Below are positions 1 to 64,000 of a DNA stretch of 64,000 nt, in pieces; the stretch's first letter is position 1; each line of letters starts with the position of its first letter. Made by a program: the position numbers and the translations under genes. Origin of the DNA: Enterococcus haemoperoxidus ATCC BAA-382 (GTDB lineage Bacteria; Bacillota; Bacilli; Lactobacillales; Enterococcaceae). The DNA is taken from the NCBI RefSeq assembly GCF_000407165.1, contig NZ_KE136479.1:1995464-2059463 (forward strand), read 5' to 3'. Under the pieces are notes generated by a model. It searched no databases and was not told the DNA's origin. It worked only from the letters and a program-made list of their open reading frames with translations.

Positions 1-3000
1 GATTCAGCTGATTCACTAATGACACACCTGGATCATAATCGATTGGCGCAATATTAGCTTTAGGATATTGACGGCGAAGTTCTTTCGTCACACCTTTCCC
101 TACAACATGGTTAGGTAAACAACCAAAAGGCTGCATACAAACGATATTATTGACATCCGACTTTAATAGCTCAATCATTTCTCCTGTTAAGAACCAACCT
201 TCACCTGTATGATTTCCGATTGAAAGAATTTTTCCAGCATCTTCAGCTAAATCATGGATAGAGCTCAGTCCTTCAAATCGTTTAGAATTTCTCAATGCCT
301 TGTCCATTGGTTTCTCAACATATTCAATGATTCGGATGGCAAATTGAGCGAGATTCTTACTTTGTTTAGACATCCCCATATTATCGTATTTCCAAATTTG
401 GTTATACAAAGAGTAATTCATAAACCCAACTATATCCGGTACAACGGCTTCCGCTCCTTCGGCTTCAAGCAAACGAACAATATCATTATTCGCAGTTGGT
501 GAGTATTTCACTAAGATTTCACCAACGATTCCAACTTTAGGTTTCTTAACTTCGTTCAATGGAATTTCATCAAATTCTTTGATGATTTTTTTCATATTTC
601 GATTGAATAAGGTTAATGAACCATTGCGAACATTTTTCTCGATTTTTTTTAGCCATTTAGCGTGAAGGGCATCGATCATTCCGACTTCTGTTTCATAAGG
701 TCGAGTGCGGTAAACAACTCTCTCGAATAAATCTCCATATAAAAACGCTACAGCGACACGTTTCAACATTGGTAATGTAAATTTAAATCCTGGATTAGAC
801 TCAACCCCTTTATTTCCCATCGAAACTGAAACGACAGGAACTTGCGGGAATCCTGCATCGTTCAAGGCTTTCCTAAGTAACGGTATATAATTTGTTGCAC
901 GACAACCACCACCTGTTTGCGTCATCATCACGCTGACGTGATCTAAATCATATTCTCCACTTTCTAGCGCTTCAACTAATTGACCAATTGAAATGATGGC
1001 TGGATAACAGGCATCATTATTTACGTATTTCAGACCAACGTTTACAGCTTCTCGATCATCTGCTGGTAAACAAACGACATTATAGCCAGAAGCTTTTAAA
1101 GCCACATCTACTAAACCAGATTGATGAATTGGGCTTAACATCGGTAATAATAAGGTATGCGTCTTTTTCATTTCCTTGGTAAAGATAATTTTCTCCGGTT
1201 CTTCGTGCTGTAATTTTGGCTCAAAATTCATTTTTTCTCGCTCTCCAACAGCTGCTTTTAAAGAACGTAACCGAATACGGATCGCACCTAAATTCGAGCC
1301 TTCATCGATTTTCAAAACGGTATAAATTTTCCCGTATTGGTCCATGATTTCTTCGACTTGATCCGTTGTGACAGCATCCAAACCACAACCAAACGAATTC
1401 AGCTGAACCAACTCAAGATTCTTCGATTTCGCGACAACACGAGCCGCCGCATATAAACGAGAATGATACACCCATTGGTTCACAACACGTAAATTTCCGA
1501 CATCACTTAAATGAGAAACACAATCTTCGGTCAATACATGGAAACCTTCTTGAGTGATCACATCTGCAATGCCATGATTGATTTCTGGATCCAAATGATA
1601 AGGACGGCCAGATAACACGATGCCCTTTTCCCCTTTTTGATTCAGCATCACGAGTGTTTCTTCCCCTTTATTGCGGATATCTTCTTTGAACGCATCTAAT
1701 TCTTCATACCCATGTCGTAATGCTTGAGCAACTTGTTCAGCTGTGATTCCCAAATCTGCAAATGTTTCGCTTAAAACTTTGACAACCGATGCTTCATTAG
1801 CTAAATTGATATACGGATTACGATAATCGACTTTTCCATCACGAATGTCATCTACATTATTACGGATAACATCAGGGTAACTTTGTACAATGGGACAGTT
1901 AAAATGATTATCTGCTTCGGCTGATTCTTGGCGTTCAAAAACGACACCCGGGTAAAAGATCATCGGTATGTTTGAATCGATCAGCGCTTGAATATGACCA
2001 TGAGAAATTTTTGCAGGATAACAAGCTGTATCACTTGGAATTGTTTCCATTCCTTGTTCGTACAACGCTTTGTTTGATCGTGGTGACAACTCCACTCTAA
2101 AACCTAGATCAGTGAAAAACGTATGCCATAGTGGATAATTTTCATACATATTCAAAACTCGTGGGATTCCGATTCTGCCATGTACTGCATCTTTTTCTTT
2201 CAACGGACGATATTTAAATAGTTTACGGTATTTATAGTCAACCAAATTAACTCTGCGATCTTCTCTTTTCACCTTTATTCTAGCGCCGCGTTCACAACGA
2301 TTTCCAGTCACAAATTGGCGTCCATCAGAAAAAATCGTAACAGTCATCATACAATTATTTTCACATAAACCACAATGGGTAAACTCTTTATCTGCAGTAA
2401 AAGTGTCCAGCTCTTCCAAACCGAGAATCGTTGTTTCCTGTCCTAATTCATAATTTTCTAACGCGATCAACGCAGCCCCATACGCGCCCATCAAGCCTGC
2501 AATAGAAGGACGGACGACTTCTCGTTCACTAATCATCTCAAAGGCACGCAAAACAGCTTCATTATAGAATGTTCCACCTTGGCAAACGATTTTTTTGCCT
2601 AATTCTTCTGGACGTCGCACTTTGATTACTTTATAAATCGCATTTTTGATTACAGAATAAGACAAGCCAGCAGAAATATCCCCTACTGATGCGCCTTCTT
2701 TTTGCACTTGTTTGACTTTTGAATTCATGAATACCGTACAACGAGAACCCAAATCAACCGGCGCTTTAGAGCTCAGTGCTTCGAGGGCAAAGTCTTTTAC
2801 ATCAAAATTCAATGATTTGGCGAACGTTTCAATGAACGAACCGCACCCTGAAGAACAAGCTTCATTCAATTGAATGGAAGATAATACACCGTCTTTGATG
2901 GTCATCGCCTTCATGTCTTGACCACCGATATCTAAAATGAAATCAACTCCTGGCTGAAAATGATCAGCAGCTTTGTAATGAGCCATAGTTTCGACTTCTC

Positions 3001-4186
3001 CAATATCGACTTTCAATGCATTTTTGATCAAATGTTCTCCATATCCAGTCACGGCGGCTTTTCCGATAAATACATCTTTTGGTAATTGTTGGTACAACTC
3101 TTTCAAAACACTCATTGTTGTTTCTAAGGGCTGACCTTGATTGTTCCCGTAAAATGAAAATAATAGGTTGCCTTCTTCATCAATCAATGTAACTTTTGTC
3201 GTCGTAGATCCTGCATCGATCCCTAAGAAAGCAACACCATGATGGTCAGCTAACGCTTTTTCTTGTGCTTTAGCTTGATCATGACGTGTTCTAAACTCTT
3301 TTAATTCTACTTCATCTTGAAATAACGGCTCTAATGTATCGGTTGGTTTTAATTGTTCTTGATCACCTTTTGTCAAACGGTGGATCAAATCAGATAAGGT
3401 CGTTGGCCTTGCTCCTTCTGAGTAAATTGCCGCGCCCATCGCCACAAATAGTTGTGGATTTTCTGGAAAGATTACATCTTCTGGTTTCACATCTAAAGTT
3501 TCAATGAATCGTTTTCTAAGTTCAGACATAAAGAAAAGTGGACCACCTAAAAAGGCGATTTTTCCTTTGATCTTTCGACCAGCTGCGAGTCCTGCGATTG
3601 TTTGGTTGACCACTGCTTGAAAAATACTTGCTGAAATATCTTCTTTTGCGGCGCCTTCGTTGATCAAAGGCTGAACATCGGTCTTAGCAAAAACGCCACA
3701 TCTTGATGCAATCGGATAGATTGTTTGATAATTTTTAGCCAGCTCATTAACTCCGTTAGCATCGGTTTTTAACAAAACCGCCATTTGATCGATAAAAGCA
3801 CCCGTTCCACCAGCACAGCTCCCATTCATTCGCTGTTCTAATGCTCCTTCAAAAAAGGTGATCTTCGCATCTTCCCCACCTAATTCAATTGCTACGTCTG
3901 TTTCTGGAATGATCTCTTCTACTGTTTTTGTACAGGCAATTACCTCTTGAACAAAAGAAATAGTCAAGACATCTGCAAGTCCCATACCACCAGAACCTGT
4001 AATCGTCATTGTGATCGGTGTTTTTTCACCCAATTCAACCATTGCTTCATGTAAAACTTTTTCGGTTGCCGCTTTTACATCTGAGTAATGTCGTTCATAT
4101 TTTGCAAATTTTGTATGATTTTCTTTATCAATAATTACTAATTTCACAGTTGTTGAACCAACGTCTATTCCTGCTCTTAATGTCAT
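1..4186 (-). CDS. Giant 2-hydroxyacyl-CoA dehydratase activase-like protein (3' end outside window)
   Basis: Read on the minus strand from ATG at 4186 (preceded by AAGGAGAT), the frame stays open for 1395 codons and leaves the window, so the C-terminus is missing. It holds two ASKHA ATPase domains of the BadF/BadG/BcrA/BcrD type. The first starts at residue 6 with GIDVGSTTVK and the second near residue 318 with GIDAGSTTTK. Each has the Cys-containing loops of dehydratase activators (GSCAGGTGAF, SRCGVF; NEACSSGCGSF, GSRCTVF). Around residue 602 comes a Cys cluster (HCGLCENNC) with a further Cys near residue 628, probably an Fe-S site, followed by a long DUF2229/HgdB-like region. Family activators couple ATP hydrolysis to low-potential electron transfer to a dehydratase. 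Here the substrate is unknown and no separate dehydratase gene is visible. A divergent TetR gene suggests its regulator. Family is clear, function is not. Confidence 0.85.
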   Translation of the reverse strand, partial: MTLRAGIDVGSTTVKLVIIDKENHTKFAKYERHYSDVKAATEKVLHEAMVELGEKTPITMTITGSGGMGLADVLTISFVQEVIACTKTVEEIIPETDVAIELGGEDAKITFFEGALEQRMNGSCAGGTGAFIDQMAVLLKTDANGVNELAKNYQTIYPIASRCGVFAKTDVQPLINEGAAKEDISASIFQAVVNQTIAGLAAGRKIKGKIAFLGGPLFFMSELRKRFIETLDVKPEDVIFPENPQLFVAMGAAIYSEGARPTTLSDLIHRLTKGDQEQLKPTDTLEPLFQDEVELKEFRTRHDQAKAQEKALADHHGVAFLGIDAGSTTTKVTLIDEEGNLLFSFYGNNQGQPLETTMSVLKELYQQLPKDVFIGKAAVTGYGEHLIKNALKVDIGEVETMAHYKAADHFQPGVDFILDIGGQDMKAMTIKDGVLSSIQLNEACSSGCGSFIETFAKSLNFDVKDFALEALSSKAPVDLGSRCTVFMNSKVKQVQKEGASVGDISAGLSYSVIKNAIYKVIKVRRPEELGKKIVCQGGTFYNEAVLRAFEMISEREVVRPSIAGLMGAYGAALIALENYELGQETTILGLEELDTFTADKEFTHCGLCENNCMMTVTIFSDGRQFVTGNRCERGARIKVKREDRRVNLVDYKYRKLFKYRPLKEKDAVHGRIGIPRVLNMYENYPLWHTFFTDLGFRVELSPRSNKALYEQGMETIPSDTACYPAKISHGHIQALIDSNIPMIFYPGVVFERQESAEADNHFNCPIVQSYPDVIRNNVDDIRDGKVDYRNPYINLANEASVVKVLSETFADLGITAEQVAQALRHGYEELDAFKEDIRNKGEETLVMLNQKGEKGIVLSGRPYHLDPEINHGIADVITQEGFHVLTEDCVSHLSDVGNLRVVNQWVYHSRLYAAARVVAKSKNLELVQLNSFGCGLDAVTTDQVEEIMDQYGKIYTVLKIDEGSNLGAIRIRLRSLKAAVGEREKMNFEPKLQHEEPEKIIFTKEMKKTHTLLLPMLSPIHQSGLVDVALKASGYNVVCLPADDREAVNVGLKYVNNDACYPAIISIGQLVEALESGEYDLDHVSVMMTQTGGGCRATNYIPLLRKALNDAGFPQVPVVSVSMGNKGVESNPGFKFTLPMLKRVAVAFLYGDLFERVVYRTRPYETEVGMIDALHAKWLKKIEKNVRNGSLTLFNRNMKKIIKEFDEIPLNEVKKPKVGIVGEILVKYSPTANNDIVRLLEAEGAEAVVPDIVGFMNYSLYNQIWKYDNMGMSKQSKNLAQFAIRIIEYVEKPMDKALRNSKRFEGLSSIHDLAEDAGKILSIGNHTGEGWFLTGEMIELLKSDVNNIVCMQPFGCLPNHVVGKGVTKELRRQYPKANIAPIDYDPGVSLVNQLN

Positions 4187-4224
4187 AATTTTTATCTCCT
4201 TAAATTCCATACCCTTTTATTTCA

Positions 4225-4264
4225 CAACACTTTGTTGATTATCCTACAAGGTGTCTGATATAAT
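4225..4264 (+). promoter_or_regulatory. Promoter of the TetR gene with a candidate operator palindrome
   Basis: A sigma-A-like pair TTGATT (4235-4240), 18 bp, TATAAT (4259-4264) points toward the TetR gene. The inverted repeat CAACA-ctt-TGTTG at 4225-4237 overlaps its -35. A second, widely spaced CAACA/TGTTG pair lies at 4334-4338 and 4352-4356. Binding by the TetR protein is inferred from position only. Confidence 0.5.
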
Positions 4265-4378
4265 ACTTATGTATATTTTAGAAAGATTCTAATTTAATTG
4301 CAACTAGCAAAACACCCAAATTTGTGAGATAAGCAACAAACTTTCAAAAACTGTTGATTATTTCGAAAGGAATTTTTT

Positions 4379-4987
4379 ATGTCAAAGAAAACCGACCTTC
4401 GGGTAATGCGAACACACAAAATGATTATTGAAGCTTTCTTTCACTTAGTAGATGAAAAAGGATACGACTGTATAACGATCCAAGACATTGCAGACGAAGC
4501 AATGATCAATCGAGCGACTTTCTATGCTCATTTCAAAGACAAACAAGACCTTTATGAACAAATTTTTGATTTTGCAATCAATGCCTTTACATCTGTTATC
4601 GACACAGAGCAGATTATTGTCAGCAATCGGATCAAAGTAAAACAGATTGAATTTTTACTGTCAAATATTTATATTAATATTCAAAAAAATAAAAATTTCT
4701 TTCTGACAATCATGGACGGTAGTTCAAACGAGTTGTTACGTAAGAAGTTAGCAGATATTGTTTATGAGAAATATGCAGATATCTTTTCTAAGCTAAAAAT
4801 CACGGAGAATGATATTGAAGTGCCAATTGATTTTATCATCGAATATATGACTTCTATATTTATCGGGACACTTCATTGGTGGATCACAAGTGACACAGAC
4901 ATGTCTCCAAACCATTTAGCTAGGTTAGTTATTAAATTAGTTGGAAATGGCCATTTAACTGTTTTAGGGCTTGAAATCGATAAATAA
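4379..4987 (+). CDS. TetR/AcrR-family transcriptional regulator
   Basis: A 202-aa protein of standard TetR length. Residues 10-60 form the N-terminal DNA-binding domain, with the helix-turn-helix and the typical RATFYAHFKDKQDLYEQ stretch after it. The C-terminal part is a mostly helical ligand-binding/dimerisation region that resembles the DhaS-type TetR C-terminal domain. The start codon follows GAAAGGAATTTTTT, a good ribosome binding site. It is transcribed divergently from the giant activase gene, with 192 bp between them, so it most likely controls that gene and itself. The ligand cannot be told from the sequence. Confidence 0.88.
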   Translation: MSKKTDLRVMRTHKMIIEAFFHLVDEKGYDCITIQDIADEAMINRATFYAHFKDKQDLYEQIFDFAINAFTSVIDTEQIIVSNRIKVKQIEFLLSNIYINIQKNKNFFLTIMDGSSNELLRKKLADIVYEKYADIFSKLKITENDIEVPIDFIIEYMTSIFIGTLHWWITSDTDMSPNHLARLVIKLVGNGHLTVLGLEIDK

Positions 4988-5004
4988 ATACCCATCTAAA
5001 GGAA

Positions 5005-5044
5005 AATAGCCTGAACCAACATTTTTATGTTGGTTCAGGCTATT
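5005..5044. terminator. Bidirectional terminator hairpin
   Basis: A perfect 17-bp stem (5005-5021 with 5028-5044) and 6-nt loop lies between the convergent TetR gene and the small minus-strand gene. Confidence 0.8.
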
Positions 5045-5058
5045 ATTAATTAAAAGAT

Positions 5059-5244
5059 TTAGCGGTTCTTCGCACGCCATTTTTTTGTATGGGCAGTATC
5101 TCTAGTAGACACAATTTGGATGCCCTTTGCGTTGTCCTTATTTTTCTTTTTAGAAAAAAGATTTACTTTGACATCATATTTACCTTCACGTGCTAAGTCA
5201 TAGACTTTTTCAGCCGTTTCAGTTATTTTCTCTTTGATATTCAT
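5059..5244 (-). CDS. Small basic protein of unknown function
   Basis: A 61-aa lysine-rich protein that I do not recognise. The upstream GTG (5253) is possible, but GAGGAG lies 8 nt before the ATG at 5244, so that start is preferred. The first half is amphipathic (MNIKEKITETAEKVYDLARE) and the second half is strongly basic, ending KKWRAKNR, which would suit nucleic-acid or ribosome binding. No signal peptide or membrane segment is seen. It stands alone between a terminator and the tRNA terminator. Confidence 0.6.
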   Translation of the reverse strand: MNIKEKITETAEKVYDLAREGKYDVKVNLFSKKKNKDNAKGIQIVSTRDTAHTKKWRAKNR

Positions 5245-5327
5245 TCCGTTCACTCCTCATACTTTTTCATTCACTTTATCACATATTCCGAAAAAAGAGA
5301 ACAAAAGTTACTATCAAATTTTTTTAA

Positions 5328-5360
5328 CAAAAAAAAGAACAACTCCATCTGAGTTGTTCT
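5328..5360 (-). terminator. Terminator of the tRNA-Tyr/tRNA-Gln transcript
   Basis: Stem AGAACAACT (5336-5344) with AGTTGTTCT (5352-5360), followed on the minus strand by a T-rich run. Confidence 0.75.
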
Positions 5361-5369
5361 AATAAAAAA

Positions 5370-5441
5370 CTGGGGTAGCTGGATTCGAACCAACGCATGA
5401 CAGGATCAAAACCTGTTGCCTTACCGCTTGGCTATACCCCA
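5370..5441 (-). tRNA. tRNA-Gln (anticodon TTG)
   Basis: A 72-nt cloverleaf. The acceptor stem is TGGGGTA/TACCCCA with discriminator G, the T-arm carries GGTTCGAATCC, and the anticodon loop is TTTTGAT with anticodon TTG. No CCA is encoded. It lies 10 nt downstream of tRNA-Tyr in the same transcript. Confidence 0.95.
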
Positions 5442-5451
5442 AAGGTTAAAA

Positions 5452-5532
5452 TGGAGGAAAGTGGATTCGAACCACTGAACCCTAAGGAACGGATTTACAG
5501 TCCGTCGCGTTTAGCCACTTCGCTATTCCTCC
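5452..5532 (-). tRNA. tRNA-Tyr (anticodon GTA)
   Basis: An 81-nt tRNA with a long variable arm. The acceptor stem is GGAGGAA/TTCCTCC with discriminator A, the anticodon loop contains GTA, and the T-arm carries GGTTCGAATCC. It is the first tRNA of the pair. Confidence 0.95.
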
Positions 5533-5623
5533 AAAAGGTTTTTAGTAACAAACCTGACTTAGTTATAATACAAAACTTTTGAACAAAATGCAAGCCTTTT
5601 TCGAAAAAAAGTTGTTATTTATT

Positions 5624-5857
5624 TTAGTCGTTTAAATTCCACTGACGAATAATGTATTCAATCGCTTCATCAAGCGTTTTCACAGTTGCTTCATTACGAC
5701 CATCAATTACTACAGCAAACTTTTTTGTGTCTTGTGCTAAGACCTGACCGATTTCTTTTTTGCCGATTGTTAAGGTACTTACTGTAATTGTCTCACCATT
5801 TACTTTTTTTTCTGCTTCTTCTATTTTTACTTCTATATCTTTATTTTTCTTTGACAT
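5624..5857 (-). CDS. DUF2969 family protein
   Basis: A 77-aa protein beginning MSKKNKDIEVKIEEAEKK and ending IIRQWNLND, matching the small cytoplasmic DUF2969 family of lactic acid bacteria, whose function is unknown. A longer frame opens at 5875. However, the sequence GGAGGGATGAAG serves as ribosome binding site for the ATG at 5857, 7 nt downstream, so the shorter form is chosen. No membrane segment is present. It is a single gene between the tRNAs and the sortase locus. Confidence 0.75.
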   Translation of the reverse strand: MSKKNKDIEVKIEEAEKKVNGETITVSTLTIGKKEIGQVLAQDTKKFAVVIDGRNEATVKTLDEAIEYIIRQWNLND

Positions 5858-5889
5858 CTTCATCCCTCCAAACATCTATGTTATCACGT

Positions 5890-5952
5890 TACGTAAAAAA
5901 AAGAAAGTGGCGCAAAACATTTACGTTTTGTTCCACTTTGTCTTTTTTCTGA
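5890..5952. terminator. Bidirectional terminator after the sortase locus
   Basis: Stem AAAGTGG (5904-5910) with CCACTTT (5933-5939) and inner CAAAAC/GTTTTG. T-rich runs follow on both strands. Confidence 0.65.
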
Positions 5953-5997
5953 GTGAACAGACAATGCTACCAGACACTCATCAAATTTTAGTTGTAT

Positions 5998-6852
5998 TTA
6001 AGCACTAAACAGCTGTTTTCTCTTAATCTCACTCAACACACCGAAAATAATACCGGATATGATGGACAAAACTCCAAGTATAATAAACAACCATAAAAAG
6101 CTTGATAAATAAGTCTGAATGAAATCATACATCGCTTTAGATTGAATCCCCAATCTTTTTAACGAGCCTTGGACTAAAATAACTGTAGGAGCTACAATCA
6201 TCATCAAGCCGCTTCCTACCCAAATATATGCCCAATATCTCAATAAACGATGGAAATAGCCTCTTAACGAAGAGTATAAAGAGAAACTTAATAAGGCCCA
6301 TAAAACACCACAAACTGCCATAAAAATGACCAATTTCGACTTATAGTTCATAACTTTTCGTCCGTAAGAAACTAAAAATGGCAATTCTATATAGCCTTTA
6401 TAGATTTTCACAGCTTTGTCTGAAAGTCCCGTTATCGCAAGCTCTGATTCAGGAGTTGCTTGAATGGCTTTTTCATTCATATAATCTGTAATCGCTCCAG
6501 AAACAGAATCATGAATCTTTTTTTCATTAGAAATCGAATATTTTGTACCTGTATTGTACATCGCTTTAAAATACGCATCTACATCTGTCTTTACTAATTC
6601 TTTGCTGACTGCTTGATTCAAAACACCTTCTGGAATATTACTTCCCAAAGCACTATTTTCGATTTGTCGATTGATTTCTTCAGTTAATTCTGAATAATAA
6701 TCTGCTTCAGCTGCTTGTTTTGCAATATAATTTTCACTAAAAAGTGTCAGTCTTAATGTCAATAAAATCAAAAAGGCAAATAAAAATACAGAGGATAAAA
6801 AGGCAATAAAAAAGCGAGAAAATACTTTCATTAAATGACCGCGTTTTTTCAT
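5998..6852 (-). CDS. Membrane protein of the sortase locus, function unknown
   Basis: A 284-aa protein with one N-terminal membrane segment (about residues 10-35), an extracytoplasmic domain of about 130 residues, and three C-terminal membrane segments (about 168-192, 205-228 and 250-275). I do not recognise a named family. The ribosome binding site AAAGGAGGAG precedes the ATG. It lies 18 bp downstream of the sortase gene and is almost certainly co-transcribed with it. It may assist display or processing of the anchored protein, but that is inferred from position only. Confidence 0.75.
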   Translation of the reverse strand: MKKRGHLMKVFSRFFIAFLSSVFLFAFLILLTLRLTLFSENYIAKQAAEADYYSELTEEINRQIENSALGSNIPEGVLNQAVSKELVKTDVDAYFKAMYNTGTKYSISNEKKIHDSVSGAITDYMNEKAIQATPESELAITGLSDKAVKIYKGYIELPFLVSYGRKVMNYKSKLVIFMAVCGVLWALLSFSLYSSLRGYFHRLLRYWAYIWVGSGLMMIVAPTVILVQGSLKRLGIQSKAMYDFIQTYLSSFLWLFIILGVLSIISGIIFGVLSEIKRKQLFSA

Positions 6853-6870
6853 CTGACTGATTCTCCTCCT

Positions 6871-7641
6871 TTATGACTTCTCATCAATGATTGGGCCAGA
6901 TACATAATCTGCAGAAACGAAAACACGTTCTGGTGTTAGTCCAATCGCATCTAATGGATAACAAGTATAAAGGATCAATGATCTTTTTGAGCGGTCTCCT
7001 AATCTTGTCTGAATCGCCTGATCTTTATAGTCAGCAACTTTTACTTCTGTTACTTGATAAGTATAGTCACCATAGTGGGTATGAATATTGACTTCATCTC
7101 CGGGTTCTAAGTAATAAATTTTCCCAAAAGAGGGAAGATTATGCCCACCGATCAAAGTCGTACCAAGATCACCTGGAATCATACTGCCGAGGTATTGTCC
7201 TGCGCCTAAACGCAAAATTTCTTCACTATCTCCGTAATATAATGGTTCATTAATTTTAACTTTATCGATTACCACTTCACCAAATTGATCTCCTCCTACT
7301 GGATAGACCATATTCGAAGAAGCAATCTCGCCTTTTTCAGTCACTTCCGCCCCACCCACAACTGCTTGCTCTGACTCTTGATCAGTTCCATCACTTGCTT
7401 GTTCAACTGTTTTATTCGTTGTTTTATCTGATGAGGTTTGCTCTTTTTTTTGGTTTCTTTTTTCAAAGAGATTCGTCCCTTTTTGATCAAAAGACGGGGC
7501 ATCATTTAGTGAAATCAATTCAACTGCTGAAGTAGCAAAATTAATGACAGGTGCACCAATTATGTAAATAATGAGATAGCCAAAAAACATAAAGAGAAGA
7601 GGCACGTAAATAAATGCCCCTACTCTTTTTAGTTGTTTCAT
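6871..7641 (-). CDS. Sortase (cysteine transpeptidase)
   Basis: A 256-aa sortase with one N-terminal membrane anchor (residues 8-30), a low-complexity Lys/Glu/Thr-rich linker (about 55-110), and the catalytic barrel. The catalytic residues are visible: His167 in TTLIGGHN, Cys227 in SLILYTC, and Arg239 in TPERVFVSADY. It lacks the C-terminal membrane segment of class C pilin sortases. It starts one base after the stop of the anchored-protein gene with no strong binding site of its own, which suggests translational coupling. Enzymes of this family cleave a sorting signal and attach the protein to the cell wall or a pilin. The neighbouring gene product is the obvious substrate. Subclass is uncertain (A- or D-like). 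Confidence 0.88.
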   Translation of the reverse strand: MKQLKRVGAFIYVPLLFMFFGYLIIYIIGAPVINFATSAVELISLNDAPSFDQKGTNLFEKRNQKKEQTSSDKTTNKTVEQASDGTDQESEQAVVGGAEVTEKGEIASSNMVYPVGGDQFGEVVIDKVKINEPLYYGDSEEILRLGAGQYLGSMIPGDLGTTLIGGHNLPSFGKIYYLEPGDEVNIHTHYGDYTYQVTEVKVADYKDQAIQTRLGDRSKRSLILYTCYPLDAIGLTPERVFVSADYVSGPIIDEKS

Positions 7642-7642
7642 A

Positions 7643-8218
7643 TTATGCTAGTTTGTTCTTTCTGCTCACGAATACTGCACCTGCTGCAGCTACGATCAAT
7701 GAACCAAAAGTAATTCCGCTTAATGCGTAATTTGATCCTGTATTTTTCACTGGAGTTCCAGTTTTGTAAACAGGCGCACCATTAGCATCTGTAATCGTCA
7801 CTGCAGAGTAGCTTCCGCTACCAAAAGTGATTTTTACGCCAACAGCATTTCCAGCAGCAACTGCGTAATTTTGTACTTGAGAAATTACGTTAGCTGGCAA
7901 TAATTTAATTGCACTTGCAAGTGAGTTAGCGCTTGAAGTATTAACAGATACACTTTCAACTAAACCACGTGCTGCTTGGATATTTTTTACAGCTTCATCT
8001 GCTTGAGCTTGTGTTAAATCAACACGTTTCAAGTGATTAGCTGCTGCGTTTGTTTCAGCCGCATCAAAATTAAATTTTTTGCCGCCGATTGTTGCGCCAG
8101 CATTCAATTCGTTAAGAATAGACTGCTCTGCTGTTGAAATAGCACCGTCAGCTGAAGCATTCGTTGCAAAGCTTACAGTTGCCACAATAGCAATGATAAA
8201 TCCAATAACTTTTTTCAT
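7643..8218 (-). CDS. Secreted protein with sortase-type C-terminal anchor, noncanonical signal
   Basis: A 191-aa protein with a signal peptide (about residues 1-23, cleavage after ASA) and an Ala/Asn-rich mature domain of about 130 residues. It ends in a sorting-signal-like tail: VKNTGSN near residue 157, a hydrophobic stretch (about 165-185), and the basic tail SRKNKLA. The motif departs from LPXTG, since VKNTG sits where LPXTG would be expected. It is the first gene of a three-gene unit with its own sortase, so a dedicated enzyme-substrate pair is likely. AGGAGGAG lies before the ATG. No adhesin domain is recognised. Confidence 0.8.
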   Translation of the reverse strand: MKKVIGFIIAIVATVSFATNASADGAISTAEQSILNELNAGATIGGKKFNFDAAETNAAANHLKRVDLTQAQADEAVKNIQAARGLVESVSVNTSSANSLASAIKLLPANVISQVQNYAVAAGNAVGVKITFGSGSYSAVTITDANGAPVYKTGTPVKNTGSNYALSGITFGSLIVAAAGAVFVSRKNKLA

Positions 8219-8252
8219 TTTTTCTCCTCCTATCTTAAAATATTTATAATCA

Positions 8253-8271
8253 ATTACAGAAAATCTGTAAT
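8253..8271. promoter_or_regulatory. 19-bp palindrome upstream of the sortase operon
   Basis: ATTACAG-aaaat-CTGTAAT is a perfect 7-5-7 inverted repeat centred 44 bp before the start codon at 8218. A regulator binding site is plausible. No regulator gene is adjacent. Confidence 0.45.
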
Positions 8272-8454
8272 GGTTATACCAACAACAATAACCCCTATTG
8301 TTTTTAGGACATCATGAAAAGATATCAAAGAAACAAAATACTTTAATATCCCAACATTAGAAGATAAATTATTTACTTCACTATATAAAACTATCATATG
8401 CTTTAATAATAGTCAAACTCTTTTTCGGTAAAAAAAATCCTCTATCTCTTGTTA

Positions 8455-9120
8455 CTATTCGGTTTTTGTAATTTTTTTAGATATAAAGGTTGTTTCAAAA
8501 ACATCATAATTCGCTTCTTTTAAAATTTTCTCAATTTGTTGGGTTTCACGACTTTCGATTTGAAGCTCAATAATTGTTTCCAGCTCTTTTCGGTTTACGA
8601 CAACTGTTAAAATACTAAAATTATTATCAGCCAATAACTTGGTAATACTCGCTAAAATCCCCTTATGGTCTTCTGGAATACGGAGTTGCACTCTGGTTCC
8701 ACCGTCATTGTAGCCAGTAATTTTTAAAAAAGCATCAAAAATGTCATTATTTGTTATAATTCCCACAAGTTTCTTATTTACATCAACAACAGGTAAAACA
8801 CCAATATTATTTTGGCGCATTTTGAAAATACCATCTTCTAACGATGCTTCTGGCTTAATCGTTTGAACATCTTTTACCATTATATCTGCCACCGTTGTCT
8901 TGTTAAGTAAATAATTAACCTCATAAACACTTAAACTTGTGGCTTTTGATGGTAGTGCTGACTGAATCGTTCCTTCCGTGATCAATCCTATCACTTGCTC
9001 TTTCTTAACTACTGGTAAACGATGAATATTATTTTTTTTCATTAAATCTACAGCGTCAAAGATTTTCATTTCAGGTTGCGCGACGACTAAATTTCTTGTC
9101 ATAAAATCACTTACACTCAT
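8455..9120 (-). CDS. CBS-pair and ACT domain protein (AcuB-like)
   Basis: A 221-aa protein with two CBS domains (about residues 1-60 and 75-135, with the motifs FMTRNLVVAQPEM and IMVKDVQTIKPEA) and a C-terminal ACT domain (about 143-210). CBS pairs usually bind adenosyl ligands and ACT domains bind amino acids. The gene starts 4 bp after livF, using the AGGAGGT within the end of livF, so it is the last gene of the branched-chain amino acid transport operon. It may sense the transported amino acids or energy state. That role is inferred. Confidence 0.82.
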   Translation of the reverse strand: MSVSDFMTRNLVVAQPEMKIFDAVDLMKKNNIHRLPVVKKEQVIGLITEGTIQSALPSKATSLSVYEVNYLLNKTTVADIMVKDVQTIKPEASLEDGIFKMRQNNIGVLPVVDVNKKLVGIITNNDIFDAFLKITGYNDGGTRVQLRIPEDHKGILASITKLLADNNFSILTVVVNRKELETIIELQIESRETQQIEKILKEANYDVFETTFISKKITKTE

Positions 9121-9124
9121 GTTC

Positions 9125-9826
9125 TTAACCTCCTAAGTATGCTTTTTTGACTTCTTCACTTTCCAACAATTCTTTTCCGGGTCCACTTAAAACAACTTCG
9201 CCTGTTTCTAAAACATACCCTCGATCTGCAATCGACAAGGCCATTTTGGCATTTTGTTCAATTAATAAAATTGTTGTTCCTTGCTTATTGATTTCTTGAA
9301 TGATATTAAAGATTTCTTGAATGAAGATTGGTGCCAGTCCCATAGAAGGTTCGTCTAATAGTAGCAATTTGGGTTTGGACATAAGTGCTCTGCCCATCGC
9401 CAACATCTGTTGTTCTCCACCAGATAAGGTTGAAGCATCTTGATTTTTACGTTCTTTTAAAATTGGAAAACGATCAAATATCATATCGTAATCTTTTTTT
9501 AAATCGCTGTCTTTCCGTAAGAATGCGCCCATTTCTAGATTTTCCTGAACAGTCAAGCCAGCAAAAACATGGCGGCCTTCTGGTACTTGACATAGTCCTG
9601 CTGCCACGATTTTTTGCGGAACCATTTTGTGAATTGTTTGCCCTTCAAACGTAATAGTTCCATTAGATGGACGATTCAAACCAGAGATCGTTCTTAAAAT
9701 CGTCGTTTTACCAGCGCCGTTCGCTCCGATAAGTGATACGATTTCTCCTTGTTCTACATTAAAACTTACGTCACGCACTGCTTGGATCACACCATAATGA
9801 ACGGATAAATTTTCGATTGTCAGCAT
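9125..9826 (-). CDS. livF: Branched-chain amino acid ABC transporter ATPase LivF
   Basis: A 233-aa ATPase with Walker A GANGAGKTT (residues 34-42), signature LSGGEQQMLAMGRAL and Walker B LLLLDEPSMGLAP. The length and the LSGGEQQ signature are those of LivF rather than LivG. Its start codon overlaps the livG stop by one base (TAATG). With LivG it powers uptake of leucine, isoleucine and valine through the LivHM pore at the cytoplasmic membrane. Confidence 0.93.
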   Translation of the reverse strand: MLTIENLSVHYGVIQAVRDVSFNVEQGEIVSLIGANGAGKTTILRTISGLNRPSNGTITFEGQTIHKMVPQKIVAAGLCQVPEGRHVFAGLTVQENLEMGAFLRKDSDLKKDYDMIFDRFPILKERKNQDASTLSGGEQQMLAMGRALMSKPKLLLLDEPSMGLAPIFIQEIFNIIQEINKQGTTILLIEQNAKMALSIADRGYVLETGEVVLSGPGKELLESEEVKKAYLGG

Positions 9827-10602
9827 TATAGTTCACCTCCAAGATATGCTTCGATCACACGCGGATCGTTTTTGATTGCCTCTGGTTTTCCTTCAGCAAT
9901 AATTCTACCGTATTCTAAAACATAAATTCTTTGACAGACATCCATAACTAAACTCATATCATGTTCAATCAAAACAATCGTAATTTGAAATTCTTTTTGT
10001 ATTTTTCTGATTAACTGAGTTAAATCTGCTGTCTCTTGTGGATTCATACCTGCAGCTGGTTCATCTAAAAATAGAACTTTTGGTTGTGTCGCTAAAGCAC
10101 GCACAATTTCTAACCGTCTTTGTTCTCCATATGGAAGGTTTTTGGCTAAAGTTTGAACTTTGCCTTCTAAGCCAAAAATCGCAAGAAGTTCGAATACTTT
10201 CTTCTCCATCTCATCTTCTTTTTTATAAAAACTTGGTAATCGTAAAATACTCGAAAGAATTCCTTCTTTATTTTTGCTATTCATTGCAATCAAAACATTG
10301 TCCATCACGGTTAAATCTTTAAACAACCGAATATTTTGAAACGTTCTACTTAAACCCATGTCAGCAATTTTATAAGGTTTCATGCCGTTTAATACTTGTT
10401 CTTTTCCTAAAACATCTAGGGTCACTGTTCCTTCGCTTGGCTCATAAACACCTGTTAACAGATTAAATAAAGTTGTTTTGCCTGCTCCATTTGGACCAAT
10501 TAAACCAATCAGTTCATTCGTTTCTAAAGAAAGATTAACATTTGAAACGGCAGCAAGTCCACCGAAATTTTTAGTTAAATTACTAACGTTCAATAGAGGC
10601 AT
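9826..10602 (-). CDS. livG: Branched-chain amino acid ABC transporter ATPase LivG
   Basis: A 258-aa ATPase with Walker A GPNGAGKTT, the LivG-type signature LPYGEQRRLEIVRAL, and Walker B VLFLDEPAAGMNP. The C-terminal GKPEAIKNDPRVIEAYLGG is typical of the family. The start lies 20 bp inside the 3' end of livM, so the two are translationally coupled. It is the second ATPase of the Liv importer. Confidence 0.93.
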   Translation of the reverse strand: MPLLNVSNLTKNFGGLAAVSNVNLSLETNELIGLIGPNGAGKTTLFNLLTGVYEPSEGTVTLDVLGKEQVLNGMKPYKIADMGLSRTFQNIRLFKDLTVMDNVLIAMNSKNKEGILSSILRLPSFYKKEDEMEKKVFELLAIFGLEGKVQTLAKNLPYGEQRRLEIVRALATQPKVLFLDEPAAGMNPQETADLTQLIRKIQKEFQITIVLIEHDMSLVMDVCQRIYVLEYGRIIAEGKPEAIKNDPRVIEAYLGGEL

Positions 10603-11551
10603 TTGATTTGTCCTCCTTTTTCTTGACTATTTTTTTTACGGAAAATTCCCAGGTTCCAAGTAGTCCGCCTGGTTTGAAAATCATGATGATAATCAAAGCT
10701 AATGCATAGATGATCATTCTAAGTGCACCAGCGTCTTGCAAGAACATATTCAAAATTCCTAGCACAATAGCCGAAATGAAGGTTCCCGTAACACTGCCGA
10801 TTCCACCGAATACCACAATAATTAAAATATCGATTGATTTCATAAAGCCAAAATCTTTTGGTGCAATCGTTTGAACATAGCTTGAGTAAATCGCACCAGC
10901 TACACTTGCTGTAACAGCACCGATGATAAAGGCTGCAACTTTATATTTTGTCGTATTGACACCCATTGACTCAGCAGCAATTTCATCTTCTCGAATCGCC
11001 ATTGTCGCACGTCCTGGACCACTATGAATAAAATTGACAATGATCAATGTTACAATCACCACAAATCCAAAAACAAGCGACCAGTTGACCATCGGAGGGA
11101 TACCAAAGATCCCTGCTGGACCATTCGTTACATCTTTCATATTAATAATAATAATCCGAATAATTTCAGAAATACCTAAAGTTGCAATTGCTAGATAATC
11201 CCCTTTTAATCTCAGAGTTGGAATACCAACAACTAATGCCACGATTCCAGATAAGATAATTCCTAGCAAAATACCACTGAAAAAACCACCCATCGTTGGG
11301 TACTTGACTGACATGATTGCCGCACTATAAGCACCTATCGCCATAAATCCTGCATGTCCTAAAGAAAATTGACCAGAAAAACCGATAATCAAATTCAAGC
11401 CTAACGCCAACATAATATTGATCCCGATCGTAATCAAGGTATATTCAGTGAACGGAGTAATCACACCTGTTACATATAATATGTAAATGAAAGCGTAAGC
11501 TAGTGCAGCAATTAAAAGCCAAACAACGTTATATTTTAAATTCTTTTTCAT
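10583..11551 (-). CDS. livM: Branched-chain amino acid ABC transporter permease LivM
   Basis: A polytopic permease of 322 aa with about nine hydrophobic segments. It includes the LivM/LivH hallmark LGLNLIIGFSGQFSLGHAGF and the coupling-loop region AIREDEIAAESMGVN. The frame opens at a GTG (11560). However, AGGTGGT is spaced for the ATG at 11551, giving MKKNLKYN, so that start is used. It forms the membrane pore together with LivH, whose stop lies 9 bp upstream of this start. Confidence 0.92.
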   Translation of the reverse strand: MKKNLKYNVVWLLIAALAYAFIYILYVTGVITPFTEYTLITIGINIMLALGLNLIIGFSGQFSLGHAGFMAIGAYSAAIMSVKYPTMGGFFSGILLGIILSGIVALVVGIPTLRLKGDYLAIATLGISEIIRIIIINMKDVTNGPAGIFGIPPMVNWSLVFGFVVIVTLIIVNFIHSGPGRATMAIREDEIAAESMGVNTTKYKVAAFIIGAVTASVAGAIYSSYVQTIAPKDFGFMKSIDILIIVVFGGIGSVTGTFISAIVLGILNMFLQDAGALRMIIYALALIIIMIFKPGGLLGTWEFSVKKIVKKKEDKSNASIER

Positions 11552-11560
11552 GCATACCAC

Positions 11561-12439
11561 CTACACTTTCTCTTTGATATTCTTGCCGAGAATTCCAGCA
11601 GGACGAATCAATAAAATAATAATCAACAATGCATAAACCACTGCATCTTTATAATCTGAAAACCCTAATGCTATCGTGATTGTTTCTAACAAACCAATTA
11701 CAAAACCACCAAGCGCTGCGCCAGGTATGATTCCAATCCCACCTAAAACTGCCGCAACAAATGATTTAAGACCTGGGACCACGCCCATCATTGGATCGAT
11801 AGAATTATAATACAGACCAATCAACATACCTGCTGCAGCTGCTAGTGCTGATCCTAAAGCAAATGTAAATGAAATTGTACGATTGACATTGATTCCCATC
11901 AATTGTGCTGCATCTGCATCAACAGAAACCGCCCGCATCGCTTTCCCCATTTTTGTCTTCTTAACGATTAATTGCAAAGCTACCATCAATACTAAAGAAA
12001 TTACTAAAATAAGTACTTGAATATTTGATATTTGAATAAACCCTAATTGATAATTTTTGAATTCAATTGCTTGTGGAAATGATTTTTTTTCAGGTCCTAA
12101 CCAATAAATCATTCCGTTCTGTAGTAAAAATGAAACACCGATTGCTGTGATCAATGCTGCGATTCTTGTTGATTTTCTTAATGGTCGATATGCCAAAAAT
12201 TCAATCACAACTCCAATCACGGCAGCTCCTACCATAGATAAAATCAAAGCTGGAAAAAAGCCTAAACTTAATTTGTTGATAAAAAAATACCCCATAAATC
12301 CACCCAACATATAAATTTCTCCATGAGCAAAGTTGATCAATTTGATAATTCCATAAACCATCGTATACCCTAAAGCTAATAGAGCATAAATACTGCCAAG
12401 AAAAAGCCCATTCACCAATTGTTGGATAACTACTTCCAT
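11561..12439 (-). CDS. livH: Branched-chain amino acid ABC transporter permease LivH
   Basis: A 292-aa permease with about eight membrane segments, the family motif LGYTMVYGIIKLINFAHGEIY, and the coupling loop MRAVSVDADAAQLMGINVN. An in-frame TTG lies at 12454. The ATG at 12439 follows GGAAGTG at proper spacing and is preferred. It follows livJ after a 112-bp gap containing a hairpin, which may lower pore-gene expression relative to the binding protein. Confidence 0.92.
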   Translation of the reverse strand: MEVVIQQLVNGLFLGSIYALLALGYTMVYGIIKLINFAHGEIYMLGGFMGYFFINKLSLGFFPALILSMVGAAVIGVVIEFLAYRPLRKSTRIAALITAIGVSFLLQNGMIYWLGPEKKSFPQAIEFKNYQLGFIQISNIQVLILVISLVLMVALQLIVKKTKMGKAMRAVSVDADAAQLMGINVNRTISFTFALGSALAAAAGMLIGLYYNSIDPMMGVVPGLKSFVAAVLGGIGIIPGAALGGFVIGLLETITIALGFSDYKDAVVYALLIIILLIRPAGILGKNIKEKV

Positions 12440-12485
12440 GTTTATCACTTCCAATATTTTAGTATAATTGCTGTTTGATTAAAGA

Positions 12486-12527
12486 AAAGAAGGTGGACAA
12501 AACACGGAACCTTGTCTCACCCTCTTT
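12486..12527 (-). terminator. Intercistronic hairpin between livJ and livH (attenuating terminator or mRNA stabiliser)
   Basis: AAAGAaGGTGgACAA (12486-12500) pairs imperfectly with TTGTctCACCcTCTTT (12512-12527). There is no long T run after it, so partial termination or 3'-end stabilisation of livJ mRNA is more likely than full termination. Confidence 0.5.
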
Positions 12528-12551
12528 AAGTTTCATATGAATAATTGTATT

Positions 12552-13718
12552 TTAAGGATTTACTGCATCCGCAGATGTTTCTTTTCCTTCTGTCAAACCT
12601 AGTACTACAGCAGATTTTTCAGGATTGTGATCTTTATCCATCGTCATTTTTCCTGTTACGCCGACAAAATCTTTTAATGAAGCTAATCCTTCTGTGATCT
12701 CTTTTGAATCAGCAGAATCTCTATCTTCCATTGCTTGTTTCAACATGTAAACTGAATCGTAACCCAAAGCGTTGAAAGCAGATGGCTGTTTATCATATTT
12801 TTTCTTAAATGCTTCTACAAATGGTTTTACTTTATCTGTTGCAGGGGCTTTTTCTGAGAAATGACCTGTGTAATAAACGTCAGATACATTTTTTGCTCCA
12901 GCGATTTCAACTAATTTTTCATCACCGAATCCGTCAGCACCAAGAATTGGTTTGTCGATACCCATCTCGCGTGCTTGTTTGATGATCAAGCCAGCTTCTG
13001 CATAGTAACCTGGAATGTAGATTGCATCGTAATCCAGGTCTTTGATTTTCGTTAAAATAGCTTGGAAATCTTTGTCTCCCGCTGTAAAGGTTTCTTCTTT
13101 AGCGATTTTACCTTTAAATGTATCTTTAAATGATTTCGTCAGCCCAATTGCGTAATCACTTGAATTGTCACCAATGATCACAACATTTTTAGCTTTTAAG
13201 TTGTCTTGTGCGAAGTTCGCTAAGATGACTCCTTGGAAGGTATCTTGGAAACAAGCTCTGAAAATATACTCTTGCACTTTATCATTTACAACAGTGATGC
13301 TATCATCCGTACCAGAAGGTGTGATTACTGGAACTGCTGCTTTCGTCATATTTGGAATCGTCGCTTTTGTTGCACCTGATGTTGCTGGACCCACTACTGC
13401 AACGACTTTATCTTTTGCCGTTAAGTTGGCTGCTACTGATGTCGCTTCGCCATTTTCAGATTTGTTGTCTTTTTCGATCAATTCTAATTTTTTCCCTAAC
13501 ACGCCACCGGCTTCGTTGATTTCTTCAACCGCTAATGTGATTCCTTCTTTTTCAGCGTTCCCGTACGCCGAAACATCTCCAGAAAGTTCCATGTTCATGC
13601 CAATTTTGATCGTATCGCCTTCAGCCTTATTTCCACCTCCGCTTGCGCCTCCGCCAGCTGTTGGACCGCATGCTGCTAGTAAAAATAGACTAGCAAATAA
13701 AAAGCTAAATTTTTTCAT
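12552..13718 (-). CDS. livJ: Branched-chain amino acid substrate-binding lipoprotein LivJ
   Basis: A 388-aa periplasmic-binding-protein type I (Leu/Ile/Val-binding) protein. It has a lipoprotein signal peptide with lipobox LLAAC (Cys17), followed by a Gly-rich linker and the family start IKIGMNMELSGDVSAYG. It would be lipid-anchored outside the membrane and deliver branched-chain amino acids to LivHMGF. The ribosome binding site is AAGGGGGAAACAAA. It is the first gene of livJHMGF-CBS, behind a long leader carrying three repeat hairpins and a promoter next to a CodY box. Confidence 0.93.
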   Translation of the reverse strand: MKKFSFLFASLFLLAACGPTAGGGASGGGNKAEGDTIKIGMNMELSGDVSAYGNAEKEGITLAVEEINEAGGVLGKKLELIEKDNKSENGEATSVAANLTAKDKVVAVVGPATSGATKATIPNMTKAAVPVITPSGTDDSITVVNDKVQEYIFRACFQDTFQGVILANFAQDNLKAKNVVIIGDNSSDYAIGLTKSFKDTFKGKIAKEETFTAGDKDFQAILTKIKDLDYDAIYIPGYYAEAGLIIKQAREMGIDKPILGADGFGDEKLVEIAGAKNVSDVYYTGHFSEKAPATDKVKPFVEAFKKKYDKQPSAFNALGYDSVYMLKQAMEDRDSADSKEITEGLASLKDFVGVTGKMTMDKDHNPEKSAVVLGLTEGKETSADAVNP

Positions 13719-13734
13719 TTTGTTTCCCCCTTGA

Positions 13735-14106
13735 TTTTAAAGCTTGATGTGTTGATTAGCTCTGACTGGAAAATAAGAAAAACAGAATGTGGTGCTTTTT
13801 GCCACAATCAGTTTTTATCCTTTTTCCAAAGAGCTAACACAAAAAGCTAGATGATTTTAAAGCTGATTGTGTTGGTCAGCTCTGACTGGAAAATAGGAAA
13901 AACAGAATGTGGTGCTTTTTGCCACAATCAGTTTTTATCTTTTTCCCGAAGAGCTAACACAAAAAGCTAGATGATTTTAAAGCTGATTGTGTTGGTCAGC
14001 TCTGACTGGAAAATAGGAAAAACAGAATGTGGTGCTTTTTGCCACAATCAGTTTTTATCTTTTTCCCGAAGAGCTAACACAAAAAGCTAGATGATTTTAA
14101 AGCTGA
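13735..14106 (-). repeat. Three tandem 120-bp copies of a structured hairpin element in the livJ leader
   Basis: The copies are 13741-13860, 13861-13980 and 13981-14100. Copies 2 and 3 are identical over all 120 bp, and copy 1 differs at about nine positions. Each folds into a long hairpin (13748-13841, 13868-13961, 13988-14081). The base is TGTGTT/AACACA plus AGCTC/GAGCT, the arms are A-rich and T-rich, and the apical stem TGTGGT/GCCACA closes a GCTTTTT loop (plus-strand reading). The array lies between the livJ promoter (about 14170-14197) and livJ, so it should be transcribed. A covarying fourth copy is at 16533-16628. This could be a mobile palindromic repeat, a processing site or a regulatory RNA. 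Confidence 0.9.
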
Positions 14107-14168
14107 ATAAATTCGTAAAGCCAGATAATTTTCTTCGCATATATAATTATTAAAGAAGTATGTATACA

Positions 14169-14197
14169 AATATAATCAATAACGAAAGAAATGTCAA
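14169..14197 (-). promoter_or_regulatory. Promoter of the liv operon
   Basis: On the minus strand TTGACA (14192-14197) is followed after 17 bp by TATATT (14169-14174). The -35 matches consensus and the spacing is ideal. Transcription would start near 14162, giving a leader of about 444 nt before livJ. Confidence 0.75.
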
Positions 14198-14199
14198 CG

Positions 14200-14214
14200 A
14201 ATTTTCAGAAAATT
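14200..14214. promoter_or_regulatory. CodY box
   Basis: AATTTTCAGAAAATT matches the published CodY consensus AATTTTCWGAAAATT at all 15 positions. It ends 2 bp upstream of the liv -35 hexamer. CodY senses branched-chain amino acids and GTP, so control of a branched-chain amino acid importer fits well. Confidence 0.85.
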
Positions 14215-14281
14215 TCTATAATTCAAATTATTAAGATTCGTCCGTTACTTAGAATCCAAGATTTTACTCTCTCTTTTTCGT

Positions 14282-14320
14282 AAAAAAAACGTCTCCTTGC
14301 AGTCAGCAATTCGACGTTTT
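14282..14320 (-). terminator. Terminator of the yidD-ROK kinase unit
   Basis: Stem AAAACGTC (14286-14293) with GACGTTTT (14313-14320), followed by a T run on the minus strand. Confidence 0.75.
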
Positions 14321-14328
14321 CGATTCGA

Positions 14329-15207
14329 TTATTCGTTATTCTTTTGGATCGTGATAAAATTAGCGGCTGCTCCAATCAGATTGGCATCATTTTCGTATTT
14401 GCAGGTGACGATTTGCGGGATAAAATCATTTAATTCAAAATGCGCTAGTTTTTCTTTCATTCGACGATTGATTTCATCTAACAATCCTTCTTTAGCAGAA
14501 ACACCGCCGCCCAAAACAATCATTTCTGGATCAAGTGAAAATTGAATACTAAACAGACCTTGGGTTAAGTACTCATAAAATAGATTGACTTCTTCTTTGG
14601 CCAATTCATCCCCATTTTCCGCTAAACGAAAAACATCTTCTCCAGTAAAGGTTTCTTTCTCTACGCCTTTTCGTTCGCAATAACTCCACGCCATTTGTAC
14701 CGCAGTTCCCAACTTACTAAAGGTTTCCCCTTCACTTAGGTACATCAAACCAAATTCGCCGCCATAAAGATGGGCGCCTTTTGCGATTTGCCCATTATGA
14801 AAAATTGCCCCACCGATTCCAGTACCAACAACAACAAAAGCGACTTCTTTTTTCCCTTTTGCTGCTCCTTCATAAATTTCAGCCATCCCAGCACAATTTG
14901 CATCGTTTTCAATTGCAACAGGTAGGTTAAATAATTCTTCCAGTTCTTTAAAAATGTTAAAGCGGTGGATATACGGAATTGCTGAAATACCATTGATCAT
15001 TTGTTTTTCAACATCCACCACACCTGGCGCACTGAATGCTACACCTTCAAACTCTTGCTCCATTCCTAGAAATACAGCTAATAAGGACGCTTTCATTTCT
15101 TCCCATGTTTTAGGAGTAGTGAATTTCCCTTTGTCGGTCATTTCTTGTCCGTTCCAAACCCCATATTTTACTGCTGAACCACCAAAATCAAATGCCAAAA
15201 TCGCCAT
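14329..15207 (-). CDS. ROK family sugar kinase
   Basis: A 292-aa protein with the ROK phosphate-binding start LAFDFGGSAVKYGVW, the catalytic region IENDANCAG (Asp is the likely base) and the second phosphate loop VVVGTGIGGAIF. Members phosphorylate a hexose or amino sugar with ATP. The zinc motif CXCGXXGCXE of many ROK kinases is absent; HLYGGEFGLMYL lies at the equivalent site. This resembles the zinc-free glucoside-kinase-like members. The substrate is unknown. It lies 19 bp downstream of yidD, so the two are probably one transcript. Confidence 0.85.
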   Translation of the reverse strand: MAILAFDFGGSAVKYGVWNGQEMTDKGKFTTPKTWEEMKASLLAVFLGMEQEFEGVAFSAPGVVDVEKQMINGISAIPYIHRFNIFKELEELFNLPVAIENDANCAGMAEIYEGAAKGKKEVAFVVVGTGIGGAIFHNGQIAKGAHLYGGEFGLMYLSEGETFSKLGTAVQMAWSYCERKGVEKETFTGEDVFRLAENGDELAKEEVNLFYEYLTQGLFSIQFSLDPEMIVLGGGVSAKEGLLDEINRRMKEKLAHFELNDFIPQIVTCKYENDANLIGAAANFITIQKNNE

Positions 15208-15226
15208 ATTTGCTGCCCGCCTTCAT

Positions 15227-15517
15227 CTATTTATTGTGTTTGTTTCTTCTATAATTATAGGGACCATGATATTCTTGGTCCGGATTTCTTTTTAAGCTAA
15301 ATTTCAACGGTACATAATCGATTCCGCCTTTGGTCAACGGATGACATCTTAAAAATCTCGCTGTTCCCATCGTTATGCCTTTAATACTGCCATGTGTTTG
15401 AATCGCATCGATCATATATTGTGAACACGTTGGGTGATAGCGGCAACTAGCTGGAAGCCCTGGTGAAATGAATCGCTGATACCCACGAACCATTCCAATA
15501 AAAATATTTCTTGCCAT
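15227..15517 (-). CDS. yidD: Membrane protein insertion efficiency factor YidD
   Basis: A 96-aa protein with the family core [20 protein letters not shown], where the Cys residues and PTCS are conserved, and the later motif [16 protein letters not shown]. It is thought to assist YidC-dependent insertion of membrane proteins. The frame opens at 15574, but family members start at MARNI-like sequences, and AGAGGGACGAA lies before the ATG at 15517, so that start is used. Confidence 0.92.
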
Positions 15518-15726
15518 TTCGTCCCTCTTTTCTCTATCCGAAAAAACTATACCTTGTTTTATAATCGAATGCAAGCTTACAAATTTAAAGTAAAAACATT
15601 TTTATAAAAATTAGTAATGGTTGAAAAAGAAAACTATTCAAATTTCTAAAAGGATGCTAAACTAGAGAAAAGTAGTTGTACAAAACAACTTCCACACAAT
15701 CTAAATCGAAATGGAGCTTATCAACG

Positions 15727-15876
15727 ATGGGTTTGAAATTTGAAAGTACAAATGACTTAGATAAATTATTCGATTCTTTTGCACTAGATCCTAAGAAAGT
15801 AGAAATGCCAAAAGAAGAACTAGAAAAACAAGCAGCAAAAGCACAACAAAAAGAAGCGAAGAAAAAAGAAAAATAA
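15727..15876 (+). CDS. Small charged protein (SPJ_0845-like)
   Basis: A 49-aa protein beginning MGLKFESTNDLDKLFDSFA and ending in a Lys/Glu-rich tail (KQAAKAQQKEAKKKEK), predicted as a charged helix. It resembles short uncharacterised lactic acid bacterial proteins starting MGLKF/MGLTF. The open frame extends upstream to 15676, but GGAG lies 10 nt before the ATG at 15727. It is convergent with ysxC and shares its terminator. Function unknown. Confidence 0.65.
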   Translation: MGLKFESTNDLDKLFDSFALDPKKVEMPKEELEKQAAKAQQKEAKKKEK

Positions 15877-15920
15877 AAAAATAGTGTTGACGTCTGTAAA
15901 AAGAGGTCAACACTATTTTC
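15877..15920. terminator. Bidirectional terminator
   Basis: ATAGTGTTGAC (15881-15891) pairs with GTCAACACTAT (15906-15916), with A runs before and T runs after. It serves the small plus-strand gene and ysxC. Confidence 0.85.
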
Positions 15921-15922
15921 TA

Positions 15923-16504
15923 TTATAAATACTTCTCAATGGCTTGCCATGCTTCTTCTTTACCTTCTTTGGTTTGCGAAGAGAACAGAATAAAATCATC
16001 TGATTTATCAAAGTTTAGTGCTTTTTTGATCACACTCTCATGTTTGTTCCATTTACCACGAGGGATTTTATCTTTTTTCGTTGCCACAACGATTACTGGA
16101 ATATCATAGTATTTTAAAAACTCATACATTTGAATATCTTCTTGTGTTGGTGCATGACGCAAATCAACTAACGAAACAACTGCTTTTAGTTGTTCTCTTG
16201 TTGTCATGTAGGTTTCGATCATCTCGCCCCATTTAGCTCGTTCTGTCTTCGACACTTTGGCATAACCATAGCCAGGGACATCGACAAAATGCAAGGCGTC
16301 TTCAATTAGGTAAAAATTTAATGTTTGTGTCTTACCTGGTTTTCCAGAAGTTCTAGCTAAATTTTTACGGTTGATCAACGTATTGATAAAGGATGATTTT
16401 CCGACATTTGAGCGACCTGCTAAAGCAATTTCTGGAAGTTCTGTTTCCGGATACTGCTTAGGTGAAACTGCACTAATAATAATTTCTGCGTTATGAACAT
16501 TCAT
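15923..16504 (-). CDS. ysxC: Ribosome biogenesis GTPase YsxC/EngB
   Basis: A 193-aa GTPase with G1 GRSNVGKS, G3 DVPGYG, G4 TKKD and G5 SSQTKEG, of exact family length. It acts in assembly of the large ribosomal subunit. It lies downstream of clpX, as in many Firmicutes, but clpX has its own terminator and a repeat hairpin separates the two. AAGGAGGTTCAATT precedes the ATG. Confidence 0.95.
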
Positions 16505-16532
16505 AATTGAACCTCCTTCGTTTAAAAGCGGA

Positions 16533-16628
16533 ACAAGCCGTTTAGCTCTGACAGAAAAATAGGAAAATAGGAATAAGGTGCTTTTTACCTTATTCCTATT
16601 TTATCTTTTTTCCGAAGAGCTGGCTTGT
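16533..16628 (-). repeat. Fourth, diverged copy of the hairpin element, upstream of ysxC
   Basis: It has the same architecture as the liv leader repeats. The base is ACAAGCC (16533-16539) with GGCTTGT (16622-16628), then AGCTC/GAGCT, A-rich and T-rich arms, and an apical 16-bp perfect stem (16564-16579 with 16587-16602) around the same GCTTTTT loop. The stem sequences differ from the liv copies while pairing is kept. The downstream flank to about 16675 (AGCTAGATAA, AAAGCTGA, TCG-AAAGC) is also shared with 14082-14130. Confidence 0.85.
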
Positions 16629-16697
16629 ACAGCTAGATAAGTTACAAAGCTGAACGAACTCGCAAAGCTAAATAACGTTGTTGTATCAAAATCAGTA

Positions 16698-16726
16698 AAA
16701 AAGTAGAGACGCATCTCTACTTTTTA
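16698..16726. terminator. Terminator of clpX
   Basis: AAAAAGTAGAGA-cgca-TCTCTACTTTTT, a strong short hairpin with A and T runs on either side, lies 12 bp after the clpX stop. Confidence 0.85.
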
Positions 16727-16737
16727 GTCTTTTAGCC

Positions 16738-17991
16738 TTAACCAGCTTTTTTATCTTTTTTATTATACACAATTGCTGGTTTTCCTGTACCTTCAACGGC
16801 CATTTCGGTAATGATCACTTTTTCGATTGTATCATCAGATGGCACATCAAACATGACATCCATCATGATTTCTTCAATGATTGAACGTAGACCACGAGCA
16901 CCTGTATTACGCTCGATTGCTTTATTGGCAATCGCACGAAGAGCATCCTCATCAAATTCTAGTTCTGTGTCATCTAAAGATAATAATTTTTGATATTGTT
17001 TGACTAGTGCATTTTTAGGTTCAGTCAAGATACGAACTAAATCATCTGTCGTCAACTTCTCTAAAGCAGCTGTGACAGGTAAGCGTCCAATAAATTCAGG
17101 AATCAAACCGAATTTCAATAAATCTTCTGGAATGATTTGTTGCATCACGCTTTCATCTTCATTTAACTTGCTGTTTTTCGTACCGAAACCAATTGTTTTT
17201 TCGCCTAAGCGATTTTTAACCATGTTTTCGATCCCGTCAAAGGCTCCTCCAACGATAAACAAGACATTCGTTGTATCGATTTGGATAAATTCTTGGTGTG
17301 GATGCTTACGTCCGCCTTGTGGTGGTACGCTAGCGACTGTTCCTTCCAGGATTTTAAGCAAGGCTTGTTGTACGCCTTCACCTGAGACATCTCTTGTGAT
17401 TGAAACATTTTCACTCTTACGGGCAATTTTATCGATCTCATCAATATAGATAATGCCTTTTTCAGCACGCTCTACATTGAAATCTGCTGATTGTAACAGT
17501 TTCAATAGAATATTTTCTACGTCTTCTCCTACATAACCTGCTTCCGTCAAGCTTGTCGCATCTGCGATCGCAAATGGTACATTCAATGTTCTAGCCAATG
17601 TTTGGGCTAAAAATGTTTTCCCAGAACCTGTTGGGCCAATTAAACAAATATTGCTCTTTTGTAATTCTACATCTTCAGAGCTTGAATTTTCTGATTGATT
17701 TACACGTTTATAGTGATTATAGACAGCCACTGCTAGTGAGCGCTTTGCCTGATCTTGTCCAATTACATATTCGTTTAAGACATCCAATATTTCTTGAGGT
17801 TTTGGGACATCCGTTAATTCACGTACGGCTTCATCGTAAAATTCTTCATCAATAATCTCTTTACATAAGTCGATACATTCATTACAAATATAGACACCAG
17901 GTCCGGCAACGATTTTTTTCACTTCTTCTTGTGTTTTACCACAAAATGAACAGCGAACTGCACCATTGTTGCTATTTGTATTATCGTACAT
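16738..17991 (-). CDS. clpX: ATP-dependent Clp protease ATP-binding subunit ClpX
   Basis: A 417-aa AAA+ unfoldase of full family length. It has an N-terminal C4 zinc-binding domain (CSFCGK...CNECIDLC, residues 9-37), Walker A GPTGSGKT, Walker [11 protein letters not shown], and the C-terminal AAA lid. The frame opens at 18051, but AGAGGGGTGACACGC precedes the ATG at 17991 and homologues begin at the zinc domain, so that start is used. It unfolds substrates for ClpP. Its Spx substrate and the Spx adaptor SpxH are also encoded in this window. Confidence 0.96.
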
Positions 17992-18089
17992 GCGTGTCAC
18001 CCCTCTAAAATTAAAAATGACTGTCGTTACAGTCTTAAAATATAATAGCATAAATCAAGTGAAAATGCGAACATTGGATTTGTAAAGAT

Positions 18090-18120
18090 TTGCTAAATAA
18101 AGGAATTCTTATGGTATACT
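18090..18120 (+). promoter_or_regulatory. Promoter of pgl with extended -10
   Basis: TATACT (18115-18120) is preceded by TGG, giving an extended -10. A weak -35 TGCTAA (18091-18096) lies 18 bp upstream. Confidence 0.5.
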
Positions 18121-18180
18121 AAAAGAGTTAAATCAATTGCTGATTTTGATCAACATTCAGTAAAAAATGGAGGGAATTTC

Positions 18181-19209
18181 ATGCTGGAACAAATGTTATT
18201 AGGAACTTATACACGTAGAGAAAGTAAAGGGATTTATCAGATAGCGCTGGATACAGATAAAGAAACACTTTCAGACGCAACGTTGTTAGTAGAAGAAACG
18301 AGTCCAACCTACTTAGCTCTAAATCAAAAGGGAGACTTGTTTAACGTCACTTCTGTTGATGGTGAAGGTGGTACGGCTGCTTATAAACACAATAATGGAC
18401 ACTTTGATTTATTAAATAAAGTCACTGAAGCTGGCGCTCCTCCATGTTATGTAGCGCTTGATGAAGAAAAACAACTGGTTTTTGGTGCTAATTATCACCA
18501 AGGAATTGTTCATGTTTATCGTATTTTAGCCGATGGACAATTAGAACATACAGATAAAATCATACATGATGAACCAACTGGACCACATGAAAATCAAGAC
18601 AATGCCCATGTGCATTATACAGACTTAACGCCAGATCGTCGTTTAGTTGTCTGCGACCTTGGAACAGATCGCGTTTATACGTATGATGTAAGTGAAGATG
18701 GTAAACTCTCTGAGGTTGCCCAATATGTAGCAGAACCTGGAACTGGTCCTCGTCATTTAGTCTTCCATCCAAATAATCAATTCGCTTATCTGTTTGGTGA
18801 GTTAGATAGTACAGTGACGGTTTTAGCTTATAATGCAGCAGATGGTTCCTTTGAACAAGTTCAAAAAGTATCTACTCTACCTGAAGGTTTCAATGAATTT
18901 AACGGTGGGGCTGCGATTCGTATTTCTGCGGATGGACGTTTTGTTTACGCATCAAACCGTGGACATGATTCGATTGCTGTTTTTGCAACAAAGGAAGATG
19001 GTAGTAAAGTAGAGCGTGTACAATTGATTTCTACCGAAGGCGAAATTCCACGTGACTTTGATTTAGATCCAACAGGAAAATTTGTTGTTGCGGCAAATCA
19101 AAATACGGATAATTTAACTCTTTATCGTCGCGACGAAGAAACTGGTCTTTTAGAAATGATTCAAAAAGATGTTTATGCACCTGAATGTGTGTGTGTTTAT
19201 TTTAAATAG
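18181..19209 (+). CDS. pgl: 6-phosphogluconolactonase, lactonase (beta-propeller) family
   Basis: A 342-aa seven-bladed beta-propeller of the YbhE type. It shows repeated blade motifs such as PTYLALNQKGDLF, GPRHLVFHPNNQFAYL, RISADGRFVYASNRGHDSI and PRDFDLDPTGKFVVAANQ. It hydrolyses 6-phosphogluconolactone in the oxidative pentose phosphate pathway. ATGGAGGGAATTTC precedes the start. It is a single gene with its own promoter and terminator. Confidence 0.9.
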   Translation: MLEQMLLGTYTRRESKGIYQIALDTDKETLSDATLLVEETSPTYLALNQKGDLFNVTSVDGEGGTAAYKHNNGHFDLLNKVTEAGAPPCYVALDEEKQLVFGANYHQGIVHVYRILADGQLEHTDKIIHDEPTGPHENQDNAHVHYTDLTPDRRLVVCDLGTDRVYTYDVSEDGKLSEVAQYVAEPGTGPRHLVFHPNNQFAYLFGELDSTVTVLAYNAADGSFEQVQKVSTLPEGFNEFNGGAAIRISADGRFVYASNRGHDSIAVFATKEDGSKVERVQLISTEGEIPRDFDLDPTGKFVVAANQNTDNLTLYRRDEETGLLEMIQKDVYAPECVCVYFK

Positions 19210-19225
19210 TTATTAGGATCATTAA

Positions 19226-19282
19226 AAAACGACTTCTCGTGTTTCTTAGCTTTCGCTGAATTCATGAGAAGTCGATTTTTTA
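19226..19282 (+). terminator. Terminator of pgl
   Basis: CGACTTCTC (19230-19238) pairs with GAGAAGTCG (19266-19274), followed by ATTTTTTAT. Confidence 0.75.
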
Positions 19283-19298
19283 TATTGAGTTTTCTATT

Positions 19299-19583
19299 CT
19301 AAAAATTTTGTTTTAACTCTGTTCCTATAACTTTGAATGAAACATCGGTATAATGTTTGTTCAACTCTTCTGTTTTTACATTCATTAAACTGACTTTCAC
19401 AAATTTATTCAAAGAGAAGCTACTGTTGCTTAGATTAACTCGGTGTTCAGAAAATATTCTTTTGGTATGTCCAATTATTGAAAACACATAAGTTAGCACT
19501 TCTTCCTTCTTGATTTCTTTGAATAAATCCTGATATTTCTCTAAATAATCAGAATTATATAGTTCATTTGACCGTTGAATCAT
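19299..19583 (-). CDS. Hypothetical protein, 94 aa
   Basis: I do not recognise this protein. It is a mixed helix/strand sequence without signal peptide or membrane segment, with the stretch EVLTYVFSIIGHTKRIFSEHRVNLSNS in the middle. AAGGAA lies 10 nt before the ATG, an acceptable binding site. It stands alone between pgl and anmK. It could be a real orphan gene or the remaining end of a longer one. Confidence 0.45.
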   Translation of the reverse strand: MIQRSNELYNSDYLEKYQDLFKEIKKEEVLTYVFSIIGHTKRIFSEHRVNLSNSSFSLNKFVKVSLMNVKTEELNKHYTDVSFKVIGTELKQNF

Positions 19584-19733
19584 TGCTAATAAATTCCTTT
19601 TTTATAGTGAGCGTTACAAAAAAACTACTTCTTTTGGTACAGATACTAAAATCATTATTAACTCATCTAGAACTTATACGCTCTACGTATGTTTAGGGCG
19701 AGCTTTCTTCACTCACCCCTTAAACTAATCCTC

Positions 19734-20861
19734 TTAATAATAGGTTATACTTCCTAATGGTACCGAGCGTTTCGCACCTGTTGCACTTGGTACATTTCCT
19801 GGACAGTGTTGTAATGTTTGATTTGCCAAAATCGCCATAGCAATCGCCTCTTTTGCTTCTGATGAAAAACCGATTTCTTCTTGGATAAGCACTTTAACCT
19901 CTGGCAATTCAGCTTTGATCATAGCAATCAACGTTTGATTGTAACTCCCTCCGCCACCAATGATCAATTCAGTTTTCCCAATTACAAAAGGTTTAACAGC
20001 TTCTGCAATCGATTTAGCTGTAAACATTGTTGCTGTTGCAATCAAATCATTTGGCCCAACTGACCATTTTTCCAATAAAGAGCTGGTAAACTGTTTCCCA
20101 AAATCTTCTCGCCCCGTTGTTTTTGGGGGTGATTTTTTTATATAAGGATGGGCCATCAATTCTTCTAATAACTGATAATCAACTGTTCCTTGACTAGCAT
20201 AAAAACCATCTTTATCATACTCTTGATTAAAAAAATGCAAACAGAGCTCGTTCATGATTACATTTCCTGGACCTGTATCAAAGGCAATCATATCTGCTAT
20301 TTCTCCTGATTTAGGAATAACGGTGACATTACCGATTCCACCAATATTTTGAAGTAGGCGCGTTGTCTCAGGTTTTTGGTATAGTATATACTCTGAATAA
20401 GGAACAATCGGAGCACCTTGACCGCCAACTGCCATGTCGCGTTCTCTAAAATTTGAAACAACCGTTGTCTTTGTCCGCTCACAAATTACAGCTGAGGCAC
20501 CTATTTGTAAAGTTGATGCATAAAAACCATCTCGAGCATAAGGAATATGAAAAAGAGTTTGCCCATGACTGCCAATAAAAGCCAAATCATTTAAAGAAAT
20601 TTCTGCTTTGTTACAAACATCCAGAACAGCTTGAGCAAAGCATTCACCTAATTCAATGTTTAAAGAACAGATTTTTTCTACATCTGAACTTTCTAATGAT
20701 AAAGCTTCACGAATGTTTTGAAGTGTTGTGCCTTTAAAAGGAACTGTTAAAAATTTGACCAACTTAACAGAAGTTGTTTCATTTTTGCCTGTGATATCCA
20801 CCAAAGCTGCATCGATACCATCTAAGGAAGTACCTGACATTAAACCAACTGCATAAACCAT
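19734..20861 (-). CDS. anmK: Anhydro-N-acetylmuramic acid kinase AnmK
   Basis: A 375-aa kinase with the family start GLMSGTSLDGIDAALVDI, a central GSHGQTLFH, the ATP-site segment IGGIGNVTVI, FDTGPGNVIMNEL, and the C-terminal LIIGGGGSYN. AnmK opens the 1,6-anhydro ring of anhMurNAc and phosphorylates it to MurNAc-6-phosphate in cell-wall recycling. It is last in an operon with mupG, a small membrane protein and a PTS permease. MurQ, the next enzyme in the usual route, is not in the window. Confidence 0.93.
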   Translation of the reverse strand: MVYAVGLMSGTSLDGIDAALVDITGKNETTSVKLVKFLTVPFKGTTLQNIREALSLESSDVEKICSLNIELGECFAQAVLDVCNKAEISLNDLAFIGSHGQTLFHIPYARDGFYASTLQIGASAVICERTKTTVVSNFRERDMAVGGQGAPIVPYSEYILYQKPETTRLLQNIGGIGNVTVIPKSGEIADMIAFDTGPGNVIMNELCLHFFNQEYDKDGFYASQGTVDYQLLEELMAHPYIKKSPPKTTGREDFGKQFTSSLLEKWSVGPNDLIATATMFTAKSIAEAVKPFVIGKTELIIGGGGSYNQTLIAMIKAELPEVKVLIQEEIGFSSEAKEAIAMAILANQTLQHCPGNVPSATGAKRSVPLGSITYY

Positions 20862-20906
20862 GAATTTCGCCTCGATTAACTTATTTTTGTATTTGAATTT
20901 TATTGC

Positions 20907-21998
20907 CTATTGTTTCACTTCATGAAAAGCAAATTTTTGCCAAGGTCTTAGATAAGGTAACAAAATACGGTCAGCTTCCGTAATTTTACCAACAACATTT
21001 GATTTACCTGAGTTTTTCATCGGCAATAATGCCACCTGCAGTTCGCCTGCATAATGGGCATATAATGACGATTCAATAATAATATCTCCTGTTTCCATAT
21101 CAATTGTATTAAATGGAACAAATTCGTGCCCTTTGTATTTTACTCGACTTTGCGTTGAACGAACTACGTAATCAGAAATATCTCCACGATTAAAATGAAA
21201 TTCATCTAAAATAATTGTTCTTTCTAATTCTGGTGTCTCACAGTCAATCACACAATCAAATGTTAGACGATAAGGATCGATTTCACTTAAAGCTTTGAGC
21301 TCTTCTTCTGAAGCAAAAGCATTAGCGATTATTACATCATCGATCACGTTTGTTGCCCATAGATGTTTAGCTTGAGTAGTGATTGGCCACGTTCGGTGCA
21401 TTTCTAATGTACACAAGCCTTCTTCTACAGGCCAAGGACCAATAGTTGCTGAAGGAGAATTGATCAATGCTGCTGTCCCGATTCCATGTTCTTTGTATAC
21501 TTCTGAAGTTGCAAAAAAATGCTCATAATTTAGTCCTGTATAGCGATGAGGATAAAAATTGTGACAACCGAATAATTTGTCCGAATTAGCCTGATAACTT
21601 AGAATATTTTCTAGATAACGAGTGCCAGAACTAATATTCAACACGATATCCAACTCTTGTTCATTAAACGTCATAATTGATTCTTCATTTCCGGTAAATC
21701 CCATATCCAAACGAATGCCATCTACTCCTATTTCTTTAAAAAAGGTCAAATCCTCATAGCTAATGCCTAATTCTCCAAAAACTCTAGGACTAACATCGGC
21801 AATAACATCCATACCTAACCCTTTTCCATAAAGAATCGTCTCTGTAAACTCATTTAAAATCTGCTCTTTTCCTTCTTCAACAGATAATAAGCAAGTAAAA
21901 ACACGTTTAAAATTATACTTTGCCGCTAAATCCATATACGCCTTTATTGCATCTACGCTACTATGATTTGGATAAACTGAAATCCCTAATTTTCTCAT
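20907..21998 (-). CDS. mupG: MupG family 6-phospho-N-acetylmuramidase (DUF871)
   Basis: A 363-aa protein with the DUF871 start LGISVYPNHSSVDAIKAYM, a TIM-barrel N-terminal part (GIRLDMGFTG, DIVLNISSGTRYLENIL, GCHNFYPHRYTGL) and the small C-terminal barrel. Characterised MupG cleaves MurNAc-6-phosphate-GlcNAc inside the cell. The gene sits between a PTS EIIC and anmK, consistent with uptake and breakdown of a phosphorylated muropeptide-derived disaccharide. Confidence 0.9.
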   Translation of the reverse strand: MRKLGISVYPNHSSVDAIKAYMDLAAKYNFKRVFTCLLSVEEGKEQILNEFTETILYGKGLGMDVIADVSPRVFGELGISYEDLTFFKEIGVDGIRLDMGFTGNEESIMTFNEQELDIVLNISSGTRYLENILSYQANSDKLFGCHNFYPHRYTGLNYEHFFATSEVYKEHGIGTAALINSPSATIGPWPVEEGLCTLEMHRTWPITTQAKHLWATNVIDDVIIANAFASEEELKALSEIDPYRLTFDCVIDCETPELERTIILDEFHFNRGDISDYVVRSTQSRVKYKGHEFVPFNTIDMETGDIIIESSLYAHYAGELQVALLPMKNSGKSNVVGKITEADRILLPYLRPWQKFAFHEVKQ

Positions 21999-22027
21999 TA
22001 TCTTAGCTCCTTTACAATCATTTTATT

Positions 22028-22309
22028 CTATCTGATTTTCGATTCACTTTCCTGATGCTTTTGCTCTACTAGTAAACGACTGCTTTCAAAAAAGATAACT
22101 GCCAATAAACCACTAATACCATACACTCCTTGTTTGATGATTTCTGGCATATTTGGAAACATAAGGTTTGGAATCAACGCAATCAAAAAAACAGAACAAC
22201 CAATCAACCAGCGATTAGGTAGTAGATTCTTCTTTTTTAATTGATGGGTCATTATCAAGCCGACAACAATAAATAAAACACTTGCTACCATAAAAACTAT
22301 TTTAGTCAT
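22028..22309 (-). CDS. Small three-helix membrane protein of the MurNAc operon
   Basis: A 93-aa protein with three hydrophobic segments (about residues 3-21, 35-52 and 60-78) and a charged C-terminal tail. Not recognised. It lies 29 bp upstream of mupG and 94 bp downstream of the EIIC gene. The position suggests a helper of the permease, but nothing in the sequence shows its role. Confidence 0.7.
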   Translation of the reverse strand: MTKIVFMVASVLFIVVGLIMTHQLKKKNLLPNRWLIGCSVFLIALIPNLMFPNMPEIIKQGVYGISGLLAVIFFESSRLLVEQKHQESESKIR

Positions 22310-22345
22310 TTTTTTGCCTCCTACCTTCTGGCTTTTAAAGAAACA

Positions 22346-22384
22346 ACGGAATGGAAAATCATTAAAGTGTTTTTTCCATTCCGT
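22346..22384 (-). terminator. Hairpin between EIIC gene and downstream operon genes
   Basis: A 13-bp stem ACGGAATGGAAAA (22346-22358) with TTTTCCATTCCGT (22372-22384). In the direction of the operon only TGTTTCTTT follows, so partial termination is likely. A clean T run follows on the opposite strand. Confidence 0.6.
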
Positions 22385-22403
22385 CTTTTTTTATCTGTTA
22401 CTC

Positions 22404-23702
22404 TTATTTTGCGATAGCATGTTCTTTTTCTAATTCATTATTATCGTAAATCATTACAAAAGGATAGTAAATCACTACTGAAATAATAATCAGTACAATA
22501 TTCAACACAGCTGCTCGCCAATCTCCACCTGTTGCCAAGTATGCGCCAATTGGCCCAGGCAAAGTCCAAGGTGCTGTAAAGATCACACGATTCACTAAGC
22601 CAAATTGAGTAGCGAACCACGCAATAGTAGCGGTAACCATCGGTGTTATAATAAACGGGATGATTAAAATCGGGTTCAACACGATCGGTGTTCCGAAAAT
22701 CAACGGCTCGTTAATATTGAAAATAGCTGGTGCTAGTGTTGCCTTTCCTAATTTTGAAGCGAATTGAGATTTCGTTTTAAAAGCGAGTAACAATGCTAAT
22801 CCAATCGTACAACCTGAACCGCCGATCCAAATAAACCATTGATAAAATGGCTCTGCTGCGATATTCGGCAACTCTTTTCCAGCAGCCATTGCAGCCGTAT
22901 TTCCATCTAATAATTGCAGCCATAATGGTCTCGCTAATGATCCGACGATAGAGACCCCGTGAATCCCAAACGACCAAAAGAATGTAATCATGAAGATCAA
23001 CAGTAAAACACTCGGTAAACTATCCGCTGCACTAACTAAAGGGCTTACAATTTTAGAAATTGTTGAGTGCCAATCAAATCCGATAAAGTAAGTCAAGGTA
23101 GAGATTCCTAGAATAACAATCAATGTCGGTGTCAGCGTTTCAAAAGATCTAGCAACAGCTGGAGGCACTTGTTCTGGCATTGTGATTTTAAATCTTGATT
23201 TATCCGTGATACGATAAATTTCAACAGCTAAAATCGACGTAATAATCCCAACGAACATTCCTCCACCGCCTAAATTGGCCATCGGTAACACAAACCCAGT
23301 AGTTCCTGCAGCATCAAGTGCCTCTGCCGGAATATTTACTGGAACAAACGTTAAAAGAAAAGCAATCGTCGCTAAAATTCCCCCTGAAATAACGTCTAAA
23401 TTATATGTTTTAGATAAACTTGCTCCAATACCAAAGGTTGCGTAAAGGGTCATGATGTACATCGTCATGCGATACGGCAATAAAATCGTCGCTGCATTAG
23501 ACGTTAGGAACTGCGTGATGCCCCAATCTGCTGGAAGTGGGGGAAAAGCAATGATCAAGAAAAACGATCCAATAATAATCAATGGCAAGGTCGCAATGAT
23601 CCCATCTCGGATTGCACGCAAATGGCGCTGATTGGCTAATTTCGCCATCGGTCCTGCTAAATGTTCTTCAATAAATTCAGTAAACTTTTTCAATTTTCTC
23701 AT
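22404..23702 (-). CDS. PTS sugar transporter EIIC, lactose/cellobiose (CelB) family
   Basis: A 432-aa polytopic permease with the CelB-type N-terminus (FIEEHLAGPMAKLANQRHL, IRDGIIATLPLIIIGSFFLI) and the C-terminal FNINEPLIFGTPIVLNP, the conserved substrate-site region of this EIIC family. It carries sugar across the membrane with phosphorylation by separate EIIA and EIIB proteins, none of which is nearby. Neighbouring mupG and anmK point to a MurNAc-containing saccharide as cargo. That is inference; the family itself mostly handles beta-glucosides and chitobiose. Confidence 0.88.
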   Translation of the reverse strand: MRKLKKFTEFIEEHLAGPMAKLANQRHLRAIRDGIIATLPLIIIGSFFLIIAFPPLPADWGITQFLTSNAATILLPYRMTMYIMTLYATFGIGASLSKTYNLDVISGGILATIAFLLTFVPVNIPAEALDAAGTTGFVLPMANLGGGGMFVGIITSILAVEIYRITDKSRFKITMPEQVPPAVARSFETLTPTLIVILGISTLTYFIGFDWHSTISKIVSPLVSAADSLPSVLLLIFMITFFWSFGIHGVSIVGSLARPLWLQLLDGNTAAMAAGKELPNIAAEPFYQWFIWIGGSGCTIGLALLLAFKTKSQFASKLGKATLAPAIFNINEPLIFGTPIVLNPILIIPFIITPMVTATIAWFATQFGLVNRVIFTAPWTLPGPIGAYLATGGDWRAAVLNIVLIIISVVIYYPFVMIYDNNELEKEHAIAK

Positions 23703-24345
23703 CTCCTATTTACATTCAACTCATTCATAAAAGCCCTTACAAATAACAATTAAAAAAAATGAATTACAACATAATTGCGTGAACACATTGTTTTATTAGT
23801 CAATCTACCAAACGAAACAGCAACTACGCATCTAACTAAATTACTTGAACCTGATTTTAACCTCCTGTCTTTCAATTTTCCGTTTTTCCAGTTCTTCACC
23901 TATTTAAAACGTATCGATATTCACCTGCTACACTCATCGACAACCCCATCATACAGTTAAAGAACTATTTTTTCAACATTTATATATAAAAAACGAAATA
24001 AAATTTCAATATTCACAATTATAAATCTAAATAAGAAATATTATTCATACTAATATAAATAAATATATTAAAGTTGTATTTTTTGAGTGAAATTTAATTC
24101 CTGAAAAGTCATTCAACCATTTTGAGTGAAAATAATAATCAAAAAAAGGTTTTTTTCGACTATTTTTGATTTAAAACTAGCCCAAAATAACTTACATATA
24201 TATTCTTTCTTATCTCAATCTACATCAAAAACCATAAATCATTATTACCTATTCAGAAAGTACCCTTTTTTGAACACTTTCGACTAAAAAATGAGAAAAA
24301 ACTAATCTATACTAAATTTAATTCAAAGAAAGAAGGTTAGTAAAA
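23703..24345. other. AT-rich intergenic region between divergent EIIC and M60 protease genes
   Basis: A 643-bp region with no convincing gene. It must hold both promoters, but I find no strong -35/-10 pair. The 12-bp direct repeat TTTTGAGTGAAA occurs at 24081-24092 and 24120-24131. A 61-codon frame at 23775-23960 has no ribosome binding site. Confidence 0.5.
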
Positions 24346-26559
24346 ATGAAAAAGAACAAATTCTATATCTCTATGGGGGTGTCGATATTAACATTAGTAG
24401 CAACTGGTATTTTAAATACAACAGATACTTATGCTGAACCTGTAAATAATAAAAATTTAGTGAAAATCGAACAAAAAATGATGCAACGATATCCTGGTGT
24501 TCAATCTGAACTCATTCAGTCAGAAGATACAACTATCTACCGCAAAAACCAATTAGATAATACTTTTGGGGCTAGTAATAACCAATCCAGTGGTATTTAT
24601 AAAAGAAATACTGACAGCATTACAATCTACGTTGACGAAAATACAGATCAAACAGCACTGCCAACATATACGATTTCACCGATTATTTTAAATCAATATC
24701 TTGATGGGCATCCACAGAAAATTGCTTTAAAAAAAGGAAAAAATACGATCAACAATGCCAGTCAAGGGATTATTCATCTTCAAAATATTACTGCTACAAC
24801 AACACAGCAAAAATTACTCGTAACTGTTGATGGTGGTATAAAGCTCCCTCGTTTTATCTTAGGTAAAACAACTGAAGCTGATTGGCAAAATCAAGTACGT
24901 CAAAGTCCAAATACGCCAGGTTATGAATTAGTAGGAACTCATACCTTAGTCACTGGTTCTAAAACTACTTTGAATCAAGTAAAGGACCCTCAGCGTATTA
25001 TAGAAACCTATGATAAAGTAGTAAAATTCCATAACGAATCCTCTGGTCTAGATAACAGCACTTCTTTACATAGACAGGGTCGCGGATTGATTCAACATAT
25101 GCGTGAAACACAAGAATCCGGTTATTATATGTATGCTTGGTTCAGCCATACAGCCTATTCGAAAGATTCAGGTATGGCAAAGCTTCTATCCGCTAGCTCT
25201 GACACACTTTGGGGACCTATGCATGAACTTGGGCATACCTATCAAATGAATCGCATGACGTGGAACAATCAAACGGAAGTGACTGTAAATATCTATAGTA
25301 TGAGAAGCGAAAAGAAATTTGGCGACAGAAGTCGTTTAGAACGCGAGAAAGTATACGATAAAATTTTTACTTACTTCAAATTATCTAATAAAAATTATGA
25401 CAATAATAAGGATCTGTTCGTAAGGCTTGGAATGTTCTGGCAGTTAGAACTCGCTTTTGGTGATAGTTTCTATCCTCAATTGCACAAATTATACAGAGAA
25501 GAAGCAAAGGACTTACGTAGCGACTCAGCAAAACAGCAATACTTTATCTCATCCACTTCAAAAATCGCTAATAAAAATTTGCTGCCTTATTTTGAAATGT
25601 GGGGCTTGCCAATCACTAATGAAACAAGGCAAACCATTCAAAAATATCCAAAATTAACACATAAAATCTGGGAATACCGTGATGAGATGAAAAATCCAAT
25701 TAGTCCGATTGATCCTATACAACCAGAAAAACCAGCTACACCGTTAACTCTTTCCATTCTTGATGTAGAGCATAACTTCGTAAAATTCAAATGGACACAA
25801 ACGCAAGGGGACTCGTCAATAAAAGAGTATATCGTTTATAGAGATGGCAAAGAAATTGGCAGAACAACAACAACAGAATTCACTGACCAAACGGTTCAAC
25901 CAATGACTAACTACAATTATAACGTTGTGACTATCAGCACAGTTGGTGGAACTTCTGACAAGAGTGCAAGCTTACAAATAAAAACACCAACAGTACCCAG
26001 TGCCGAAACACCTGCTCCAACCAAACCAACAGCCATTGTTTCTACTACTATCACTGAAAACTCGATTTCCTTAACTTGGTCTCCTTCAAATAGTTCAGTG
26101 GGTATTGCCGGATATAATGTTTACAGTAATGGTGCAAAAATCAGTACAGTAAATGCAACATCCTTTACAGATACTAGTCTCCAAGCAAATACCACCTATA
26201 CGTATCAAATTACAGCTTTTGATCGCACTCATAAAGAATCAATCAAAAGTGATAGTATTACATTAAAAACAAAGCAAACTGAAACACAACTCTCTACATG
26301 GGATAGCAATAAAATTTATACAGCAGAAAATAAAGTCTTCTTTAACGGGGTAGAGTACAAAGCGAAGTGGTGGACAAAAGGCAATCGTCCTGACCAATCA
26401 GATGTATGGGAATCTCTGTCTAAGAACACGATGGAATGGGAATATAACAAGGCTTATAACTGTGGAGACAACGTAACATTCCAAGGAAAAACCTATAAAG
26501 CAAAATGGTGGACACAAGGCAATCAGCCAGGATCTTCACCCGTTTGGGAAAAGATTTAA
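24346..26559 (+). CDS. Secreted M60 (enhancin-like) metallopeptidase with FnIII and chitin-binding modules
   Basis: A 737-aa secreted protein with a signal peptide (about 1-30, ending TYA), an N-terminal beta region (40-170), and an M60 peptidase domain. The zinc site HELGH is at 293-297 with a likely third ligand Glu311. Two fibronectin type III domains follow (about 465-550 and 557-643), then two carbohydrate-binding modules of the CBM5/12 type (about 649-694 and 696-737). Both modules share the core YKAKWWT(K/Q)GN(R/Q)P. M60 enzymes cleave O-glycosylated proteins such as mucins. The modules suggest binding to chitin or GlcNAc-rich glycans. No wall anchor is seen, so it is probably released. 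It is a single gene with its own terminator. Confidence 0.93.
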   Translation: MKKNKFYISMGVSILTLVATGILNTTDTYAEPVNNKNLVKIEQKMMQRYPGVQSELIQSEDTTIYRKNQLDNTFGASNNQSSGIYKRNTDSITIYVDENTDQTALPTYTISPIILNQYLDGHPQKIALKKGKNTINNASQGIIHLQNITATTTQQKLLVTVDGGIKLPRFILGKTTEADWQNQVRQSPNTPGYELVGTHTLVTGSKTTLNQVKDPQRIIETYDKVVKFHNESSGLDNSTSLHRQGRGLIQHMRETQESGYYMYAWFSHTAYSKDSGMAKLLSASSDTLWGPMHELGHTYQMNRMTWNNQTEVTVNIYSMRSEKKFGDRSRLEREKVYDKIFTYFKLSNKNYDNNKDLFVRLGMFWQLELAFGDSFYPQLHKLYREEAKDLRSDSAKQQYFISSTSKIANKNLLPYFEMWGLPITNETRQTIQKYPKLTHKIWEYRDEMKNPISPIDPIQPEKPATPLTLSILDVEHNFVKFKWTQTQGDSSIKEYIVYRDGKEIGRTTTTEFTDQTVQPMTNYNYNVVTISTVGGTSDKSASLQIKTPTVPSAETPAPTKPTAIVSTTITENSISLTWSPSNSSVGIAGYNVYSNGAKISTVNATSFTDTSLQANTTYTYQITAFDRTHKESIKSDSITLKTKQTETQLSTWDSNKIYTAENKVFFNGVEYKAKWWTKGNRPDQSDVWESLSKNTMEWEYNKAYNCGDNVTFQGKTYKAKWWTQGNQPGSSPVWEKI

Positions 26560-26570
26560 TTGCATTTTAA

Positions 26571-26617
26571 AAAGAGAGCGACGCAAAACTGGAGATCAGT
26601 TTTGCGCCGCTCTCTTT
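26571..26617. terminator. Terminator of the M60 protease gene
   Basis: A strong stem: AAAGAGAGCG (26571-26580) with CGCTCTCTTT (26608-26617) and CGCAAAACTG (26582-26591) with CAGTTTTGCG (26597-26606). Confidence 0.85.
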
Positions 26618-26648
26618 ATTCGAATAAACGATGAGAAAGAATAGCTAA

Positions 26649-27854
26649 TTATTTTTTCTGTTTTTTTAATTTATACGCATACTCGCTTGCTTTGAAAAGT
26701 AACCCATTAACTGGCAAATCAAATTCACCAATAAATTCATTCACAGTCGGATTGAAGTTAGATTTAAATTTAATCAACCCATCACTCAAGCTACCTTCCA
26801 AACCGCCCATATTACAAGAAGTACAGCCGCGTTCAAAGCATTCATTGATTGCATCAAACCATGTAACATATGCTGGCATATAGCGTTTGTAACGGTCATC
26901 CATCCCTGCATATAAAATTTCACTAGTTGAACCAAACGTGATTGCTAGAGCCCCAGCAACAATTGCAACATCACCAGAATGCGCAATATTTTCTTCCAAT
27001 TCTGTCATTTCACGCGTTAGAGAAAAATCAAGCTCCTCTAAGTTATGGCGTTTTTTTACTTGATTTTCTTTGAGATTCGCCAGGTCTTCTTTATTTTTAT
27101 CAAACCGTTGTTTTGTTTCCTCAAAACGTTCTTTCAAATTCACTTGTGCCAACATAATAAATGAATTTTCAGGATAAATCGTTAATAATTTTTCAAAATA
27201 GTCGCTATTTCGCAGTGAAATATTTTGGCGTTCTGTTGTTGATTCGATAACTTTAGCAAAATCATCTACTAACTCTGTATGCCCCATTTTAACAATGACA
27301 CCTTTTTTTTGCGCTTGTTTCATCATTTTCTTTGTGCTTTTTGATAATTGTTCTTCACTGAAATCTTCTTTATAAATATTAGCTTGAAAACGTGGTTGGA
27401 TCGTTGCATCCATAGCCATGGTCAATCCTTGATGCTTCGCACCGCTTGCGATGATATTATCAATTATTGATTGGGCTGTGGGATCAATCGTTTGTTCTTC
27501 CCCTAGATGGAAATCTTTATAATGAACCGTTGGATCCATTTTTACAAATAATGCTCGTTTTTTCTTACCGAATTGTTTCAGCTCTTTTAAAAAAAAGGAA
27601 ACAAGTTCTGAATTTGTATAATCCATAATTGGTCCACGAGGTGTATAAAGCATCGAAAATTTCATTGGTAGTGGTCTGATCAATACCAAGCTAGAGGCAA
27701 CTAAGGTACCATTTTCGTAAACACCGACAATCTCTGATCCCCAGTTATCCTTCACCTTAGCCCATGAAGATGACTGTAATAAGTTGCATAAAGGGTGGTT
27801 TTCAACAAATTTATCGTGTTCTTTGGCATCAACGCCAATTTTAAATTCAAACAT
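26649..27854 (-). CDS. FemABX-type peptidoglycan bridge aminoacyltransferase
   Basis: A 401-aa FemX/FemA/MurM family protein with two GNAT-like domains. The helical coiled-coil arm (about residues 245-300, Lys/Glu-rich) is typical of FemA. Recognisable segments are LYTPRGPIMDY near residue 70 and the C-terminal NMGGLEGSLSDGLIKFKSNF. Such enzymes use aminoacyl-tRNA to add residues of the peptidoglycan cross-bridge. In E. faecalis the homologues add L-alanines. Which position this one adds is not visible. It is a single gene. Confidence 0.9.
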   Translation of the reverse strand: MFEFKIGVDAKEHDKFVENHPLCNLLQSSSWAKVKDNWGSEIVGVYENGTLVASSLVLIRPLPMKFSMLYTPRGPIMDYTNSELVSFFLKELKQFGKKKRALFVKMDPTVHYKDFHLGEEQTIDPTAQSIIDNIIASGAKHQGLTMAMDATIQPRFQANIYKEDFSEEQLSKSTKKMMKQAQKKGVIVKMGHTELVDDFAKVIESTTERQNISLRNSDYFEKLLTIYPENSFIMLAQVNLKERFEETKQRFDKNKEDLANLKENQVKKRHNLEELDFSLTREMTELEENIAHSGDVAIVAGALAITFGSTSEILYAGMDDRYKRYMPAYVTWFDAINECFERGCTSCNMGGLEGSLSDGLIKFKSNFNPTVNEFIGEFDLPVNGLLFKASEYAYKLKKQKK

Positions 27855-27952
27855 TATATAAAACTCCTCTACATTTTAGCTTCTGTATTACCATATCATA
27901 ATTTATTAAACAGGAACAGTAAAGTTTTTCATGAAATTGGTTAGAAAACTTT

Positions 27953-27995
27953 AAGAGACTAACTCAACACTACAACAGTCTTGAGTCAGCCTCTT
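27953..27995 (-). terminator. Terminator of queT
   Basis: AAGAG...AACTCAA (27953-27967) pairs with TTGAGT...CTCTT (27981-27995), and AAAGTTTTC follows on the minus strand. Confidence 0.55.
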
Positions 27996-28027
27996 ACAAA
28001 TGAATTATTACTACTTTTTTTTATTGA

Positions 28028-28534
28028 TCAAAGTCGCTTTTCAAAGTGAACGGATTTATTTATCCAGTACATCACAGGTGCAGCCACTGCCATTGTTACA
28101 AACTCACTAAGTGCTAATGTTGCGTAATTCCCCCAAAAGGCTGCTCCGCCTGCTGGTGCTAGCATAAACGCAATAATACACATAGTTGCTGTAAAAAATA
28201 GCGTGTTCAGTGCTAAACGTGCGATAACATTAGGTACTCTTTTTTGTAATAAAGCTGTTAGCCCAAGTGAAATAAATGATTGTAATCCGCCATACAAGGC
28301 ATCCATGGCTCCAAAGCCAAAGAAAAAATTATAGACGACTACTCCACCTAAAACGCCCCACATCAATTTCCGATTGAAAACAACTAAATGATTCAAACTT
28401 TCAGAAATTCTAAATTGGATTGGTCCTGACGAAACGGGTGCTACTAAAATCGTTAAGCCAAGATACAACGCCATCACAATAGCGTTCATGGTAATTGCTT
28501 TTACTTTACTGTTTGTTGTCACAGTATTTTGCAT
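28028..28534 (-). CDS. queT: QueT family transporter (queuosine precursor ECF S-component)
   Basis: A 168-aa membrane protein with about five hydrophobic segments and the QueT hallmarks GPIQFRISESLNHLVVFN and GFGAMDALYGGLQSFISLG. It is the substrate-binding subunit of an ECF transporter for a queuosine precursor such as preQ1. A preQ1-I riboswitch in its leader supports this strongly. It is monocistronic with its own promoter. Confidence 0.93.
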   Translation of the reverse strand: MQNTVTTNSKVKAITMNAIVMALYLGLTILVAPVSSGPIQFRISESLNHLVVFNRKLMWGVLGGVVVYNFFFGFGAMDALYGGLQSFISLGLTALLQKRVPNVIARLALNTLFFTATMCIIAFMLAPAGGAAFWGNYATLALSEFVTMAVAAPVMYWINKSVHFEKRL

Positions 28535-28549
28535 AGTTTCCCCTTCTTT

Positions 28550-28588
28550 CTCCTAGTTTTTTTACAAGGGATGGTTGATGAACCTTGT
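28550..28588 (-). promoter_or_regulatory. preQ1-I riboswitch in the queT leader
   Basis: Read on the minus strand: the P1 stem is ACAAGG/CCTTGT, with the loop segment GGTTCATCAACCATCCC between the arms, and the 3' tail is TAAAAAAACTAGGAG. This has the order and spacing of preQ1-I aptamers: short stem, C-rich loop, A-rich tail, then the CTA pseudoknot strand. The tail runs into the ribosome-binding region of queT, suggesting control of translation. The small hairpin GAGG...CCTC lies just upstream (about 28590-28606). Confidence 0.85.
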
Positions 28589-28623
28589 CGAGGATCTGTT
28601 TCCTCAAAAAATGATACGTAGGC

Positions 28624-28652
28624 ATTATAGCTCATAATCACTCGTTTCACAA
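28624..28652 (-). promoter_or_regulatory. Promoter of queT
   Basis: On the minus strand TTGTGA (28647-28652), 17 bp, TATAAT (28624-28629). The start would fall near 28617, just before the riboswitch. Confidence 0.8.
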
Positions 28653-28719
28653 TGATAAATTACATTTAATAAATCTTTCAACATTCTAGTTCTTATTTGT
28701 ATTGTTCAAGCATCCATTA

Positions 28720-28748
28720 TTCTTAATTTTTCACATGTCTGTTATAAT
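28720..28748 (+). promoter_or_regulatory. Promoter of the lipid kinase gene
   Basis: TATAAT at 28743-28748 with a weak -35 TTCTTA (28720-28725) at 17 bp spacing. Confidence 0.5.
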
Positions 28749-28773
28749 AAGACTTTGTACAAGGAGGAAACAA

Positions 28774-29733
28774 ATGAAGAAACATTTTTATCTCGTCATC
28801 AATGAGAATGCCGGTAGTGGCACTGGGCGTAAAGCTGCCGATAAGATCATCAAACAACTTCAAACAGCCAACATTGATTACACAACGTTTTATACAGATC
28901 ATGCTGGACATGAAATAGAGATCGTACAAAATTTAGCACAAACTACATTGATTTCTTGGAACACTGAGCTGGACATCGAAACATTTCCACTGCTAGTCGT
29001 TCTTGGCGGAGATGGTACTTTGCATAGTGTACTTAATGCCTTAGATTCCTTTGATTCTAAAATCCCAATTGGTTATATCCCTTGTGGTTCTGGAAATGAT
29101 TTTGCTCGTGGTGTGGGAATAGCTAGACAGACCGAAAAAGCTTTTTTCCAGTTACTAAAAGCTGAAGTACCACAAGAAATCCAAATCATTACGTATGCTG
29201 AAGCTATTCAAAATGAAGTGGGTCTTGCCGTCAATAATATTGGTATCGGTTTAGATGCGGCAATCGTCAATGCAGCTAACACTTCTGCTTCAAAAAATAC
29301 ATTAAACAAGTTTAATATGGGGTCTTTATCTTATATTTTTTCTATTTTAAAGGTATTATTTACCCAAAAAGGGTTTCCCATTCTTGTTGAAATTAACGGA
29401 AAGAGTCTTGAATTTGATCGTGCTTTTTTATGCACAGTGACAAAACATCCTTATTTTGGCGGCGGTGTGCCGATTGCGCCTGTTGCTGATCCAAGAAAGC
29501 CTGTTTTAGATTTTGTTTTGGTAGAACGGATCAACCTATTTAAGATCTTTTGGCTGATCCTGCTATTGATTCAAAAAAAACAGATGAAATCAAAATACTT
29601 TCATCATTTTCAATCTAGTAAATTCCGAATCGTTTCAACAGTTCCTCAATATGTTCATGCTGATGGTGAAATTTTAGGGAAAAGAAGCACTGACATTTCT
29701 TTTGGCACAGAAACTAGATTATTTTGGTTTTAA
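28774..29733 (+). CDS. Diacylglycerol/lipid kinase (YegS/DgkB family)
   Basis: A 319-aa kinase with the nucleotide-binding motifs VVLGGDGTLHSVLNAL and IPCGSGNDFARGVGI, and a C-terminal beta-sandwich ending in VHADGE. It phosphorylates diacylglycerol or a related lipid at the membrane. The frame opens at 28702, but AAGGAGG lies 6 nt before the ATG at 28774 and homologues start at this point. Confidence 0.9.
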   Translation: MKKHFYLVINENAGSGTGRKAADKIIKQLQTANIDYTTFYTDHAGHEIEIVQNLAQTTLISWNTELDIETFPLLVVLGGDGTLHSVLNALDSFDSKIPIGYIPCGSGNDFARGVGIARQTEKAFFQLLKAEVPQEIQIITYAEAIQNEVGLAVNNIGIGLDAAIVNAANTSASKNTLNKFNMGSLSYIFSILKVLFTQKGFPILVEINGKSLEFDRAFLCTVTKHPYFGGGVPIAPVADPRKPVLDFVLVERINLFKIFWLILLLIQKKQMKSKYFHHFQSSKFRIVSTVPQYVHADGEILGKRSTDISFGTETRLFWF

Positions 29734-29740
29734 AGATAAA

Positions 29741-29788
29741 AAAATAAGCAGGAAAAAAACAAGTTTGTGTTTTTCCTGCTTATTTTTT
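29741..29788. terminator. Bidirectional terminator
   Basis: AATAAGCAGGAAAAA pairs with TTTTTCCTGCTTATT. It lies between the convergent lipid kinase and Cys/Met enzyme genes and overlaps the end of the latter by two bases. Confidence 0.85.
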
Positions 29789-30902
29789 AGTTTACTGTTT
29801 CAAACGCTTGTTTTAAATCTGCAATCAAATCCTCGCTTGCTTCGATTCCTGTTGAAATCCTCAATAAATCTGGCGTTAATCCATAAGACTCTCTTAATTC
29901 TTCTGGAATATCCGCATGTGTTTGTGTTGTTGGATAAGTGATCAAACTCTCAACCCCACCCAAACTTTCTGCAAAAGTAAAAATCGATAAGTTTCGTAAA
30001 AAATCTTTGATCGATTCTTGATGTTTGATTTTAAAACTCAACATACCTCCGCGTCCAGGATAGAGAACTTCTTTAACTTTAGAACTGTTTTTTAAAAACG
30101 CTACAACTTCCTGAGCATTTTTTTCATGTCTTTCCATCCGCAAAGACAACGTCTTCATCCCTCTGATTAAGAGCCAGCTGTCAAATGGCGATAAAACAGC
30201 TCCGGTTGTATTTAAGCTATAAGCTAATTGTTCGCCTATTTCTTGTGAACGTGTAATTACAGCTCCAGCCAATAAATCATTGTGCCCACCAAGATACTTG
30301 GTTGCACTATGAATCACAATATCAGCGCCTAAATCCAGTGGTCTTTGAATCAATGGCGTGTAAAACGTATTATCGACGATCAATTGAGCCTGATGCTTTT
30401 TAGCGAAAACTGCTACCTTTTCGATTGATACTTCACTCATCAACGGATTGGTTGGGGTTTCAATAAATACAGCTATCGTTTTATCTGTAATTTCCTTTTC
30501 GAATCCTACTTCATCCTCTACATAAATAAAATTATATATCCCCTGCTTTTCTAATTCTTTGAAGTAACGGTAACTGCCTCCGTATAAGTCTCTAGAGGCG
30601 ACGATTTGACTGCCTACTGGAAATTGGCTGAATACTAATTGAACCGCGCTCATTCCTGAACTAGTCGCTAAACCAACTGCTCCGTTTTCTAAAGTTGCCA
30701 GTGCTGATTCGACAACTTCTCTTGTTGGATTTTTGGTTCTGGTATAATCATAGCCCGTCGACTCACCTAGTGTTGGATGCTCATACGTCGTTGAAAAATA
30801 AATAGGCGTATTAATCGATCCAGTCACTGGATTTTGATGATTTCCAATTTGTGCCAAAAAAGTGTCTGTTTGAACATTCCCAGATTGTGATTTCTTCTCC
30901 AT
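29787..30902 (-). CDS. PLP-dependent Cys/Met metabolism enzyme (cystathionine gamma-synthase/lyase type)
   Basis: A 371-aa fold-type I PLP enzyme. The cofactor Lys is K202 in HSATKYLGGHND. Other family motifs are YDYTRTKNPTR, TSSGMSAVQLV, ETPTNPL and VDNTF. Members make or cleave cystathionine in methionine and cysteine interconversion. Synthase and lyase types cannot be separated reliably from sequence alone. It is a single gene with a good promoter at 30974-31003 and a leader with two small hairpins. I see no SAM riboswitch. Confidence 0.88.
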   Translation of the reverse strand: MEKKSQSGNVQTDTFLAQIGNHQNPVTGSINTPIYFSTTYEHPTLGESTGYDYTRTKNPTREVVESALATLENGAVGLATSSGMSAVQLVFSQFPVGSQIVASRDLYGGSYRYFKELEKQGIYNFIYVEDEVGFEKEITDKTIAVFIETPTNPLMSEVSIEKVAVFAKKHQAQLIVDNTFYTPLIQRPLDLGADIVIHSATKYLGGHNDLLAGAVITRSQEIGEQLAYSLNTTGAVLSPFDSWLLIRGMKTLSLRMERHEKNAQEVVAFLKNSSKVKEVLYPGRGGMLSFKIKHQESIKDFLRNLSIFTFAESLGGVESLITYPTTQTHADIPEELRESYGLTPDLLRISTGIEASEDLIADLKQAFETVN

Positions 30903-30973
30903 AAACTTCCCTCTTTTCTAGTAAAATAAACTACCTTCATTTGTAGTTGAGCACGTTTCCCGTGTTGCTATTC

Positions 30974-31003
30974 ATTATATACGCCGAGCGGATCTTAACG
31001 CAA
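30974..31003 (-). promoter_or_regulatory. Promoter of the Cys/Met enzyme gene
   Basis: On the minus strand TTGCGT (30998-31003), 18 bp, TATAAT (30974-30979). Confidence 0.7.
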
Positions 31004-31020
31004 GAAATAGTTCAGCAAAA

Positions 31021-31060
31021 CAAAAAAACTGAAGCAGCCGTTTAATGCGTACTCCAGTTT
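31021..31060 (-). terminator. Terminator of recD2
   Basis: AAACTG...AG pairs with CT...CAGTTT (31026-31060), followed by a T run on the minus strand. Confidence 0.7.
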
Positions 31061-31069
31061 CTCGATCAA

Positions 31070-33661
31070 TTATTTCATGAAATCATAAGGGGTCGTCTGT
31101 TTCATTCCAATCATCGGATCAATAGTTTGTGATTGTACCAAATCAGGTGTCAGCAACCGATCAATCTCAGATTCAACTTGCTCATCAATTTCTTGAACAG
31201 CTTCACTAAATAATGAAATTTCTTCCGTTTTTGTTGAACTTTTTAATGGTTCGACTGCTTCTTCCACCACCGCAACTGGCTCATCTTCCGTTGCATCATA
31301 AACAATAGATTTTTTCTCTTCGGTATCTGTAAATGGCGATTCCTTGTTCAATCCTTCTTCATAGGCTTCTAGCTGCATTTTTGTTGTTAAAGTCATATCG
31401 TCAGCACTTATGATCCGCTCTTTCAACATTGTTAAACGACTAGCTGATTCATGCGTAACACACGTGTTAAACGCTTGAACCTCCCCTAACAAAATTAGGA
31501 TGTCCTTACTTCTGGTCACAGCAGTGTATAATAAATTTCGCTGCAACATACGATGATACTGATGCACCATTGGCAAAATAACCATCTTAAATTCACTACC
31601 TTGTGCTTTATGGATCGAACAACAGTAAGATAGAGTGATTTTATTCCATTCATTTCTTTTATAGCTTACTTCATTATTATCGAATTGAATCACTAATTCA
31701 TCCACTTTATCTTCGGATTCCTTAGCCAAAATAATTCCGACTATTTCACCCATATCACCATTAAAAACATTGAGTTCCGGTGTGTTGACTAAATGCAACA
31801 CTTTGTCACCGATTCGATAAACTGATTCATTCCATTTTACTTCTTTTTTTGTTCCGTCATTGGGATTAAAAATTTCCTGCATCATTTTATTTAAAGCATC
31901 GATTCCAGCGGCACCTCGATACATTGGTGCTAATAATTGAATGTCTTGTGGCGAGAAACCTTTTGCTTTTGCTTTAGATACGATTTGACGAACATACGTC
32001 TCAATATGATAAACATCACTTGGGAAAAATGAACGATCTTTTTGATTCACTGTGAAATCTTGCGGTAGTTTTCCTTGTTTGATTTCATGTGCTAAGGGAA
32101 TAATACTTGAACCATCCCCTTGTCGATAAATTTCTGTCAGTTCTTTTTGAGGAATTTCATTGATTTGCAGTAGATCGTGTAACACTTGCCCCGGTCCAAC
32201 AGAAGGCAGTTGATCTTTGTCACCAACAAAAATCACTTGCATATTGGTTGGAATCGCCTTAAATAAGGTGTTTGCTAGCCAAGTATCTACCATTGACATT
32301 TCATCTACGATCAATAGCCCGCCTTCTAATTCTTTTGCCGTCATACTGGGATTTTTTTCCCGTCCTGTTAAACCCAATAAGCGATGAATAGTGCTTGCCG
32401 GAAGCCCTGTCGTTTCGTTCATTCGCTTAGCCGCACGCCCTGTAGGAGCTGCTAATAATATAGGAAACATTTCTTGTGTATAATCTTTTATATCTAAGGA
32501 AAGGCCATTCAGTTCTGCAAACAAAGAAACAATACCATTGATAACCGTCGTTTTCCCTGTTCCTGGACCACCAGTCAAAATAAAGAGCGGTGCTTTGATT
32601 GCTTCTTCAATTGCGGCTTGCTGGGAGTCGCCATATAGAATACCTAAGCGTTTTTCAATTCCGCGGATATTTTTTTCTATGTCTTTTTTATCGTACTTAA
32701 TCTCTTTTTTTCGGGAAAGAAAACGTTGAATCGATGTGCCAATCCCCCACTCTGAAAAATACAAGCTGTTCTCAAAAAGTTTAGTCCCTTCTTGTTGTAT
32801 TTTTCCTTCCTCCACTAAATGAATGATTTGTTCAGCTACTTGATCTAATGAAATTTCAACTGGACGACTAGCTTCAAGTGTATTGATCGTCTCTCTAAGG
32901 AGCATCTCCGCTTCTACATAAGTATTACCTGAGCGAACAGAGTGTTGGAAGATTTCATGAGTTATTGCTGCGCGTACTCTTTTATCAGAATCTGCACCAA
33001 TTCCTAGTTGTTCAGCAATATTATCTGCTCGTTTAAACCCAATCCCTTCGATATCTTCAACTAATTGGTAAGGATTTTCATGAATAACATCTAGTGTCTC
33101 TTCTTTATATGTTTGATAAATCGCAAATGAAAGCTGACTACCAAATCCATAACGATTTAAACCAACTATCACTTGTTCCATTCCATGATTTAAGCGGATC
33201 GTCTCAATAATCGTTTGACGTTTTTTTTCATTTAATTGGGGTACTTGTTCTAAAACATCAGGAGCTTCAATAATCCGATCAATTGCATCTTCACCTAAGA
33301 TTTCTACGATTTTTTCAGCAGTTCGTTTTCCAATCCCTGGAAATTTTTCGCTAGAAAGGTAATTTACGACACCGCTGGCAGATGTTGGGCGCTCTTGCTG
33401 ATAACTATCTACTTGAAATTGTTTACCATAACGAGGATGATCAACAAAATGACCAAAAAAACGATAAATTTCTTCTTCTTGAATTTGACCGAAACTACCT
33501 GTCGTTACAATTTCCTTTTCTAGATAATCTGTATTCGTATCTGTAATCTTCACTAACAATACTTTGTAAAAATTGCTAGGGTTTTGAAAAAAGATTGCCT
33601 GAACTTGCCCAACCACATATTCTTTTTCATCTTCTTTAAACAACGTATCCACCAATCTCAC
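31070..33661 (-). CDS. recD2: SF1B DNA helicase RecD2
   Basis: An 863-aa RecD-like helicase with an N-terminal OB/HhH region (FPGIGKRTAEKIVEILG near residue 110), Walker A TGGPGTGKTTVI, motif II VDEMSMVD, and motif VI LLYTAVTRSK. It has an acidic, low-complexity C-terminal extension beyond residue 780. RecD2 is the form found in bacteria without RecBC and acts 5'-3' in repair. It lies 22 bp downstream of the phosphatase gene. Confidence 0.92.
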   Translation of the reverse strand: MRLVDTLFKEDEKEYVVGQVQAIFFQNPSNFYKVLLVKITDTNTDYLEKEIVTTGSFGQIQEEEIYRFFGHFVDHPRYGKQFQVDSYQQERPTSASGVVNYLSSEKFPGIGKRTAEKIVEILGEDAIDRIIEAPDVLEQVPQLNEKKRQTIIETIRLNHGMEQVIVGLNRYGFGSQLSFAIYQTYKEETLDVIHENPYQLVEDIEGIGFKRADNIAEQLGIGADSDKRVRAAITHEIFQHSVRSGNTYVEAEMLLRETINTLEASRPVEISLDQVAEQIIHLVEEGKIQQEGTKLFENSLYFSEWGIGTSIQRFLSRKKEIKYDKKDIEKNIRGIEKRLGILYGDSQQAAIEEAIKAPLFILTGGPGTGKTTVINGIVSLFAELNGLSLDIKDYTQEMFPILLAAPTGRAAKRMNETTGLPASTIHRLLGLTGREKNPSMTAKELEGGLLIVDEMSMVDTWLANTLFKAIPTNMQVIFVGDKDQLPSVGPGQVLHDLLQINEIPQKELTEIYRQGDGSSIIPLAHEIKQGKLPQDFTVNQKDRSFFPSDVYHIETYVRQIVSKAKAKGFSPQDIQLLAPMYRGAAGIDALNKMMQEIFNPNDGTKKEVKWNESVYRIGDKVLHLVNTPELNVFNGDMGEIVGIILAKESEDKVDELVIQFDNNEVSYKRNEWNKITLSYCCSIHKAQGSEFKMVILPMVHQYHRMLQRNLLYTAVTRSKDILILLGEVQAFNTCVTHESASRLTMLKERIISADDMTLTTKMQLEAYEEGLNKESPFTDTEEKKSIVYDATEDEPVAVVEEAVEPLKSSTKTEEISLFSEAVQEIDEQVESEIDRLLTPDLVQSQTIDPMIGMKQTTPYDFMK

Positions 33662-33683
33662 CTCCCTTTATCAAAAAAATATT

Positions 33684-34313
33684 TTATTGTAAAAATGAAT
33701 CATCATTCCATAATTTTAAGGTGTAAGATTGCTCTTTTTCATCATTCTTTGTTTCTAATATCGACAAACTATTATTTTTAAGCCCACCCATACTGCGTAA
33801 CTCACCTAACTCTTTTCCTGAAAGTGACTGGATCGCCGCTGTTAACGATGCCCCGTGTCCTACAAAAAGGTAAGGCCCATCACCTGTGTCAACAGCTGCT
33901 TGGACAACCGATGAAATTCGTGAAATAGCTTGTTCGATTGGTTCACCTTGAAATACTTCTGGATTATATCGGTCTAAGCGATAGCGCATATGATTCATTT
34001 CGTCACTATAAATTTTTCTCATTTCCATGATCGATTGGCCTTCTAACTTCCCTAAACCCAACTCTTTTAACTCGTCAGTAAAAATGATTTCTACTGGTTG
34101 TTCCAATTCTTGGTTAATACCTTCTGCTGTTTTTCGTGCTCTCAATGAGGTACTTGAGAAAATTTTTTCAAAAGGTACATTTTTAATTGTCTGACCCAAT
34201 AACTTTATTTCTTCATAACTTGTTGGAAGCAGTGGTGAATCTCCGGTCATCCCCTGAAACCTAAGTTCCTGATTCCATTCTGTTTTTCCATGACGAGTAA
34301 AATATAATTTCAT
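33684..34313 (-). CDS. Histidine phosphatase (phosphoglycerate mutase-like)
   Basis: A 209-aa protein with the catalytic RHGKTEWN at residues 7-14 and the second His in LFVGHGASLTAA. Members are mostly general phosphatases rather than true mutases. Its substrate is unknown. It is upstream of recD2 with a 22-bp gap, probably in one transcript. Confidence 0.88.
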   Translation of the reverse strand: MKLYFTRHGKTEWNQELRFQGMTGDSPLLPTSYEEIKLLGQTIKNVPFEKIFSSTSLRARKTAEGINQELEQPVEIIFTDELKELGLGKLEGQSIMEMRKIYSDEMNHMRYRLDRYNPEVFQGEPIEQAISRISSVVQAAVDTGDGPYLFVGHGASLTAAIQSLSGKELGELRSMGGLKNNSLSILETKNDEKEQSYTLKLWNDDSFLQ

Positions 34314-34550
34314 GTTCCTGCTCCCTTGATTCTTATTTATTGAATTTCTACTTTTTGAATTTCCGCTTATTTATCTTATCTAGTGTATCATTTTCACTGG
34401 CAAAATTCCATTTAACTATGAGGTTTATAAAAAATCAAACAGTCTGATCGTGTTTCAAAAAAAAGAGTAAAAATAGGGTATAATGAAAGAGAAAAACTAT
34501 ATGGTAGGCTAAACAGTCTGTTGCGCTTTTATTTTAAGGAGGAGATCGAA

Positions 34551-34931
34551 TTGTTTTTTGAACAGATTCATCACATCGCGATCAATTGCTCGGATTATGA
34601 TAAAACAAAAGAGTTTTATGTAGAAAAACTTGGTTTTGAAATTATTCGAGAAAATCGTAGAGAAGATAAAAATGATGTCAAACTTGATTTAAAATTAGGA
34701 AATTACGAATTGGAAATTTTTATTTCTCCTGTTGCCCCAAAACGCCCATCTTATCCTGAGGCTTTAGGTCTGCGTCACTTAGCGTTTAAAGTTGAACAGA
34801 TTGAGGAAGTTATTGCTTTTTTAAATTCTAAAGAAATTCAATGCGAAGCGGTTCGAACAGATACGTTTACAGGAGAAAAGATGACATTCTTCTTCGATCC
34901 AGACGGCTTACCTTTGGAATTGCATGAATAA
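34551..34931 (+). CDS. VOC family (glyoxalase-like) protein
   Basis: A 126-aa single-domain VOC protein. It starts MFFEQIHHIAINCSDYDKTK, with a likely metal-binding His and Glu pattern (HHIAI, LEIFISP, LRHLAFKV, PLELHE), and resembles YaeR-type proteins of unknown substrate. The start is TTG at 34551, chosen because AAGGAGG lies 8 nt before it. The longer frame has no binding site. TATAAT is at 34480-34485. Confidence 0.82.
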   Translation: MFFEQIHHIAINCSDYDKTKEFYVEKLGFEIIRENRREDKNDVKLDLKLGNYELEIFISPVAPKRPSYPEALGLRHLAFKVEQIEEVIAFLNSKEIQCEAVRTDTFTGEKMTFFFDPDGLPLELHE

Positions 34932-34959
34932 TTATTCCTATACACTTACTCTTAATAAA

Positions 34960-35000
34960 CAAAAAACTGTTTCCTCAAAAACAAAAGGGAACAGTTTTTT
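34960..35000. terminator. Bidirectional terminator
   Basis: AAAAAACTGTTTCC pairs with GGGAACAGTTTTTT between the convergent VOC and trmL genes. Confidence 0.75.
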
Positions 35001-35011
35001 GCTATTATTTT

Positions 35012-35518
35012 TTAATCCAACTTATCATTCTCATAATGATGCTTCAATTCCAATGCTGGGAAATTCTGTTGACGCAACGCTTCATAAACTACCAATGCAA
35101 CTGTATTTGACAGGTTCAGTGAACGAACATGTTCATCATTCATTGGAATTCTTAAACATTTTTCTTCATTATCTCGCATAAATTCTTCTGGCAATCCTGT
35201 GGTTTCTTTACCAAACATAAAATAATGATCTTGATTGTCAGTATAATCCATTTCACTATACGTTTGATTCGCAAATTTTGTGATCAAATGTAGTGGATGA
35301 TCACCTATATAAGTTAAAAAAGCAGCCAAATCCTTATGGTACATAATATTAACGTCATTCCAATAATCTAATCCAGCTCTTTTTAAGTGTTTATCATCGG
35401 TTGAAAAACCTAACGGCTCGATGAGATGTAAAGGAGAATTTGTGGCAGCGCAAGTTCGGGCAATATTGCCTGTATTTGCTGGAATTTGAGGTTCAAATAA
35501 TACAATATGATTTGTCAT
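35012..35518 (-). CDS. trmL: tRNA (cytidine(34)-2'-O)-methyltransferase TrmL
   Basis: A 168-aa SPOUT methyltransferase with the family start [19 protein letters not shown], the knot motifs [11 protein letters not shown] and [19 protein letters not shown]. It 2'-O-methylates the wobble base of tRNA-Leu. The length is typical. The 5' side carries a terminator-like hairpin series (see the small RNA candidate). Confidence 0.93.
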
Positions 35519-35579
35519 GATTACAGTTTCCTTTCAATTGAATGACACATTATTTATTTTTTATTCACAAAAATCGACA

Positions 35580-35694
35580 TAAAAAAAACGTATCGCCTCG
35601 GTGTCAATCACTGCGAGTCGCTACGTTAGTGAAGCTCTTTTCACTAACTTTTATCAGAACAGGAACCTGATAAAAACCAATGAAAAAACAACTT
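35580..35694 (-). ncRNA. Candidate small RNA of about 115 nt with three hairpins
   Basis: On the minus strand a promoter (TTGCAA 35724-35729, 17 bp, TATATT 35701-35706) would start a transcript near 35694. It contains hairpin 1 (TTTTATCAG/CTGATAAAA, 35649-35675) and hairpin 2 (GTTAGTG/CACTAAC, 35625-35648). Hairpin 3 (AACGTA..CG.CTCG with CGAG.CG.TACGTT, 35587-35627) follows and ends in eight T, an intrinsic terminator. The terminator could also belong to rlmA, and the RNA could be a trmL leader. No known RNA family is recognised. Confidence 0.5.
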
Positions 35695-35700
35695 GTATGT

Positions 35701-35729
35701 AATATAACACCATTACCAGAGCTTTGCAA
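35701..35729 (-). promoter_or_regulatory. Promoter between rlmA and trmL
   Basis: TTGCAA, 17 bp, TATATT on the minus strand, placed after the rlmA stop and before the three hairpins. Confidence 0.6.
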
Positions 35730-35760
35730 TACCTTTTAGCAAATTTACCGATTGTAAGCG

Positions 35761-36606
35761 CTATTTCACTTTTCCTTTTAACATGCGAACGTCAATTGTG
35801 ATTTCCGATAATGGATTTTTTTTAATTGCTTCTTTTACCTTTTCTGCTACCCCCCACTCAAGTGGAGACATTTCTAACAGATCTAAACGATATTCTTCAG
35901 GAACAGAAAAAGTAAATGTTATTTGTTCATTAATTAAAACATCCATCTCTTTAGAAAATTTTGCTAAAACTTTTTCATTTGAGTACGTTTGTTTAGTCTC
36001 ATCTTCAGGATAAAACGCTGCTCGTAACTCTTTCAAGTACTCCGCTTCAGGAATTACTTTGATGACGGTCCCATCTTTTTTTAAGACTCGCTGAAATTCT
36101 TGATAGTGAGATGGAGAGAAAATATTCAAAATCGTATCCATCGATTGATTTGCAAATGGTAGGTTCGTTAAATCCGCCACACACCAAAAAGCATCGATTG
36201 GTTGATTACTAGCTAAATAAATCCCATCCTTTGAAATATCAAAACCAAACCTTGAACCTGTTAGTCCTAGTTTAGACAATTCAGATAAAAAACTGCCCTC
36301 ACCACATCCAACATCTAATGTTTCCCCATTTAAATCCATCGAAGCAATGATTTTTTCCAATAAAGGCTTGTACATCCCACTTTGAATCAATCTGCCTCTG
36401 TGTAGTAGCATTTTTTTATTATATTCTGTTTGAATGCTATGAGAAAGAAAATAGATGGTTCCTTTTTTTGATAGGTCAAATTGATGGTTCTCTTCACAAA
36501 TCAAACTATAGTCTTTTAACTGCAATGACTTTTTACATACTGGGCAAAGCAATTGTTCTTGATGTGTTTCTAAAAAATTACGTGCTGAATCAATTTTTTT
36601 CAACAT
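35761..36606 (-). CDS. 23S rRNA (guanine) methyltransferase RlmA family
   Basis: A 281-aa protein with an N-terminal zinc finger (CPVC at 22-25 and C..NHQFD) and a Rossmann methyltransferase domain (LDVGCGEGSFLSEL, VADLTNLPF). This is the layout of RlmA I/II, which methylate G745 or G748 of 23S rRNA. The Gram-positive form is usually RlmA(II), but the exact target is inferred. Confidence 0.85.
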   Translation of the reverse strand: MLKKIDSARNFLETHQEQLLCPVCKKSLQLKDYSLICEENHQFDLSKKGTIYFLSHSIQTEYNKKMLLHRGRLIQSGMYKPLLEKIIASMDLNGETLDVGCGEGSFLSELSKLGLTGSRFGFDISKDGIYLASNQPIDAFWCVADLTNLPFANQSMDTILNIFSPSHYQEFQRVLKKDGTVIKVIPEAEYLKELRAAFYPEDETKQTYSNEKVLAKFSKEMDVLINEQITFTFSVPEEYRLDLLEMSPLEWGVAEKVKEAIKKNPLSEITIDVRMLKGKVK

Positions 36607-36685
36607 AAGGTTACTTCCTATTCACTATAAATTCTGAATCAAGCCGCGAAACTATCGCTTTTTATCTTACAACGAGAAGAAGACT

Positions 36686-36713
36686 TTGGCAACAGCTAGA
36701 ATTATGGTACAAT
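36686..36713 (+). promoter_or_regulatory. Promoter of cutC
   Basis: TTGGCA (36686-36691), 16 bp, TACAAT (36708-36713) with a TG upstream of the -10. Confidence 0.65.
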
Positions 36714-36744
36714 GCCTGTGAAGAAAAAACAAGGAGTGAAACGA

Positions 36745-37377
36745 ATGATCAAAGAATTTTGTGCTGAAAATTTCACAAATATCCCAACTGCCATCCGAAA
36801 TGGTGCTGGACGTATCGAATTATGTGATAATCTCGCTGTCGGTGGTACAACCCCTAGTACAGGTGTTATTGAAGAAGTAGTTTCATACGCTGGAGAAAAG
36901 TCAATTCCAGTAATGACGATCATCAGACCTCGAGGCGGAGATTTTATTTATAATGATATCGAACTTAAGATCATGCATACAGATCTTATTGAAGCTAAAA
37001 AAATCGGCACAGATGGTGTTGTTTTAGGTTGTCTGACAAAGGATAATTGGTTAGACGAAGAAGCACTTGAGTTATTGATCGATACTGCTGAAGGTTTGCA
37101 AATCACTTTCCACATGGCTTTTGATGTGTTAAGTAAAGAAAATCAATTTAAAGCGATTGACTGGCTAGCAGAACATGATGTACATCGGATTTTAACGCAT
37201 GGGGGACCTTCTGGAACAGCTATTGAAGACAATTTTGACCATTTAAATGAATTGATCGCTTATGCTAATGATCGGATTATTATTTTACCTGGTGGCGGTA
37301 TTTCAGATAAGAATGTTGAAACAGTTATAAGTACTTTAAACGTTAATGAAGTTCACGGCACAAAAATAGTAGGATAA
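36745..37377 (+). CDS. cutC: CutC family protein
   Basis: A 210-aa TIM-barrel protein with the CutC motifs FTNIPTAIRNGAGRIELCDN, GGTTPS, IRPRGGDF and RILTHGGPSGT. It was first linked to copper tolerance, but the biochemical role is unsettled. The ATG at 36745 follows AAGGAGTGAAACGA. The upstream frame from 36712 overlaps the promoter and is rejected. Confidence 0.9.
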   Translation: MIKEFCAENFTNIPTAIRNGAGRIELCDNLAVGGTTPSTGVIEEVVSYAGEKSIPVMTIIRPRGGDFIYNDIELKIMHTDLIEAKKIGTDGVVLGCLTKDNWLDEEALELLIDTAEGLQITFHMAFDVLSKENQFKAIDWLAEHDVHRILTHGGPSGTAIEDNFDHLNELIAYANDRIIILPGGGISDKNVETVISTLNVNEVHGTKIVG

Positions 37378-37387
37378 TAACTTGATA

Positions 37388-37437
37388 AAGGGAATAATCA
37401 AACTCGAAGTGATTCGATCTGGTTATCTCTTTTTTTA
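37388..37437 (+). terminator. Terminator of cutC
   Basis: An imperfect stem GGGAATAATCA..TCGAA with TTCGA..TGGTTATC, followed by CTCTTTTTTT. Confidence 0.55.
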
Positions 37438-37442
37438 TAGTC

Positions 37443-37472
37443 AAAAAAGCCCCCATATCTTCCGACTGGGGG
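37443..37472 (-). terminator. Terminator of the relQ-nadK-rluA-mgtE operon
   Basis: CCCCCA (37450-37455) pairs with TGGGGG (37467-37472) and TTTTTT follows on the minus strand. Confidence 0.8.
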
Positions 37473-37484
37473 TAACTTTCTTTA

Positions 37485-38846
37485 TCAAACAAAATACTGC
37501 ATAAATAAACTAGCAATATTAAAATAAATCAAGACACTAGTTAAATCACTCAATGTCGTAATAAACGGTCCACTAGCAACTGCTGGATCAAATCCTAATT
37601 TGTCCATCAGCATCGGAATCAAACTACCTGCCAGGTTCGCTACAGTGATCGCACAAAGCATCGCCATCCCAATCACAAAGCCTAACGGAAAATTATGTTG
37701 CCAGATGCCAACGACGATGAAAATCGCCACACCTGTCACAGCACCCGTTACAAGCCCGGTTAAGACCTCACTAAGAATCAAACGACCAAAATTATTATCT
37801 TTTTCATCTGATAAGGCCAGACGTCTGACTGCAACCGCCAATGATTGCGTACCGGCATTTCCAGCAGTCCCTGTAATCAATGAAATGAACACAGCTAAAA
37901 TACTTGCTTCACTAACTAATTCTTCATAATGGCTGATTAAAGTTGCTGTAGACATTCCTAAAAACAATAACGTAATTAACCAAGGCAGACGTTTCGACGC
38001 AGCTTTGATTGGATTTTCACTGACTTCTTCAACATTTACCCCAGCTAAACCAGAGTAATCACTAGCTGCTTCATCATCAATAACATCGATAATATCATCA
38101 ACCGTAACGATTCCTAAAAGGTGGTCATCATAATCTGTGACTGGTAATGCTAGAAAATCGTAATCACGAATTGTTTGTGCAACATCTTCTTGGTCATCGC
38201 CCACATGAACTGAGATGACCCGCTCACTTAATACATCCGAGATCATTGTATCGTCATCATTAACAATCAAATCACGTAATGAAATAACTCCTACCAAATG
38301 GTTTTCCTGATCTACCACATAAACATAATAAATCGTTTCAGCTACATCTGCCTGATTTTTCAACACATACATGGCAGAACGAACAGTTTGATTTGCAACG
38401 ATCGAAACGAATTCTGTTGTCATGATCGATCCTGCTGTATCATCTTCGTAGTGCAGTAATTCTTTGATTTCACCAGCATCTTCTGTACTCATCAAGCTCA
38501 GATATTTTGCCTTTTGACTTTTATCCAACATATTCAATAAGTCAACTGCGTTATCTGTATACATTTCTGACAACATTTCTGCAGCGTAACTTGGACGCAT
38601 TTCCGCAATATAATCCTTCATGTTTTCGTTATCTTCTTCGATAACATCAAACATATCTGCCAACTCTTTTGGTGACAAATAACTATAAATTTGTTTTCTA
38701 TCTGCTTCATCGATTGATTGATAAAATTGTCCTTGCTCATAAATATGAAGTGTTAAAAATAACTCGCGAAATTCAGCCATTTGCTGCTCTTTCAGTTTTT
38801 CTAACAACAATGAGAAATGCTCTTCCATTTCTTGTCCTTCATTCAC
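37485..38846 (-). CDS. mgtE: Magnesium transporter MgtE
   Basis: A protein of about 453 aa with the N-terminal MgtE_N helical domain, two CBS domains (about 140-260) and five C-terminal membrane segments, including GTAGNAGTQSLAVAVRRLAL and the ASGPFITTLSDL pore motif. It is a Mg2+-gated Mg2+ channel. The frame allows starts at 38864 (GTG), 38846 (GTG) and 38828 (ATG). AAAGGAGAGG is best placed for 38846. It lies about 20 bp after the pseudouridine synthase gene in one operon. Confidence 0.9.
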   Translation of the reverse strand: MNEGQEMEEHFSLLLEKLKEQQMAEFRELFLTLHIYEQGQFYQSIDEADRKQIYSYLSPKELADMFDVIEEDNENMKDYIAEMRPSYAAEMLSEMYTDNAVDLLNMLDKSQKAKYLSLMSTEDAGEIKELLHYEDDTAGSIMTTEFVSIVANQTVRSAMYVLKNQADVAETIYYVYVVDQENHLVGVISLRDLIVNDDDTMISDVLSERVISVHVGDDQEDVAQTIRDYDFLALPVTDYDDHLLGIVTVDDIIDVIDDEAASDYSGLAGVNVEEVSENPIKAASKRLPWLITLLFLGMSTATLISHYEELVSEASILAVFISLITGTAGNAGTQSLAVAVRRLALSDEKDNNFGRLILSEVLTGLVTGAVTGVAIFIVVGIWQHNFPLGFVIGMAMLCAITVANLAGSLIPMLMDKLGFDPAVASGPFITTLSDLTSVLIYFNIASLFMQYFV

Positions 38847-38865
38847 CTTAACCTCTCCTTTCACT

Positions 38866-39759
38866 CTATAGTTGATCTACAATTTGTTTCATATCTTCTG
38901 CTAAAGGAGAAGTTAGATTTAAGCGTTTTTTTGTAAACGGATGGACAAAGCTCAATTGACAACAATGTAACGCCTGTCGAGCAATACCACTATTCATTTT
39001 ACCACCATACATGTCATCGCCTAACAATGGACACCCAATCGCTTCAAAGTGAACTCTGATTTGATGTGTTCTCCCTGTATGTAGCTGAATGTTTACTAGC
39101 GCTTCATCACCCTTACGTTTCGTCAGCCAATACTCTGTTTCAGCCTGTTGGCCTGTTTCGACTATAGTTCTCTTTAATATAGAAGATAGATCACGGCCAA
39201 TCGGAAGCTTGATTGTTGTATGCTCTTTTAATTCAGATACTGTACCTCCAACCAAAGCCTGATAAATTTTGATGACTTCTTTTTTCCGTAATTCCTGATC
39301 CAACATAGCATGGGCAAAACCGTGTTTGGCAAATAACATCAAGCCTGTTGTATCACGATCTAATCGAGTTACTACATGGATCACCTGATTTTTATACTGT
39401 TGCTTCTTAAAATATGCCTTCACTCGATTAGCCATAGTACCATTTGGATGGTACTGAGCAGGAATTGATGCAACCCCTGCTGGTTTATTCACGATTAAAT
39501 AATGTTCGTCTTCAAAAACAATATCAATCGGTACATCATCCACGAGTAACGTCTCATGTTCTTTTTCATCAGGGATCGTGATTGTCACTTCGTCACCTAA
39601 AGATAACTTGAATAATACATTTTCAACAGAATGATTGACCTCGATTTTACCACCTTGAAACTTGATTTTAGCTAACAGACCTTTAGAAATCCCTTGCTCT
39701 TTTAAAAAATATTTAACTTGCTGCGGTTCTTTTTTTTCTACTGTCCAATTAAATTCCAT
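38866..39759 (-). CDS. RluA-family pseudouridine synthase
   Basis: A 297-aa protein with an S4-like N-terminal region (residues 1-75) and the RluA catalytic domain. The catalytic Asp is in VTRLDRDTTGLMLFAKH, and HTGRTHQIRVHFEAIGCPLLGD follows. It modifies uridine in rRNA or tRNA. The site is unknown. The frame extends to 39903 inside nadK, but the ATG at 39759, 7 bp after the nadK stop, gives the family start MEFNWTV. Confidence 0.9.
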   Translation of the reverse strand: MEFNWTVEKKEPQQVKYFLKEQGISKGLLAKIKFQGGKIEVNHSVENVLFKLSLGDEVTITIPDEKEHETLLVDDVPIDIVFEDEHYLIVNKPAGVASIPAQYHPNGTMANRVKAYFKKQQYKNQVIHVVTRLDRDTTGLMLFAKHGFAHAMLDQELRKKEVIKIYQALVGGTVSELKEHTTIKLPIGRDLSSILKRTIVETGQQAETEYWLTKRKGDEALVNIQLHTGRTHQIRVHFEAIGCPLLGDDMYGGKMNSGIARQALHCCQLSFVHPFTKKRLNLTSPLAEDMKQIVDQL

Positions 39760-39766
39760 TAATTTA

Positions 39767-40564
39767 TTAATCCTCACTAATAAAGGCATCTTTAACTCGA
39801 TGCCAAAAATGCATATGTCGGTATGATGCGAAATGAATACGTTCATCTGCAATTCGATAATAAATCGATTTGATATCGTCTTGATAGATGTCCAGTTGAT
39901 CAACTGTAATCAAATAATCATTACTTTCCTGCAACTTGATTTGAACCCATTCAGTATGAGCAATCACGATCGGAGAACCTAATGTTCGAAAAACCCGATT
40001 ATTCAATGAAGCAATTTCAGCAAGTTGAAACGCATTGATGCTTGGATGCAAGACCGCACCACCAATACTTTTATTGTAAGCTGTCGATCCCGTTGGCGTT
40101 GATACAGATAAACCATCTCCACGAAATCGCTCAAATAACTCATCTTTGATAAAGACATCTGCGACCATCGTACGATTTGCACGCTTGATTGTTGATTCAT
40201 TCAATGCTAAAAAATGCTTATCTGGTTTATTACCATGAAAACTAATTTTCACATCCAACAAAGGATAACTGATACTTTGCTCTTGATGAACTAACAAGCT
40301 TTGAACTAATTCTTCTAACTCATAATCTCGCCAATCTGTATAAAATCCTAAATGCCCCGTATGGACGCCTAAAAAACTGACTTCATCCAGTCGATGACTA
40401 AAACGATGAAATGCTGATAGTAATGTCCCATCTCCTCCAACAGAAATCACTAGGTCTGGTTGATGGTCATCAATTTCGATTTTATTCTTTTTTAAAAGCA
40501 GGAGTAAATGACGGGTAACTTCATTTGATTTGTGTTCATGATTATGAACGATGGCTACTTTCAT
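39767..40564 (-). CDS. nadK: NAD kinase
   Basis: A 265-aa NAD kinase with the motif SVGGDGTLLSAFH (GGDG at the nucleotide site), the STPTGSTAYNKSIGGAVLHP substrate loop, and typical Gram-positive length. It makes NADP+ from NAD+ and ATP. It lies 10 bp after relQ in the relQ-nadK-rluA-mgtE unit. Confidence 0.95.
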   Translation of the reverse strand: MKVAIVHNHEHKSNEVTRHLLLLLKKNKIEIDDHQPDLVISVGGDGTLLSAFHRFSHRLDEVSFLGVHTGHLGFYTDWRDYELEELVQSLLVHQEQSISYPLLDVKISFHGNKPDKHFLALNESTIKRANRTMVADVFIKDELFERFRGDGLSVSTPTGSTAYNKSIGGAVLHPSINAFQLAEIASLNNRVFRTLGSPIVIAHTEWVQIKLQESNDYLITVDQLDIYQDDIKSIYYRIADERIHFASYRHMHFWHRVKDAFISED

Positions 40565-40574
40565 TTTCCTCCTC

Positions 40575-41255
40575 CTATTCTTGATCTAACTTCTCTTTAT
40601 TATCATTGAATTTTTGATAATAATTATCTTTGGATTTTCCTCGTCCATGTGAAAATAGATGTTGCGCTTCTTGAATTTCTTCTCGAATCGTGGACATTTC
40701 TTCATCTAATTGGTAAGCTGCTTCAGCTGCACGTTGCAATCGCTCTTTCATTTCTTCTGGAAAAGCACCTTGATATTTATAGTTTAATGAATGTTCGATC
40801 GTGGCCCAAAAATTCATTGCTAATGTACGTATTTGGATTTCAGCTAAAATATTTTTTTCACCTGTGATCAATTGGACAGGATATTCTATCACCAAATGAT
40901 ACGAACGATAACCGCTCTCTTTTTTATTTGTAATATAATCTCGTTCTTGAATGATTTTCAAATCTTTTCGATTGCGGATGATATCCACCACTTGCCGAAT
41001 ATCTTCAACAAACTGGCACATGATTCGAAGACCGGCAATATCTTGCATTTCTTCTTCTAAACGATTAACAGGGATATTACGTAATGCCGCTTTTGTTAAA
41101 ATACTATCTACAGGTTTTACTCGACCTGTTACAAACTCAATAGGTGTATGTTTATTTTGTTCTCGAAACTGCTTGCGGATTCCGCGCAGCTTAACTTTCA
41201 TTTCTCCAACAGCCTGTTCATACGGTGCCAGAAAAAGCTCCCACTCTTTCTCCAT
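40575..41255 (-). CDS. relQ: Small alarmone synthetase RelQ
   Basis: A 226-aa single-domain (p)ppGpp synthetase with FVTGRVKPVDSILTKA, QDIAGLRIMCQFVEDI, SGYRSYHLVIEYP and AEIQIRTLAMNFWATIEHSLNYKY. The HD hydrolase and the TGS and ACT domains of long RelA/SpoT are absent, so it is a RelQ/YjbM-type synthetase. GAGGGATGAGG supports the ATG at 41255 rather than the frame start at 41288. It is the first gene of the operon and divergent from the CYTH gene. Confidence 0.93.
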   Translation of the reverse strand: MEKEWELFLAPYEQAVGEMKVKLRGIRKQFREQNKHTPIEFVTGRVKPVDSILTKAALRNIPVNRLEEEMQDIAGLRIMCQFVEDIRQVVDIIRNRKDLKIIQERDYITNKKESGYRSYHLVIEYPVQLITGEKNILAEIQIRTLAMNFWATIEHSLNYKYQGAFPEEMKERLQRAAEAAYQLDEEMSTIREEIQEAQHLFSHGRGKSKDNYYQKFNDNKEKLDQE

Positions 41256-41450
41256 CCTCATCCCTCTATTTCTCTGAATTTGATTCACAGCTTATTTTAC
41301 CATAGAGCCGAGAAAAATAGGGTAATTTGAGAAATTGTATAAAATTTTTCAACAATAGCGAATTTTTTAACTTCTAGTTCACTTTTCTTGACGTAAACAG
41401 GTAAAGTATGCAAAAATTGAATTAAATTAAAGAAGGTAGGTCAAAAACTA

Positions 41451-42035
41451 GTGAGCGAGAATTTAGAAATAGAATTTAAAACATTATTATCTATTGAAGA
41501 GTTTTCACACACCGTTGACTACTTTCAACTAAAAGAAGAGCAATTTTTTACGCAAAGCAATTATTATTTTGATTCAGCCGATTTTCAGTTAAAAGAAAAA
41601 CATATCGGTTTAAGAGTTCGTATACTATCAAATAATGCAGAAATCACTTTGAAAATCCCTGAAAAAGTCGGCTTGCTTGAAATCAGCGATGCGCTTTCTA
41701 TTGAGGAAGCTCGGCAGATCGTTGAATCGACTACACTTCCAGGTTCTGGAAATGTATACAACAAGTTGACTATTTTAGGAATCGACAAAAACGATTTACG
41801 TTTAATCGGCAACTTAACAACTAAACGAGCAGAAATAAAACTTCCCCAAGGTTTACTCGCGCTAGATGAAAGTTGGTACAATGAGCAACATGATTTTGAA
41901 TTGGAGTTAGAAGTAGATGACGTCGTTAACGGAAAGAAAGATTTTCTTGCCTTATTGAATACTTTGAATATCAAAGAATCCCCGTCACCAAACAAAATCC
42001 AACGCATGATGCAAAGCTCAAAAGAGAAAGATTAA
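41451..42035 (+). CDS. CYTH domain protein (YjbK-like)
   Basis: A 194-aa CYTH protein with the signature LEIEFKTLLS (ExExK type) and alternating charged strands that line a triphosphate tunnel. Members bind or hydrolyse triphosphates such as inorganic triphosphate or thiamine triphosphate. It starts at a GTG with AGAAGGTAGG upstream. It is divergent from relQ, the usual arrangement next to the alarmone synthetase. Confidence 0.88.
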   Translation: MSENLEIEFKTLLSIEEFSHTVDYFQLKEEQFFTQSNYYFDSADFQLKEKHIGLRVRILSNNAEITLKIPEKVGLLEISDALSIEEARQIVESTTLPGSGNVYNKLTILGIDKNDLRLIGNLTTKRAEIKLPQGLLALDESWYNEQHDFELELEVDDVVNGKKDFLALLNTLNIKESPSPNKIQRMMQSSKEKD

Positions 42036-42152
42036 GAAGTTATTATAGTAAAAACATATCATTTCATTTTTCCCAGATTTTCTGATAAATTAGGGACACT
42101 TAGTTGAGAAATGATGTCTAGTCGCAAAAGGGTCAAATTGGAGGAAGTATGA

Positions 42153-42803
42153 ATGATTGAAATCTATCTGTTCGTTAATCCTTTGGGGGGCATTTGTCTC
42201 AACGTAGAAAAGGATATTTTAAAATTGGTTGAAACTGAAAATAAAAAAATTCAATTTCGTTTCATTCCGCTAGTTAATATGCGGACCATAAATCATCTTA
42301 TAAAGTTGTTTGATATTCCAACACATGATATTGAGCAACGTAATCAATTGTTTGAAGATATTTATTCAGCTGCATTAGATTATAAAGCTGCACAACTACA
42401 AGGAAAGAAAAAAGGCCGCCATTTACTCCTTGGCTTACAACAAGCTGTGGCAGTAGAGAACATTCCCTACTCCACAGAACTAGCCGAAAAACTTGTAGTA
42501 GAAGCTGGTGGTGACTTGGATATGTTCAAAGCCGATCGAAAGTCTAACTTTGTAAAAGAGTCTTTTCAAACAGATCAACAAATTGCTCGTGAAATGGGAA
42601 TCGTAAAACACCCATCTGCCGTAGTTTATAACTATACATGTGATCGTGATTTTGGTGTTCTAGTAGAAGACTGCGAGTCAATGGATGAGATCAAAAAACT
42701 TTGTGAAACATCTGAAGATAATCTACAGTATTTTCATGAAAAATTTGAATTGAATCATTACAATGAACCTCGAGTTCCACATGGACATTTGCATTTGCTT
42801 TAA
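42153..42803 (+). CDS. spxH: ClpXP adaptor SpxH/YjbH (DsbA-like)
   Basis: A 216-aa DsbA-family protein starting MIEIYLFVNPLGGICLNVEK. The thioredoxin-fold active-site region keeps only one of the two Cys residues (NPLGGIC). The C-terminus is His-rich (VPHGHLHLL). YjbH/SpxH proteins bind Spx and present it to ClpXP. Both Spx and ClpX are encoded in this window, which supports the assignment. GGAGGAAGTATGA precedes the start. Confidence 0.88.
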   Translation: MIEIYLFVNPLGGICLNVEKDILKLVETENKKIQFRFIPLVNMRTINHLIKLFDIPTHDIEQRNQLFEDIYSAALDYKAAQLQGKKKGRHLLLGLQQAVAVENIPYSTELAEKLVVEAGGDLDMFKADRKSNFVKESFQTDQQIAREMGIVKHPSAVVYNYTCDRDFGVLVEDCESMDEIKKLCETSEDNLQYFHEKFELNHYNEPRVPHGHLHLL

Positions 42804-42827
42804 TTTTCAATGATAAAGAGAATGATT

Positions 42828-42870
42828 AAAAAGTAACCCCTTCGGTTTGATTACGAAGGGGTTACTTTTT
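42828..42870. terminator. Bidirectional terminator
   Basis: AAAAAGTAACCCCTTCG pairs with CGAAGGGGTTACTTTTT between convergent spxH and pepF. Confidence 0.9.
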
Positions 42871-42877
42871 CTATTTT

Positions 42878-44695
42878 TTATTGTTCTAAGGTTGCCACAA
42901 GTTCTTCTAATTCACCTAGTCTTGATTCAAAGACTTTCATAGCATCTTCAATATATTGTGGTTTTGTCATATCTACTCCAGCTTTTTTCATTACTTGGAT
43001 CGGGTAATCACTACTACCTGACTTCAAATAAGTCAAATAATTTTCCAAAGCATGCGGCTCATTTGCTAATATTTTATTCGCCAATGCAGATGCAGCTGAA
43101 AAACCTGTAGCATACTGATAAACATAATAATTGTAGTAAAAATGAGGAATCCGTGACCATTCTAATGAAATTTCTGGATCTTTCATCACTTCTGGACCAT
43201 AATACTTCTGATTTAATTCTCCATAATAATCACCTAAATACTCACTAGTTAATGGGGTGCCTTTAGCATCTTCAGTATGAATAAAATGTTCAAATTCAGC
43301 AAATTGTGTTTGACGGAAAATCGTTCCTTTAAAACCATCTAAATAATGATTCAATACATATGCACGAATTCTAGGGTCTGTCTCTGTTTCCAATAAATAT
43401 TCTGTTAAAAGATTTTCATTCGTTGTTGAAGCTATTTCAGCTAAGAAAATTGAATAATCTCCATAAACATACGGCTGATTGTTACGGGTAAAATAACTAT
43501 GAACGCTATGCCCCATTTCATGTACTAATGTGTACAATTGATCTAAACTGTCATGCCAATTCATTAAGATATAAGGTACAGTATCATAGGCGCCAGATGA
43601 ATAGGCCCCACTACGTTTTCCTTGATTTTCGATCACATCGATCCAGCGATCATTGAACGCTGTTTTCACAACATTTAAATATTCTTCTCCCATTGGATTT
43701 AAGGCAGTGATTGCTTTTTCTTTGGCTTCTTCATAAGTATATTTGATTGAAGCCTCTCCTAAAATTGGTGTATACATATCATACATATGTAGTTCATCTA
43801 ATTTTAACAAACGTTTACGCAGCGATACATAACGATGAAGCAACGGCAACTTTTGATTTACAACATCGATCAATGTATCATAAACACTTTCTGGAATATG
43901 ATTGTTACTCAAAGCTGCTTCTCTAGCCGAAGAATAGTTACGAACTTTGGCTTTATAATTATGTGCTTTAACATGTGAACTAAGCGTCTGAGCAAAAGTA
44001 TTTTTAAATTGATCATAAACCGTATACAAGCCTTTAAACGCTTCTTCACGAACACTTCTGTGTACATTTTCCATTAATTGACCATAAACACCATGAGTCA
44101 ATTGGATCTTTTCACCATCTTCGTTTTCGATTACTGGAAATTTCAGATCCGCATTATTCAAAATAGAAAACGTATTGCTCGATGCTTCAAAAATTTCTCC
44201 AGCACCAGCCAACAATGCTTCTTGATCGGCTGATAGAATGTGCGGACGATCGCTCAAGATATTTTCAATAAAATGTCTATATATATCTAATTTTGGATTC
44301 TCTTCGAAATAGCCCCAAATCTTGTCATCACTTAATGATAGTACTTCTGGTTCAAACCAAGCTACTGCTTCGCTTGCTTGTGCTAATAAAGAACTTGCTC
44401 TAGCATATAATGCTTGGTAGGTTGTATTCGTCGTATCTTGATCATTTTTTAGATGAGAATAGACATAAATCACTTCGATTTTACGATAAATGCTTAATAG
44501 CATTTCAATGCTGCTTAAAAATGTATCGCTACCTTTATCTAGTGTGCCCTTGAAATGCTCAACTTCTTTTAACTCATTAGATAAGGCTTGAATTGCCTCA
44601 TCAAAAGCTTGATCATCTTTAAAAATTTTGGTCAAGTCCCAAGTCTTCTCTATTGGTAAACTTGAACGTTCTGGTAATTGCTTTGCTTCACTCAT
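42878..44695 (-). CDS. pepF: Oligoendopeptidase F
   Basis: A 605-aa M3B metallopeptidase with the zinc site HEMGH (392-396) and the downstream Glu ligand in FLAEIASTTNE. Length and domain layout match PepF. It is cytoplasmic and cleaves peptides of about 7-17 residues. It lies 38 bp downstream of coiA, as in related bacteria. Confidence 0.95.
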   Translation of the reverse strand: MSEAKQLPERSSLPIEKTWDLTKIFKDDQAFDEAIQALSNELKEVEHFKGTLDKGSDTFLSSIEMLLSIYRKIEVIYVYSHLKNDQDTTNTTYQALYARASSLLAQASEAVAWFEPEVLSLSDDKIWGYFEENPKLDIYRHFIENILSDRPHILSADQEALLAGAGEIFEASSNTFSILNNADLKFPVIENEDGEKIQLTHGVYGQLMENVHRSVREEAFKGLYTVYDQFKNTFAQTLSSHVKAHNYKAKVRNYSSAREAALSNNHIPESVYDTLIDVVNQKLPLLHRYVSLRKRLLKLDELHMYDMYTPILGEASIKYTYEEAKEKAITALNPMGEEYLNVVKTAFNDRWIDVIENQGKRSGAYSSGAYDTVPYILMNWHDSLDQLYTLVHEMGHSVHSYFTRNNQPYVYGDYSIFLAEIASTTNENLLTEYLLETETDPRIRAYVLNHYLDGFKGTIFRQTQFAEFEHFIHTEDAKGTPLTSEYLGDYYGELNQKYYGPEVMKDPEISLEWSRIPHFYYNYYVYQYATGFSAASALANKILANEPHALENYLTYLKSGSSDYPIQVMKKAGVDMTKPQYIEDAMKVFESRLGELEELVATLEQ

Positions 44696-44732
44696 TACAT
44701 CGGCCCCTTTTTTGAATTATTCTTATATAGAT

Positions 44733-45923
44733 TTATCTTATCACATTTTTAAAAGGAGTAGCAGTTATTAGACATTTATTTTCAATTCTTTTCAACCACT
44801 CTTTCACATCGTCTATCTTTTGATCAGAACTTCCGGCTTCAATTTTCCAGCCTGTTTTAACTCGAATTAAATGTTTACAATCAATCAAGTACATCAGCAG
44901 TTGATTCAAACAATAGGCTTGAATTGTTTCAAATGGAATATTAGGCAACTCGTATAACAACGCAATGGATTTTTCCAACTCTGTTTTTAGAACTTGAATC
45001 AATTCTGATTGCTCAAAAACATTCTGGTCAAAAAACTGTACCCATCTCCAAACTCTTACTTTTAATAGCAGGTCAGAACCTCTACAACAAAAAATATGGA
45101 GACCAGGATAATAGAACCAATTTGGCAATTGAAGAAGATGAAATCGATTGTTATATAATTCAGTTTGAACGATTCTTATCTTCTCATCCCTCCTATATAA
45201 TTTTCTGTTCAACTCAATATAATACCCTTGTACTAGTTCTCCAATTTTGAATTTTCTTTTAATATATATTTTAGATTTATTCGGAAATTTAAAAATTTCC
45301 GATAAAAAACCATCGTAAAAGGACCAAACTTTGGTTGAAGAATACACTCTTTTTTTCCAATCCTCTTCAATATGAAAATGCAAAGTCAATTCTTTCATTT
45401 CCCAGTCTGCTGTCCACAAATAAAAACCTAAACTATCTGAAAAATAACACAAATTTTTAACTAACTCGCTTAAGACTAAGTGGTTAGAAAATAGTTTTTT
45501 TCCACAAATCCAAATTGGAATAAACCCATGTTTTTGATATCTTTGGGTTCGTTCAACCAATCGCTGTGTACTTAATGAACTACACTGAATCTCTAGAGCA
45601 ATATTGCCTATCAAAAGATCTGGGCGCTGATTTAATGCTGGTAAATATTTTTCTAATTCATAAGGAATAGATTCCTTTTCACACCATTTTGCAAAAACTT
45701 CTTTAAGAGCCAGATGCTCGATTGTCTCCCCTTCAGAATAAATACTGCAGTCACTATTATTATAATGAGAAAAATGCGGTAATTTAACTTTACCGTTCTT
45801 TATTCGAACAGGCTGATTGCAAACAGGGCAATAATACATGCTTCCTTTAAGTTGCTCGATTTCTTCTCGAGACAAATTCAACAGTGTTACAACTTCTTTA
45901 TCTTTTGAATATGCATTCAACAT
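44733..45923 (-). CDS. coiA: Competence protein CoiA-like
   Basis: A 396-aa protein with an N-terminal zinc-finger-like region (YYCPVCNQPVRIKNG) and the CoiA nuclease core (HFSHY, EGETIEHLALKE, RPDLLIGNIALEIQCS). That core carries a restriction-endonuclease-like D...ExQ motif. CoiA is needed after DNA uptake during transformation in streptococci. Start 45923 follows GAGGTGAGTTAT. The gene lies between mecA and pepF, with a terminator after mecA. Confidence 0.88.
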   Translation of the reverse strand: MLNAYSKDKEVVTLLNLSREEIEQLKGSMYYCPVCNQPVRIKNGKVKLPHFSHYNNSDCSIYSEGETIEHLALKEVFAKWCEKESIPYELEKYLPALNQRPDLLIGNIALEIQCSSLSTQRLVERTQRYQKHGFIPIWICGKKLFSNHLVLSELVKNLCYFSDSLGFYLWTADWEMKELTLHFHIEEDWKKRVYSSTKVWSFYDGFLSEIFKFPNKSKIYIKRKFKIGELVQGYYIELNRKLYRRDEKIRIVQTELYNNRFHLLQLPNWFYYPGLHIFCCRGSDLLLKVRVWRWVQFFDQNVFEQSELIQVLKTELEKSIALLYELPNIPFETIQAYCLNQLLMYLIDCKHLIRVKTGWKIEAGSSDQKIDDVKEWLKRIENKCLITATPFKNVIR

Positions 45924-45967
45924 ATAACTCACCTCATAATGAAATACGCAAGAAATAGGATGAATCA

Positions 45968-46009
45968 TTAAAAAAGCTGAAACAAAGCAATTATGCTCTG
46001 TTTCAGCTT
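45968..46009 (-). terminator. Terminator of mecA
   Basis: AAGCTGAAACA..GC pairs with GC..TGTTTCAGCTT (45973-46009), followed by T residues on the minus strand. Confidence 0.8.
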
Positions 46010-46016
46010 CTTTCGT

Positions 46017-46667
46017 TTATTCAAAATAATATCTTGTTAATTCTAACGCATTTCGTTCCATGATACATGTTCCATATTCATTCAGTGTCTCAGGTGTAAC
46101 TGCAGATAAATTAGCAAATTCCAATAACTGAGCTAATTCATTCTCTACATCGTTTTTCCCTAACTCATCCAACAAGAATATGACTTGGAGATAATATGTT
46201 CCTTTAAATGTATATAAATTTGCTATCACAGACTGCAAAAATACTTCATTTGCTAGCTGAACCATTGTATCAAAATCATTTAGTTCAAACACTAAATTCT
46301 TTACTGTATCATCAGTAAATTCCTGTGTTTCATCCGCAAAGTCTTCTTCGATTTGTTTACGAATTATATTACTAACCTCTTCCGGATTTAGATCATTAAA
46401 CCCTTCAAAATTAGATACTTCATCGATAGATGCATTCTTACTAATAAATAGTTCCAATCCATCACTTTTCGGCAGAACCTGAAAGGTAACAGCTTCACTA
46501 CCTTGAAATTCATCTTCCACATCAACTTCTTCTAAAATACTATAGAAAAAATTCTCTACTTCCTTGTGGTTGCCAAGTAAATCTAAAAAAGTGATTCCTC
46601 TGTCAGCCAGATCCTCATTACCAATCAACACACGTATGGTATTTTCATTGATATGTTCCATTTCCAT
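46017..46667 (-). CDS. mecA: Adaptor protein MecA
   Basis: A 216-aa acidic protein with the MecA N-terminal domain (MEMEHINENTIRVLIGNEDLADRG...FLDLLGN), an acidic linker, and the C-terminal ClpC-binding domain ending ELTRYYFE. It targets proteins such as ComK or ComX and others to ClpCP. This is the proteolytic adaptor, not the methicillin-resistance mecA. GAGGTG supports the ATG at 46667. Confidence 0.93.
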   Translation of the reverse strand: MEMEHINENTIRVLIGNEDLADRGITFLDLLGNHKEVENFFYSILEEVDVEDEFQGSEAVTFQVLPKSDGLELFISKNASIDEVSNFEGFNDLNPEEVSNIIRKQIEEDFADETQEFTDDTVKNLVFELNDFDTMVQLANEVFLQSVIANLYTFKGTYYLQVIFLLDELGKNDVENELAQLLEFANLSAVTPETLNEYGTCIMERNALELTRYYFE

Positions 46668-46714
46668 GTCGCTACACCTCACTTTTGCTAATCAGGAAAC
46701 TTATTCTTACGTAC

Positions 46715-46742
46715 ATTGTAGCGGAATCACGCCAAATGTAAA
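46715..46742 (-). promoter_or_regulatory. Promoter of mecA
   Basis: On the minus strand TTTACA (46737-46742), 16 bp, TACAAT (46715-46720), about 50 bp before the start codon. Confidence 0.65.
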
Positions 46743-46883
46743 GGGAAAAGTAACAATATTCCTAAATAAACTGTTGTCTTAGTATAATCCTTAACTCTTG
46801 TTCTATATACCTATATGTATTTTTTTTATAAGTATTTATAAAAAAAATGATAACTCATGTATTGCTATGTAGAGATTAATTGC

Positions 46884-46922
46884 AAAAGAAAACCCTTGCC
46901 ACAAGGACAAAGGTTCTCCTTT
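46884..46922 (-). terminator. Terminator of spx
   Basis: An imperfect hairpin AAAACCcTTG...CAAaGGTTcT, with AGAAAA/TTTTCT-type flanks, just after the spx stop. Confidence 0.6.
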
Positions 46923-46928
46923 TACATT

Positions 46929-47327
46929 TTATAAACCTGCCATCAATTGCGCTTGACGTAATTCCAACTGCCTAACTCCTCTTGGCAAGAAACGTCGAAT
47001 TTCATCCTCATTAAAACCAACCTGTAATCTTTTTTCATCAATCATTATTGGCCGACGCAACAATCCAGGATTCTCTTTTACTAACTCTAGCAAATCTTGC
47101 AACGGAAGTTCATCCAAATCCATATTGAGTTTTTGGAAAACCTTAGAACGAGTAGAGATAATCTCCTCTGTTCCGTCTTCTGTCATTCGCAAAATTGCTT
47201 TCAATTCAGAAATATTCAATGGTTCTGAGAAGATATTTCTTTCCTTGAATGGAATCTCGTGTTCTTGCAACCATGCACGAGCCTTACGGCAAGACGTACA
47301 ACTTGGGGAAGTATAAAGTGTCAACAT
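46929..47327 (-). CDS. spxA: Transcriptional regulator Spx
   Basis: A 132-aa ArsC-like protein with the redox switch CTSC at residues 10-13 ([17 protein letters not shown]) and the Spx core [25 protein letters not shown]. It binds the RNA polymerase alpha subunit and directs the thiol-stress response, and is degraded by ClpXP with SpxH. AAAGGAG lies 8 nt before the ATG at 47327. Upstream GTG and ATG codons are too close to the binding site. Confidence 0.94.
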
Positions 47328-47336
47328 GTGCATCAC

Positions 47337-48706
<1,370 letters not shown>

Positions 48707-48707
48707 C

Positions 48708-48742
48708 AAAAAAACAAGCTGAAAAAATCAGCTTGTTTTTTT
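48708..48742. terminator. Bidirectional terminator after trpS
   Basis: AAAACAAGCTGA-aaaaa-TCAGCTTGTTTT with flanking A and T runs. It also serves the convergent ABC exporter gene. Confidence 0.85.
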
Positions 48743-50456
48743 AGTCTCTAAATTGTGCATCATGCAAGCGTCGATAATGTCCGCCTTTTGCTAGTAACTC
48801 TACATGTGTTCCTTCTTCTAATATCCCTTTATCGCTGACTACAATGATTCTTGTCGCATGTTTGATTGTTGCCAAACGGTGAGCAATGATTAAGGTTGTT
48901 CTACCTTTTGCTAGAGAATTTAGTGATTCTTGAATCACTTGTTCCGTCTCCGTATCTAAAGCAGAAGTCGCTTCATCTAAAATTAAGATTGGCGGATTTT
49001 TTAGGAACATACGAGCAATTGCTACTCGCTGTTTTTGACCACCAGAAAGTTTTACCCCTCGCTCACCGATCATTGTATCTAAGCCATCTGACATTTGATC
49101 GACTACTTTTTCTAAATGAGCTAGTTGAACTGCTTTTTGGATTTCTTCTTCTGTTGCATCGAGTTTTCCATAAGCAATATTTTCCCGAATCGTACCAGGA
49201 AATAAGAAAACATCTTGTTGGACAATCCCAATTTGACTTCTCAATGAAGCTAGTGTCATGTCTTGAATATTGATTCCATCAATGGTAATTCGTCCTTCTG
49301 TTACTTCATAAAAACGCGGTAATAAATTACATAGAGTTGTTTTACCTGAACCACTTTGACCTACGAAAGCGACCGTTTCACCTGGTACGATCTGCAAATC
49401 AATGTGATTTAATACTTTCGTAGAATCAGCATAAGAAAATGAAACATCCTCATAGATAATGTCACCATGCAAATGATTCACCGTTATTGCATCAGGTTTA
49501 TCTTGAATCGCAGGCTTCTTATCAATCTCTTCTGTAAATCGTTTAAATCCGGCAATTCCTTTTGGATAACTTTCAATCATATTATTCACTTTTTCGATTG
49601 GACGGACAAAAACGTTCGATAAAAGAATAAATCCAACGAACTGGCCATCTGTAATCTCACCTTTAATCGTATAATATGCCCCAAAAATCAATGCGAACAA
49701 ATTGATCAAACGAATTAAAAAGTAATTATATGCAGAGCTGATTCCCATTACTTTATAAAAAGTTATTTTGGATTGGCGGTAGGCTTGATTCAATCCTTCA
49801 AAACGCTTACGTTCAAATGGCTCATTAGCAAACGACTGAGTCACACGAATCCCACTGACAGACGCTTCCACCCCTGCATTAAAGTCTCCAAGGTTATCGT
49901 AAATTTTTGTATTAACTTTTGTCATCTTCTTATTGAAGAAAATTAAGGCCACCGTGATAAATGGCAACACGATAAATGTCGCTAAAGCCAGTTGCACATG
50001 GATTTGAAGCATCAAGTAAAATGATCCAACTAAGGTCATGATTGTAATAAATACATCTTCTGGCCCATGGTGGGCAACTTCAGATATTTCAAACAAATCT
50101 GTCGTCAATCGACTCATCAGTTTCCCAGTCTTTTGATTATCATAATATTCAAACGGTTGCGTTTGTAAGTGTTCATATAATTCTCGGCGCATATCCGTTT
50201 CAATATTGACACCTAATTTATGACCAAAAAATACCACGATATACTGTAAAAAAGTATTAAGTATATAAAATAAAAGCAAACCGGCACAGGCTAATCCAAT
50301 CAATCGGAAATTTCCCTTTGGCATGATTTTATCGATGACTTGATTCACAACAACTGGAAATGACAATTCCAGCAAACCAGCTAGAACAGCACAACCAAAA
50401 TCTAAAATAAATAAGTGCTTATATGGTCGATAATAACTAAAAAATCGTTTTAACAT
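48741..50456 (-). CDS. ABC exporter (fused permease-ATPase, MsbA/LmrA type)
   Basis: A 571-aa half-transporter with six N-terminal membrane segments (residues 15-310) and a C-terminal ATPase: Walker A GQSGSGKTTL, signature LSGGQKQRVAIARMF, Walker B LILDEATSALD. It would work as a homodimer. Substrates of this family range from lipids to drugs and peptides, and nothing nearby narrows it. It is a single gene. Confidence 0.88.
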   Translation of the reverse strand: MLKRFFSYYRPYKHLFILDFGCAVLAGLLELSFPVVVNQVIDKIMPKGNFRLIGLACAGLLLFYILNTFLQYIVVFFGHKLGVNIETDMRRELYEHLQTQPFEYYDNQKTGKLMSRLTTDLFEISEVAHHGPEDVFITIMTLVGSFYLMLQIHVQLALATFIVLPFITVALIFFNKKMTKVNTKIYDNLGDFNAGVEASVSGIRVTQSFANEPFERKRFEGLNQAYRQSKITFYKVMGISSAYNYFLIRLINLFALIFGAYYTIKGEITDGQFVGFILLSNVFVRPIEKVNNMIESYPKGIAGFKRFTEEIDKKPAIQDKPDAITVNHLHGDIIYEDVSFSYADSTKVLNHIDLQIVPGETVAFVGQSGSGKTTLCNLLPRFYEVTEGRITIDGINIQDMTLASLRSQIGIVQQDVFLFPGTIRENIAYGKLDATEEEIQKAVQLAHLEKVVDQMSDGLDTMIGERGVKLSGGQKQRVAIARMFLKNPPILILDEATSALDTETEQVIQESLNSLAKGRTTLIIAHRLATIKHATRIIVVSDKGILEEGTHVELLAKGGHYRRLHDAQFRD

Positions 50457-50737
50457 AAACTCCCCTTTCTTCTGACACTATGACTATTATACGCAAAGAA
50501 AGAGCAGTATGCAAAGTTTGAAAACTCTTAAATACTTAAAAATAGCTGTGATGTATCTTCATCCAATCTATTCTAGTCATTAAACAAATAATCGTATTTA
50601 ATTCAAAAAAACAGACAAGAAAAAGAAGTCACTACTAACGCCATTTTTAAGTTTAAAAATTGTTATTTAAACTATATTATAGATAAGTCTATGTGCTCAA
50701 AACATAGCTACTATTTATTATTATAAGGAGTGTTTAA

Positions 50738-51091
50738 GTGAAAACAGCTAAATTAGTTATTGGCATTATAAGTATTATTTTATCATTATTAGTTTTATTT
50801 CAATCTTGTGTCGCAGGCATAGCAAACAGTGTAAATAACAATGGCGAAGCTGGCGGAAGTGCCGGTATACTTTTAGCCATCTGTTTGTTAGTAGCAGGAA
50901 TTGTTGCTATTGCAACTCGAAATTCTTCAGGTAATCGTGGGTTTGTCGCTGCTGGATTTTATATTGTAGGGGGAATCATTGCTTTCTTACTGGCTGGTGG
51001 ATATGGAGATCTATATATTTGGTCAGTATTATCTATTATTTTTGGTGCAACTTTCGTTATTGGGGATACGAAAAAAGATAATCTCAGATAG
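50738..51091 (+). CDS. Small four-helix membrane protein
   Basis: A 117-aa hydrophobic protein with four membrane segments (about 5-27, 43-60, 68-87 and 90-108) and Gly/Ala-rich loops. Not assigned to a named family. It starts at a GTG 8 nt after AAGGAG. Upstream, the inverted repeat AGTTTAAA/TTTAAACT (50650-50657, 50666-50673) lies next to TATTAT, a possible promoter-operator. A terminator follows at 51120-51151. Confidence 0.72.
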   Translation: MKTAKLVIGIISIILSLLVLFQSCVAGIANSVNNNGEAGGSAGILLAICLLVAGIVAIATRNSSGNRGFVAAGFYIVGGIIAFLLAGGYGDLYIWSVLSIIFGATFVIGDTKKDNLR

Positions 51092-51119
51092 ACAAGTCAT
51101 CACATTTATTGAAAATCCA

Positions 51120-51151
51120 AACTGGAGGAAAGACATTCTCTCCAGTTTTTT
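51120..51151 (+). terminator. Terminator of the small membrane protein gene
   Basis: AACTGGAG (51120-51127) pairs with CTCCAGTT (51140-51147), then TTTT. Confidence 0.7.
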
Positions 51152-51191
51152 AGACATTTTGAAAACCTCTATATACTGTTATGTCAATCAC

Positions 51192-51305
51192 TTGATAATA
51201 CGTAAGCAATTTGGTAAATTATACGTATACATGTACATCATAAAAAACACCGATGAGTAGCTTATGTCTTGGGGAAGATAGGCCTGATCGGTGTTTCTGT
51301 TTTTT
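51192..51305 (+). ncRNA. Possible short RNA with a long terminator hairpin
   Basis: TTGATA (51192-51197), 17 bp, TAAATT (51215-51220) could start a transcript near 51227. About 20 nt later the stem AAACACCGAT..TGTCTT pairs with AAGATA..ATCGGTGTTT around a GGGG loop, then CTGTTTTTT follows. The preceding gene already has its own terminator, so this hairpin is unexplained. The evidence is thin. Confidence 0.3.
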
Positions 51306-51648
51306 ATTATACTAAATGTAGGAATTTTTTTCTACTTCAAAAATTTACTATCGATATTACTTTTCTGAAGAATAAATTCGCCAAACATGTTTTTTTATTT
51401 GCTTTTTGATCAATAAAATAGCTTTAGTCTTTCACAGATGAATAGAGCTTTATCCTTATGTCAAAAAAATTTTTATTTTCCATATAACACTCACCTTCTT
51501 ATAATCAATCCCCAATTAATAGTCCTATCCTGTCAGCATTCTAATCTAAATTAAAATTTTCTTTCTGTTCTTTTGTGAAAAAGTTCGCTACAATGAAAGA
51601 GGATTTTGAAAAATTTCCTGAAAATTATTAAGGGGTGCAATTTTTTTA
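51306..51648. other. Intergenic region upstream of the HAD gene
   Basis: An AT-rich region with no gene. TACAAT (51589-51594) is a likely -10 for the HAD gene, with a poor -35. The near-CodY box follows at 51612-51626. Confidence 0.5.
51612..51626. promoter_or_regulatory. Near-perfect CodY box upstream of the HAD gene
   Basis: AATTTCCTGAAAATT matches the CodY consensus at 14 of 15 positions. It lies just downstream of the probable -10, where binding would block transcription. Confidence 0.55.
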
Positions 51649-52359
51649 ATGAAAACTATTGTTTTTGATGTTGATGATACGATTTATGACCAGCAACAAC
51701 CTTTTAGAAACGCAATTAACTCAGTGTTTCCATGTGTAAAAAATGAAGACATGCATGCATTGTATATTCGTTTTCGTTTCCATAGCGATGAAACTTTCCC
51801 AAAGGTCATGGCTAACGAATGGACACTAGAATATATGCGCTTTTACCGAATCAATGAGTCATTAACAGACCTGAATTATCCACCTGTTTCACAAGAGGAT
51901 GGTCTAACTTTTCAAAAAACGTATGAAGATGAACTGGATAATATCGTCATGCATCCAGAAGTAAAAAAAGTATTTGATTTCTTAAAAGAAAAAAATATTC
52001 CCATGGGGATCATTACAAATGGACCTACAGATCATCAATTTAAAAAAGTAAAACAACTTCAACTTGAAAATTGGGTTCCTACTGACAATATTATTATTTC
52101 TCAAAGTACTGGTTTCCAAAAACCGGAAAGAGAAATTTTTGATCTTGCGGCAAAAGAGTTCGGAATGGACTGTGAACGCACATTGTATGTAGGCGATAGC
52201 TTCGAAAATGATATCGCTGGTGCTAAAAATGGTGGCTGGAAATCGTTATGGTTCAATCATCGTTTGAGAGATATGCCTGCTGATGAAGAACCTTATCATA
52301 TTAAAGAAGTTACTTCTTTTGAAGAGTTATTTCCAACGATTCAATCGTTATTTTCATAA
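51649..52359 (+). CDS. HAD-superfamily phosphatase
   Basis: A 236-aa HAD-IA hydrolase with motif I FDVDDTIYD (nucleophile Asp7), motif II GIITNGPTD, the Lys in FQKPEREIFDLAA, and motif IV YVGDSFENDIAGAKNGG. It is probably a small-molecule or nucleotide phosphatase (YjjG-like). The substrate is not visible. It is a single gene, possibly controlled by CodY. Confidence 0.88.
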   Translation: MKTIVFDVDDTIYDQQQPFRNAINSVFPCVKNEDMHALYIRFRFHSDETFPKVMANEWTLEYMRFYRINESLTDLNYPPVSQEDGLTFQKTYEDELDNIVMHPEVKKVFDFLKEKNIPMGIITNGPTDHQFKKVKQLQLENWVPTDNIIISQSTGFQKPEREIFDLAAKEFGMDCERTLYVGDSFENDIAGAKNGGWKSLWFNHRLRDMPADEEPYHIKEVTSFEELFPTIQSLFS

Positions 52360-52416
52360 AAGAAAAATGCAGCATACACTTAGATTTTCTCTAAGCATAT
52401 GCTGCATTTTTCTTTT
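52360..52416. terminator. Bidirectional terminator
   Basis: AAAAATGCAGCATA pairs with TATGCTGCATTTTT between the convergent HAD and helicase genes. Confidence 0.85.
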
Positions 52417-55400
52417 ATTCCCCAATACTCAAAATCATTCGAATATCGTCTTCTGTCATTTTAGCTAATTGCTCTTCGTTTCCTTGGATCACTTTTTGGA
52501 ATAGTTCACGTTTTTCCTGTTGTAACGAGTTCATTTTTTCTTCAACCGTTCCTTCTGCAATCATTCTCCAAACTTCTACCACATTCTTTTGACCAATTCG
52601 ATGTGCACGTCCGGCAGCTTGTTCTTCTACAGCCGGATTCCACCATAAATCGTAAAGAATCACAGTATCAGCACCAGTTAAATTTAAGCCGGTTCCTCCT
52701 GCTTTCAATGAAATCAAAAAGACATCTTTCTCACCAGCATTAAAAGCATCTGCCATTTCCATCCGTTCTTTAGGTTTCGTACTTCCTCTTAAGTAGAATG
52801 TTGATAAATCTAATTTATGCAGTTCTTCTTCGATGATTGATAACATACTGGTAAACTGAGAAAAGAGCAACACACGTCGATTGTTTTCTTTAGCAGCTAC
52901 CAACAAATCTTTAACTTGTTCTAGTTTTCCAGAACCACCGGTATAATCATCAATGAACAAACTAGGATCACAACAAATTTGGCGTAAACGAGTTAATCCT
53001 GCTAGAATGCTCAAGCGATTCTTCTTGAAAGCATCTTGATCCATTTGACTAACATCTTCTTGCATTTGTTTTAGATAAGCTAAGTAAACCGTCTTTTGTT
53101 CTTCCGTGAGAACACTGTATAAATTACTTTCGATCTTATCTGGTAAGTCTGCTAACACCGTTTTCTTGTCTCGTCTTAGAATAAATGGCTGAATCATTTT
53201 AGCGATTTCTTCTGGTTTCATCGACCTAAACAAGGTCTTAGAAGGAAATAATCCTGGTATGATCATTTGGAATATTGACCATAATTCATCTAAATTATTT
53301 TCGATTGGTGTGCCACTTAAAGCAAAACGTTGAGGAACTTTCAAACTTTTTAACGCTTGAGCTGTCTTTGTTCCGCTATTTTTTACCATTTGGGCTTCAT
53401 CTAATATCAAATAACCTAAATTCAATCCTTGATACATGTCAATATCTTGTCTAAGACTCGCATATGAGGTGATCAACACATCTAATTCTGCCTGATTTGC
53501 TAGTTTTTCACGTTCAGATTTATTTCCAGCAACGACTTCTGCTTGTAAATCTGGAGCGAATTTCTTTAACTCAGCTGCCCAGTTATAAATCAAACTAGCT
53601 GGCGCTACGATCAACGCTGCTCCTGTTTGTTTTTGTTCTTCTTTTTCAGATAATAAATAGGTAATTGTTTGAAGGGTTTTCCCAAGACCCATTTCATCTG
53701 CTAAAATACCACCAAATTGATAATAACTAAGCATTTTTAGCCATTTAAACCCATCGATTTGATAATTTCTAAGCGTTGCTTGGATTTTTTTAGGTAGGAC
53801 CGCTTCAAATTCCTCTGGATGGGTCAAATTTGAAACCATTTCTCTAAAGGAATCTGAAAAATGAGCTCGAGTATTATTTTCAAGCATACTTTCGATCATC
53901 AACCCTTGATTTCTCGGTACTTGAATCGTTCCTTGAACATTTTTCATATTATTTCTCAGCATCGTCAAAACTTCACTTGTCTGTTGAAACTCTTCTGAGT
54001 CTAAAGATAAAACTTCTCCAGTCTCCAAAGTATAAAAACGATCATTTCGTAATAAGCTGGCTAAAACAGCATCAATTTCCTGTTCTGCGATCCCAGTTAT
54101 ATCAAAGCGCACATCTAGCCAAGAATCAGAGTCAGAAACTTCGATCAAGGGTTGATGATGAGCCGCATCTAAATACAATTCACGTAATTTTTTCCCCATA
54201 CGAACTTCACCTAAATGACGGAAAGTCGGAACTTCTGCTTTAAAGAAATAATATAGACGTTCACCAGCTGGTAAAACTTTTTCATACCCCTCCGCAACTT
54301 TTTGATAGCCGAATGCCGTTAATTGTTCTAGGATTTTTTGTTCTTGTTTTCCATCACGCACTACTTCTTGATTTGCTCCAGAAACAACTGAATGCTCCTT
54401 ATCGGTTGAAAAAACAACTTCTCCATAAGTGAAGTCCACCCGAACTTTGATCATTCCTTTGATTTTCCGAAAAATAAAGATTGTCTCTAACGGATGATAA
54501 ATCACTTCTTGAGCTACATCTTCACTAACCGTCACTGTCCCTAGTTTTTCCAATAAAGGTATAACACTACCAAATAAATCTGATAACTCAGGTTTTTCAT
54601 AGATGATCTCTGGTTTTTCAATCCTTTTTAGCAATTGTAACAAGGTCGTATAGATTGCTTCTTGTTCTTGTGTAAAAATATAGACTTGATCTTTACTAAA
54701 CCCCCATTGGTAATGAGATAAAAAGGTTGTTATCTGATCATCTATTACTAACTTATACGTACTGTCTAGTTGTTTGCTTAGATCAAAATAAATTGGCAAA
54801 GCGCCTTTTACGAATGTAAGGCGACGGTATTTTGTTTCCTCATCGTTTAATTGAAAATGAGGGATTTGACTCATTTTTTCAAGTAATTTTTGTCCTTGAT
54901 CAATTGGTAAAACAAGATACCGTTTATCGATTTTCCCTTTGACTTGAATACCATTAGAACCCAATAATTGACTCGTTTGATAAATTGCCGCCAACTGCTC
55001 CAACAACTCTTGATTTTCAATTGAAAAAGCTTCTTTGACTATATCAAAATGATGCTGCTTATTGATTAAAAAGCTACCTTCTTTTTGGAATGTCTGGAAA
55101 AACTCACCAATATTTTTAATGATATAGGTTTTAGGTTTGACGCCTTGATTTCCAAGTCGCAGCGAAACACCTAAAACAGCTAACTCTGGATAGTAATTGT
55201 TTGTTTCAATCACATCCACAATATATTCAACGGTCAACGGTGTGATTTTACTTTTTTCTTCTGACTGATTCAGCTTAGCAAAACCTTTGGTAAACATTTC
55301 TGAAATAGACAGAGATCGTTTTTCAAAAGTAACTGGTTGATCCGCTTTTATGATTCTAGAACTTCCTTTGTGACGTAGATATAGTTCAACTGCAACAGTA

Positions 55401-55612
55401 TGCTTGCAATAACCATGATCTTTCCAATAAGGACATTCACAAATATCATTTTCTTTGGCTGTGCCATCTAATTGCACACGATACAGTTCATTTCCTAGAA
55501 CTTCTGCATGCCAAATTTTTTGGTCAGGATCTTGTACGACCGACAAGACTCTGCCTTCTTTCATATATTCCCTGCCACGTTCAACGATTCTTTCTGGAAT
55601 ACTCCACTTCAT
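52415..55612 (-). CDS. SNF2-family helicase with SWIM zinc finger
   Basis: A 1065-aa protein. The N-terminal SWIM domain has CECPYWKDHGYCKH at about residues 58-71. A long middle region of the SNF2-helicase-associated type follows. The SNF2 ATPase has Walker A DEMGLGKTLQ, DEAQ box LDEAQMVKNSG and LSGTPIENNLDELWSIF. Helicase C includes AGGTGLNLTGADTV and RAHRIGQ. It probably remodels protein-DNA or RNA polymerase complexes. Its specific role is unknown. It is followed upstream by sbcC with a 16-bp gap, so it is likely part of an sbcD-sbcC-helicase operon. Confidence 0.92.
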   Translation of the reverse strand: MKWSIPERIVERGREYMKEGRVLSVVQDPDQKIWHAEVLGNELYRVQLDGTAKENDICECPYWKDHGYCKHTVAVELYLRHKGSSRIIKADQPVTFEKRSLSISEMFTKGFAKLNQSEEKSKITPLTVEYIVDVIETNNYYPELAVLGVSLRLGNQGVKPKTYIIKNIGEFFQTFQKEGSFLINKQHHFDIVKEAFSIENQELLEQLAAIYQTSQLLGSNGIQVKGKIDKRYLVLPIDQGQKLLEKMSQIPHFQLNDEETKYRRLTFVKGALPIYFDLSKQLDSTYKLVIDDQITTFLSHYQWGFSKDQVYIFTQEQEAIYTTLLQLLKRIEKPEIIYEKPELSDLFGSVIPLLEKLGTVTVSEDVAQEVIYHPLETIFIFRKIKGMIKVRVDFTYGEVVFSTDKEHSVVSGANQEVVRDGKQEQKILEQLTAFGYQKVAEGYEKVLPAGERLYYFFKAEVPTFRHLGEVRMGKKLRELYLDAAHHQPLIEVSDSDSWLDVRFDITGIAEQEIDAVLASLLRNDRFYTLETGEVLSLDSEEFQQTSEVLTMLRNNMKNVQGTIQVPRNQGLMIESMLENNTRAHFSDSFREMVSNLTHPEEFEAVLPKKIQATLRNYQIDGFKWLKMLSYYQFGGILADEMGLGKTLQTITYLLSEKEEQKQTGAALIVAPASLIYNWAAELKKFAPDLQAEVVAGNKSEREKLANQAELDVLITSYASLRQDIDMYQGLNLGYLILDEAQMVKNSGTKTAQALKSLKVPQRFALSGTPIENNLDELWSIFQMIIPGLFPSKTLFRSMKPEEIAKMIQPFILRRDKKTVLADLPDKIESNLYSVLTEEQKTVYLAYLKQMQEDVSQMDQDAFKKNRLSILAGLTRLRQICCDPSLFIDDYTGGSGKLEQVKDLLVAAKENNRRVLLFSQFTSMLSIIEEELHKLDLSTFYLRGSTKPKERMEMADAFNAGEKDVFLISLKAGGTGLNLTGADTVILYDLWWNPAVEEQAAGRAHRIGQKNVVEVWRMIAEGTVEEKMNSLQQEKRELFQKVIQGNEEQLAKMTEDDIRMILSIGE

Positions 55613-55628
55613 GTTCTCACCTCCTCGG

Positions 55629-58600
55629 TTAAGCTGTTTGATAGGTCACTTGACTTTGACCATTTCCGTTTGTTTGGATTTGTAATTGCTGTGGAATTCG
55701 TGCTTTTAATTCACTTACATGACTAATAATACCGATCATTCTTCCTTCATTTTCGATTGTTTCCAATGCCTCCATCGCCATTTCCAAGGCTTCTTCATCT
55801 AAAGAACCAAATCCTTCATCAATAAACAACGCTTCAATTAAAACACCGCCAGCTTGCTCTTGGATTACTTCTGCCAATGACAGTGCCAACGCTAAAGCTG
55901 CGATAAAGCTTTCACCACCGGATAAAGTATGAGCACTGCGAGTACTTCCAGCATTATCATCATATACATTGATTTCAAGGCCCGTTTGATTCTTATAACT
56001 TCCGGAATCTTGATTCAATTCAAATTGATAACGATTATTCGTTAATAAACCCAAACGTTGATTGGCCACTTTTAGAACCTCTTCTAAATACGTTTGTAAG
56101 ACATATCTTTCCAAACTCGTTTTTCTTGGATTATCACCGTTGACTGTCGTTGCCAATTGATGTAAAGCAGTCACTTCTTCCCACTGTTGCTCAACCGAAG
56201 CAATCAATTCTTTGACTTGTTTTTGAATTTTTTCATTGGCTTGAATTTTTTCTTGCTGTTGATAGTAATTCACTTCTTTTGCTTCTAGCGAAACTGTCAA
56301 TGCTGCAATGTCCTCTACTAGGTTCGTTGTTTCCGGCTGTTCCTTATTTTTCAGCTTTTGTTCTAGTTCGTTTAATTGAAATGTCAGTTGATCTTTCTTC
56401 TTATCAAAAGCAGTCAATTCTTCTTTGATTGCTTCTAATTTTGACACTTCTTTCAATAAAAGACGGACTATTTTCTCGTTGAATTCAAAATTTGATTCTT
56501 TTAAAGCGGTAGATAATTCTTGTTCTAATGCTATTTTTTCTGCTAAATTTGCGGCTTGTTCTTTTCCAAGATGTGCTTCACTATTTTTCAATAATAATTG
56601 GCTTTCTTTGACCTCAGCAAGTTTTTCTTCGATTTCTTGCTTTTCTGTTTCCCATTGGATTATTTGTTGTTCTAGTAGTTTTTTGCTCGTTATTATTTCA
56701 GTTAAAGTTAGATGTTCATCACTTAATTGTTCTGAGATCGTTTTTAGCTTTGTTTGATTAGCTGATTGTTCTTGCTGCTTTTCAGTGACGACGGTCTCGT
56801 GTTCAAGCACTTTTAGTTGTTGCTCTTTAACCGACTTTTCTAGTTCGATACATTTAGCTTTAGCAATCTCGATTTGCTCTAATTCAAGTTCAATTTTGTC
56901 AGTCCAAATTTGAAAATCAGCCGTCACTTGTTCAATTGCTTCTGGGGTTAACGACGTTTTTAGCGTGATAATTTGTTTTTCTTGTAATTGTTTGACTAAT
57001 GAACTAACTTTGTTATTTTGCCCGTCTAATTCCTCTTGTAGTTCTTGTTCAGTAAGTTTTACTTGAGCAACCTGCGCTTTTAATTTTGCAACCATCGCTT
57101 CTTGTTTTTGAGCTGTTTTCTCAATGTCATTGAGTTGATTTTCGATTGCTTGAATTTCCTCTAACGAAAACTCTTGATGCTCGTTTTGATTTGGATGCTC
57201 CACTGAACCGCAAACTGGGCATGGTTCGCCGTCCACTAAAAACAAACTCAAACGGCTGATCTGCATTTTTGCCCACTGGCTTTTTTGCTTGGCTACTTGT
57301 TGATACATCGACTCTTTCTCAATCATAGCTTGCTTTAGTTGTGCACTCTTATCCTTCAACTGTTCCTTGATTGCAATTCTTTTCACTTCAAGTTGTTGTT
57401 GCTTTTCCCAATTTTCTAAAAAAGTCTGCCATTGCGCTTGATGACGTTCTAATTCTAGCTGTTCTTTTTCAATTTGAACCTGTCTTTCTATAACAATGCG
57501 TTCCTTTTGATAGTCTTGTTCAGTTTTTACTTGTATTTCTTTTATTTCAGTGAACTTTGTTTTTAATGTCTCTAGCTCTATAGCATTTTTTTTGATCGTG
57601 TTCGATACTTTTTCCTTCTCTTCATATAACGGGATTTGGAATTGTAACGTTGTAACTTTTTCTTTGATTTTATTTATTTCAGCAACTTGAGCTAAAGTTT
57701 CTTTTTGTGCACTTTCCCATCGTTTGATTAGTTGCTGCCGGGTTATTTGTTTTGTTCGGTTCGCTTTGAGCTCTTGCTCGTTAGTGATAAGTAAATTGAC
57801 TTTGTCATCGATTTTTTCAATCAAACCTTGATGATTTTTCACCCATTGCAGTTGTTGTTCTTCAAATCGTAATGTTTCGATCTTCTCGGCCGCTTGGTCT
57901 AATTCTTCTTTTTGTTTTTTTAGCTGGGTTTGTTTTGTAAACTCATTTGCTAGTTCTTCCAAAGCAAATTTTTCTTGTTCTTTTTTCTGCTTTTGTTTTT
58001 GTAAAATAGACAACTCTGATTTTTCTGTAGCTTGTAGCTTGATCATCTCTTCTTGTTGCTGCTCTAACATAGCTAATTGTTGCTCTACAGAAAGCTCTTC
58101 TTGTAATTTTTCTTGCCAATATAGTTGATCTAATTTTGCTTGGATGGTTTGCTGCGTTGCTTCAATACCTTGATTGACGGTCTTCAATTGAGATTTTAAC
58201 AGCTCATTTAAGGTCTGATACAATTGTGTGCCAAACAAATTTCGTAGCACTTTTTCTTTATCATTACTATTTGCAATTAAAAATGTTCTAAATTCTCCTT
58301 GCGGTAAGAGAACAATCTGAGCAAATTGCGTTGCATCTAAATGCAGCAGTTCTTGAATAAAGCTATCTACTTCTCGGCGTTTCGTGTATTCTCTAAGCTC
58401 TTTTCCAGAAGAATCTTTGACGATCAGTGAGATCTTTGCACTTTGAGTACGAGTACCATCACCACGTTTTTTATAAAGTTCTTGTTCTGGTTTTCTCGTG
58501 ATATCATAAAAATAGTCGCCATGAGAAAAAGCTAAATGAACCTCAGTTGGTTCCGATGGATCTGCAAATGTTGATCGCATTTCTTTACCTTGTCGTAACT

Positions 58601-58772
58601 TTCCTGAGCTTTCACCAAATAAAGCATAACTCATTCCATCAAAAATAGTGGTTTTCCCGGAACCTGTCTTGCCACTGATCAAAAATAGTGACGAGTCCTC
58701 AAACTTATTAAAGTCAATCGTTTCAGCAATGTAAGGTCCAAAGTTTTTTAATGTTAGTGTTAATGGTTTCAA
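55629..58772 (-). CDS. sbcC: Exonuclease subunit SbcC
   Basis: A 1047-aa SMC-like ATPase. It has Walker A SGKTGSGKTTIFDG near the N-terminus, two long coiled coils rich in Gln/Glu/Lys, a central zinc hook CPVCGS, ABC signature LSGGESFIAALALAL and Walker B LFIDEGFGSLD. With SbcD it forms the Mre11-Rad50-like nuclease that cleaves hairpins and protein-blocked DNA ends. It starts one base after the sbcD stop. The window's long palindromic repeats are the kind of DNA such a complex acts on. Confidence 0.94.
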   Translation of the reverse strand: MKPLTLTLKNFGPYIAETIDFNKFEDSSLFLISGKTGSGKTTIFDGMSYALFGESSGKLRQGKEMRSTFADPSEPTEVHLAFSHGDYFYDITRKPEQELYKKRGDGTRTQSAKISLIVKDSSGKELREYTKRREVDSFIQELLHLDATQFAQIVLLPQGEFRTFLIANSNDKEKVLRNLFGTQLYQTLNELLKSQLKTVNQGIEATQQTIQAKLDQLYWQEKLQEELSVEQQLAMLEQQQEEMIKLQATEKSELSILQKQKQKKEQEKFALEELANEFTKQTQLKKQKEELDQAAEKIETLRFEEQQLQWVKNHQGLIEKIDDKVNLLITNEQELKANRTKQITRQQLIKRWESAQKETLAQVAEINKIKEKVTTLQFQIPLYEEKEKVSNTIKKNAIELETLKTKFTEIKEIQVKTEQDYQKERIVIERQVQIEKEQLELERHQAQWQTFLENWEKQQQLEVKRIAIKEQLKDKSAQLKQAMIEKESMYQQVAKQKSQWAKMQISRLSLFLVDGEPCPVCGSVEHPNQNEHQEFSLEEIQAIENQLNDIEKTAQKQEAMVAKLKAQVAQVKLTEQELQEELDGQNNKVSSLVKQLQEKQIITLKTSLTPEAIEQVTADFQIWTDKIELELEQIEIAKAKCIELEKSVKEQQLKVLEHETVVTEKQQEQSANQTKLKTISEQLSDEHLTLTEIITSKKLLEQQIIQWETEKQEIEEKLAEVKESQLLLKNSEAHLGKEQAANLAEKIALEQELSTALKESNFEFNEKIVRLLLKEVSKLEAIKEELTAFDKKKDQLTFQLNELEQKLKNKEQPETTNLVEDIAALTVSLEAKEVNYYQQQEKIQANEKIQKQVKELIASVEQQWEEVTALHQLATTVNGDNPRKTSLERYVLQTYLEEVLKVANQRLGLLTNNRYQFELNQDSGSYKNQTGLEINVYDDNAGSTRSAHTLSGGESFIAALALALSLAEVIQEQAGGVLIEALFIDEGFGSLDEEALEMAMEALETIENEGRMIGIISHVSELKARIPQQLQIQTNGNGQSQVTYQTA

Positions 58773-58773
58773 C

Positions 58774-59913
58774 TTATTTCCCTCTTTCTGCTTGATGAAG
58801 CGCTGCTAGGTTGTCTTTGATCCAAGTTTGTTGTTGTTGAGTCAATTGTTCTCCTGTTACTTCCGAAAAGAACTGATTGACTAATTCCGTTGGTGCCAAA
58901 GCTTTGATCTCTTTTTTTGCTGCTCTATTTTTTTCTTTTACTTCTCTTCCAAATAATCGTTCGACACCGATCACTCGTGGATAAATTTGGCGTAACTGAT
59001 TCATCATATTAGGAATCACAGCGCGATCTGTTAACTGGATATGTAAATAGCTTTCGCGGTCGATCGATTCATAAAATTCCTGAGTGGTCAATTCTTTAAA
59101 ACTTCCTTCGAGTTGTATCAGGTCTCGTAGTGGTGTAATTTCTTTAAATTCAAATGTCGTTTTATCAACCACAGTATCTACGATCCAAACCCCTTTTTTC
59201 TGACTCATTTCTGATAATGAAAACTTTAAGGGTGAACCACTATAACGTGCATTTTCGGCTTGCAATGCATTTTTCCCATGTAGATGCCCTAAAGCTACAT
59301 AGTCAAATGATTCAAGTAACGACAACGGTACGGTATCCAAACCACCAACCATCAATTTTGTTTCTGAATCAGACTTTTCACTACCTGCTACAAAAAAATG
59401 ACTGACCAAAACATGAGCCATATCTGGTTTGAATTGTTTTTCCATTTCTGTAATGACTTCTTTCATTGCTTGTTCAATCGTTCGAATTTCTTCATTATCA
59501 AAATATAATCGAGCAGAAATCGGTTCAAAATAAGGCAATAGGAAAAATTGAGTGTTCTTCATCTCCACCGGCTCAAACGCCTGATCCAACCGAGTATTCA
59601 AATGGAAATCTGATTGAATAAACCATGGCCCGCCCGTTTCTAAACGCGTACTACTGTCATGATTACCGGAAATTGCCAACACGGGAAATTTTTCTTGTAA
59701 ATTCATTTCTACGATCATTCGATTGAAGACTTCGATTGCTTCAACTGAAGGAACTGAGCGATCATATAGATCACCTGCAACGACTATTGCATCCACCTTT
59801 TCCTCTTTAGCGATCTTTAGAATCTGCTGGAATGCATCTGCTTGCTCTTCTAATAAATCGTAGCCATGTAATTTTTTGCCAATATGCCAATCTGCTGTAT
59901 GTAAAAAACGCAT
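58774..59913 (-). CDS. sbcD: Exonuclease subunit SbcD
   Basis: A 379-aa calcineurin-like nuclease with the metal-binding motifs DWHIGK, VVAGDLYDRS, ISGNHDSS, LVSHFF and ALGHLHG. The frame runs upstream to 60063, but all homologues begin MRFLHTADWH, and AGGTGGTGGGAAA lies before the ATG at 59913. It is the catalytic subunit of SbcCD. Confidence 0.94.
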   Translation of the reverse strand: MRFLHTADWHIGKKLHGYDLLEEQADAFQQILKIAKEEKVDAIVVAGDLYDRSVPSVEAIEVFNRMIVEMNLQEKFPVLAISGNHDSSTRLETGGPWFIQSDFHLNTRLDQAFEPVEMKNTQFFLLPYFEPISARLYFDNEEIRTIEQAMKEVITEMEKQFKPDMAHVLVSHFFVAGSEKSDSETKLMVGGLDTVPLSLLESFDYVALGHLHGKNALQAENARYSGSPLKFSLSEMSQKKGVWIVDTVVDKTTFEFKEITPLRDLIQLEGSFKELTTQEFYESIDRESYLHIQLTDRAVIPNMMNQLRQIYPRVIGVERLFGREVKEKNRAAKKEIKALAPTELVNQFFSEVTGEQLTQQQQTWIKDNLAALHQAERGK

Positions 59914-60072
59914 TTTCCCACCACCTAAAAAAGTCCTTCTTACTATTATACCAAATTTACGGAGAAATATATGGTTCAAACGTATAGAAATTTTTGAAAG
60001 TAAAAAAAAGCCTGAAATACAACTCCTAGAGTCATATCCAAGCCCTAAAGGATCGAATCGCAAATACTGCTA

Positions 60073-60693
60073 CTATTCTTTCACTTCATATTTAAAATTA
60101 GGATCGATTTCTTGATCTAAGCTGTCAAAAGTCGCCTGCATTCTGCGTTCAACCTCAGCAATTCCTTCTTTATCCATTTTCGGAATATCGCTCACATCAA
60201 TTGGTTCACCAAAACGAACAGTCACCCGACGGCGTTTAAATAAGTCTTTCAGCGTCAACGGTCCTTGGTAAACTGCTGGAACGATTTTAACTTTGGCCAT
60301 TTTGGCAATCAAAGCCACGCCGCCTTTTAACTCTGAAGAATGACGCGTTCCACTTGGAAACATTACCAAGCTTAAATCAGTATTCTTTAGTGTTTTTACT
60401 GGTGTCTTGATAGCACTTGGACCTGGTTTTTCCCGATCAACTGGAAAAGCATTTGCATGTTTTAAAATAAAACTTAGAAAAGGATTCTTAAATAATTCTT
60501 TTTTCGCCATAAAACTAAACTTTTTCGGTGATCCACCTACAGCTAAATATAATGGCTCCCACCAAGTTCTATGAGGCGCAACTAAAATATAATTTTCATT
60601 TTGAGGAATGCGGTCTTTCTTTTCATAATGTGCATTGCCGTTGATAATAAATAAAACAACCCGGACAACTCCACGCATAAATGTAAAAAACAT
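60073..60693 (-). CDS. plsC: 1-acyl-sn-glycerol-3-phosphate acyltransferase PlsC
   Basis: A 206-aa membrane-associated acyltransferase with an N-terminal hydrophobic helix, the catalytic region APHRTWWEP, KELFKNPFL, NAFPVDREKPGPSA and FPSGTRHSSELKGG. It makes phosphatidic acid from lysophosphatidic acid. Two motif changes are visible: HX4E in place of HX4D, and FPSGTR in place of FPEGTR. Both look like clade variants rather than damage. It is a single gene upstream of sbcD. Confidence 0.88.
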   Translation of the reverse strand: MFFTFMRGVVRVVLFIINGNAHYEKKDRIPQNENYILVAPHRTWWEPLYLAVGGSPKKFSFMAKKELFKNPFLSFILKHANAFPVDREKPGPSAIKTPVKTLKNTDLSLVMFPSGTRHSSELKGGVALIAKMAKVKIVPAVYQGPLTLKDLFKRRRVTVRFGEPIDVSDIPKMDKEGIAEVERRMQATFDSLDQEIDPNFKYEVKE

Positions 60694-60861
60694 GTTTTTC
60701 TTCCTTTCTTTTCACTAGCTATAAGTATGCCGAAAACTAACGCTTTTGACAAGTCTTTTTCACACGTTTCTTCTAATCTTAATTGTAGTATAATATAAGG
60801 ATATCATCTCTTCCATCAAAGAGCTTTACGATATAATTTAAGAAAACGGGAGGTTACGTTA

Positions 60862-61278
60862 ATGCTTGACTATAAATCACTGAATCAAAAAGAAAATGAA
60901 ACCAATTTGATCAAACTACTTTCTGAAAACCAAGAAGAAGAAAAAAATGTTCCAGCCGAAAAAAACCTTCCCTTCTCTTTAGCTTTATATGATAATGAGC
61001 TTTATATTGGCGGTATTACAGCGAATAAATGGATGAACGCGACCCATATTTCTTTGTTGGCAATCAATAAAAATTATCGTGGCAAAGGGTATGGCCTGCA
61101 GCTCCTAAAAAAAGCAGAAACTTTTGCTATCGATTCAGGTTCTAGCCTTATAACAATCAATACGCAAGATTATCAAGCAAAAAACTTCTATGAAAAATAC
61201 GGTTATCAAGTGTTTGGACAGCTTGTTGACACGCCATTTATTGGCACTACAAAATATTATTTAGTGAAACGAATTTAA
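60862..61278 (+). CDS. GNAT family N-acetyltransferase
   Basis: A 138-aa GNAT protein with the acetyl-CoA-binding motif NKNYRGKGYGLQLLKKAE and the C-terminal NFYEKYGYQVFG. The substrate is unknown. GGGAGGTTACGTTA precedes the start, and TATAAT lies at 60789-60794. It is the first of three closely spaced genes. Confidence 0.88.
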   Translation: MLDYKSLNQKENETNLIKLLSENQEEEKNVPAEKNLPFSLALYDNELYIGGITANKWMNATHISLLAINKNYRGKGYGLQLLKKAETFAIDSGSSLITINTQDYQAKNFYEKYGYQVFGQLVDTPFIGTTKYYLVKRI

Positions 61279-61308
61279 AACGAAAAAAAGTAAAGGAATG
61301 AGTTGAAC

Positions 61309-62043
61309 ATGTTACTACCAGGTGAGAGAATCGATCAGTTATTTGCTGATGATATCCAAATCATTCAAAGCAAAGAAGTTTTTTCTTTTTCAATAGATGC
61401 TGTCTTATTAGCAAATTTCCCTGCATTTCCCAAAACTGGTACGATCGTTGATCTATGTGCTGGAAACGGAGCTGTTGGTTTATTTGCTAGCCGAAAAACC
61501 AAAGCTAAAATCACACAAATCGAGTTACAAGAACGTCTAGCTGATATGGGGAAAAGAAGCATCAAACTAAATCAGTTAGATGAGCAAATAAAGATGGTTG
61601 AATTAGATTTAAAAAAAGCTACGACTGTTGTTAAACCAGATTCTGCTGATTTAGTTTTATGTAATCCACCTTACTTCAAAGAACTGCCAACCAGTCAGAA
61701 AAATCCAAATCCTCACTTAGCCATCGCCCGTCACGAGATTCATACGACACTGTCAGAAGTGATCGAGGTTTCAGCAAAGCTTTTAAAAACAAATGGTCGT
61801 CTTGCAATGGTTCATCGCCCAGATCGTTTTTTAGATATTCTACAGGCAATGGAATCAGCCAATATTGCACCAAAAAAAGTTCGTTTTGTTTATCCTAAGG
61901 TTGGTAAAGAAGCAAACACTTTATTGATTGAAGGAATCAAACAAGGTAAAAAGGACGGATTTAGAGTCTTACCGCCTTTGTTTACTTATGACGAACAAAA
62001 TAACTATCTCCCAGAAATGAAGGCGATGTTGTATGGAAACTGA
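61309..62043 (+). CDS. tRNA1(Val) A37 N6-methyltransferase-like protein (TrmN6/YfiC)
   Basis: A 244-aa Rossmann methyltransferase with SAM motif IVDLCAGNGAVGLF and the catalytic NPPY in LVLCNPPYFKE, an N6-adenine methyltransferase hallmark. It starts MLLPGERIDQLF. A TTG two codons upstream (61303) is also possible with AAGGA. It overlaps the next gene by 11 bp, so the two are coupled. Confidence 0.88.
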   Translation: MLLPGERIDQLFADDIQIIQSKEVFSFSIDAVLLANFPAFPKTGTIVDLCAGNGAVGLFASRKTKAKITQIELQERLADMGKRSIKLNQLDEQIKMVELDLKKATTVVKPDSADLVLCNPPYFKELPTSQKNPNPHLAIARHEIHTTLSEVIEVSAKLLKTNGRLAMVHRPDRFLDILQAMESANIAPKKVRFVYPKVGKEANTLLIEGIKQGKKDGFRVLPPLFTYDEQNNYLPEMKAMLYGN

Positions 62044-62308
62044 TCATTATTTTTATGTTCTTTACTGTAAAGATGATACTTTTTACGGAGGTTATACAAC
62101 AGACCCTGAAAGACGTTTAAAGGAACACAACAGCGGTACGGGGGCAAAATATACAAGACTTCCTTCACGCTTGCCTGCAAAAATGATTCATATTGAAAAA
62201 TTCAGCAGCCGCAGTGACGCTACAAAAGCAGAATATGCATTTAAAAAATTAACGAGAAAACATAAAATAGCGTACTTAAAAGAAAACGGAGCGAGTGGAT
62301 GGGCTTAA
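62033..62308 (+). CDS. GIY-YIG nuclease domain protein (YazA/UPF0213)
   Basis: A 91-aa single GIY-YIG domain. It starts YFYVLYCKDDTFYGGYTTDPERRLKEHN (read in parts), with the catalytic Tyr and Arg and a C-terminal Glu region, followed by GASGWA. It belongs to the short stand-alone family often found next to this methyltransferase. Nuclease activity is not proven for the family. Confidence 0.9.
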   Translation: METDHYFYVLYCKDDTFYGGYTTDPERRLKEHNSGTGAKYTRLPSRLPAKMIHIEKFSSRSDATKAEYAFKKLTRKHKIAYLKENGASGWA

Positions 62309-62316
62309 TAATTTGA

Positions 62317-62421
62317 GAATTTAGAACAGCTGAAAAGTTCTATTCTAACTTAGGTTTTCAAGTGAAGAATAACGAATAAGTTGAAGATGAACATGGCTAT
62401 ATCCTTGTGGAAAAAATAAAA
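62317..62421 (+). pseudogene. Remnant of an acetyltransferase C-terminus
   Basis: One frame reads EFRTAEKFYSNLGFQVKNNE, a TAA stop at 62377-62379, then VEDEHGYILVEKIK. The first part closely resembles GNAT C-terminal ends (AEKFYxxLGF). It has no start codon or ribosome binding site and is about 35 codons long, so it looks like the decayed end of a lost gene. Confidence 0.5.
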
Positions 62422-62463
62422 AATCCCCAACCGATTATTTTTAAATCGACTAAGGATTTTTTT
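62420..62463. terminator. Bidirectional terminator
   Basis: AAAAATCC..CCGAT pairs with ATCG..AGGATTTTT, with T runs on both strands. Confidence 0.7.
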
Positions 62464-62471
62464 CTTGTTCC

Positions 62472-63572
62472 CTATATAAGTTCTTGTTTAACCTTATAAA
62501 GTAAAAACAATAAAAATACCACATTCACGAATAAAAATAGCGGTATAAAATCTTGGATAAGCAAACTAATGATGATCCATATCGCAAAATAAATCACACT
62601 TTTACTAATGAACGGAAGGTAATTATGCTCTTTTTTTGTATAAATGATCATATTAACAATCGTTCCGCCTAAGAAACAAGCTAAGCTAGCAGCCAAACAA
62701 AGTACAAAGAAAAGTGGTTTGATCTGCGCTTCTACATAATTTTCATACAAAACAAGTGACAAACCTAGGCCAACGAAAATAAAATAATGCGAATGGATCA
62801 AAACCAAACCGGCTGTTTCTTTTTGTCGCTCGATCCCTGATTTATACACTGCATTGTAAAAAAGAAACATTACAACAACCATCAGAAAGAACAAGACACT
62901 ACCAATACTTATTTTATTAAAAACGATCGTATTGGCAACTGCAATCACTGCTTCACCAAATAATAATAGCGTAAATAGACTATAACGCTCCGTTAAATGT
63001 CCAAAATTCGTAGGAAAGTCTTCCAAATTTTTCTTCATAACTATCGGGAAAAATGCTGTAATAAAAATAGAAATCGCATACACACTAAAACGAATAGAAT
63101 AAGCTCCCCACGGTAAAATTGTGATAAACCCGATCAACCCAGTTGCACATAACATAATCGCTAATTGATAACATAACTTTTTAACAACAGAATCTTCCGT
63201 ACTTCTCATTTTCAAATAATACTGCAACGCAATACTGAAAAATAAAATAGAAGTTGCTCCTGCAAATGTAAAATGTGTCTTCTCAAAATCAACATTGATC
63301 GACTGAGCCAAAATAATTACCCAGAACATATCAAAAAATAAAAATAGCGCACTTATCTTATTCTTAATAGAAAATCGGTTAGCAAAAACAGTTTGGTACG
63401 TCCAAATCGTCCAAAAAACTAGTGTCAACATTAGAAACTCACCCATGCTTTTGAAGGATAGCACTTGATCTGCACCAACAAATAGAATTGATGCAATACG
63501 ACTGATTGCATAAGCAAAAATCAAATCATAAAACAGTTCGAACTCGGAAACCTCTTTTTTTAGTACCTGCAT
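62472..63572 (-). CDS. ltrA: Low temperature requirement A (LtrA)-like membrane protein
   Basis: A 366-aa protein with about ten membrane segments and the LtrA features: an early FELFYDLIFAYAISRI, and HLTERYSLFTLLLFGEAVIAV in the middle. LtrA was named from a Listeria cold-growth mutant, and its biochemical function is unknown. It is a single gene. Confidence 0.85.
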   Translation of the reverse strand: MQVLKKEVSEFELFYDLIFAYAISRIASILFVGADQVLSFKSMGEFLMLTLVFWTIWTYQTVFANRFSIKNKISALFLFFDMFWVIILAQSINVDFEKTHFTFAGATSILFFSIALQYYLKMRSTEDSVVKKLCYQLAIMLCATGLIGFITILPWGAYSIRFSVYAISIFITAFFPIVMKKNLEDFPTNFGHLTERYSLFTLLLFGEAVIAVANTIVFNKISIGSVLFFLMVVVMFLFYNAVYKSGIERQKETAGLVLIHSHYFIFVGLGLSLVLYENYVEAQIKPLFFVLCLAASLACFLGGTIVNMIIYTKKEHNYLPFISKSVIYFAIWIIISLLIQDFIPLFLFVNVVFLLFLLYKVKQELI

Positions 63573-63682
63573 TCGATCACTTCCATTCTGATTGATAGTT
63601 GTATGGTTCCTTTTAATTATAATCGCGATTGCCTACTTAATACAAAAATAGTGACCCTTTTTGGACTTTTTACAGAAAATAA

Positions 63683-63720
63683 AGAGCCAGAAACTAAACA
63701 GCAGTTTTGTTTCTGGCTCT
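63683..63720 (-). terminator. Terminator hairpin upstream of ltrA
   Basis: AGAGCCAGAAAC (63683-63694) pairs with GTTTCTGGCTCT (63709-63720), and TTTATTTTC follows on the minus strand. It probably ends the transcript of the hydrolase gene at the right edge. Confidence 0.75.
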
Positions 63721-63875
63721 AAACCCAAATAAACAGCGAGAAAAAAGCTAAGTACATTTTATTCCCCTCACACAACAACTTCTAAGAGTTGAACTCTTCG
63801 GAAATAGGCTGAAATTATTGTACAATACCTACTTGTTTCTCAGAGATAGACATTTTCGTCTCGTCCGATCAGATT

Positions 63876-64000
63876 CTATTCAATTATTTGTGCTCCTAAT
63901 GTTTGTTTGAAATGACGTAACGCCCATTCATGTCCAACTGGATCAAAACTTGCGACCGCATTTTTATGAATGACAATTTTATACCCTAAATTATAAGCAT
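63876..64000 (-). CDS. Isochorismatase-like cysteine hydrolase, C-terminal end only
   Basis: The minus strand is open from the right edge to TAG at 63876. The 41 visible codons read AYNLGYKIVIHKNAVASFD, then PVGHEWALRHFKQTLGAQIIE. This pattern (LGY, hydrophobic strand, DAV-like, H..AL, LGA) is the C-terminal part of isochorismatase-family hydrolases. Substrate and N-terminus are outside the window. Confidence 0.7.
   Translation of the reverse strand, partial: AYNLGYKIVIHKNAVASFDPVGHEWALRHFKQTLGAQIIE

Follow-up and report, generated by a model that had tools for sequence, protein, structure and literature searches.

A tandem hairpin array before a livJ-like gene of Enterococcus haemoperoxidus belongs to a dispersed palindromic repeat that usually ends directly 5' of Shine-Dalgarno sites

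Upstream of a livJ-like gene in Enterococcus haemoperoxidus ATCC BAA-382, three long and nearly identical hairpins follow one another in tandem, and the question raised by this locus is whether they are there to regulate the liv operon or have come there as a mobile repeat. The original prediction, made from the letters of the window (the whole stretch of 64,000 nucleotides that was analysed), allowed for both. The array occupies positions 13732-14106 with a period of 120 bp, 3.1 copies and 96% matches by TRF, in agreement with the predicted three tandem units of 120 bp upstream of livJ. The relevant features are given below, where R1 is a covariance model of the repeat built from 36 copies with their flanks removed.

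12552-13718, minus strand: livJ-like gene for a periplasmic-binding-type protein (open reading frame; PF13458 Peripla_BP_6, E 3.6e-58)
13726-13731, minus strand: Shine-Dalgarno (SD) site of livJ, AGGGGG, 7 nt past the end of copy 1, read from the sequence
13739-13848, minus strand: repeat copy 1, closest to livJ (R1 match 108.1 bits; -39.6 kcal/mol, z -7.2)
13859-13968, minus strand: repeat copy 2 (R1 match 118.6 bits; unit -37.0 kcal/mol, z -5.5)
13979-14088, minus strand: repeat copy 3, on the promoter side (R1 match 118.6 bits; 0 differences from copy 2)
14099-14122, minus strand: shortened relic with the outer stem of the repeat only, read from the sequence
14169-14197, minus strand: promoter-like site of livJ, TTGACA-17-TATATT (11/12 match; counterpart in 20 of 21 ortholog leaders)
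14200-14214, no strand assigned: CodY-like box AATTTTCAGAAAATT beside the promoter-like site (exact match)
16525-16634, minus strand: fourth repeat copy, 20 nt 5' of the ysxC/engB start codon (R1 match 115.7 bits; GTPase match)

As had been claimed, copies 2 and 3 are identical and copy 1 carries about nine changes: it differs from the other two in 12 aligned columns, three of which are flank beyond the unit and nine of which lie inside it. The fourth copy, which the prediction only implied, is the one before engB, the GCTTTTT loop can be read in the sequence as stated, and the array does lie between a promoter-like site and the livJ start codon (ATG at 13718). The predicted hairpin per copy stands as well, since the livJ-strand folds lie far below those of shuffled sequences (for either copy, none of 200 shuffles was as good), but its paired span is about 110 nt and not 94. 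A weak R1 match of 22.7 bits at 62383-62493 is a possible fifth copy, perhaps decayed.

What controls livJ can be addressed by comparing leaders. The promoter match alone says little, because the livJ upstream region holds three such sites against 2.4 expected from shuffles, and it is the conservation of the site among relatives that supports it. The adjacent box, assigned by what we take to be the CodY consensus, is exact in 14 of 21 livJ ortholog leaders and has at most two mismatches in all 21. Elsewhere in the window, a second CodY-like box with one mismatch occurs at 51612-51626. By the R1 model a full repeat copy is present in 6 of 25 livJ-type loci (Enterococcus ureasiticus, E. crotali, E. 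caccae, sp. DIV0212c, E. plantarum and E. moraviensis), a weak fragment in one (E. termitis), and no match in the remaining 18. Since box and promoter are kept in livJ leaders while the repeat varies, branched-chain amino acid control of liv is more simply assigned to CodY, as its putative regulator.

The number of copies per livJ leader ranges from 0 to 3 across species, with three in the window and two each in the related genomes G006 and G013. Because copies 2 and 3 of the window differ in just two columns from the promoter-side copy of G006, and because the third copy is missing in both G006 and G013, the livJ copies appear to have multiplied locally. A relic like that at 14099-14122 is also present in the livJ leaders of six relatives.

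The array is one of many. A blastn query with one unit gave 65 matches in the organism's own genome, and R1 gave 127, of which 123 were kept and grouped in 82 sites (the four dropped were two reverse-strand self-hits and two 56-nt partials). A covariance-model search across Enterococcus, which the original prediction had proposed, found the repeat in all 22 genus genomes searched, with 3 to at least 150 copies each, the genus counts at or near 150 and all counts for G013 being lower bounds. At the family level, with stricter filters and the best 36 candidates per genome, 37 of 105 genomes matched at 1e-8; at the order level, with the best nine candidates per genome, 94 of 395 matched R1. Outside the family there are 68 matching genomes, ranging from those with a single weak match up to G209, which has six, the best at 3.5e-30; single order-level matches near 1e-9 may reflect chance or other hairpins. 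In plasmid and phage collections blastn found no match to the repeat, and among viral contigs a pattern search picked out 24 stretches; two of them (L252 and L263, which belong to the same record) contain six real copies, arranged as two arrays, and that of L263 precedes a gene resembling the one behind our own site C2:762616. With no blastn match and with viral copies from a single record only, carriage by plasmids or phages was rejected.

The sites of this dispersed family have one unusual and unexpected trait, namely a preference for the place directly 5' of an SD. We called an array SD-adjacent when an SD and a start codon with a reading frame behind it come no more than 34 nt after its last copy. 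By this definition the sense-strand 3' end of the array is SD-adjacent at 65 of 82 own sites and, among the matches listed, at 66 of 94 sites in G013, against 196 of 14080 random non-coding positions (1.4%), taken from the same loci on both strands and scored for an SD 2-13 nt away. The spacing is narrow, with the SD starting 6-7 nt past the element in 53 of the 65 own and 62 of the 66 G013 SD-adjacent sites. Many of the exceptions also lead to an SD. Ten of the 28 non-adjacent G013 sites run into a further, lower-scoring copy and nine into a linker module and then a later SD, while nine have no SD within 400 nt; among the 17 non-adjacent own sites, nine have an SD within 400 nt and eight do not, and two of the 17 (C1:224630 and C2:570985) have an ATG about 20 nt on with a weak or unlisted SD. 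In the open literature searched we recognised no earlier description of a repeat abutting the SD.

A crude gene caller assigned a downstream gene to 81 own sites; at three of them this gene is antisense to the array, and none of the 81 lies between convergent genes. At the 63 sites where a start follows directly behind the array, the upstream gene is codirectional in 49 and opposite in 14 by the same caller. The downstream genes of the own sites are diverse, with no shared theme, and presumably include dnaA, tsf, rplI, map, aroC, argF, dapA, lgt and genes for V-ATPase subunits, as we recognise them. The array at L119 2526-3124 has five low-scoring copies in a row that are antisense to both neighbours, of which we take the adjoining one to be nrdD-like.

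Site occupancy differs between species. Among the matches listed for G013, 25 of the 66 SD-adjacent genes match an SD-adjacent own gene at more than 75% identity, and the other 41 have no SD-adjacent counterpart in the own list. The lgt site is empty in six genomes (G017, G015, G002, G012, G005 and G016), where the upstream gene, presumably hprK, ends at the SD of lgt and leaves no room for a hairpin between the genes; in the filled own site the stop codon TAG of that gene overlaps the first two bases of the element. The tsf site is empty in G012, G016, G015, G005 and G002, holds short forms in G017 and G020, and has from one to at least three copies in other genomes, and a full copy at engB is limited to some of the genomes. 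The copies are both dispersed and present or absent at orthologous sites (lgt, tsf, livJ), as those of a MITE would be. At engB, where a relic is shared, G003 lacks a full copy and the own genome has one behind the relic; together with the spacer between copies, TTTTAANNTTATCT, this comparison fits the insertion of whole units directly before GGAGG. The shortened relics at engB and livJ could themselves be stem-loop insertion targets. Filled sites show the motif TAAATT 5' of the SD, which most empty sites lack. Of 176 left flanks, just 58 have TTATCT at their end, and in the tables of these flanks no clear target-site duplication was seen.

Is the hairpin maintained as RNA or as DNA? In 113 own copies, 91.5% of the alignment cells pair, and both sides have changed in 605 cells, compared with 210 in shuffles and no more than 136 after partners were slid, in an alignment fitted to the model and thus favouring the pairing. 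Over 33 pairs the same copies have 265 G-U and 131 A-C cells. Leaving out the three most G-U-rich pairs brings the counts to 128 and 109; this post hoc choice lowers the G-U side, so that the figure for all 33 pairs is the fairer one to set beside tRNAs. The 63 best distinct copies give 147 G-U and 52 A-C cells over 33 pairs, and 53 and 44 over 30. By comparison, 36 distinct tRNAs of the same genome, drawn from the 30 loci of the best matches, have 42 G-U and just 4 A-C cells at fixed stem positions, although selection by ARAGORN may favour clean stems. On the opposite strand an A-C cell reads as a G-T pair. Since A-C cells are common beside G-U, unlike in tRNAs, palindromy seems to be maintained for both strands, as expected of a DNA repeat or of repair between the arms, more than by selection acting on the sense RNA only; this points to pairing that is preserved in the DNA no less than in the RNA. 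In the middle helix, nevertheless, two pairs are strongly biased towards G-U (63 against 2 and 21 against 2 A-C cells), a hint that the sense RNA is under some constraint. The middle helix itself, UCGGAAAAAAGAUAAA with UUUCCUAUUUUUC, is nearly invariant, mismatches included, and is likely to be the contact of whatever binds or moves the element. The original prediction had named a random scatter of elements lacking conserved pairing as evidence against itself; in fact the scatter is not random and the pairing covaries, but the element is indeed dispersed and not confined to liv.

Were the hairpins a liv-specific attenuator or riboswitch, one would understand why they sit between the promoter and livJ and why the whole leader folds at -128 kcal/mol, far below the -85 kcal/mol of shuffles. 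However, some 65 unrelated genes have this element in front of them, just 6 of 25 livJ-type loci hold a full copy, with a fragment in one more and 18 without a match, there is no Rfam match at the array, and the CodY-like box is within two mismatches of consensus in every one of the 21 leaders. We consider such a device very improbable, and the predicted leader regulator special to liv is not supported. Another candidate is a regulatory leader RNA of the whole genus, in which a protein or small-molecule ligand of the hairpin would tune the translation or decay of many genes. It must contend with genes that have no common function, with the 41 of 66 SD-adjacent G013 genes (among the matches listed) that lack an SD-adjacent counterpart in the own list, and with A-C cells far commoner than in tRNAs. 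We regard it as unlikely, in spite of the sense orientation, the fixed distance to the SD, the strong covariation, and the nearly invariant middle helix with its G-U preference in two pairs, all of which speak for it.

This leaves a mobile repeat, whose placement could result from target choice or from survival. In the latter case insertions would have been scattered over intergenic regions and those that spared promoter and SD would have survived, an account consistent with the 17 of 82 own and 28 of 94 G013 sites (the latter among the matches listed) that fail the strict SD test, and with the three own arrays that are antisense to the downstream gene. Survival alone, however, predicts a broad range of distances and not an SD at 6-7 nt in most SD-adjacent sites of both genomes, and convergent gene pairs, between which insertions should do no harm, contain no own site by the crude gene caller; untargeted insertion therefore seems to us rather doubtful. 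The narrow SD spacing favours target choice over selection, and one may tentatively propose a palindromic repeat that homes to SDs, in which insertion recognises AGGAGG and sets the unit directly 5' of it in the sense orientation. This is possible, although we would not yet expect it to hold.

Whichever way the units were placed, we conclude that the livJ array consists of members of a dispersed, modular palindromic DNA repeat, most probably an SD-sited miniature mobile repeat of the EFAR/Efa-1 kind. Its dispersal, its species-variable sites, its sense orientation and its usual end directly before the SD are direct observations, and the mobile palindromic repeat that the original prediction offered as its other reading, amplified at this place, is well supported by the dispersed family, by the 0, 1 or 2 livJ copies of relatives against three here, and by the two identical copies. 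A helper activity would place, or would once have placed, the unit directly in front of a native SD; by sparing the ribosome-binding site, such an insertion would be tolerated in operon interiors and in front of essential genes. The livJ leader would have received one copy when the promoter and the CodY-like box were already in place. Judging from the copy comparison, it may have become two before the split from the two close relatives, and the promoter-side copy may have been duplicated again in the own lineage. The copies, given their position, would be transcribed as leader hairpins, and whatever they do to liv expression is probably incidental and does not explain why the array is there.

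The repeat has a core of about 111 nt and a repeating unit of 120-122 bp, and some forms of about 172 nt have a second hairpin. Arrays hold one to five copies, plus relics and a linker module, and so are modular in make-up and of varying length. The 172-nt forms at L058 and L062 fold as two adjacent stem-loops and the 174-nt form at L046 does so less cleanly; this two-hairpin pattern occurs at two own sites and in six G013 contexts, most copies being single hairpins. The linker module, of about 75 nt (TGCTTTGAAACACAGTGAATAAAATGAACTG...), lies directly behind a copy or between copies (at L058, L201 and others) and has 37 nhmmer matches over 176 site contexts, some of which overlap.

EFAR elements are reportedly modular, 42-650 bp long and mostly 170 bp, and stem-loops are said to be their insertion targets, whereas the insert described here adjoins a native SD. 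Like EFAR/Efa-1 of E. faecalis, the present repeat is enterococcal, intergenic and palindromic with tens of copies, and its size, some forms of about 172 nt with a second hairpin, the linker module and the shortened relics resemble what is described for these repeats; its basic unit differs in being a single hairpin of 111 nt. Efa-1 is 163 nt long, with 65 copies, 18 of them complete, and two adjacent stem-loops (PMC2267715), and EFAR is cited as a MITE of enterococci (PMC3733652). Judged by these descriptions, the repeat is probably of this kind. It also resembles BOX of Streptococcus pneumoniae in being modular, structured and dispersed, with tandem units of varying number. In BOX the number of tandem internal units varies and some copies are transcribed, and it is over-represented between convergent genes, at gene distances that follow ordinary intergenic lengths (PMC3049150), whereas our repeat has a fixed SD spacing and none of 81 sites between convergent genes by the crude caller. 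With REPs and REPINs, which go with Y1 or RAYT transposases, it shares a palindromic, dispersed and non-autonomous nature, but REPs, at 20-40 bp (PMC3733652), are shorter than its unit, and Y1_Tnp is missing from 10 of the 22 genomes that carry the repeat.

No mobiliser was found in these 22 genomes, where Y1_Tnp was the sole transposon relative sought; it is present in 12 of them, and the own-genome copy is a fragment with two stops. Mobilisation by an IS200/RAYT transposase was rejected, Y1_Tnp being missing from the copy-rich G006, G009 and G014. At L033 3031-3263, two copies stand about 20 nt before an open reading frame that we take to be TnpB-like. Since two G013 copies have a closely similar 3' flank behind them, we read this gene as a host gene and rejected it as a helper.

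If the placement does reflect target choice, we would be looking at a mobile element for which the ribosome-binding site is a safe place to settle, and many gene leaders would have been lengthened at once, differently in each species. Homing to SDs, if true, would let the repeat colonise the leaders of essential genes and the interiors of operons without killing its host, and would leave these leaders rebuilt as hairpin arrays. The 0, 1, 2 or 3 copies before the same gene form a natural series in which a stable structure 5' of the SD can be set against expression. There is also a warning here, in that covarying hairpins in many leaders can stem from a repeat and not from a riboswitch, and setting the number of G-U cells against that of A-C cells is an inexpensive way to check for this.

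Two further readings of the array were put aside. A strong terminator on the sense strand is unlikely, since terminator-like sites were flagged on the plus strand only, antisense to livJ, and since we would not expect one in arrays before genes such as dnaA and tsf. A known RNA family was rejected because the four Rfam matches at gathering score in the whole window include none at the array. Elsewhere in the window, a PreQ1 riboswitch match lies at 28547-28592 on the minus strand, barely above its gathering score, and a 23S-methyl RNA motif at 35582-35686, also on the minus strand.
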